DNA from: a virus | Virus record (IMG/VR): IMGVR_UViG_3300044953_000602 | Span: 1 to 28,497 of that record | Direction: 5' to 3' (one strand) | Length of the DNA stretch: 28,497 nucleotides | Shown here: positions 1 through 28,497 of the stretch, one piece after another | Position numbering within the stretch: position 1 is the stretch's first letter | How the letters are laid out: each line of letters begins with the position of its first letter | Position numbers and translations under genes: made by a program | Notes under the pieces: model-generated | Database searches by the model: none | The model's input: the letters and a program-made list of their open reading frames with translations, nothing else | What the model was told of the DNA's origin: nothing

Positions 1-42
1 AAATTTTGCGCGCACTTCCCCGAGACTTTCTATATAGGGGGT

Positions 43-50
43 TATAAATA
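43..50 (+). promoter_or_regulatory. T4-type late promoter box
   Basis: Exact TATAAATA, the T4 late promoter consensus. It is followed by 5 bases (ATACC) and then the ATG at 56. In T4 the start of transcription lies about this far past the box, so the mRNA would begin at or next to the start codon. Confidence 0.7.
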
Positions 51-55
51 ATACC

Positions 56-415
56 ATGACACGTAAAGATCAAAACTCGCTCGCTTCTCTCTATCTTGAA
101 AATATCAATCAAATTGGAGCCAAGTTAGCTTCTTCGCAAGAAATGGCTAGTATGTTAGCTAAGCATCCCAAAGCCAATAAGCCAACGAAGATGGGTATTG
201 CTCTTGGTGATAAGATTGTAGACAAAGACTCTATTCGTATTGGTGGTATTAGTTCTACAAGTAAATATCCAGACGACTTTGTCGATGCATTTGTTGACTA
301 CGCACAATTTGACGATGGTGTGGAATTAAACGAACAGGAGCTTGAGCAATTAGCTGCAGATTACCCGGGGTTGGTGAATGGGCTAGCTCGTGAATTAGCC
401 TATCAGTCGTTGTAA
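56..415 (+). CDS. Hypothetical late protein, 119 aa
   Basis: Not recognised. This is a soluble-looking, mildly acidic protein with no membrane segment, signal peptide or cysteine. The N-terminal half is polar and probably helical, and the C-terminal third is acidic (residues about 83-105). The ATG at 56 is chosen because an exact T4 late box ends 5 bases upstream; there is no Shine-Dalgarno site. The late promoter suggests expression together with the virion genes, so a virion or packaging-stage role is possible, but nothing in the protein shows it. The next gene has its own late promoter, so this may be a single-gene unit. Confidence 0.7.
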   Translation: MTRKDQNSLASLYLENINQIGAKLASSQEMASMLAKHPKANKPTKMGIALGDKIVDKDSIRIGGISSTSKYPDDFVDAFVDYAQFDDGVELNEQELEQLAADYPGLVNGLARELAYQSL

Positions 416-471
416 CAATAGAACTGTGGGGAAAATTTGGGGAAAATTCTTTTGGTTTTACCGAGTAGTCG

Positions 472-479
472 TATAAATA
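472..479 (+). promoter_or_regulatory. T4-type late promoter box
   Basis: Exact TATAAATA with 5 bases (CCAGT) to the ATG at 485. This spacing is the same as at position 43 and fixes the start of the next gene at 485 rather than at an upstream TTG (437). Confidence 0.7.
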
Positions 480-484
480 CCAGT

Positions 485-688
485 ATGAAAGTACTTACAG
501 ATAATTCGGTAAAGCTCTGCTGCAACACCAAACGTGGTTGCCCGGAGCTTACAAAGGTAGACGATAACTATTACATCATTAAAGATGATGATGGTAATAC
601 AATTAAAATTCACAAAGATGAGCTTAAGCTTGTCGGTGATGCAGTTAAATTAATTGATGAGACAAAAGAAAAGCTCATTTTAGGATGA
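485..688 (+). CDS. Hypothetical small late protein, 67 aa
   Basis: Not recognised. The product begins MKVLTDNSVKLCC and is a small charged protein with three cysteines near the N-terminus (a CC pair, then a Cys in RGCPE), followed by an alternating beta-like pattern and a KIHKDELKL segment. The reading frame is open from 437, but the late box at 472-479 sits inside that extension and points to the ATG at 485. The stop overlaps the next start as ATGA (685-688), so the two genes are translationally coupled. The cysteines could bind a metal, but there is no complete finger motif. Confidence 0.65.
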   Translation: MKVLTDNSVKLCCNTKRGCPELTKVDDNYYIIKDDDGNTIKIHKDELKLVGDAVKLIDETKEKLILG

Positions 689-960
689 CCACATTTGCAA
701 TAATAGGCTTAACGTTCATTTTGAAGTATGGAACGATTCTTCAAAAGTTAAGACATTATCTTTGTAAAGATAGTATATTGTTTCAAGAGCTTTTTAAATG
801 CTCTTTGTGTATTGGTGCTTGGTCGGGGTTGTTCGTGGGGTTATTGGAAACCCACGAACTTTCCTTTATGTATTTTCTTTATGGGTCAGCAGTATCGTTC
901 TTTGCTGACAACGTATTAGATCTTTTGCAAACAGCTTGTAATCGATTGGAGAAGAAATAA
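685..960 (+). CDS. Small membrane protein, DUF1360-like
   Basis: A 91-residue protein with hydrophobic segments at about 3-16, 40-55 and 60-78, and a CSLCIGAWSG segment at about 39-48. The C-x-x-C-x-G-x-W-x-G pattern inside a membrane helix is typical of small DUF1360-type inner-membrane proteins found in many phages; their function is unknown. The start overlaps the previous stop (ATGA), so it shares the late transcript beginning near 485. The gene converges on the minus-strand gene ending at 967 with only 6 bases between and no hairpin terminator. A holin-like role is conceivable but not shown. Confidence 0.6.
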   Translation: MTTFAIIGLTFILKYGTILQKLRHYLCKDSILFQELFKCSLCIGAWSGLFVGLLETHELSFMYFLYGSAVSFFADNVLDLLQTACNRLEKK

Positions 961-966
961 TTCCTT

Positions 967-1311
967 TTACTGTTTGATTTCCTTACGGAGTTTGCTCAAA
1001 ATAAACGCACAATAGTTCATTTCATTGTTCTGTGCATCAGCAATTGCAGTATCTATCAGAGATAGAACATGTTTTTTATCAATAGTCCCTGTAACGTTTT
1101 CCTCTTCGCTTTCTGCTTTAGAACTAAAAACCTTACTTATCGCATTTGTTATTTGTCCACCAATATCTGCCTTTATAGTAGACATATCAGCACTACCTTC
1201 TTTTGATTCAGTTGATTCAGATAGAAAAGCTCTTAAAGGTGAATGGGTATGTGTAGCTAACTGTTCGTAATGAACATCTAGTATAGCTTGTAATTTTCTA
1301 AAGTCGGACAT
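967..1311 (-). CDS. Hypothetical protein, 114 aa
   Basis: Not recognised. This is a hydrophilic, mostly helical-looking protein with a Ser/Glu-rich middle (about 30-75) and a C-terminal helix ending in KLRKEIKQ. It is the only minus-strand gene in the first 8.9 kb. It lies between a convergent gene (ending 960) and the divergent phosphoribosyltransferase (1346). The AT-rich stretch 1312-1338 includes an AATAAATA-like box (minus strand, 1321-1328) and a TATATA box, so the two divergent genes share a short bidirectional promoter region. An opposite-strand frame over the same DNA was judged a shadow. Confidence 0.6.
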   Translation of the reverse strand: MSDFRKLQAILDVHYEQLATHTHSPLRAFLSESTESKEGSADMSTIKADIGGQITNAISKVFSSKAESEEENVTGTIDKKHVLSLIDTAIADAQNNEMNYCAFILSKLRKEIKQ

Positions 1312-1338
1312 TGTTTTATATATTTATTATTATATATT
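1311..1338 (+). promoter_or_regulatory. Candidate sigma70-type promoter
   Basis: TTGTTT (1311-1316), 16 bases, then TATATT (1333-1338), with 7 bases to the ATG at 1346. The 16-base spacer matches the better promoters before dpdA, queF and the helicase, although the boxes themselves are weaker. Confidence 0.35.
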
Positions 1339-1345
1339 GTAATAT

Positions 1346-1801
1346 ATGACTGAAAAAATCATTTCATGGTGTGATTTAGAATCGTTGATTGTTAACAGTT
1401 CTATTAAAGATAAATATAACAATGTTGATTTGGTTGTGAGTATTGGCTCAGGGGGAATGACCCCTGGTGTTATTATTAGTAAAATGCTCAATAAACGTGT
1501 TGTTAACATTGGAGTAAAATCATATGCAATCGGTGATAAGCAAACTTTTAAAGCAGAATGGTATCAAGATTTCAAATTTAAGAAGAGTCTGCATAAAAAA
1601 ATCTTAATTGTTGATGATATTAATGACACTGGATATACTTTCCATAGTGTGAATTGTCATTTGATGTCGCAATACTTTACAGAAAATGATGTTTTTTTTC
1701 TATCAATGTATATGAAACCACATACAACTTTTACTGCAGATTATTTGCAAATGGTAAATAATGATACTTGGTTAAAATTTCCATGGGAGGTAGCGCAATG
1801 A
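1346..1801 (+). CDS. Phosphoribosyltransferase (purine type)
   Basis: A 151-residue type I phosphoribosyltransferase. The PRPP-binding loop is plain at residues 85-98 (ILIVDDINDTGYTF: hydrophobic run, two Asp, Asp-Thr-Gly-x-Thr), and a VVSIGSGGMTPG segment at about 30-41 fits the PPi-loop region near the N-terminus. Family members join a base, often guanine, xanthine or hypoxanthine, to PRPP. The size and layout fit bacterial xanthine-guanine enzymes, but the base is inferred. It begins an operon with 1798-2172 and 2169-2402, linked by overlapping stop and start codons. In a phage that may exchange guanine out of its DNA, it could salvage the released base. Confidence 0.8.
   Translation: MTEKIISWCDLESLIVNSSIKDKYNNVDLVVSIGSGGMTPGVIISKMLNKRVVNIGVKSYAIGDKQTFKAEWYQDFKFKKSLHKKILIVDDINDTGYTFHSVNCHLMSQYFTENDVFFLSMYMKPHTTFTADYLQMVNNDTWLKFPWEVAQ
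1785..1790 (+). promoter_or_regulatory. Strong ribosome binding site
   Basis: GGGAGG, 7 bases before the ATG at 1798, one of the few clear Shine-Dalgarno sites in the window. It decides the start of the next gene at 1798 over an upstream in-frame GTG-type start, and shows that internal operon genes are read by ordinary initiation. Confidence 0.65.
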
Positions 1802-2172
1802 GTACCACAGATCGTAAAGTAATGTGTTTGATTACAGGTCAGACTGTAATCATGGGTAAGGATTATTTCTTAAAAAAAGTTCAAGAGTATGGGTCAGAAG
1901 ATAATCTAAAAAAATATTACATTAGTAAGAAAGCTCGATCATTAATTCGACGTGGTTACACGGTAAATGAAATGAGAAAGATTTTAAACATTGTAGAACC
2001 TAATCTACCTGGTGAGAATGAACAATCTATAAAGGATATAATAAGTTACCATTCAACAGATAAACAAACTATTTCAACAAAACGTCTACAATCAGCTCAA
2101 AATTTTATTATGAGTACTTCTGATGAAGACGTTAAAGAGTTTATAAATAATATAATAAATTTAAATCTATGA
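1798..2172 (+). CDS. Hypothetical phage protein
   Basis: A 124-residue protein beginning MSTTDRKVMCLITG. Function not recognised. It has an N-terminal CLITGQ segment, then a Y-x3-K-K-x5-G-S-E-x-N-L stretch and a helical KARSLIRRGYTVNEMRKIL stretch. A similar arrangement (one Cys, a Tyr-Lys segment, then a helix ending G-x-T/S-V-x-x-I/M-R) occurs in small uncharacterised proteins of aquatic myoviruses. The start at 1798 is set by the GGGAGG site and overlaps the phosphoribosyltransferase stop (ATGA). Its own stop overlaps the next gene in the same way. A small DNA- or RNA-binding role is possible. Confidence 0.65.
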   Translation: MSTTDRKVMCLITGQTVIMGKDYFLKKVQEYGSEDNLKKYYISKKARSLIRRGYTVNEMRKILNIVEPNLPGENEQSIKDIISYHSTDKQTISTKRLQSAQNFIMSTSDEDVKEFINNIINLNL

Positions 2173-2402
2173 GAAAAAGATTCATCCCATCGGTATCAAG
2201 CTCCAATACAATTAAACTATATGATGCTGAAACTGGTCAGCTATTTAAAATGTTTAATACTGGTAATGGTCGCATTTCGGGTCAGCCCGTTGTTACAGAA
2301 AGCGAAATATACGTTGAAGTTACCGAGAGTGGAAACAAGAGATTTTTAAAATATTATACCTTACCACACTGTGGTTTAATACGGTCAACACCACTGTCTT
2401 AA
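2169..2402 (+). CDS. Hypothetical small beta-rich protein, 77 aa
   Basis: Not recognised. Residues 14-65 alternate short strands and turns (IKLYDAETGQLFKMF, then GRISGQPVV, then EIYVEVTESG), which looks like two blades of a beta-propeller or a small beta-barrel; the protein is too short for a full propeller. The start overlaps the previous stop as ATGA (2169-2172), so it is the third gene of the 1346-2402 operon. The next gene (nrdA) has its own promoter 15 bases downstream of this stop. Confidence 0.55.
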   Translation: MRKRFIPSVSSSNTIKLYDAETGQLFKMFNTGNGRISGQPVVTESEIYVEVTESGNKRFLKYYTLPHCGLIRSTPLS

Positions 2403-2416
2403 TTTACGTGTTTTTG

Positions 2417-2444
2417 TTGATTTGTTTTGGTCGTGGTCTATACT
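2417..2444 (+). promoter_or_regulatory. Candidate sigma70-type promoter for nrdA
   Basis: TTGATT (2417-2422), 16 bases, then TATACT (2439-2444), 12 bases before the nrdA ATG at 2457. A second TATACT (2451-2456) abuts the start codon. The two TATACT copies flank an AAATAG spacer. Confidence 0.45.
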
Positions 2445-2456
2445 AAATAGTATACT

Positions 2457-4925
2457 ATGAAGGTACTTAAGCGAAACGGTAAACTAGAAAATTTAAACGA
2501 TAAAAAAATTCACAAGTGTGTTGAACGTACCTGTAAGGGGTTAAAAAACGTAGATCCTTTAACAGTGGTATACAACGCAACATTAAAGTTGTATGATGGT
2601 GTACCAACTGCTGAGATTGATAAGTCTCTCATTAAGTCAGCGCGAGCACTTATTGAGCAAGAGCCAGAATACTCTCAAGTTGCAGCGAGACTTCTTTTGA
2701 ATACTCTTAATAAAGAAGTCTTCAAAGAAGGGGTTGATAGTGATGCATTCGAACTTCAGTATAAAAAGTCGTTCATCACCAACCTCAAAGCATTGGTAAA
2801 GAATGGAACGTTGCAAAAAGATCTTTTAAAGACCTTTGATCTTAAGAAGATATCAGATGCAATTGATATTAAGAGAGATTACCTCCTTGAATATCTCGGC
2901 TTACAAACTCTTGTTGATCGTTATCTTTGTCGCATTAATGATAAGATTGTAGAGAGCCCTCAAGGGTTCTTTATGCGTGTTGCAATGGGTATTGCTCTTG
3001 CAGAAAAACCAGAAGAAAGAACCGAATGGGCAATTAAGTTTTACAATAAAATTTCTTCATTAGAGTATGTGCCATCTACTCCAACATTATTTTATTCTGG
3101 AAATGTGAGAAATCAGCTCTCTTCTTGTTTCCTTAATACTTTCGAAGATAGTGTGTTTGGGATCTTTGATGGGTTGCACCAGGAAGCTCAAAAGAGTAAG
3201 TTTGCAGGTGGTATTGGTATGGACTTCACTCCATTCCGCGCTGGTGGTGCTTTGATTAATACCACTGGTGGTATTACTACAGGTGCTGTTTATACTTGGA
3301 AATTGTTCAATGACATGCTTGTTGCTATTAATCAAGGAGGAAAACGCAAAGGTGCTGGTTGTGGTTATCTAGAAACATGGCATTATGACATTGAAGATTT
3401 CTTAGAATTGAGAAAGAATGTAGGTGAAGAGCGTCGCCGTACCCATGATATGAATACCGCTAACTGGGTTCCAGACTTGTTCATGAAGCAAGTTAAGAGT
3501 GAAGGTAAATGGTATTTGTTCTCTCCAGAAGAAGTCCCTGAGCTGCACGAGCTTTGGGGTGATGAATTTGAATCCAAGTATTGGGAATGTGTTGAGAAGG
3601 GAAAGAGAGGTGAGTTTAGACTTTTCAGAGAAATTGAAGCGAAAGATCTTTGGAAAAAGATGCTTAAGATGCTTTTCGAAACTGGCCATCCTTGGATCAC
3701 TTTCAAGGATCCTTGCAACATTCGTTATACAAATCAGCACTGCGGTACCGTACACTCTTCAAACCTTTGCACAGAAATTACCTTACATACTAAAGCAACT
3801 TCCTTTGAACCAAATAATGACCGTAAAATTAAAGAGTATGGTGAAACAGCAGTATGTAATCTCGGCTCTGTTAATCTTGCTCGTCATCTTGTATTGATCG
3901 ATGGTAAGTATCAGCTTGATTATCTCAAGCTAAGTGAATCGGTAGCTATTGGTTGTCGTATGCTTGATAATATCGTTGATATTAATTTTTACCCAACACA
4001 AGAAGCTAAGCTCTCTAATATGAGACATCGCCCAGTTGGTCTTGGTTCGATGGGTTGGCATGACTTATTCCACGCTCTTGATATTGTATATGATAGTGAC
4101 GAAGCTACTAAACTTTCTGGAGATATCTATGAATTTATTTCATGGCATGCAATCAATCAAAGTTCTGATTTAGCTAAAGAACGAGGTAAGTATTCTACCT
4201 ATGACGGTTCTCTTTGGAGTCAAAATGTATTTCCTGTTGATTCGTATATTAACCTTATGCGTCGTCATAATGTTAACTTCAATAAAACATCTAAAGATCT
4301 TGAAAAGATGGACTGGGGTATTGTTCGTAAGAGAGTTAAAGAACATGGTATGAGAAACTCTAATGTAATGGCTATTGCTCCTACAGCAACCATTTCATCT
4401 ATTGCTGGTTGTTCTTCCACAACTGAACCTCTTTTTTCAAATATCTTTGCATATTCAACCTTGAGTGGTGACTTCACAATGGTTAATAAGTGGCTTATTA
4501 ACGACTTGAAAGCTCTTAGCCTTTGGAACCATAACATGGTTGAACAACTTAAAGCAGCTGACGGTGATATTAGCAAAGTGTCATTACCAGATGATATAAG
4601 AGATAAATTTGTAAGCAAATACAAAACAACTTTCCAGATTGATCAGTTGAAGCTTCTTGAACAAGCTGCAGCTCGTGGTATTTGGATTGACCAAGCGATG
4701 TCAGTAAATCTCTTTAATGATAAAACATCGCTTAAGTATCTTAACGATATTTACGAGCACGCTTGGAACATTGGCCTCAAGACAACTTATTACCTTCGTA
4801 ATAGAGGAGCTTCTTCTGTTGAAAAAGCTTCTGTTAAGTCGGAGCAGGTATTAAGTTCTATCGGTGACGATAAATTAGGTAAAGCTTGCTTAATTAATGA
4901 CCCAACTTGTCAATCTTGCCAGTGA
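2457..4925 (+). CDS. nrdA: Ribonucleotide reductase alpha subunit, class I
   Basis: The 822-residue large subunit reduces ribonucleoside diphosphates to deoxyribonucleotides together with NrdB. Residues 1-90 form one ATP-cone (KRNGKLENLNDKKIHKCVE), the allosteric activity site. The active-site set is complete: Cys224 (LSSCFL) and Cys467 (AVCNLGS) as the redox pair, and Asn436-Cys438-Glu440 (SNLCTE) with Cys438 as the thiyl radical residue. Tyr778-Tyr779 (TTYYLR) lie on the radical-transfer path. The tail CQSCQ carries the shuttle cysteines used by thioredoxin or glutaredoxin. The stop overlaps the GTG of the small gene at 4922, and nrdB follows, making one nucleotide-supply operon. The partner NrdB looks class Ic, so this should be the matching alpha subunit. 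Confidence 0.95.
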   Translation: MKVLKRNGKLENLNDKKIHKCVERTCKGLKNVDPLTVVYNATLKLYDGVPTAEIDKSLIKSARALIEQEPEYSQVAARLLLNTLNKEVFKEGVDSDAFELQYKKSFITNLKALVKNGTLQKDLLKTFDLKKISDAIDIKRDYLLEYLGLQTLVDRYLCRINDKIVESPQGFFMRVAMGIALAEKPEERTEWAIKFYNKISSLEYVPSTPTLFYSGNVRNQLSSCFLNTFEDSVFGIFDGLHQEAQKSKFAGGIGMDFTPFRAGGALINTTGGITTGAVYTWKLFNDMLVAINQGGKRKGAGCGYLETWHYDIEDFLELRKNVGEERRRTHDMNTANWVPDLFMKQVKSEGKWYLFSPEEVPELHELWGDEFESKYWECVEKGKRGEFRLFREIEAKDLWKKMLKMLFETGHPWITFKDPCNIRYTNQHCGTVHSSNLCTEITLHTKATSFEPNNDRKIKEYGETAVCNLGSVNLARHLVLIDGKYQLDYLKLSESVAIGCRMLDNIVDINFYPTQEAKLSNMRHRPVGLGSMGWHDLFHALDIVYDSDEATKLSGDIYEFISWHAINQSSDLAKERGKYSTYDGSLWSQNVFPVDSYINLMRRHNVNFNKTSKDLEKMDWGIVRKRVKEHGMRNSNVMAIAPTATISSIAGCSSTTEPLFSNIFAYSTLSGDFTMVNKWLINDLKALSLWNHNMVEQLKAADGDISKVSLPDDIRDKFVSKYKTTFQIDQLKLLEQAAARGIWIDQAMSVNLFNDKTSLKYLNDIYEHAWNIGLKTTYYLRNRGASSVEKASVKSEQVLSSIGDDKLGKACLINDPTCQSCQ

Positions 4926-5128
4926 TATTCAGCCCTTCATTTATTAAAGCTCTCACCGAAGATGAGTACGCGTTGCTCTACTATATCTTAAATAAAGATA
5001 AAACTGTTATTTACGAATTAGACTATAGTAGAGCAACCGTGATCATTCAAAAATTATGTCAATCTAACTTGACGGAAGAAGGTGAAGAGATTAGAAAAAA
5101 TATATTAGAAAAATATAATAATCTTTAA
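4922..5128 (+). CDS. Small protein between nrdA and nrdB, 68 aa
   Basis: Not recognised. It starts with GTG at 4922, overlapping the nrdA stop (GTGA), and reads MIFSPSFIKALTEDEY, with two helices rich in Leu, Asp and Lys and a charged C-terminus. A TTG at 4907 is the other possible start; GTG is preferred because its overlap is the coupling pattern seen elsewhere in this genome. There is no membrane segment or cysteine pair, so it is not a glutaredoxin. Its position inside the nrd operon suggests a link to reductase assembly or control, but that is inference from context only. Confidence 0.55.
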   Translation: MIFSPSFIKALTEDEYALLYYILNKDKTVIYELDYSRATVIIQKLCQSNLTEEGEEIRKNILEKYNNL

Positions 5129-5161
5129 ATCTGATAAGGTGGGTATATATTAATTAATAAC

Positions 5162-6160
5162 ATGAATAAAACAGGTTTAATTTTAGGTAAGGAAAAAGAA
5201 AGCGTTAATCAAATTTTACCACACATGCACAGATGGGCATGGGATTTATATAAAGCAGGTAAACGGAATAATTGGGACCCAGAAGAAGTTCCAATGAATA
5301 AAGATATTGTTAATTGGCGTAATAATAAATTATCTGAAGCTGAAAAACTGGTAGTTAAACGCTGTCTTGGTTTCTTTGCAGGGTCCGAATCACTTGTTGG
5401 AAATAATCTTGTATCATTGTTTAGACATATTACCGATCCAGAATGCCGCCAATTTATGTCTCGTCAAATTTGGGAAGAATGCTTACATAACGATACCATT
5501 GTTTATATTTGTGAATCTCTTAATTTAGATATCAAAGAAGTGTATGAAGCATACGCAACTATACCAGCTATCAAAGCTAAGGATGACTTTTTGATATCTG
5601 TTACTAAAGATCTCAACCCTAATGTAGATACTTCTACTGTTGAAGGTGCCAGAGAAGTTATTAAAGCTGCATTCATTTACTGGATTGTTTGTGAAGGTAC
5701 GTTTTTCTTCTCTTGCTTTGCAATGCTTCTTTCTATGAAAGATAAGATACCAGGCATTGGTGAGCAAATTGAGTATACTCTTAGAGATGAATCCGGGCAT
5801 ATTAAGTATGGAACCAGTCTTATTAAAGAGATTATCAAACAAAATCCAGGTGTTTGGACAGATGAGTTCGAACAAGAATTGACAGGTTATCTTAAGAAAG
5901 CAGTAGAACTTGAAGTCGCTTACGCTCATGATGTTCTCCCTAACGGGATTCTTGGATTGAATGCAGATATGTTCTTGCAGTATATGCAGTATATCGGGAA
6001 TCGTCGTTTGGAAAATATTGGTATGAAGTTTAGATTTGAGCACGATAAAAATCCGTTTGATTTCTTATCTGAAGTTCAAGATTTAATTAAAGCTAAAAAC
6101 TTCTTTGAAACACGAGTTATTGAATATCAATCAGCAGGTGCGTTAGATGACGATTTTTAA
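5162..6160 (+). CDS. nrdB: Ribonucleotide reductase R2, tyrosine-less (class Ic-like)
   Basis: The 332-residue small subunit houses the dinuclear metal cofactor that starts the radical in NrdA. Metal ligands by pattern: Glu76 (GSESLV), Glu106 and His109 (EECLHN), Glu178 (VCEG), Glu210 and His213 (RDESGH). The radical Tyr of standard R2 proteins lies 4 residues after the first His; here that residue is Ile113 (HNDTIVY). The first ligand is Glu instead of the usual Asp. Both traits match class Ic R2 proteins such as that of Chlamydia (Phe at the radical site, Glu as first ligand), which use an Mn/Fe cofactor. The acidic tail ending DDDF is the docking peptide for NrdA. Weak Shine-Dalgarno-like GGTGGG about 20 bases upstream; no clear promoter. 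Confidence 0.93.
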   Translation: MNKTGLILGKEKESVNQILPHMHRWAWDLYKAGKRNNWDPEEVPMNKDIVNWRNNKLSEAEKLVVKRCLGFFAGSESLVGNNLVSLFRHITDPECRQFMSRQIWEECLHNDTIVYICESLNLDIKEVYEAYATIPAIKAKDDFLISVTKDLNPNVDTSTVEGAREVIKAAFIYWIVCEGTFFFSCFAMLLSMKDKIPGIGEQIEYTLRDESGHIKYGTSLIKEIIKQNPGVWTDEFEQELTGYLKKAVELEVAYAHDVLPNGILGLNADMFLQYMQYIGNRRLENIGMKFRFEHDKNPFDFLSEVQDLIKAKNFFETRVIEYQSAGALDDDF

Positions 6161-6161
6161 G

Positions 6162-6188
6162 TTGATTTAAAAAAATTAATAGTATAAT
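6162..6188 (+). promoter_or_regulatory. Candidate sigma70-type promoter for hsp20
   Basis: TTGATT (6162-6167), 15 bases, then a perfect TATAAT (6183-6188), 10 bases before the ATG at 6199. It starts at the nrdB stop codon. Confidence 0.45.
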
Positions 6189-6198
6189 TATTAAAACT

Positions 6199-6615
6199 AT
6201 GAGTTACTTACTTACTCCCCGTACTCTTCGTACATCCGACTTCGACGATTTGTTCGAAGCGTCCTCCAACTGGTTCTTTACCGATCCAACACAAACAACA
6301 AATAAAACCGGCGATACAGTCAGATTCAACGAAACTGCAGATATGCACACCGTTGAAATTGACTTACCTGGTGTTAAAAAAACAGATGCAAAAATCGATA
6401 CAAGTATCGATGGTAACAATATTAGATTTTTTATTACTGCTAATCGAACGGTTACACATCGCGGTGGTAAACGAAATGAAACGTTTAAACGTGAGTTTAG
6501 TTTAAATCTAGTTAAACCTGAATTATTAAAAGCCAAACTTGAAGATGGTGTGCTTACTATCACAGTTGAAAAAGCTTCAAAAAACAAAGCTAATAAACAA
6601 ATAATAATCGAATAA
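6199..6615 (+). CDS. Small heat shock protein, Hsp20 family
   Basis: A 138-residue ATP-independent holding chaperone of the alpha-crystallin family. The crystallin domain spans about residues 44-130: HTVEIDLPGVKKTDAK (strands 2-3 with the conserved LPG) and LEDGVLTITV, the family's GVL signature. A short polar N-terminus (1-40, with FDDLFEASSNWF) and a C-terminal NKQIIIE resembling the I-x-I tail motif frame it. Small heat shock proteins are common in T4-like phages of aquatic bacteria and are thought to protect or help fold phage proteins. It is flanked by its own promoter and a strong hairpin terminator, so it is probably a single-gene transcript. Confidence 0.92.
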   Translation: MSYLLTPRTLRTSDFDDLFEASSNWFFTDPTQTTNKTGDTVRFNETADMHTVEIDLPGVKKTDAKIDTSIDGNNIRFFITANRTVTHRGGKRNETFKREFSLNLVKPELLKAKLEDGVLTITVEKASKNKANKQIIIE

Positions 6616-6639
6616 AAAGGAATTTTATTTATTAATAAA

Positions 6640-6671
6640 AACCCCGATGCATATTAATATGCATCGGGGTT
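6640..6671 (+). terminator. Perfect 32-base palindromic hairpin
   Basis: A 16-base arm (AACCCCGATGCATATT) is followed directly by its exact reverse complement, with a GC-rich base and AT-rich tip. It lies 25 bases after the hsp20 stop and acts most likely as its terminator. The run after the stem is TATAAATATT rather than a T-tract, so termination may be incomplete. A late promoter box begins on the last base of the stem. Confidence 0.7.
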
Positions 6672-6678
6672 ATAAATA
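6671..6678 (+). promoter_or_regulatory. T4-type late promoter box
   Basis: Exact TATAAATA starting on the last base of the hairpin at 6640-6671, with 6 bases to the ATG at 6685. Confidence 0.65.
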
Positions 6679-6684
6679 TTATAA

Positions 6685-7293
6685 ATGTTCGATACTATAG
6701 ACCCTGACATTAGAACATCATTAATTGGCTTTATATCCGGTGTACTCGGCGCTATTGTTGTTTTTATTAAAAAAATATTAGGTAGTATCGCAGATAAAAT
6801 GTTCGTGTCTAAAGATAAAGTTATTGAAACTTTAAATGCAGGTAAATTAGTTAAAGATAGTTTAGAGAGTTTACGTGTGGAGTGGTCAGCTGATAGAGCT
6901 TCTATAATTCAGTTTCATAATGGTGGCTTCTTTTCAAATGGTGAATCAATGCAAAAATTCACTGTCACCTATGAAGAAATCAGCCCAGGGGTCAATACTC
7001 TTAGTAAAGTACTCAAAAATATACCACTAACTAATGCGCTTTGGATTGGTGAATTAATTAACGGGTGTGTAATTGCAAAAGTTGAAGACTTACAAGATGT
7101 AATATCTCGTACATTTTTTGATGAATTTGGCATTAAATCTATTATTGGGTGCCCATTGAAATATAATGAAAAAGTGGTTGGGTTAGTATTATTGCAATGG
7201 GTAAACAGTGTTGGTGTGTTTGATAGTAGTAATATTACAAAATTATCAGAGCAGTGTAAAAATATTCCATATCTATTAAAACCTATCAAGTGA
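6685..7293 (+). CDS. Membrane-anchored GAF-like protein
   Basis: A 202-residue protein with one N-terminal membrane helix (about 12-29, LIGFISGVLGAIVVFIKK), a helical linker (about 40-65) and a C-terminal GAF-like domain. In that domain, ADRASIIQFHNGG (70-82) and IIGCPLKYNEKVVGLVLLQW match the strand pattern of the small-ligand or structural GAF fold; proteins with an R-A-S-I-x-x-F-H-N-G-G segment after a helix occur in other phages and in host membrane proteins. No enzyme residues are seen. It is likely an inner-membrane protein with the domain in the cytoplasm, of unknown role. The late promoter implies expression late in infection, when lysis or assembly factors act. Confidence 0.65.
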   Translation: MFDTIDPDIRTSLIGFISGVLGAIVVFIKKILGSIADKMFVSKDKVIETLNAGKLVKDSLESLRVEWSADRASIIQFHNGGFFSNGESMQKFTVTYEEISPGVNTLSKVLKNIPLTNALWIGELINGCVIAKVEDLQDVISRTFFDEFGIKSIIGCPLKYNEKVVGLVLLQWVNSVGVFDSSNITKLSEQCKNIPYLLKPIK

Positions 7294-7301
7294 TTTAAAT
7301 A
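7294..7301 (+). promoter_or_regulatory. Late promoter-like box
   Basis: TTTAAATA, one mismatch from TATAAATA, with 5 bases (TTAAT) to the ATG at 7307. It overlaps the stop codon end of the previous gene. Confidence 0.5.
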
Positions 7302-7306
7302 TTAAT

Positions 7307-7945
7307 ATGAAACATCGATCTATTTGGTTAAATGGTGATAGCAGTACAGCAGTTGACGACCCGTTACCAATGATTAAAATTGAAGCTCCTGATGTGGTGG
7401 AAAATATATCTCATATAAAAGGATCTGAAAATACAATATCGTTTTATGGTGAAGTTAATACTATAACAGCTGGTGAGATTAATCGCCTACTTACCGAAAC
7501 AGATATTAAACTTCAAAATACTAAAAACTTACTCGGTGATGATTACACACCGACAATTCATTTAAAAATTAGATCAGATGGGGGAAGTTTGTTTGAAGGT
7601 ATTGCTATCTTAGATAGAATGAGATCTCTTAAAAGTAGGATACATACTTACGTTGAAGGGGGAGCAGCAAGTGCAGCAACTTTAATTTCTGTTGCTGGTC
7701 ATAAACGTTATATTGGTAAAAATTCACTAATGCTCATTCACCAGTTATCAGCTGGTAATTATGGTAACTTTCAACAATTAGAAGAACAACAAGAAAATTA
7801 CCGTCGACTAATGCAAATTATAAAGAGTGTATATAAACAGTATACCAAGATGCCAATGAAATCTCTTGAAGAGATACTTAAGAAAGATCTTTGGTTGACA
7901 GCTGAAGAATGTTTACGCTATGGTATGGTAGATGAAATCGTTTAG
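7307..7945 (+). CDS. clpP: ClpP-type serine protease
   Basis: A 212-residue protein of the ClpP/crotonase fold. The catalytic triad can be read: Ser122 (GGAASAAT), His145 (LIHQLS) and Asp194 (KKDLWLTAEE). Also present are the IRSDGGS strand-turn (88-94) of the oxyanion region and the C-terminal ECLRYGMVDEIV typical of ClpP. The usual GxASM around the Ser is here AASAA. Residues 1-40 form an extension not seen in bacterial ClpP. The phage carries no ClpX or ClpA in this window, so it may team with host unfoldases or work alone on phage proteins. It is not the prohead protease, which is at 18552-19214. It is followed by GMP reductase under a separate promoter. Confidence 0.88.
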   Translation: MKHRSIWLNGDSSTAVDDPLPMIKIEAPDVVENISHIKGSENTISFYGEVNTITAGEINRLLTETDIKLQNTKNLLGDDYTPTIHLKIRSDGGSLFEGIAILDRMRSLKSRIHTYVEGGAASAATLISVAGHKRYIGKNSLMLIHQLSAGNYGNFQQLEEQQENYRRLMQIIKSVYKQYTKMPMKSLEEILKKDLWLTAEECLRYGMVDEIV

Positions 7946-7973
7946 TTGATTTCCATTTTTTAAAATCCATATT
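7946..7973 (+). promoter_or_regulatory. Candidate sigma70-type promoter for GMP reductase
   Basis: TTGATT (7946-7951), 16 bases, then CATATT (7968-7973), 5 bases before the ATG at 7979. Its geometry equals that of the dpdA, queF and helicase promoters; the -10 box is imperfect. Confidence 0.4.
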
Positions 7974-7978
7974 TAAAT

Positions 7979-8929
7979 ATGGAAAAGAAACTCCACTATG
8001 ATAATGTTGCGTTAGTACCTGCTTACTCACGAGCAAAGTCGAGATCAGATTTAGACACAAGCACTATAATTGGTGACAGGAAAATTAAATTACCTGTTAT
8101 ACCAGCTAATATGAAATGCGTTATTGATACGTCTACTGCGCATTTCTTATCTGAAAATGATTATTTTTATATTATGCATCGATTTGATATTGATGTTATC
8201 GAATTTATTAAAAAAGCTAATAACGAGAACTGGAAATTAATTTCAATATCTGTAGGTGTAAAGGGCGCTGATATGGATCTCATTGATACAATTAGCAAAT
8301 TGAATTTGAGAGTTGATTTTATTACTATTGATATTGCTCATGGTCATAGTGAGTTAATGAAAAATATGATCAAAAAGATCAAAAGTACATTAACCGATAC
8401 ATACATCATTGCAGGTAATATTTGTACGGTTAATGGTTATAGTGATTTGGTAGATTGGGGTGCAGATATTATTAAGGTTGGTATTGGGCCAGGTGCAGCG
8501 TGCACGACTAAGCTCAAAACAGGATTCACATATCCTATGTTTAGCTGTGTTTCAGATATCTGTGCTTTTAAAGAGCAAACAAACACATTAGCACCTATTA
8601 TCGCAGATGGTGGTATCGCTTATAATGGTGATATAGCTAAAGCACTTGTCGCAGGTGCAGAATATGTCATGTGTGGTAAGCTATTCAGCGAGTGTACGGA
8701 TTCACCAGCTCTATCTGTAAACGGTCAGAAGATTTATTATGGCTCTGCATCACAACACAATAAGAGCCATAACTGCAACATTGAAGGTAAGTTGTTAGAG
8801 CTTGATCACAACGGTATGACATACCATGAAAAGTTGACAGAAATAACCCAAGATCTTCAAAGCTCCATATCTTATTCTGGTTTTACATCAATTAAAGATC
8901 TATGGAAAACAGAATGGGTGCTAATCTAA
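7979..8929 (+). CDS. guaC: GMP reductase
   Basis: A 316-residue TIM-barrel enzyme of the IMPDH/GMPR family. Catalytic Cys175 sits in GIGPGAACTTKLKTG (168-182), the family active-site loop. Upstream are the phosphate- and nucleotide-binding strands (SVGVKG, IDIAHGHS, AGNICT), and downstream IIADGGI. GMP reductase rather than IMP dehydrogenase is preferred because there is no CBS insert and the C-terminus (EGKLLEL, LQSSISYSG) matches reductases. It would convert GMP to IMP with NADPH. The GS-A-S flap differs from the usual GMSS. It runs up to the stop codon of the convergent minus-strand spike gene with no spacer or terminator. Confidence 0.85.
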   Translation: MEKKLHYDNVALVPAYSRAKSRSDLDTSTIIGDRKIKLPVIPANMKCVIDTSTAHFLSENDYFYIMHRFDIDVIEFIKKANNENWKLISISVGVKGADMDLIDTISKLNLRVDFITIDIAHGHSELMKNMIKKIKSTLTDTYIIAGNICTVNGYSDLVDWGADIIKVGIGPGAACTTKLKTGFTYPMFSCVSDICAFKEQTNTLAPIIADGGIAYNGDIAKALVAGAEYVMCGKLFSECTDSPALSVNGQKIYYGSASQHNKSHNCNIEGKLLELDHNGMTYHEKLTEITQDLQSSISYSGFTSIKDLWKTEWVLI

Positions 8930-10687
8930 TTAAACACCAGTCACGTTAACACTAGTTGATGATTCGTTCTGTATATATTCTAAAGCGCTTATACCAGACT
9001 TTGGATATTTATTAACGTTCGGTATACCAGATTCACCAACTGGCTCGTTGCTGTTGTATACTAGTGCAGAGCTTCTAACACCTGCATTAGCACTCACACC
9101 GTTTCCACTATCACCAGCTATAAGTGTGATTGGAATGTTTGGGAACTCATGACCATGTGGTGTTAACTCAACCGCAGCACCTGATTGTTGATCGAGAACT
9201 ATTGTAAATGGTTGATTGCTTACGACTAACGTGCCACCACTACCGTTAAACGTCGCTGGTACATTTAAGCTTAAAAACCCTGTTATTTGATCCCCGTTAC
9301 GCAAAAACCCACGAGCACCTTCTTTGGTAAACCCGATCAATGTTTGTTGAATCTCTTGAGGCGCGACAATATGGTTACATGTGATGTTGCCATCAAAATA
9401 ACCACCACCAGCTACTATTAAGTTTTGATTTATACCAACGTTACCATTCAGGAACACTTGACCCTCACTTGTTATGTTTAGATTTGATGATTCAATCGAT
9501 AGGTTTGTTTCACCTTTAATTATAATATCTTGACCACCAATAATAGTTTGTAGAGCACCGATCTTAAGCACGGTGTCTGTATTTAATTTAAACGAACCAC
9601 TGGTGGTTAAGCCGATACCACCACCACCCGCTTTAATATTCATACCATTACCAGCTTCAATTGTAAATTTACCGCATGGAAAAAATGAATGGTTATCCAC
9701 TTCAACTATTTCGGGAGCAGCTGATGGTACCGCGCAAAGACCAGGTGTTGTGACTGCGACACCAAACGGTACATCGCGACCCTTCATATCAACATATGCT
9801 TGTGGGTTGTCATTGGTTGTAGCCCCACAAACGATACGAATATTTCTGGATGCACACAACACATAGTCACCACCAGATCCTAACTTTGATTCAATAGCTG
9901 TCAATTTCTTTTGTGTGTTAGCTGTAGCTTCAGCACGCGCTGAAGGGCTCGGACCTGGTTCAGCTTTAGCACCGGCAGTAGATGGACTTGACGTTGATTC
10001 AAGATTGCTTAGAGCCTTAGGTAGTGGTAATTTATTTTTGGTTAACCCCTTAAGTGAATCTGTAGCACCTTTAGTAATATCTTCAACAGTTTTTACTGGA
10101 CCGGTAACCATCTTCTTTAAATTACTGTATACGTTTTTAACACCTGCTTTTGCTTGTTGTAGAGCATTTGGTGGTGTGGCTGTATGGTTTGATGTTTTAC
10201 CACTGTCTTCATTAGCTTTAATTTGATCAATACCGGTGTTAGATGCTAATTCAATTTTAGCATTTTTATAAAGAACTGGCGCTTTTTCAATCGCCACACC
10301 AGGCATAACCACTTGAACTGGTTTTTTCTCCGGTGGCAAACAATTAGACATTGCGTATTCTGTAACTTGTCTATTCCACTCAGCGTGAGCTTCGGTCTTA
10401 ATAGCACCGGAATCACCAATGATAACGTTTAAACTTTTTTCAACTCGTGTCCACTTATCACCACCTACATATGTGCAGTCATCCTTACCAACACTTTTGA
10501 AGCTATCTACAATTGTGTGGTGTTGTGTATTATTGGGGCTAAATAACGACACACCGGGTCCATTTAGTGTTAGTTGAGAACCACTATAAGCTCCAATGAT
10601 TATATGTTCGCGACCATCAGAATGGTTCATCACAATACTACCAGCACGTCCGGATATTACTGAGCTGTTTTGATATTTATCTGCCAT
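8930..10687 (-). CDS. Baseplate central spike, gp5 C-terminal part
   Basis: A 585-residue structural protein. Residues about 270-450 show short repeated beta strands rich in Gly, Asn and Ile (NGMNIKAGGGGIGL, TTSGSFKLNTDT, IIGGQDIIIKGETNLSI), as expected of the trimeric beta-helix needle of gp5/VgrG spikes. Residues 1-110 are also beta-rich (HSDGREHIIIGAYSGSQLTL), and 115-265 form an Ala/Lys/Ser linker. The C-terminal LTPHGHEF segment and a Gly/Ser-rich tail close the protein. No lysozyme domain is seen, unlike T4 gp5. Its ATG overlaps the end of the OB-fold gene by 11 bases, so the two products are probably made together as one spike. The gene ends the minus-strand baseplate operon. Confidence 0.72.
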   Translation of the reverse strand: MADKYQNSSVISGRAGSIVMNHSDGREHIIIGAYSGSQLTLNGPGVSLFSPNNTQHHTIVDSFKSVGKDDCTYVGGDKWTRVEKSLNVIIGDSGAIKTEAHAEWNRQVTEYAMSNCLPPEKKPVQVVMPGVAIEKAPVLYKNAKIELASNTGIDQIKANEDSGKTSNHTATPPNALQQAKAGVKNVYSNLKKMVTGPVKTVEDITKGATDSLKGLTKNKLPLPKALSNLESTSSPSTAGAKAEPGPSPSARAEATANTQKKLTAIESKLGSGGDYVLCASRNIRIVCGATTNDNPQAYVDMKGRDVPFGVAVTTPGLCAVPSAAPEIVEVDNHSFFPCGKFTIEAGNGMNIKAGGGGIGLTTSGSFKLNTDTVLKIGALQTIIGGQDIIIKGETNLSIESSNLNITSEGQVFLNGNVGINQNLIVAGGGYFDGNITCNHIVAPQEIQQTLIGFTKEGARGFLRNGDQITGFLSLNVPATFNGSGGTLVVSNQPFTIVLDQQSGAAVELTPHGHEFPNIPITLIAGDSGNGVSANAGVRSSALVYNSNEPVGESGIPNVNKYPKSGISALEYIQNESSTSVNVTGV

Positions 10688-11462
10688 AATCTATAGGGGG
10701 TAATAGTGGGGTTGGTGGGGTGCCAGCTGAAATTGGCGGGGGTAGTGTAGGTTCACTTCTCGGTGTGTTCACCGGTGAGGAAGGCGCCGTTGAGGAACTA
10801 CTTGTTGTTGGTGTTGAGAAACCACTTGTTTTTGGTGAAGAACCATTTGCTGCATTTTGAAACGATCCATCGAGAGCAAATATTTGAGTAAAAGCTGGTA
10901 CACCATTTATACCACCGATACATACTGGAAAATTACAATCACCTTTATAAAACAACAACAACACCTGTGCTCCAATTCTAGGTACACCAAAGGTACCTGA
11001 TGGTGCTTTATCATAAGATGGTACTGTTGCATATGCAAATGGGTTACCACGTGGAAGCAGATATTCATGTGGTTCTGCAAATGGTGTTTTAAAACCTTCA
11101 TATTTTCTTGCGTTATTTTCAGCAACAAAATCAAAAACACCATCATCACCAGTAGTCCCAGGACCCATATCAGTTAAAATAGGTGAGCAGATATCTGCCC
11201 ATGGGCAGAATGTTTTTAAGTATTCTGTCGATTGTTTATTCAAACTACCAACATTATCACCAATGGTCGGGTATTCAGCTTGATTTTTACTATTTAAAAA
11301 TGAAAAGAGATTAATACCATGTATGTCTGGTATATATACTTGTACACGACCACCACCTTGTATTGGGTCGTTTGTATCTATCACAATACCTTTATGTATG
11401 CTATAATCAGGTACATACCCTGTTTCATTTGTTTTGACTGTTGTTGGTGTTTTAATATTCAC
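10677..11462 (-). CDS. Baseplate hub/spike protein, gp5 OB-fold part
   Basis: A 261-residue protein with the gp5 OB-fold. KGIVIDTNDPIQGGGRVQVYIPDIHG (about 24-49) is the typical strand pair, and FGVPRIGAQVLLLFYKGDCNFPVCIGGI (about 158-185) the closing half with the conserved P-R-x-G and F-x-x-G-D. In T4 this domain binds the gp27 hub and leads into lysozyme and needle; here it ends in a Pro/Ser/Thr-rich tail (about 205-261) and a stop. The needle-like part is the next gene, overlapping by 11 bases in another frame. It abuts the upstream gene (11463) with no gap, so the three genes form one late transcript. Confidence 0.75.
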   Translation of the reverse strand: MNIKTPTTVKTNETGYVPDYSIHKGIVIDTNDPIQGGGRVQVYIPDIHGINLFSFLNSKNQAEYPTIGDNVGSLNKQSTEYLKTFCPWADICSPILTDMGPGTTGDDGVFDFVAENNARKYEGFKTPFAEPHEYLLPRGNPFAYATVPSYDKAPSGTFGVPRIGAQVLLLFYKGDCNFPVCIGGINGVPAFTQIFALDGSFQNAANGSSPKTSGFSTPTTSSSSTAPSSPVNTPRSEPTLPPPISAGTPPTPLLPPIDYGR

Positions 11463-12119
11463 TTATTTTTTAAAATTCATCGACATCTTATTGATTTTTT
11501 CCATCTGAGTAGCAGCTTTGTTTAGTTGACCCTTGTACTTATTTATAGGCCCTTCAAACACATTACCACCTAATTGTATCTTCTGCGTGATGTTACCTAC
11601 CACTTTATCAAAACTTTTATTGACATTTGCCATTATCTTTTTTGTGAGACCAGCAGTTGCTTTTTTCATCAGACATCCCATCATGTTAGCCATCATCGTT
11701 TCGCAGTTCTTCTTTTCTTTGTTAGCTTTTTTTAAGTCTCTTGCACGCTGACTTATTGTGGATTTTATATCTTTCAATGTATCTACTAGTTCACTAACAT
11801 CATTAAACAGTTTTTTTAAAGCTCGTAACGGTCCAAGTATTTTACCCGTTATTTTATTTATTGCATCTACGATTGCACCTTCTATGGCGTCTTTGGCTGC
11901 CTTAGCTAACGCAGCAGCAGATCCTAAAAGTCCACCAGCTGCAGCTTTTAGAGCACCACCAGCTGCAGCTTTTAGAGTACCAGTTGAAAGTGTGCTTGCT
12001 AAACAAGCACCAGCACCAATAACACCAATAACAGTAGTTGCTTTATCCAACAAACTATTAGCAGATGTTTTCAGATTGTTAATTGCTGGTAACAATCTAG
12101 GAATTGAAGGGAGTGCCAT
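11463..12119 (-). CDS. Ala/Lys-rich protein of the baseplate operon
   Basis: A 218-residue protein, not recognised. Residues 30-80 are Ala/Gly-rich and hydrophobic, with a repeated L-K-A-A-A-G-G unit (tandem 24-base DNA repeat). They could form a membrane-active or packed helical hairpin. Residues 95-135 are charged and coiled-coil-like (LVDTLKDIKSTISQRARDLKKANKEKK), and a Met/Cys-rich segment (CETMMANMMGCLMKK) follows. As first gene of the spike operon it may be a baseplate hub or tail-tip component. A late-type box with a 5-base spacer precedes the ATG. No homology to a known T4 hub protein can be claimed. Confidence 0.6.
   Translation of the reverse strand: MALPSIPRLLPAINNLKTSANSLLDKATTVIGVIGAGACLASTLSTGTLKAAAGGALKAAAGGLLGSAAALAKAAKDAIEGAIVDAINKITGKILGPLRALKKLFNDVSELVDTLKDIKSTISQRARDLKKANKEKKNCETMMANMMGCLMKKATAGLTKKIMANVNKSFDKVVGNITQKIQLGGNVFEGPINKYKGQLNKAATQMEKINKMSMNFKK
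11932..11977. repeat. Tandem 24-base direct repeat in coding DNA
   Basis: Two identical 22-base copies (11932-11953 and 11956-11977) with a 24-base period. They code for repeated LKAAAGG in the Ala-rich part of the 11463-12119 gene. A recent in-frame duplication is likely. Confidence 0.8.
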
Positions 12120-12124
12120 AAAAA

Positions 12125-12132
12125 TATTTAGT
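12125..12132 (-). promoter_or_regulatory. Late promoter-like box for the spike operon
   Basis: Read on the minus strand: ACTAAATA, then 5 bases (TTTTT), then the ATG at 12119. Two mismatches from TATAAATA, but the spacing matches the other late boxes. It touches the -35 box of the divergent dpdA promoter. Confidence 0.4.
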
Positions 12133-12159
12133 TGAATAACCAGTATACCAACCTATAAT
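12132..12159 (+). promoter_or_regulatory. Sigma70-type promoter for the dpdA cassette
   Basis: TTGAAT (12132-12137), 16 bases, then a perfect TATAAT (12154-12159), 6 bases before the dpdA ATG at 12166. Transcription would start at or within a base or so of the A of the ATG. Confidence 0.6.
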
Positions 12160-12165
12160 GGTTAT

Positions 12166-12984
12166 ATGTTTAATAAAATTAAAATTTCACATGAAACACC
12201 TTTAGCGTTAATGCCAAAGTCACGAGGTTATAATGATTACGACTATGCGTTGGTTCATCTTTTTGAAACACATCCAGACTATTATCAATTTTTTAAAGAG
12301 AGTTTAGCAATGGGTCGTGAAGTGCTATTAGATAATTCTATCTTTGAATTAGGGACAGCATTTGATTCAACTAAATTTTACAACTATATTTTAGATCTCA
12401 AACCAAGTTATTATGTCGTACCGGATGTTCTTGAAGATAGTAAAGCAACAATTAGTAGTTTTAACGAGTGGTGTAAAAACCATGATCTCGAACCTATTAA
12501 GTATATTCCAAAAATTGGAGTTGTTCAAGGAAAAACATTTAGTGAGTTAGCTGATTGTTATGAATTCATGTCACGTCACGCTGACTATATTGCAATTTCA
12601 TTTGATTATTCTTACTATCAAATTAGTGCGTTTGGTAATACAAGACTTGAACGCATGCGTAATGGTCGTGTTAAACTAATTAACAATCTAATTAGTGAAG
12701 GTATTTGGAATCATAATAAACCTCATCATTTGTTAGGTTGTTCACTTCCGAATGAGTTTAAGGAATATCACTCTATTGCTACTGATAGTATTAGATCAAT
12801 TGATACATCTAATCCAGTTGTTGCTGGGTTGCATAATATTAGGTACGTTGATGGTGTTGGATTAGTTGATAAGCTTAGTATTAAACTTTGCGACCTTATT
12901 GATTACAAACCAACACCCCAGCAAGAACAAGCTGTATTATTCAATGTTAACCAGTTTAAACTTATTAACCAATTTTACCTTTGA
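12166..12984 (+). CDS. dpdA: DpdA-like DNA guanine transglycosylase
   Basis: A 272-residue protein of the tRNA-guanine transglycosylase superfamily, in the phage DpdA style. DpdA enzymes swap guanine in DNA for a 7-deazaguanine base. Motifs in TGT order: LLDNSIFELG (54-63; Asp56 fits the TGT TDSGGFQ acid), VVPDVLED (84-91; Asp87, substrate binding), GVVQGKT (118-124; fits the GIVQGG loop), LLGCSLPNEF (189-198) and SIDTSNP (211-217; Asp213 as candidate nucleophile). The CxCxxC...H zinc site of tRNA enzymes is absent and the protein is shorter, which argues for DNA rather than tRNA as substrate. It is first in a cassette ending in queF, which supports the call. DpdA subfamily not determined. 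Confidence 0.75.
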   Translation: MFNKIKISHETPLALMPKSRGYNDYDYALVHLFETHPDYYQFFKESLAMGREVLLDNSIFELGTAFDSTKFYNYILDLKPSYYVVPDVLEDSKATISSFNEWCKNHDLEPIKYIPKIGVVQGKTFSELADCYEFMSRHADYIAISFDYSYYQISAFGNTRLERMRNGRVKLINNLISEGIWNHNKPHHLLGCSLPNEFKEYHSIATDSIRSIDTSNPVVAGLHNIRYVDGVGLVDKLSIKLCDLIDYKPTPQQEQAVLFNVNQFKLINQFYL

Positions 12985-12986
12985 TT

Positions 12987-13532
12987 ATGACAGTAACATT
13001 AACAAGAGAAGATTGCCTAAAGTTAGCTGAAACTTTAGATACAAAAACAAAGTCATACTTAGTAGATGATTGTATTGCAACATGGGATACAAAAAATCTA
13101 TGGCATCACGAACCTATTGCTTATTATAAAGATAAGACAATTGTAAGCGTGATGTTTGCTAATGTCGAGCATGTAGGTGGTGAACACATTCTATACATTC
13201 AAAGGGTGTTTACTATCCCGGAGTTTAGAAAGAAAGGCCACTTTAGAGAGCTCTTTAATGAAGTATATACATCGCAGTTTAATAACGGTGTTAGGTTCTT
13301 AAAACTATTTGTTAATGTTGATGCATATAAAGCATACAAAGCAATGAAATTTAATATGGTGCAACAGACTGAAGATGGTAAGTATTACTTAATTTTTATT
13401 CCAATGTTACATTATGTACTTGAATACAATAACTTTATTACTTCACTCTCACCAATTTCTTATTTCTTACCAGATGCAATAAATCTTTATTATCTGGATT
13501 TACAAAGGAAATATAATATTATTGACGTATGA
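12987..13532 (+). CDS. GNAT-family N-acetyltransferase
   Basis: A 181-residue acetyltransferase-fold protein. The acetyl-CoA motif A region is IQRVFTIPEFRKKGHFRELF (71-90), with R-K-K-G-H-F in place of the usual R/Q-x-x-G-x-G/A, followed by LKLFVNVDAYKAYKAMKF (105-122), the strand-helix of motif B (N-x-x-A-x-x-x-Y-x-x-x-G/K-F). The C-terminal 50 residues are unlike other GNATs. The ATG at 12987 is 2 bases after the dpdA stop; a TTG at 12981 would overlap it. GNATs acylate primary amines. Set between a DNA 7-deazaguanine transferase and QueF, which makes the primary amine of preQ1, it could acylate the base, but the substrate is inference. It could instead target a host protein. Confidence 0.7.
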   Translation: MTVTLTREDCLKLAETLDTKTKSYLVDDCIATWDTKNLWHHEPIAYYKDKTIVSVMFANVEHVGGEHILYIQRVFTIPEFRKKGHFRELFNEVYTSQFNNGVRFLKLFVNVDAYKAYKAMKFNMVQQTEDGKYYLIFIPMLHYVLEYNNFITSLSPISYFLPDAINLYYLDLQRKYNIIDV

Positions 13533-14092
13533 TTATTTCATTTACAGGTGCTCAATCTACAGGTAAATCGACATTGTTGAATATGTGCAAGGAACAGTTC
13601 GGAAATAAATTCGAATACTTCCCTGAAATCACCCGACAAATCAAAAACAATATTAGTGTTAACATCAACGAACTTGGTGATAGTTTAACACAATATCTTA
13701 TCATGAGCAAACATATCGAAAATATGTTTATTGCAAAACAGCATGCACATGTTTTCTTAGATCGGTGTGCTTTAGACGGATTGGTGTATACGAGATGGTT
13801 ACATCAAAAACATAAAGTTTCAAATGAAGTTATTGATTGTGCGCATGATATTTTTAATCGTTTAATTCACGATGTCGATGTTATTTTTTATACCGACCCA
13901 GCTGATGTTAAATTAGTTGATGATGGTGAGCGTAGTACGAGTATTTCATTTAGAAATGAAATCATTAGCTTATTTGAACTGCATATCGATAGATATATCG
14001 GAGATAATAAAGTTATTAAATTATCTGGTACTATTGATGAACGAATGAATACTATTAAAGAAACGTTGAAAGTGAAAGGTATTAGTCTATAA
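13529..14092 (+). CDS. P-loop kinase-like ATPase (AAA_28/NadR-type)
   Basis: A 187-residue P-loop protein. Walker A is GAQSTGKST (7-15), in the G-x-x-S-T-G-K-S/T form of the AAA_28/NadR-like kinase group. HVFLDRCALDG (74-84) gives the Walker B strand and the D-R of nucleoside or nucleotide kinases. VIFYTDPADV and DGERSTSISFRNEI (about 131-150) correspond to the lid with an Arg. It is about the size of a nucleoside or NMN/ribosyl-nicotinamide kinase; the substrate is unknown. The start overlaps the GNAT stop as ATGA. Its place in the dpdA-queF cassette suggests it prepares or modifies a nucleotide or base for DNA modification, but salvage of a nucleoside is equally possible. Confidence 0.7.
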   Translation: MIISFTGAQSTGKSTLLNMCKEQFGNKFEYFPEITRQIKNNISVNINELGDSLTQYLIMSKHIENMFIAKQHAHVFLDRCALDGLVYTRWLHQKHKVSNEVIDCAHDIFNRLIHDVDVIFYTDPADVKLVDDGERSTSISFRNEIISLFELHIDRYIGDNKVIKLSGTIDERMNTIKETLKVKGISL

Positions 14093-14093
14093 T
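14066..14093 (+). promoter_or_regulatory. Sigma70-type promoter for queF
   Basis: TTGAAA (14066-14071), 16 bases, then a perfect TATAAT (14088-14093), 5 bases before the queF ATG at 14099. It lies inside the 3' end of the kinase-like gene, so queF can be transcribed on its own as well as from the dpdA promoter. Confidence 0.6.
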
Positions 14094-14098
14094 ATATC

Positions 14099-15016
14099 AT
14101 GGCACTCGAAAAATTAGATAACTCAAATATTAGCGTCCACCTTGGTAAGACTTCTCAATATAAGTCTCAATATGATCCATCTCTTCTTGTAAGAGAACTT
14201 CGCAGTAATAATCGTAAGCATATTGGCATTGATGATGATAACCTCCCGTTCGTTGGTTATGATACATGGAATGCATATGAAATTTCTGCATTAACAAATA
14301 ATGGGTTACCTGTTACTGGTATTGCAAAGATTGTTTACCCAGCATCAAGTAAATACATTGTAGAATCAAAATCTCTTAAGCTCTACTTCAATTCATTTAA
14401 CATGACGAAGCTCGGTGTAACGTCTAGTGAAGTTAGAAGTAAAATTACAGAGCTAGCTATAAAAGACTTATCTGAACTTCTAGGTGTGGATGTTTCTATT
14501 AACGTCTTTAGTGATGAAGAAGTTGTTTTTGATCATAGTATGCTTCATATTGAATATTACGAAGACTGTATTACGTTAGAAAAACACTATGAACATAGTC
14601 TTACTGATGAGTTTACAGTATATCAAGAAACTCCTTCATTATTGGAAATTACTGAAGGTGATAATAAAATCAAAAAGTTTCATAGCGCACTTCTTAAATC
14701 AAATTGCCGTGTGACTAGTCAACCAGACTGGGGAGATGTTTTTATTGTTTATAAAAGCTCCAAGGATGTCGATCCAGTTTCGTTAGTAAAATATATTGTT
14801 TCATTTAGAGATGAATGTCATTTCCATGAAGAAATTTGCGAAACAATTTACAAGAGACTACATGATGCATTGCAACCAGAATTATTACATGTGATGTGTT
14901 TGTATGCACGTCGTGGTGGTATTGATATTAATCCACAACGCGCATCAAGTGATCAACACTTGCACGGTATTGTTGACAACCCAGCTTTCTGTCATACCAA
15001 AACACCTAAGCAATAA
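14099..15016 (+). CDS. queF: QueF, preQ0 reductase (long, bimodular type)
   Basis: A 305-residue NADPH-dependent 7-cyano-7-deazaguanine reductase, which turns the nitrile of preQ0 into the aminomethyl group of preQ1. Length and layout match the two-module E. coli form. Visible motifs: VESKSLKLYFNSFN (88-101), the QueF NADPH-binding motif with Glu89; SNCRVTSQPDWG (181-192), with catalytic Cys183 and Asp190; FHEE (222-225), with His223 and Glu224 for preQ0 binding; and RRGGIDINP (251-259). All key residues are present, so it should be active. In the host the product feeds tRNA queuosine; beside dpdA it more likely makes preQ1 for phage DNA. The gene is closed by a strong terminator. Confidence 0.93.
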   Translation: MALEKLDNSNISVHLGKTSQYKSQYDPSLLVRELRSNNRKHIGIDDDNLPFVGYDTWNAYEISALTNNGLPVTGIAKIVYPASSKYIVESKSLKLYFNSFNMTKLGVTSSEVRSKITELAIKDLSELLGVDVSINVFSDEEVVFDHSMLHIEYYEDCITLEKHYEHSLTDEFTVYQETPSLLEITEGDNKIKKFHSALLKSNCRVTSQPDWGDVFIVYKSSKDVDPVSLVKYIVSFRDECHFHEEICETIYKRLHDALQPELLHVMCLYARRGGIDINPQRASSDQHLHGIVDNPAFCHTKTPKQ

Positions 15017-15025
15017 TCGTTACAT

Positions 15026-15062
15026 AAAAAAAGCCCGTGAGCTATAGCTCACGGGCTTTTTT
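15026..15062. terminator. Bidirectional intrinsic terminator
   Basis: A 10-base-pair GC-rich stem (GCCCGTGAGC, 15033-15042, with its complement at 15047-15056) and a TATA loop. A-tract before and T-tract after, so it can end both the queF transcript and the convergent minus-strand transcript ending at 15068. Confidence 0.9.
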
Positions 15063-15067
15063 GTTGG

Positions 15068-15610
15068 TTATAAACCTTCGGAATATAGTCTTGATCTTAC
15101 TTGACGACCAACTGTTCTATAGAACACATTAGATGACGTTAAACCATTGAAGACAGAAGTATATCTACCATTAGGGTTAAGTACGATAAATGGATTGTCA
15201 ATTTGCGATGTAGTTGTGTTAATACGTACATTTGTGTTAAAGCCTGAAAGAACAATTGATGTAGTTGCAAAGTTAGGATCATTAAACCTAACTGTAGCAT
15301 TAAATGCTGTTGTTGTGGGTGTAACAGTTACAAGCGATGAATGAATCTTGCCAAAGATAACAGTATCACCATTATTCGATGGAATGGTAAGTTTAATTGC
15401 AAATGGATTTGCAACAACAAATGACCCCGTTGCATAAGAAGCAGCAAAAGTTAATGTCATTGGTGTAGCTGTTGCAGTACCACTAAGAGGTGGACTTGCT
15501 AATTGAGTATCTGCAGAAAGATTAAGTGTGCAAGAATATGCACTGGTAGCGCCATTTACTGTCGCTGTTTGAGCTGTTGTGGTGATTGGAAGAAGATATT
15601 CGTAAGCCAT
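15068..15610 (-). CDS. Probable virion structural or decoration protein
   Basis: A 180-residue, Thr/Ser/Asn-rich, beta-strand-rich protein (TATPMTLTF, ATGSFVVANPF, TTSIVLSGF) with no cysteine-based motif except one Cys and no enzyme motif. The composition is that of an Ig-like or jelly-roll surface protein. It lies right after the major capsid gene on the same strand and has the best late promoter in the region, which suggests an abundant head decoration (Hoc- or Soc-like) protein or a fibre part. The exact role is inference. It ends against a strong bidirectional terminator shared with queF. Confidence 0.6.
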   Translation of the reverse strand: MAYEYLLPITTTAQTATVNGATSAYSCTLNLSADTQLASPPLSGTATATPMTLTFAASYATGSFVVANPFAIKLTIPSNNGDTVIFGKIHSSLVTVTPTTTAFNATVRFNDPNFATTSIVLSGFNTNVRINTTTSQIDNPFIVLNPNGRYTSVFNGLTSSNVFYRTVGRQVRSRLYSEGL

Positions 15611-15615
15611 ACTAT

Positions 15616-15623
15616 TATTTATA
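15616..15623 (-). promoter_or_regulatory. T4-type late promoter box
   Basis: On the minus strand an exact TATAAATA, then 5 bases (ATAGT), then the ATG at 15610. Same geometry as at 43 and 472. Confidence 0.7.
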
Positions 15624-15813
15624 GTTTTACATCCACTAATTTTTATAATATCATTTCAAATTTAAAATAACTGCAGTATCACACCCTATAAAACTTGTTA
15701 TTAAGGTATGTTTTTTGTTGGTTGGTTAGTCTAACCTTTTTTTACTAGCGATACTAGCAAGGAAATTACCTGCACTGTATTACCGACGTTCGTGTTTTGC
15801 TTTTTATATATAC
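15624..15813. other. Intergenic region after the capsid gene
   Basis: About 190 bases with no convincing gene. It holds a weak plus-strand terminator-like hairpin (15724-15743) and otherwise AT-rich DNA. No tRNA cloverleaf was seen. Confidence 0.5.
15724..15743 (+). terminator. Weak terminator-like hairpin, plus strand
   Basis: GGTTA, loop GTC, TAACC, then seven T. The stem is short, but the T-tract is clear. No plus-strand gene lies upstream after the queF terminator, so its purpose is unclear. Confidence 0.35.
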
Positions 15814-15846
15814 AAAAAAACCCTTGATGTAGCAATCCATCAAGGG
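15814..15846 (-). terminator. Intrinsic terminator of the capsid transcript
   Basis: Minus-strand hairpin with 9 paired bases (CCCTTGATG with CATCAAGGG, 15821-15829 and 15838-15846), an 8-base loop and a run of seven T on the minus strand. It stands 28 bases after the capsid stop codon. Confidence 0.88.
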
Positions 15847-15873
15847 TCAAAATTGTTACCAATTTTATCGAGA

Positions 15874-17367
15874 TTACATGTACACGGACTGTACGCCTGG
15901 AGTGAACGCTGTACCTAAGTTCGTTACAAGAACTAGATGGTAATAGAGGTTTGCACCAAAGATGTTATCGACAACACCATAACGGGTAAGCAAGCCTACA
16001 CGTGGGGCGAAGTCGTTTGGACCAATGGTTCTCTGTACCATGATAGGGATGTAAGGGCAATAGATGATACCAGTGTCATAGAAGTTAGGGCCTTTATAAC
16101 CAAGAAGAGCATACTCAATAGCTGTGCTATATGTAGAGTAGCCTGTGTTGGAATATCCAGGGTTCTGAACTTCTGTACGGGTATCACGGTATACGGTGAA
16201 TCTACCACCAACTGTACCTACCTTAGCAATACCTACACCCTGTGTGTTAACGTTGCCGTTAACAGACATCCACTGGAATTCAGGGAGCATTTCAAGAATT
16301 GCGCACACTTTTGGTGTTGCAACAATGAAATTAGCGGAGCCGCGACGATTTCTCGTAGCGATTCGGTTTGCCTCGACGATAAGCTTCTGATAGAAGTCAC
16401 GATTACGTTCTGCTAACCAGCGACCATCTGCGGATGCTGGACTCCAATAAGAATAGCCTACTGTCGTGCCTGCATTGAGTGCTGTTTGGATCATTCTCAT
16501 GATCATTTCACGGTCGATTTCAGCCTGAATTTCATAGCTCATCGCATTTGTTAATTCAGCATCCACATCAATACCGTTCATGTTCTTGAGGTCCTGTTCG
16601 AGTTCAATGGACCAACGAGCGCCTAATTTACGAGTGCCTGCTTCAACAGCGGTTTTCTCAAAGCTAACTTCAACGGTCGGGATGTTGGAGTTGATTTCGA
16701 AATTCTTAAGAATTTCAGCAACACCAGTATCAGCAGGATTGAAAGCCCAATCACTATTACCAGTCAACGAAGTCGACGATGTACCAGTGTAACGGGTTTC
16801 AAGGAACTGATAGCCCAATTCGTTAGTAAACCCACCATTAGCACTGTAGTTAACTTGCTGCTGACTATGGGAGCCAGGAGCAGCAACTGTACCAGGAGCG
16901 TCAATGCTGTTGCTTCCACCAAGAGTGGTATTACCATACTTGTAGCGAAGAGCAAATGCAAGGCCGACTGGACCAGACATAGGTTGGACACCAACGATTT
17001 CGTTAGAAATAAGCTCTGGGAATGTACGTCTAATCATCGGGATCAAGATCTTTGGAAGACGTGCGTCACCGGCAGCATAACCGTCGTTGGAGTTAATGGT
17101 GCTTGGTGGTTGGAAGATACCTCCGATAGTGGAACCACTACCGAAAGAACCGCCATTACCAGCAACATTAGCTTCATTGAAGCAGTACTGCTCTTGGTTC
17201 TCAAGGAGAACCGCGGTGGACAAACGCTTATGCGAATCTTCGATAGGAGAAACTGTATCAGACGAATAGTCGAGTACAGGTGCCCACTTCTCAAGGAGCG
17301 CATCAGCTCTTGTTTGGTTGATGAACGACATAGGAGCATTGATTTTATTATTCATACGTTTTATCAT
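15874..17367 (-). CDS. gp23: Major capsid protein, gp23-like
   Basis: The 497-residue head shell protein of T4-like phages. Typical gp23 segments include LPKILIPMIRRTFPELISNEIVGVQPMSGPVGLAFALRYKYG (in the N-terminal third), the ENRDFYQKL-type middle and TRYGVVDN near the end. The ATG at 17367 is chosen because GAGG lies 5 bases upstream, and because Glu65-Ala66 (CFNE/ANVAG) then falls exactly where T4 gp23 is cut by the prohead protease. The frame is open to a TTG at 17403. It follows scaffold gp22 by 61 bases and ends at a strong terminator. It is made as a precursor, assembled on the gp22 core, then trimmed by gp21. Confidence 0.95.
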   Translation of the reverse strand: MIKRMNNKINAPMSFINQTRADALLEKWAPVLDYSSDTVSPIEDSHKRLSTAVLLENQEQYCFNEANVAGNGGSFGSGSTIGGIFQPPSTINSNDGYAAGDARLPKILIPMIRRTFPELISNEIVGVQPMSGPVGLAFALRYKYGNTTLGGSNSIDAPGTVAAPGSHSQQQVNYSANGGFTNELGYQFLETRYTGTSSTSLTGNSDWAFNPADTGVAEILKNFEINSNIPTVEVSFEKTAVEAGTRKLGARWSIELEQDLKNMNGIDVDAELTNAMSYEIQAEIDREMIMRMIQTALNAGTTVGYSYWSPASADGRWLAERNRDFYQKLIVEANRIATRNRRGSANFIVATPKVCAILEMLPEFQWMSVNGNVNTQGVGIAKVGTVGGRFTVYRDTRTEVQNPGYSNTGYSTYSTAIEYALLGYKGPNFYDTGIIYCPYIPIMVQRTIGPNDFAPRVGLLTRYGVVDNIFGANLYYHLVLVTNLGTAFTPGVQSVYM

Positions 17368-17372
17368 TTGGA

Positions 17373-17376
17373 CCTC
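17373..17376 (-). promoter_or_regulatory. Ribosome binding site of the capsid gene
   Basis: GAGG on the minus strand, 5 bases before the ATG at 17367. It decides the start over the upstream TTG at 17403. Confidence 0.6.
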
Positions 17377-17428
17377 ATGGGATTGGTTACCCAAGCAACT
17401 CAAGCATATAGCTTCATGTTTAAAATAC

Positions 17429-18271
17429 TTATTTAACTCTATTTAATTCTGTTAAGTAGGAGTTAATAAAAGGATCTTTCTTTGTTGTTTGCTCAACGAC
17501 AACTTTTGGAGCGTCATGTTTACCGACACGGTTATTAAGAGCTTGCTCTTTAATAACTTCTGTTTGTTCAGCTTCTTTCTTATCGTAAAGCTTAGAAATG
17601 TAATCGAAGTTTTCTTTTACGAATGTAATGTTTTTCTCTTGAAGAATCTTCTTAATATAATCTGCCTTATTAGGAGCCATCTTAGAGGTATTTGATTCAA
17701 TAAAGATTGCTTTCTGTAACGTATCAATTTCTTTCTTGAGCTTAGCATTTTCAGCAACAAGTGCATCTGCTTGCTGGTTTGCTTCATCAATTTGTTGCTT
17801 ACCTTCAATAACAGCTTCTTTAATAGACTCTGTCATAAGTGCAGAATCAACAGCAAGTGTCTTTCTAAGACCTTCAAGTACGGTAAGAGCTTGCTTATTT
17901 TTGACAGCCTCGTTAACTGATTCAGCTGGAATTAATTCTTCAATATAGGTATCAATATAGGTTGAAAGCGACTCAACTAATTGATCTTTGAATTGGCTAG
18001 CACCGTTATTCAATTCTCTTTCATATTTTTCTATAACTTTAACAAGCTTAGCAGCGTTGTTCTTATCAATAGCTTCGACAACTTTGCTAAGTTTAGCGCA
18101 GTGATCGGCGTTGATTGCTTCTAAGAGAGCTTCAAGCTTTTTAGCATAAAGTTCATCTTGAGTAGTGAGTGCTTGCTCAACATGAAGTTTAATACGGTTG
18201 CTAAATGCTGTTTCAATTTCATTTAACGACTCTTCAGAAAGTAGATTTTGTGGGATAATGTCCTTGATCAT
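17429..18271 (-). CDS. gp22: Prohead scaffold protein, gp22-like
   Basis: A 280-residue, highly helical, charged protein rich in Ala, Glu, Lys and Gln, with coiled-coil stretches at about 45-90 and 155-200 (EANQQADALVAENAKLKKEIDTLQKAI). This is the composition of the T4 gp22 core scaffold. Its place between the protease/core genes and gp23 is the T4 order. It would form the inner core on which gp23 assembles and then be degraded by gp21; Glu residues in L/I-x-E contexts, the protease's preferred sites, are frequent. It starts 2 bases after the stop of the gp67-like gene. The sequence itself is poorly conserved between phages, so the call leans on composition and order. Confidence 0.85.
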   Translation of the reverse strand: MIKDIIPQNLLSEESLNEIETAFSNRIKLHVEQALTTQDELYAKKLEALLEAINADHCAKLSKVVEAIDKNNAAKLVKVIEKYERELNNGASQFKDQLVESLSTYIDTYIEELIPAESVNEAVKNKQALTVLEGLRKTLAVDSALMTESIKEAVIEGKQQIDEANQQADALVAENAKLKKEIDTLQKAIFIESNTSKMAPNKADYIKKILQEKNITFVKENFDYISKLYDKKEAEQTEVIKEQALNNRVGKHDAPKVVVEQTTKKDPFINSYLTELNRVK

Positions 18272-18273
18272 AA

Positions 18274-18543
18274 TTAGAAAAGAGTAGGTTTAATGCTCTG
18301 CGCAATCTTGGTTTCAAGCTTGGAGTGTATTACCTGCTGTAAATATTTATTAGCTTGAGCATACTTTTCTTCAGCAATACACATAATAAAATTTGTAAGC
18401 AATGTGCTTTCTTTGACAACTTTTTTATTTTTACTCTTAGTTGCACCGGTAACACCAGCACTGATGACCTTATCATGTGGTGGAGCTAATTTAGCAAGTT
18501 TTTTGGCTTTTGTTTTTTTAGAAGTCTTTTTAGCTTTGGCCAT
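18274..18543 (-). CDS. Prohead core protein, gp67-like
   Basis: An 89-residue protein. Residues 1-45 are very basic (KKTSKKTKAKKLAK), and the C-terminal 45 form a helical region (FIMCIAEEKYAQANKYLQQVIHSKLETKIAQSIK) resembling the helix of T4 gp67, a minor component of the prohead core. T4 gp67 has an acidic tail; here the charged part is basic and N-terminal. The position, between gp21 and gp22, differs slightly from T4 (20-67-68-21-22-23). It has its own late promoter. It could be a core protein or a basic internal protein packaged with DNA. Confidence 0.6.
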   Translation of the reverse strand: MAKAKKTSKKTKAKKLAKLAPPHDKVISAGVTGATKSKNKKVVKESTLLTNFIMCIAEEKYAQANKYLQQVIHSKLETKIAQSIKPTLF

Positions 18544-18548
18544 ATATG

Positions 18549-18556
18549 TATTTATA
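18549..18556 (-). promoter_or_regulatory. T4-type late promoter box
   Basis: Minus-strand TATAAATA, 5 bases (CATAT), then the ATG at 18543. It overlaps the stop codon of the gp21 gene and gives gp67-like, gp22 and gp23 an extra promoter. Confidence 0.7.
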
Positions 18557-19214
18557 GTTTTGAGATAAATTTTAAGATTTGTTCACGAAGAAATTTATCA
18601 ACATCTTTCTTTGGCATAGTAGAAATACTATTTTCAAAATCAAAATACATTTCTTCAAATTTACTATCCTCAACAACTACAAATTGTTTAGACTCTAAAA
18701 TACCATTAACGAAAGCTTTCGGGCATGATGGGTCAGCAACACAATCAACAGCAATAAGTCTCATATTACGTACCGTATTGCACTTTGTACCTTCTTCAAG
18801 TGTACCTAATGCTCTTGAAGACATACCTACTTTTACACCATCGTTAATAAGAGATTTAACAACAAGACCACATGGGGTAGATAATACCTTAGACTTACCA
18901 ACATATACATTACCATCTGCGTATATATCAGTAACAAGGTGGCATGCTCTTTCAAGATTAACATCTGCAGATGTAGGGTGGTTTAATTCACCCATAGCAC
19001 GCTGCATTTTAATCATTTCTTCTGTATAACGTCTTACTTCACGTTCTAATTCATCTTTCGGATAACGACGGTTGTTTTTGTTAACATCTTCAGCCATCAT
19101 ATATGGACCTTTGATGAATAGTGCTGCAGGTGCATTTCTATTTTGTTCTTCGTATATATACTCGAACTCTTCTTTGATTGGTTTTTCTACTAGGAGATTT
19201 AAACGCATTGCCAT
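18552..19214 (-). CDS. gp21: Prohead core protease, gp21-like
   Basis: A 220-residue serine protease of the T4 prohead protease family (S77, related to herpesvirus assemblin). Visible: GPYMMAEDVNKNNRRYP (36-52), MGELNHP with catalytic His79, and VGMSSRALG (129-137) with the nucleophile at Ser132 or Ser133, followed by a beta strand with Asp157 or Asp161 (AVDCVADPSC). It removes the scaffold and trims gp23 and other head proteins during maturation. The C-terminal 30 residues are charged (SISTMPKKDVDKFLREQILKF), probably the autoprocessed tail. A late-type box precedes the start. It is 5 bases from the gp4 gene. Confidence 0.93.
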   Translation of the reverse strand: MAMRLNLLVEKPIKEEFEYIYEEQNRNAPAALFIKGPYMMAEDVNKNNRRYPKDELEREVRRYTEEMIKMQRAMGELNHPTSADVNLERACHLVTDIYADGNVYVGKSKVLSTPCGLVVKSLINDGVKVGMSSRALGTLEEGTKCNTVRNMRLIAVDCVADPSCPKAFVNGILESKQFVVVEDSKFEEMYFDFENSISTMPKKDVDKFLREQILKFISKL

Positions 19215-19219
19215 ATTAT

Positions 19220-19711
19220 TTATTTATTGACAGTGAGTTGTTTTTCTGTTATAATTATAAATTCATAGCCCCTTTTCAAGCACCATTCTTTAGCAGACTT
19301 CCACTTTGCTTGATTTGTTACGTACATTGTTTGTTCGTAAATCAAATTTGACTTCTTGCGGTATTTTGTTTTTGGTGGTAGCAATTGACTAGATGGTTTA
19401 ATTTCAACTAGATATTTCTTTACATTATTACCTTCTTTAATCTTAACAAAATTATCTACAAAGTAACGATGTACTCTACCATCCAATGGATTCACGTAAG
19501 GTATAACAACGTTTTCGCTACCCCATGATAGTATGTTTTCATTACAATCACAAAACTTCATGAATCGTAATTCCAGAGACGATCTGTAAACTGCTTTTTC
19601 ACCGATAAACTTATGCTTATTTTTAGGTACAAAAATACCTTGCACAAATTTAGAGTTTTTTTGCAGCAGCATCATGTGTGGTGATAAATTGAAGGTAAAA
19701 CATTTCACCAT
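19220..19711 (-). CDS. gp4: Head completion protein, gp4-like (TnsA-type nuclease fold)
   Basis: A 163-residue protein matching T4 gp4 (gp50/gp65 in older naming). VYRSSLELRFMKFCDCNENILSWGSE, then VVIPYVNPLDGRVHRYFVDNFV, then KYLVEIKP are the conserved blocks. The D-N-F and E-I-K residues fit the active site of the restriction-like nuclease fold (D...ExK), with Glu48 (of LELRF) as a possible third acid. In T4 it acts after DNA packaging to prepare heads for tail joining. The T4-like homology begins near residue 25, so the start is uncertain: ATG 19711 as given, or ATG 19675 (MMLLQKN), which would fit if the overlapping small frame 19650-19772 is real. Confidence 0.88.
   Translation of the reverse strand: MVKCFTFNLSPHMMLLQKNSKFVQGIFVPKNKHKFIGEKAVYRSSLELRFMKFCDCNENILSWGSENVVIPYVNPLDGRVHRYFVDNFVKIKEGNNVKKYLVEIKPSSQLLPPKTKYRKKSNLIYEQTMYVTNQAKWKSAKEWCLKRGYEFIIITEKQLTVNK
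19221..19228 (-). promoter_or_regulatory. Late promoter-like box for gp21
   Basis: Minus-strand AATAAATA (one mismatch from TATAAATA), 6 bases before the ATG at 19214. It overlaps the end of the gp4 gene. Confidence 0.5.
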
Positions 19712-19772
19712 GCTTGTATGGGTGTGATGTATTTGATTGGTGTTTTACTATATATCTACCACCGTGTTTCAA
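19650..19772 (-). CDS. Possible small protein overlapping the gp4 start
   Basis: A 40-residue frame from a TTG at 19772 to a TAA at 19650, reading KHGGRYIVKHQSNTSHPYKHGEMFYLQFITTHDAAAKKL. It follows a CATAAATA box by 11 bases and ends just inside the gp4 frame. It is soluble and basic, with no recognised relative. It explains the 119-base gap before gp4 and would favour gp4 starting at 19675. It may equally be an untranslated leader. Confidence 0.25.
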   Translation of the reverse strand: MKHGGRYIVKHQSNTSHPYKHGEMFYLQFITTHDAAAKKL

Positions 19773-19783
19773 TTTTGTTAATA

Positions 19784-19791
19784 TATTTATG
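19784..19791 (-). promoter_or_regulatory. Late promoter-like box upstream of gp4
   Basis: Minus-strand CATAAATA, one mismatch from consensus. No ATG lies 5-6 bases downstream; the nearest starts are a TTG at 19772 and the ATG of gp4 at 19711. Confidence 0.4.
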
Positions 19792-19826
19792 GTTAGATTA
19801 TGGTTACCTGGGTTTGTTGATAATAC

Positions 19827-20978
19827 CTAGCCGATTACGAACATAACAGAATCTGCATCACCTAATCCGGGTGATGCACCAGTGTAAAGTCTCTCTTCAA
19901 GTTCTTTCTTCTCAGTTAAACCTTCTTGTAATAAGTCATAGTTTAATGCACCACCACCAATTAAAGTAACTTGACCAAATTTACCACGAACACGACCAAC
20001 TACAATTTTAGATAATGCAAGAGCGTATTGATATACCCATGGCTCTTTAATTATATCTCTGATAGGACGCTCAACATAAGCAGGTAACACACCAAAGAAT
20101 CTACCACCAATAGTTGTTGGTTGTGGGTAAATTTTTAATATTTGCGTACGTTCATCAAATTCATATGAACGTTTTGTTGATAAAACCTTTTCGCGTACAT
20201 CTATCCACTCTTTTAAAGTGTACCACGATACAAGATCAAATCCGTAATTATCTAAAGCGTATGAAAAATATGTTTGCTGCGCTAAAGTTTGCTCTAATGT
20301 GAAGAGGGTATTAATACCTTGGGTCCTACTTTCTTGAAAGTCTGTAATTGCTATTACTTTTCGATAATCAAGTACGTCGTAGTCATACATGTTATTGATT
20401 TGGGTAGTTGTAGTTGGTAATTGCTGAATCGTTGGTAATTCAATGTATGAGGATTTAAAATTAGCAGTTAACGACTGGTTAAATGCAATGATATTACCAT
20501 ATGTGGAATTGCTAACCAATTCAAAAGCTGGCACACCACTAGGAAAATCAACACTTAAAGATGAAGATGAAGTAAATGTTGATGCAGGTATATTAGTTGT
20601 GCATACATATGTAACACTAGTTAATGGTGTATAATATGAAGGTGATGGCTTTGATATTTCGTGAGCGTTTTGAGCTGCTTGTGATAAACCTGTTTTAGCT
20701 AGTGTGTAAAGTTTATCTATTGGTAATCCAACATTCTGAATGTATAAATTTGAATTAAAAATCAAATATTCTTTAGTATATCCTGCAAATTTAGTAAACA
20801 TTTCAACAGCGATTGAAATGTTTTCATATAATTGATCTTTATGAATTTCGACGGTTACCAATGGGTAACCAAGAGCTCTTGTAATTCTTTCACCTAATCT
20901 ATCAAAGGTTTCAATCTTAGAATTAAGATTGGTTGATTGGAACGCGGAGATTGGGGTAATTGTACAAAGATTGCTCAT
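19827..20978 (-). CDS. gp13: Neck protein, gp13-like
   Basis: A 383-residue head-tail connector. Two parts recall T4 gp13: the N-terminal IETFDRLGERITRALGYPLVTVEIHKDQLYENISIAVEMFTKFAGYTKEYL (about 22-72), equivalent to the gp13 helix that begins the fold, and the C-terminal WVYQYALALSKIVVGRVRGKFG followed by LIGGGALNYDLLQEGLTEKKELEERLY (about 315-370), with the same A-x-A-L-x-K and G-G-x-x-x-x-x-x-L-x-E-x pattern as in T4. The middle (125-200) is Ser/Thr-rich and beta-like and is longer than in T4. It would join the portal vertex after packaging. It follows the portal gene, with a late box between. Confidence 0.8.
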   Translation of the reverse strand: MSNLCTITPISAFQSTNLNSKIETFDRLGERITRALGYPLVTVEIHKDQLYENISIAVEMFTKFAGYTKEYLIFNSNLYIQNVGLPIDKLYTLAKTGLSQAAQNAHEISKPSPSYYTPLTSVTYVCTTNIPASTFTSSSSLSVDFPSGVPAFELVSNSTYGNIIAFNQSLTANFKSSYIELPTIQQLPTTTTQINNMYDYDVLDYRKVIAITDFQESRTQGINTLFTLEQTLAQQTYFSYALDNYGFDLVSWYTLKEWIDVREKVLSTKRSYEFDERTQILKIYPQPTTIGGRFFGVLPAYVERPIRDIIKEPWVYQYALALSKIVVGRVRGKFGQVTLIGGGALNYDLLQEGLTEKKELEERLYTGASPGLGDADSVMFVIG

Positions 20979-20984
20979 TTACTT

Positions 20985-20992
20985 TATTTATG
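20985..20992 (-). promoter_or_regulatory. Late promoter-like box for gp13
   Basis: Minus-strand CATAAATA, 6 bases before the ATG at 20978; it overlaps the portal stop codon. Confidence 0.5.
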
Positions 20993-22787
20993 TTGTGGGT
21001 GCTTCTGGTGTTTCAGGTGCAGCTGCAGCTTCAGGAGCTTCACCTCCCACAGGAGCTTCACCTCCCAGTGGTGTTGTTTCGGAACCCCCGCCAATTTCAG
21101 CTGGTGCTCCACCGAATGCTGGTGGTACCGCACTATCTCCTCCACCACCTCCAATTGGAGCTTCACCACCTGCAGGAGCCATACCCGTAGCAAAAACTTC
21201 TTTCCAATTAGGACCACTACTTGCGATTTGTTGAATCTCCCATTGGAACTCTGTATCTTTTCTCAAATACTCTCTGTTAGCCATTATTTGAGTGTCTGTC
21301 CAACCCAAATATCTCTTTTGTGCATAAGTTTTAGAAATAAACTCATTCTGTGAAAGATTTGCATAAGTGTTAATTTTAAGCTCCATTTTTTGATTTTCGC
21401 GAAGATCGTAAAAATTAGTTGGAACATTAAACTTGACTGTTATATTGGTTTCTTTGAGCTCATATTTTTCCCAAAGTTTTAACAACTTAAGATGTGTAAT
21501 AAAGGCACGTTTAATCCCCGCTGCAAATCTTTGCTGCATTCTAATAACGAAACGAGCGAATTTTAATTCTTCTCTAAGAATTTCATTACCATCTCTAAAA
21601 GCGTCTTGTGGGTCTAAACGAGTTGTTGGTACTTTTAATGAGCGGTAAAGTTTTTTAATGAAGTACATCAAATCAGATAACTCACCTAAATTAGCACCAC
21701 CTGGTAATTGCGTTACCGTTGTACCGTCTGATCCTTGGCGTTTAGCAAACCAAAAAGCATCAAGCGTCGATTGTGGGTTGAATTTATTTACCACATCATT
21801 TTGATCAATGTTAAATGTTTTTGACGACCAATAGTTTTGAATTAATTTACGTAAATATGATTCTGCCTTTGGAGGTGGCATATTACCCACATCAACGTTG
21901 AACACCAACCGTTCAGGTGCACGAACCATACGGTAGATAATAATAGCATCTTCAATGAGTGATAACTGTCTATATGATCTACGAGCGTTTTCCAAAATAG
22001 GAAGAGCAAATGTTACATGATCGTCATATATACCTGAATTAATATACAAAATTTGATTTTCATCCATTGGTATAAACTCATACTTTTCAATTTTTGTAGG
22101 GTTATCTTTTGCAAAAATGGGCTTTTTATACAAATAACCTTTGATCATTAAATTTTGTATATTATTATATACTGGGTCGCACAACTCAGGTGGTATATTA
22201 ACAAATCCGAGAATACCTTTATCTGTATAATCTTTGTGAATAATATTCTCAAAATAAAGTTCACCTTCAATTAAAAATTGACGCACATATGACCAACCTT
22301 TATTTTCTAAGTCTAAATATTCTACAATTTTTTTAAATTCTTCTTGAATATCTTGTTGTTGAAAATCACTAAGCTTTACATCTCTTGTTTGTAATTTTAC
22401 AATATCACCATTTTCATCAATATTGATAAATTCATCGCAAATTTCATCTAATGCACCTGCTACATCAGAATAGGCAGCCATTACACGATAATCACGTAAT
22501 CTACTATTTTTATTTTGGTTTACATTCGCGTATAATGTATGCGCTAGTGAAGTATCAAAGCTAAATGCACCAGCTGAATTTTGATCTGGTGAGCTAATAG
22601 CTACAGAATTGTTTGCGAGAGCTTCAGCTCGTCTAGCACCATTTTTTTGGAAAATTTTATACTTTGGATTTTTTTCCTCAATATTATGTACCTCTTGATA
22701 TGTATATGGTAGCCTTTGCGCGATGTAAGACATAAGCCCATGTCCAAATGTAGATGATTTACCAGTATCGTTTTGCTGAGTTGCCAT
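20988..22787 (-). CDS. gp20: Portal vertex protein, gp20-like
   Basis: The 599-residue dodecameric portal of T4-like phages, the DNA entry channel and head-assembly initiator. Conserved segments include YRVMAAYSDVAGALDEICDEFI (about 83-104), RRSYRQLSLIEDAIIIYRMVRAPERLVFNVDVG (about 269-301) and LPGGANLGELSDLMYFIKKLYRSLKVPTTRL (about 359-389), with DGNEILREELKFARFVIRMQQRF after them. The last 65 residues are a Gly/Pro/Ala-rich tail with repeated GGEAP, absent in T4 gp20 and probably disordered. Opposite-strand frames over this tail are shadows of the repeat. A late box precedes the ATG, and gp15 lies directly upstream. Confidence 0.95.
   Translation of the reverse strand: MATQQNDTGKSSTFGHGLMSYIAQRLPYTYQEVHNIEEKNPKYKIFQKNGARRAEALANNSVAISSPDQNSAGAFSFDTSLAHTLYANVNQNKNSRLRDYRVMAAYSDVAGALDEICDEFINIDENGDIVKLQTRDVKLSDFQQQDIQEEFKKIVEYLDLENKGWSYVRQFLIEGELYFENIIHKDYTDKGILGFVNIPPELCDPVYNNIQNLMIKGYLYKKPIFAKDNPTKIEKYEFIPMDENQILYINSGIYDDHVTFALPILENARRSYRQLSLIEDAIIIYRMVRAPERLVFNVDVGNMPPPKAESYLRKLIQNYWSSKTFNIDQNDVVNKFNPQSTLDAFWFAKRQGSDGTTVTQLPGGANLGELSDLMYFIKKLYRSLKVPTTRLDPQDAFRDGNEILREELKFARFVIRMQQRFAAGIKRAFITHLKLLKLWEKYELKETNITVKFNVPTNFYDLRENQKMELKINTYANLSQNEFISKTYAQKRYLGWTDTQIMANREYLRKDTEFQWEIQQIASSGPNWKEVFATGMAPAGGEAPIGGGGGDSAVPPAFGGAPAEIGGGSETTPLGGEAPVGGEAPEAAAAPETPEAPTT
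21033..21067. repeat. Tandem 18-base repeat in the portal tail
   Basis: Two identical 17-base copies (21033-21049 and 21051-21067), period 18, coding for repeated GGEAP units in the low-complexity C-terminus of the portal. A further related copy lies near 21159-21180. Confidence 0.7.
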
Positions 22788-22792
22788 ATTTA

Positions 22793-22800
22793 TATTTATT
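22793..22800 (-). promoter_or_regulatory. Late promoter-like box for the portal
   Basis: Minus-strand AATAAATA, 5 bases before the ATG at 22787; an overlapping exact TATAAATA (22787-22794) is too close to the start to serve. Confidence 0.5.
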
Positions 22801-22804
22801 TAAC

Positions 22805-23953
22805 TTAATTCACCGTAAAAACAATATTTTGAGATTTTAATGAAGAGTCCCAACCAACTTCATTCACAGTAGTTATTACGAAGTTACCTGACTGCTGCGT
22901 CGGTGGTAGTGTAAACGTTAGTATGTTATCTGTCAATATCTTATAGTTTGTAATATTTGCACCACTAACAACACCTTGTTTAAATGTGCTGATTGACGTG
23001 AGATTAGGAAATAAAGTTAGGTTATTTGAACTCAACAGTAAGTTCGTTAATGAACTGAACCACTCACCTTGGAGTGTAAACTCAATATTACTGAGTTGAT
23101 TAACAATATTTGTATTTTCAAATATTCGAGATTGTATATTTATATTGGATAACCTAGCGTGGATTGAATGTATCTGCGGTATACCAGATAATATGAACGA
23201 ACTAGTAGTGTGGGGATCGATACCACTAAGCGTATAATAGTCATTATAGTTCATCTTACTAACTATATTTGTAGTTGCAACTGGTGCTATAGAACAATCT
23301 ACAACAAATATGGTGGGTGTCGAGTCAAACTGTTTAAACAACCAACCTTTAATGGTGAATGTTGTATCCGCTACTATGTTATATTTTGATGATGATGTCA
23401 GATCTGTAGGTGGTGTCATGCTTATATTACCATCCCACAATACCTCAGATCGTATTTCTGCGTCATACCCTAAACCTGCTTCTGGTGGTAGTTTCCACGA
23501 TAGGATAATATAAGGATTATTATATGGTGCAAAATTTGAAATAATCTGGTCAACATCACTCTGATATTTACCAATAATAGACATAGATACACTTATATTG
23601 ATAGGTGTTGGTGTGTTTACTTTAGTAAAGTTTTTACCTTTACGTTGGTTGTACAACGGAAGATAAAATCCATCTTGTTTATTAAAGACTCTCGTATTAT
23701 CTCTTGCAATGCTGGTAACATTAACAGCGACAACAGGTAATGTAATATTATGTTGCTCGTTTACGATATCGTATAGTACTCGTTGTTTTGGAGCAAGTAC
23801 ATAGCGAACGTTAATGTTTGATTGAGGTGCGCGGTTGTTATCGTATCGTTTAACGACACAGTCATTAAACGCAGCAAGAAATTGTGTTAATAAATCTTTT
23901 ATTTCAAAATAATAACTGTAATTTTTAATATTGTTGGTCTCCAGTCTAACAAT
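22805..23953 (-). CDS. gp15: Tail sheath stabiliser/completion protein, gp15-like, non-ATG start
   Basis: T4 gp15 caps the tail and joins it to the neck. Similarity to T4 gp15: a helix YYFEIKDLLTQFLAAFNDCVVKRY near the N-terminus, then NINVRYVLAPKQRVLYDIVN, then TPTPINISVSMSIIGKYQSDVDQII (T4 has SPIKMIYELSIFTRYEDDMFQIV), then DTTFTIKGWLF (T4: SLTFEVNGWMY). The first ATG/GTG/TTG in frame is a TTG at 23656, in the middle of the conserved part; the frame is open and conserved for 99 further codons upstream. The likely start is therefore an ATT at 23953, or the GTT 3 bases later, next to a late box. The C-terminal 190 residues are an Ig/IPT-like beta region extra to T4. Confidence 0.8.
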   Translation of the reverse strand: MVRLETNNIKNYSYYFEIKDLLTQFLAAFNDCVVKRYDNNRAPQSNINVRYVLAPKQRVLYDIVNEQHNITLPVVAVNVTSIARDNTRVFNKQDGFYLPLYNQRKGKNFTKVNTPTPINISVSMSIIGKYQSDVDQIISNFAPYNNPYIILSWKLPPEAGLGYDAEIRSEVLWDGNISMTPPTDLTSSSKYNIVADTTFTIKGWLFKQFDSTPTIFVVDCSIAPVATTNIVSKMNYNDYYTLSGIDPHTTSSFILSGIPQIHSIHARLSNINIQSRIFENTNIVNQLSNIEFTLQGEWFSSLTNLLLSSNNLTLFPNLTSISTFKQGVVSGANITNYKILTDNILTFTLPPTQQSGNFVITTVNEVGWDSSLKSQNIVFTVN

Positions 23954-23955
23954 AG

Positions 23956-23963
23956 TATTTATT
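23956..23963 (-). promoter_or_regulatory. Late promoter box for gp15
   Basis: Minus-strand AATAAATA followed by CTATT, so TAATAAATACTATT matches the extended T4 late consensus. It ends 5 bases before a GTT and 2 before an ATT, and overlaps the helicase stop codon. Confidence 0.6.
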
Positions 23964-25593
23964 AAACAAACCTATCTATAAAATGCTTAGGTAAAATATT
24001 AATATTTTTACGCAGTGCATCTAGAACTGTAGCGTCTAATATGTAAGTAACGCAGTGATCATTTGCTGATCGAACACCTCGACCACAAGCTTGTACCAGC
24101 GAACAAAGCATTTTATTCTGATACCACTGCTTATCACCATCAAACAACATTTTGATTCGTTTATTAGTTAGCGGTAAATATGGAGCTTTAACAATAATTT
24201 GAAATCTAGCTAGATCATCTTTCAAATCAATCCCATGTGTTAGAGATGGTGATACAAGAATTGTTGGCTCAGCTGATTCGAAGTGTGTTTTTAAAATCTC
24301 ATCATTTTGCACACCTTGTTCACGATATAAAAATCTACCACCACCACACCACTGTTTAATAGCTTTAGTAATCTCTAATGTGTGGGTATGTATAATACCT
24401 TTATCATTCGCATGATTATCACATATCTTCTTAACCATATCAGCAATCGTGGGTAAAGCTGACTTGATAGTATATGCGTTTAACTTATGCTTGGTGTTGA
24501 CATAAATCGGTGCTTTCCTACTATCAAATGTTGATTGCATATCGATGAACTTAAACCTATCAACACCTAGTGTTTTTGCAAAGCTCTTTTCATCAATAAT
24601 TGTTGCAGACATCAAAACAATCTTATTGCCATGATCAAACAGATACTTAGCTAGCTTATTGACCTTTAGTGGTGTAAACGTAATGGTCTTATCTACTCGC
24701 TCGATAATATATTCACTATCATTCCAAGACGATATCAAGAGCTGTAGTTTATTATACAGGCTCTTTAGACCGATCATTTTTTTCTTCTCACCTTCTAAGT
24801 ATGTGGTCAACTTTTCTGTGCCTCTGATCGTAGCATCAATCTCTTTAACTCGCTCAACAACAGCTACTGTTAACTGCTCCACACCTCGATATGATTTCGA
24901 ATAATCTGTTGTTGAAATGCTCGATGATTGGAAATCAACATCACTTACATCTAGGAAATCTAGATCAATAGTGCATGTAAATTCCCTCACCAGCTCATCT
25001 TCTAATTCAGACGCTTCATCGCAGACGAGATATTCACGCTTTTTAACATGCGCTGGTAATGAAAAAAACATGCTGTAGTTCAACGTAGCAAATCTATTAA
25101 TTAGTACATCGTTTCTATCTTTATAGTATGAGCAGAAGTCTTTACGCCAACACGTATCTTTTAGCTGTTTGATGTGAACACATGGTGCTGTTGTAACAGA
25201 ATAGTCTTTATCCACATTACAATAATAGTTATTCTTACCTTTCAATATTTTTGTGTCGTCAAAAAACTGCTTATATTGATCTTGTAGGGTTTTGGTTACA
25301 GTGAGTGCAAAACAACCTGCTGGTGCTTCATTTATACACTCATCTTCGTATTCATAGCCAAACCCAGTCTGCTTAAATGCTAAATATGAAGATACTAGAT
25401 CTTTATATGTTGTGGTGCTTTCGTTCGACGAGTTTGCAATTGTTTTTGATATAAATGATTTACCACTACCTGTGGGTGCCCTCAAAATAACAAACTTATA
25501 ATCATCAGCAAAAGCCTGATCAATAGCATTAATAGCATTTGTCTGGTTATGTGTGGGTGTAAAATTAGTAGGGAAGTCTTTAATTAGATTCAC
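23962..25593 (-). CDS. DinG/XPD-like superfamily 2 helicase
   Basis: A 543-residue ATP-dependent DNA helicase. Walker A is RAPTGSGKS (38-46), the Walker B box is CDEAS (191-195), and the C-terminal motif VI is QACGRGVRS. Between motifs I and II four cysteines (125, 138, 148, 154) are set like the iron-sulfur cluster of DinG, XPD and FANCJ, followed by the INRFATLNYSMFF strand typical of the family. XPD-type enzymes unwind 5' to 3', in repair or replication. The start is GTG at 25593, since an ATG 3 bases upstream runs straight into a stop. The gene sits among late genes but has a sigma70-type promoter, so it is likely made early. It is not T4 UvsW, Dda or gp41. Confidence 0.85.
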   Translation of the reverse strand: MNLIKDFPTNFTPTHNQTNAINAIDQAFADDYKFVILRAPTGSGKSFISKTIANSSNESTTTYKDLVSSYLAFKQTGFGYEYEDECINEAPAGCFALTVTKTLQDQYKQFFDDTKILKGKNNYYCNVDKDYSVTTAPCVHIKQLKDTCWRKDFCSYYKDRNDVLINRFATLNYSMFFSLPAHVKKREYLVCDEASELEDELVREFTCTIDLDFLDVSDVDFQSSSISTTDYSKSYRGVEQLTVAVVERVKEIDATIRGTEKLTTYLEGEKKKMIGLKSLYNKLQLLISSWNDSEYIIERVDKTITFTPLKVNKLAKYLFDHGNKIVLMSATIIDEKSFAKTLGVDRFKFIDMQSTFDSRKAPIYVNTKHKLNAYTIKSALPTIADMVKKICDNHANDKGIIHTHTLEITKAIKQWCGGGRFLYREQGVQNDEILKTHFESAEPTILVSPSLTHGIDLKDDLARFQIIVKAPYLPLTNKRIKMLFDGDKQWYQNKMLCSLVQACGRGVRSANDHCVTYILDATVLDALRKNINILPKHFIDRFV

Positions 25594-25599
25594 ATATCT

Positions 25600-25627
25600 A
25601 ATATAAAGTCTATCTAATTTAAGTCAA
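25600..25627 (-). promoter_or_regulatory. Sigma70-type promoter for the helicase
   Basis: On the minus strand: TTGACT (25622-25627), 16 bases, TATATT (25600-25605), then 6 bases (AGATAT) and the GTG start at 25593. The -35 box overlaps the end of the upstream gene. Confidence 0.6.
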
Positions 25628-25957
25628 CATGAATAAAAAGTTATCAAACATTTTATTAGATGTTTTTTTATTAGTTGTTTTTAATTTATAAAACAATGAA
25701 GACGTATCGCTATTACAAAAACTACTCAACGTATATTCAAATGCAATACTATTTTTGTTTTCGTGAATTCTAAACGGGTAAGGTATTTCATACACCTTTA
25801 TTATATTATTAATATCAATATTAAACCTAATAAAAAACTGTTTAATTGAGAAAAGTTTTAGCTTACCTTTTTTAATAACTTTATTATTAAGTTTAAACAT
25901 TACTGTTTTAAGTAAGAATTTATTTAACTGTTGCTCGATGTTTTCTTTGTTTCTCAT
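25619..25957 (-). CDS. Hypothetical basic protein, 112 aa
   Basis: Not recognised. It is Lys/Asn/Phe-rich with a net positive charge: an N-terminal helix (NIEQQLNKFLLKTVMFKLNN), a beta-like middle (IIKVYEIPYPFRI) and a polar C-terminus. No metal or catalytic motif. The ATG overlaps the upstream stop as ATGA (25954-25957), so it belongs to the operon that begins at the co-chaperonin gene. Basic charge would fit nucleic-acid binding, but nothing stronger can be said. Confidence 0.55.
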   Translation of the reverse strand: MRNKENIEQQLNKFLLKTVMFKLNNKVIKKGKLKLFSIKQFFIRFNIDINNIIKVYEIPYPFRIHENKNSIAFEYTLSSFCNSDTSSLFYKLKTTNKKTSNKMFDNFLFMLT

Positions 25958-26325
25958 GATACCATAAACTGCAATTTCTGAGCAGGTGTCATTGTATATA
26001 GTTCGTTATTGAAATATTTCCAGAATTCATCTGTAGGTTGTATTGTACGAACAATAGTAACAGTTTCTGCCCAAATATTTCGAAAATCTTGCATTAAAAT
26101 ATCCCACGCAATTACTAACCTTTCTGTAGAAGGGTTATATTTAGGTGCATATACCGGTGCTCTATAACCAAGGGAAATCAAACCGTTATTTGAGTTTAAT
26201 AGTGCACTATTTTTTGTGCAGAGCATACGTCTAACAGGCGACTTACCAATCACTGGTCGCTTTCTCACAAATCTCAGATCTACAACATTTGCAAGTAATA
26301 GGTCATCTAGTTCAGTTACCGACAT
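25954..26325 (-). CDS. DUF2693-like beta-barrel protein
   Basis: A 123-residue protein starting MSVTELDDLLLANVVDLRF. The block VVDLRFVRKRP, RRMLCTKNSALLNS and then LVIAWDILMQDFRNIWAETVTIVRTI follows the pattern of small phage proteins of the DUF2693 type (R-x-M-x-C-T, then V-W-D-x-x-x-x-x-F-R), which are predicted SH3-like barrels, perhaps nucleic-acid binding. The function is unknown. ATG 26325 is preferred over an upstream ATG at 26367, because the homologous block begins there and the overlap with the co-chaperonin stop is then only 14 bases. Confidence 0.55.
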   Translation of the reverse strand: MSVTELDDLLLANVVDLRFVRKRPVIGKSPVRRMLCTKNSALLNSNNGLISLGYRAPVYAPKYNPSTERLVIAWDILMQDFRNIWAETVTIVRTIQPTDEFWKYFNNELYTMTPAQKLQFMVS

Positions 26326-26725
26326 CTGATGAAATTGGTTTACAAATACCAAAAATACGTTGTTCATTTAAGAACATACCCTTTTTAAGCAATCCATGAC
26401 CTTCAACTTCAATATTTGCAACTGTAATACCCTTATCGTTAGGGAAGATTACAATATCACCTGGCTTGGTATATTTAACGTTTGGACCAACGAGAATAAC
26501 TTCTGCTTTTCTCCATGCTGCACGAACTGCAGATGATTGAATGAATATTGATCCTCGTTTAATTAAATCACCATCGTCAGCATCGAGGTCAACATATTTG
26601 ACTAAAATAATATCGTCAAATAAAAAGGATAGCTTATAATCTTGTAAACCAAAATCACCATTACTATGGCTTGAAAGGTCAATTACGCTTTTTTGTGTAG
26701 GTAAAATATCGATATCTGCAGGCAT
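26312..26725 (-). CDS. GroES/gp31-like co-chaperonin
   Basis: A 137-residue protein with the Cpn10 barrel: LFDDIILVKYVDLDADDGDLIKRGSIFI (about 30-57; the hydrophobic D-x-I-L-V-K strand and the G-I/S-F-I mobile-loop base), then AEVILVGPNVKYTKPGDIVIFP (about 73-94), the highly conserved G-P-N...x-K-x-G-D-x-V-x-F segment, and a closing strand MFLNEQRIFGIC. T4 gp31 replaces host GroES so that GroEL can fold gp23. A 30-residue N-terminal extension is extra. It would cap the host GroEL to fold capsid protein. Upstream -10-like TATAAC with 7 bases to the ATG. It leads a run of overlapping small genes to 25619. Confidence 0.82.
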   Translation of the reverse strand: MPADIDILPTQKSVIDLSSHSNGDFGLQDYKLSFLFDDIILVKYVDLDADDGDLIKRGSIFIQSSAVRAAWRKAEVILVGPNVKYTKPGDIVIFPNDKGITVANIEVEGHGLLKKGMFLNEQRIFGICKPISSDVGN

Positions 26726-26733
26726 AATATTAG

Positions 26734-27087
26734 TTATATCATTTGATTCAACAAATCAACGTATAAATTATGCTCTCGTTCGCTTAAAAACTCTCGCTTT
26801 TTAGAAGCAGATTCTTCTTTTTCCTTTTTAACCTTTTTGATATAATTAATTCTTTTAAATTTTTGTTTAGGTAAAAAGTTAAGATAAAAATTATACAAAT
26901 CATGGTTATCATCAAAAAGATATTGCTTGTTTAAACAACTGTTAACAAGTGTGCACATTTCTTTACTATACATTGAGATCCATCTATTCAACATAAATGG
27001 ACCCCCAAATGTATTTTCATCTTCTAAATTGAGATCTATTCTTTTTTTTGTGAATAGAATACTATTTAAAATATTAAAGATAGACAT
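26734..27087 (-). CDS. Possible clamp-loader small subunit (gp62-like)
   Basis: A 117-residue protein. FGGPFMLNRWISMYSKEMCTLVNSCLNK, then NFYLNFLPKQKFKRINYIKKVKKEK, resembles the N-P/F-x-x-N-R-x-x-S-M ... LPK-x-K-x-x-x-x-I-K-K pattern of small clamp-loader A-type proteins annotated in phages. T4 gp62, the non-ATPase subunit of the sliding-clamp loader, is longer and hard to recognise. This is a weak pattern match, with no gp44 or gp45 gene in the window to support it. The start overlaps the upstream gene by 14 bases, and its own stop is 8 bases from the co-chaperonin ATG. Confidence 0.4.
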   Translation of the reverse strand: MSIFNILNSILFTKKRIDLNLEDENTFGGPFMLNRWISMYSKEMCTLVNSCLNKQYLFDDNHDLYNFYLNFLPKQKFKRINYIKKVKKEKEESASKKREFLSEREHNLYVDLLNQMI

Positions 27088-27301
27088 TAATTGCTTCTTT
27101 TAATTTTTTGTTTGTAGTACGATACAATTTATCAGTAATATCTTGAATTGCTTTATTTACAATAAATAGTCCATGGTTCTTAACCATATTAACAATATCT
27201 TTTGCGTCAATTTTAATTGAAGATTCAAGATTTTTTTCGCCATATATAATAGCTGTTTTAATTGTAATTGTGGTATCACTTTGTTTGTTAGAAGTTGTCA
27301 T
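27074..27301 (-). CDS. Hypothetical protein, 75 aa
   Basis: Not recognised. The product starts MTTSNKQSDTT, followed by a beta strand (TITIKTAIIYGE) and two helices (DAKDIVNMVKNHGLFIVNKAIQDITDKLY). ATG 27301 is taken over an upstream ATG at 27340, because the extension (YNFYCKCKIT) overlaps the DUF366 stop and a 15-base 5' element identical to that of the co-chaperonin gene abuts the ATG at 27301. It overlaps the next gene by 14 bases. Confidence 0.5.
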   Translation of the reverse strand: MTTSNKQSDTTITIKTAIIYGEKNLESSIKIDAKDIVNMVKNHGLFIVNKAIQDITDKLYRTTNKKLKEAINVYL

Positions 27302-27332
27302 AATATTAGTTATTTTACATTTACAATAAAAA

Positions 27333-27899
27333 TTATACAATTACCTTTGTGGTTGCTACAAAAATGTCTTTTGTTATGTCATAAAAAACATTAATTACAT
27401 CTTGAATGAATTTATTACTTGTATCGTCATCCATATTAGTTGAATATGCAAAGTTTGGTGCTTTGGATCCAGCTGTAATATTAATACCAGTGTGACCAAC
27501 TGCTACACCTTCTTTGCTATATGTAATACTAACGCTTGCTTTACCGATTTTAGCGCCGCTTTCATCTTCGGTTACCATAATATCATCACCTTTGACCATA
27601 ATGGGTTTGTTAATATGCTTATATAGAATATTAGCGATGTTGGTGTTAAACAGTCGTTGAAATGCAACAGCACCAAATGGGTCTAAGTTCGGTATCTCCC
27701 AGCAAAAATTAATTGCTTTATCACTCATGATATAGTCTTTCTCGAGAGAGTCTTCCAAATCAATGAGATTGGTAGTAACAAACATCGGAGCAACGAAAGC
27801 CACGATATCACCGATTGGTGATACATTTTTCCGAAAATATTTGTAAGCGAAACGACTATGGATTAGTGATCCATCGTAGATAGGTTCTGAAATAATCAT
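27333..27899 (-). CDS. DUF366 family protein
   Basis: A 188-residue protein. SRFAYKYFRKNVSPIGDIVAFVAPMFVTTNLIDLEDSLEKDYIMSDKAINFCWEIP (about 15-70), then FGAVAFQRLFN, GDDIMV and KASVSIT, with GHTGINI later, follow the order of conserved blocks of DUF366 (G-D-x-I-V-x-F...V-D-L-E-D...R-x-G-D-D...x-S-V-S-I). DUF366 is known mostly from archaea and bacteria, with no settled function known to me. The conserved Asp/Glu pairs and His look like an active site. It has a very good sigma70-type promoter, so it is probably early. It may be a metabolic enzyme; context with the deazaguanine cassette is only genomic, not operonic. Confidence 0.65.
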   Translation of the reverse strand: MIISEPIYDGSLIHSRFAYKYFRKNVSPIGDIVAFVAPMFVTTNLIDLEDSLEKDYIMSDKAINFCWEIPNLDPFGAVAFQRLFNTNIANILYKHINKPIMVKGDDIMVTEDESGAKIGKASVSITYSKEGVAVGHTGINITAGSKAPNFAYSTNMDDDTSNKFIQDVINVFYDITKDIFVATTKVIV

Positions 27900-27904
27900 A
27901 ATAC

Positions 27905-27932
27905 ATTATATACTAGATCTCACCATGTTCAA
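27905..27932 (-). promoter_or_regulatory. Sigma70-type promoter for the DUF366 gene
   Basis: On the minus strand: TTGAAC (27927-27932), 16 bases, TATAAT (27905-27910), then 5 bases (GTATT) and the ATG at 27899. The same geometry as dpdA and queF. Confidence 0.6.
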
Positions 27933-28497
27933 GTTTTTCCTGGAATTCTTTAACAGAAATAACATTCATCAGATCTCTTTTGTTATTAGCGTAATACCAG
28001 TATGTTTTAGCGACAGATATTGGTACTTTATCATATAATGTTTGAGAACCAGGTTTGATAATACCACAACCGCAGTCTGTGTCAACAACACACACACTAA
28101 CACTTGGATTGTTATATCTAAAATCAATTATAGATCTAAAAACCGTACCATTCCAACAAACCTTGATAAACTCTTCACAGTGTGGTAAACAGTCATGAAT
28201 AACCACCACACCACCAGGGTTAATTATCTTAAGTGAGTTAACAATATCAATAGTGCTCTGCTCTTCTAGATGTAACCCATCAACAAACACTATATCAAAC
28301 GTCTCCGTATTACGCTTGAAAAACTCATCTGATGTCATTGTGTGTGTCAAATGTTCATAATTCTTTTCTGGGTCCACACACACTTTGTAGTCAATTTCGA
28401 TTTTATCAAAGCAAGACCCAAACTGAGTTCCGATTTCTAGGTATGACTTATACCCATGCTTTTTGATTAGTGAGTTTATTATTTCGTATCGTTGCAT
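27913..28497 (-). CDS. SAM-dependent methyltransferase, Methyltransf_24-like
   Basis: A 194-residue class I methyltransferase. Motif I is YLEIGTQFGSCF (19-30), the SAM loop; VCVDPEKN gives the acidic residue that binds the ribose; FDIVFVDGLHLEEQ (67-80) is the motif IV-like strand; GGVVVIHDCLPH (94-105) follows. The family includes many small-molecule O-methyltransferases and phage proteins of unknown substrate. There is no DNA-recognition domain or N-P-P-Y motif, so it is not a typical DNA base methyltransferase. The ATG is at the last three bases of the window (28495-28497), so the protein may be complete, but the upstream context is not visible. An operon partner to the right cannot be judged. 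Confidence 0.72.
   Translation of the reverse strand: MQRYEIINSLIKKHGYKSYLEIGTQFGSCFDKIEIDYKVCVDPEKNYEHLTHTMTSDEFFKRNTETFDIVFVDGLHLEEQSTIDIVNSLKIINPGGVVVIHDCLPHCEEFIKVCWNGTVFRSIIDFRYNNPSVSVCVVDTDCGCGIIKPGSQTLYDKVPISVAKTYWYYANNKRDLMNVISVKEFQEKLEHGEI

Follow-up and report, generated by a model that had tools for sequence, protein, structure and literature searches.

In Flavobacterium phage vB_FspM_immuto_2-6A, DpdA is followed by a small ORF, a formyltransferase (PF00551), a 'thymidylate kinase' and QueF, with FolE, QueD and QueE directly upstream of this cassette. A dPreQ1 formyltransferase, DpdN, was reportedly described by Cui et al. in 2023 as giving formyl-dPreQ1. A DpdN-like cassette would have its formyltransferase between DpdA and the kinase. 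In the Campylobacter CP220 group, guanine replacement is complete, by dADG. A passage of PMC8713573 that cites Crippen 2019 speaks of guanine being replaced by a deazaguanosine in this group. In CP220 itself, a kinase comes after DpdA, and neither QueF nor an acyl enzyme lies beside DpdA. QueF-type proteins of Dp-1 and HVTV-1, which give preQ1, go with dPreQ1 in the viral DNA (PMC6884629). These two viruses have other gene sets, with no GNAT described. A phage DNA base whose aminomethyl group is acetylated, such as we propose below, is said to occur in Pseudomonas phage PaMx11, whose DNA contains 5-acetylaminomethyl-deoxyuridine according to Lee et al. in 2022; that base is a pyrimidine, however, and its pathway is different.

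Here we analyzed a window of 28,497 nt (28.5 kb), meaning the whole of positions 1 to 28,497 of the virus record IMGVR_UViG_3300044953_000602 in IMG/VR, which comes from a T4-like bacteriophage. Its gene order is that of immuto_2-6A. Both have a phosphoribosyltransferase in the vicinity, their kinases and QueF proteins are homologous, and the 'DNA guanine transglycosylase' of immuto (47% identity) is among the closest cultured-phage relatives of its DpdA. In contrast to immuto_2-6A, it has a GNAT in the place of the formyltransferase, no extra small ORF, and no FolE, QueD and QueE directly upstream. An unannotated protein of the CP220 group is likewise among these closest relatives of its DpdA (46% identity over 96% of the query, E 2e-59). 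In both, a homologous kinase comes after DpdA, and relatives in that group have a phosphoribosyltransferase homologue, whereas its QueF and acyl enzyme set it apart from CP220. A QueF-type enzyme is what it has in common with Dp-1 and HVTV-1. The features considered here are the following.

1346..1801, + strand: xanthine/guanine phosphoribosyltransferase, proposed guanine salvage partner (NCBIfam NF006613, E 1e-15; distribution)
7979..8929, + strand: GMP reductase, possible partner (NCBIfam NF003966, E 1e-98)
12132..12159, + strand: sigma70-like promoter candidate, TTGAAT-16-TATAAT, 6 bases 5' of the DpdA start
12166..12984, + strand: DpdA, DNA-guanine transglycosylase of the CP220/immuto type, 272 aa (TGT fold; 46-47% identity to immuto/CP220)
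12987..13532, + strand: GNAT N-acyltransferase, proposed preQ1 acetyltransferase, 181 aa from the ATG (PF00583, fold, slot swap)
13529..14092, + strand: P-loop nucleoside/nucleotide kinase (AAA_28), 187 aa (profile match, solved relatives, motifs)
14099..15016, + strand: QueF, bimodular preQ0 to preQ1 reductase, 305 aa (domains and catalytic motifs compared with 3bp1)
15027..15062, + strand: intrinsic terminator, 16-pair stem, 4-base loop and T run

The original prediction was of a four-gene, same-strand operon closed by a strong terminator and set against late minus-strand genes, and this layout was recovered exactly. DpdA and GNAT are 2 bases apart, GNAT and kinase overlap by 4 bases, and kinase and QueF are separated by 6 bases; the long hairpin with its T run closes the operon, and the minus-strand genes flanking the cassette include those for the portal, major head protein, prohead protease, neck and tail-sheath-stabiliser. 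The sigma70-type promoter that had been placed at the head of the operon is plausible. It matches the consensus at 10 of 12 positions and its arrangement recurs at the equivalent place in the related loci L002 and L003, which lends the candidate mild support, but the region holds 23 promoter-like sites against 20.9 expected, so that the candidate does not rise above chance by number. Since it ends 6 bases before the DpdA ATG, a transcript from it would have little or no leader.

The four gene identities are upheld by domain matches and, for DpdA, by the fold. Profile searches of Pfam gave no match for DpdA and sequence searches of the PDB were unsuccessful, so a fold search was needed. The AlphaFold2 model of DpdA (pLDDT 90.8) had 2pot as a Foldseek match (E 5e-9), and all matches listed were TGTs. 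Aligned with VIA-align, the model superimposed on the archaeosine TGT ArcTGT 1iq8 (Z 18.6, rmsd 2.9 over 238 residues) and on the solved DpdA 7ui4 (Z 17.9, rmsd 3.1 over 233 residues), indicating that DpdA has the TGT-type barrel fold of tRNA-guanine transglycosylases in its predicted structure. The motifs LDNS and DTSNP, in which catalytic aspartates were looked for, are conserved in sequence in 96 and 94 of 97 full-length DpdA homologues, respectively. The isoelectric point (median 5.5) does not discriminate between a DNA and a nucleotide substrate. We take this DpdA to be of the DpdA3-type subfamily, which Cui et al. in 2023 reportedly associated with complete guanine replacement.

QueF matches the Pfam families QueF_N (1e-32) and QueF (2e-22), and its SNC and QPDWG motifs, with the catalytic Cys and Asp, align with those of 3bp1; its score against TIGR03138 is 255.8 bits, below the strict cut-off of 293.45. 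These matches support a 7-deazaguanine gene set that would be able to make preQ1, a base bearing a primary amine. No preQ0 genes are found among the annotated ORFs of the window. Among the relatives, the GNAT-bearing one of 184 kb carries FolE, QueD and QueC and one of 65 kb carries FolE and QueD; for QueE, a search at E 1e-3 found nothing in the former, and across the pair the matches were weak or none was found.

To see what occupies the slot between DpdA and the kinase, DpdA relatives were taken from IMG/VR, as 22 loci in a first scan and then as the best 80 of at least 539, and together with cultured-phage loci these gave 98 distinct records classified by gene profiles, of which 92 were resolved and 6, being contig ends or having distant DpdAs, were undecided. 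The slot is empty in 59 resolved loci (58 from IMG/VR and CP220), holds a formyltransferase in 29, and holds a GNAT in four (the window and three relatives), these being counts of best matches, near-copies included, and not natural frequencies. With the exception of CP220, every contig that extends far enough has QueF after the kinase. The genome-context search proposed along with the original prediction thus shows that DpdA-[slot]-kinase-QueF recurs in IMG/VR, and DpdA followed by the kinase, in 92 distinct loci, is more than a chance arrangement. A GNAT in the slot is rare (four loci); the other genes of the cassette recur in this arrangement, which is of an already known kind. All 10 slot formyltransferases tested match PF00551, and the N-x-H-P and D motifs are kept in 30 of 30 homologues; the enzyme of these relatives probably adds a formyl group to the base. 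A profile search, with both positive controls positive, was also run on the remaining sequence of the three GNAT relatives, which include the 184-kb record, and on ten empty-slot contigs; it found no formyltransferase in any of them.

A phylogenetic tree of DpdA shows the GNAT-bearing DpdAs as a single clade (support 100/93), which is joined by the long CP220 branch; the placement of this clade among the formyltransferase loci is taken from a concatenated tree. That tree was built from DpdA, kinase and QueF with FastTree and is drawn with immuto and L023 as the root. In it, the formyltransferase loci L019, L020 and L022 are the sister group of the GNAT clade (0.98), and both together lie inside the formyltransferase loci (0.90), as does the single group formed by the empty-slot loci. 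The simplest history would be that the formyltransferase was ancestral, was lost once and was replaced once by the GNAT. The GNAT appears to have replaced the formyltransferase in the slot. This exchange, in which one N-acyltransferase gave way to another and QueF stayed, is the principal evidence for acylation of the preQ1 amine by the GNAT, and the argument is built on one event, kept in four genomes. As proposed, the GNAT would resemble DpdN in acylating the aminomethyl group of (d)PreQ1, but it belongs to another enzyme superfamily and presumably uses another acyl group and donor.

The GNAT passes the Pfam cut-off for PF00583 (22.9 bits against 20.7). Its model is of modest confidence (pLDDT 67.8), and the Foldseek matches are acetyltransferases (best E 6e-7). 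An alternative in-frame TTG start at 12981 is possible; in the alignment, the relatives begin at the position of the ATG at 12987. The four GNAT genomes share 64-66% identity in this protein, and homologues outside the window come from three IMG/VR contigs only: none was found in 50,697 cultured-phage records (best E 0.2), and one scan of bacterial genomes with two peptide patterns found no relative. The loop expected to bind the CoA pyrophosphate reads RKKGHF, which fits the first positions of Q/RxxGxG/A and ends on an atypical F; its R, G and F are invariant across the four homologues. The atypical last position, along with a donor that is not readable from the sequence, leaves some room for transfer of another acyl group, such as propionyl, succinyl or amino-acyl, which we regard as quite unlikely given that acetyl-CoA is the usual donor of GNATs.

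The acceptor, too, cannot be read from the sequence, which counts against the acyl-preQ1 reading, as do the modest confidence of the model and the departure at the end of the loop. A literature search over a limited set of papers found no report that connects a GNAT with preQ1 in the DNA of phages. As a family, GNATs are widespread and act on many substrates, the best structural matches include protein N-alpha-acetyltransferases, and 58 relatives live without a slot gene. The GNAT could then be a passenger that landed when the formyltransferase was lost and serves host takeover or counter-defence by acetylating proteins or small molecules, leaving plain dPreQ1 in the virion. We consider this unlikely, since the gene sits in the exact slot, tightly packed with DpdA and the kinase, has been kept in four genomes at the above identity, and makes a swap between two N-acyltransferases that is more specific than a chance insertion. 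The suggestion in the original prediction that the GNAT acylates the preQ1 amine gains comparative support from the slot that a formyltransferase fills in 29 related loci. We conclude that the GNAT plausibly acylates this amine, and that the product would most likely be N-acetyl-preQ1.

The kinase matches AAA_28 in Pfam (5e-15), and its nearest solved structures, all weak matches, are NadR ribosylnicotinamide kinase, dTMP kinase and deoxynucleoside kinase (dNK). Walker A and DGxRS, with the lid arginine, are kept in 90 of 90 homologues, and DRC in 86 of 90. It had been proposed as a partner of the GNAT in making the derivative, a role that is not supported: wherever the sequence of a close relative extends far enough, the kinase comes after DpdA, and it does so in 92 of 92 resolved loci, whatever the slot contains. 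As it is present with or without a decorating enzyme, including in the 58 empty-slot IMG/VR loci and CP220, we rejected it as a decorating enzyme itself. Because its presence is independent of the slot enzyme, the kinase is predicted to belong with base insertion or guanine recycling and not with decoration. In the distant DpdA phages of Bacillus, Weizmannia and Chryseobacterium, a P-loop protein lies directly 5' of DpdA, with weak kinship to the window kinase.

Of 13 related records, 10 encode a counterpart of the phosphoribosyltransferase, among them each of the five that exceed 100 kb. In the cultured-phage collection its homologues occur in nine records, and every one of these phages has DpdA or preQ0 genes: Campylobacter phages CP21 (two), WX1, IBB_35 (two, with DpdA on the phage's sister record) and CC_R7 (with a divergent DpdA, 27% identical to that of CP220), two Brevundimonas phages, and Synechococcus phage BUCT-ZZ01, where the gene lies between QueD and QueE. 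This distribution fits a loop for guanine salvage and also fits a route from modified base to nucleotide. In the latter, the phosphoribosyltransferase and kinase, perhaps with ribonucleotide reductase (NrdA and NrdB are encoded in the window), would turn the base or a DpdA-exchanged nucleotide, decorated by the GNAT at either level, into a deazaguanine dNTP for insertion by the polymerase, so that G would be replaced completely. Such a route would account for a kinase beside every resolved DpdA and for a phosphoribosyltransferase confined to 7-deazaguanine phages. It would also suit the gene neighborhoods, as in both Brevundimonas phages the phosphoribosyltransferase adjoins FolE and a dNMP kinase and has QueC, QueD and QueE upstream, and DpdA relatives adjoin DNA polymerase genes, one of the two Brevundimonas phages having a distant DpdA relative 5' of its polymerase. 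However, guanine salvage accounts for the same genes, and the TGT fold of DpdA points to base exchange in a polynucleotide, making the route via nucleotides improbable; we prefer the salvage loop because DpdA keeps this fold. GMP reductase, also present in the records of L002, L003, L007 and L076, could drain guanine nucleotides under either scheme.

From the gene identities, order, folds, swap and co-occurrences described above, we infer all of the chemistry, including acetyl as the group transferred, what the kinase acts on and a shielding of the DNA from restriction. The operon probably makes and inserts an acylated 7-deazaguanine, with the GNAT acylating preQ1 and the kinase acting in insertion or recycling. 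PreQ0 would come from FolE, QueD, QueE and QueC, encoded elsewhere by the phage or supplied by the host, and QueF would reduce it to preQ1, which thereby gains its amine. DpdA would exchange guanine in DNA for the deazaguanine, and the GNAT would acylate the amine of preQ1, on the free base or in DNA. With acetyl-CoA as the most likely donor, this would give 7-(acetylaminomethyl)-7-deazaguanine, where the slot formyltransferase of the relatives would give the formyl analogue. The guanine released by DpdA may be converted by the phosphoribosyltransferase and the kinase to GMP and GDP, and then to GTP that feeds preQ0 synthesis. That nearly the whole genome is written with acetyl-preQ1 for G by way of these two enzymes, with the slot gene as a swappable module for the outer group, we consider very unlikely.

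If the preferred reading is true, it predicts the DNA base N-acetyl-dPreQ1, of which we know no report, and the GNAT is the single gene to test. The GNAT lineage would have changed its acyl-transfer enzyme, perhaps escaping defences that recognise the older base. The kinase and the guanine phosphoribosyltransferase emerge as neglected partners, which make it testable how heavy guanine replacement is sustained. The locus would then represent a natural experiment: by trading an enzyme of one class for an enzyme of another, and leaving the cassette otherwise intact, a lineage of phages would have given its DNA base a new outer group.

Several DpdA loci from IMG/VR related to the window carry additional ORFs within their modification cassettes. 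In L007, an insert of ~6 kb (8634-14839) separates DpdA from the formyltransferase, and inserts similar in size are present in L068, L071, L076, L089, L096, and L101. The insert content, read in L007 alone, includes the curli secretion genes CsgG and CsgF, FecR, and a CHASE2-adenylate cyclase. Pelagiphages are known to carry curli clusters accompanied by FecR and adenylate cyclase (PMC9599517); in L007 such a cluster interrupts a DNA-modification cassette. GIY-YIG homing-endonuclease-like ORFs immediately follow DpdA in L010 (10845-11048) and L012 (8428-9180), and a 210-aa ORF in L022 (10807-11439, plus strand), placed between DpdA and the formyltransferase and without any Pfam match, could be an additional decorating enzyme.

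Five start codons in the window have the T4-type late promoter motif, TATAAATA, at a distance of ~13 bases or less:

43-56, plus strand, late promoter motif
6671-6685, plus strand, late promoter motif
15623-15610, minus strand, late promoter motif
18556-18543, minus strand, late promoter motif
22794-22787, minus strand, late promoter motif

Since no Shine-Dalgarno sequences are evident at the window genes, this proximity suggests that late transcripts may be leaderless or almost so.

Further ORFs in the window include the following:

1346-1801, plus strand, xanthine/guanine phosphoribosyltransferase
7979-8929, plus strand, GMP reductase
27913-28497 (end of window), minus strand, partial DNA methyltransferase-like ORF (phrog_27561)

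The GMP reductase also occurs in the L002, L003, L007, and L076 records; it may reduce guanine nucleotide levels while modification proceeds. Phosphoribosyltransferase homologues occur in only 9 of the 50,697 cultured-phage records searched, all from phages having DpdA or preQ0 genes, and this confined distribution suggests a dedicated step, guanine-salvage or nucleotide-forming, in 7-deazaguanine pathways.
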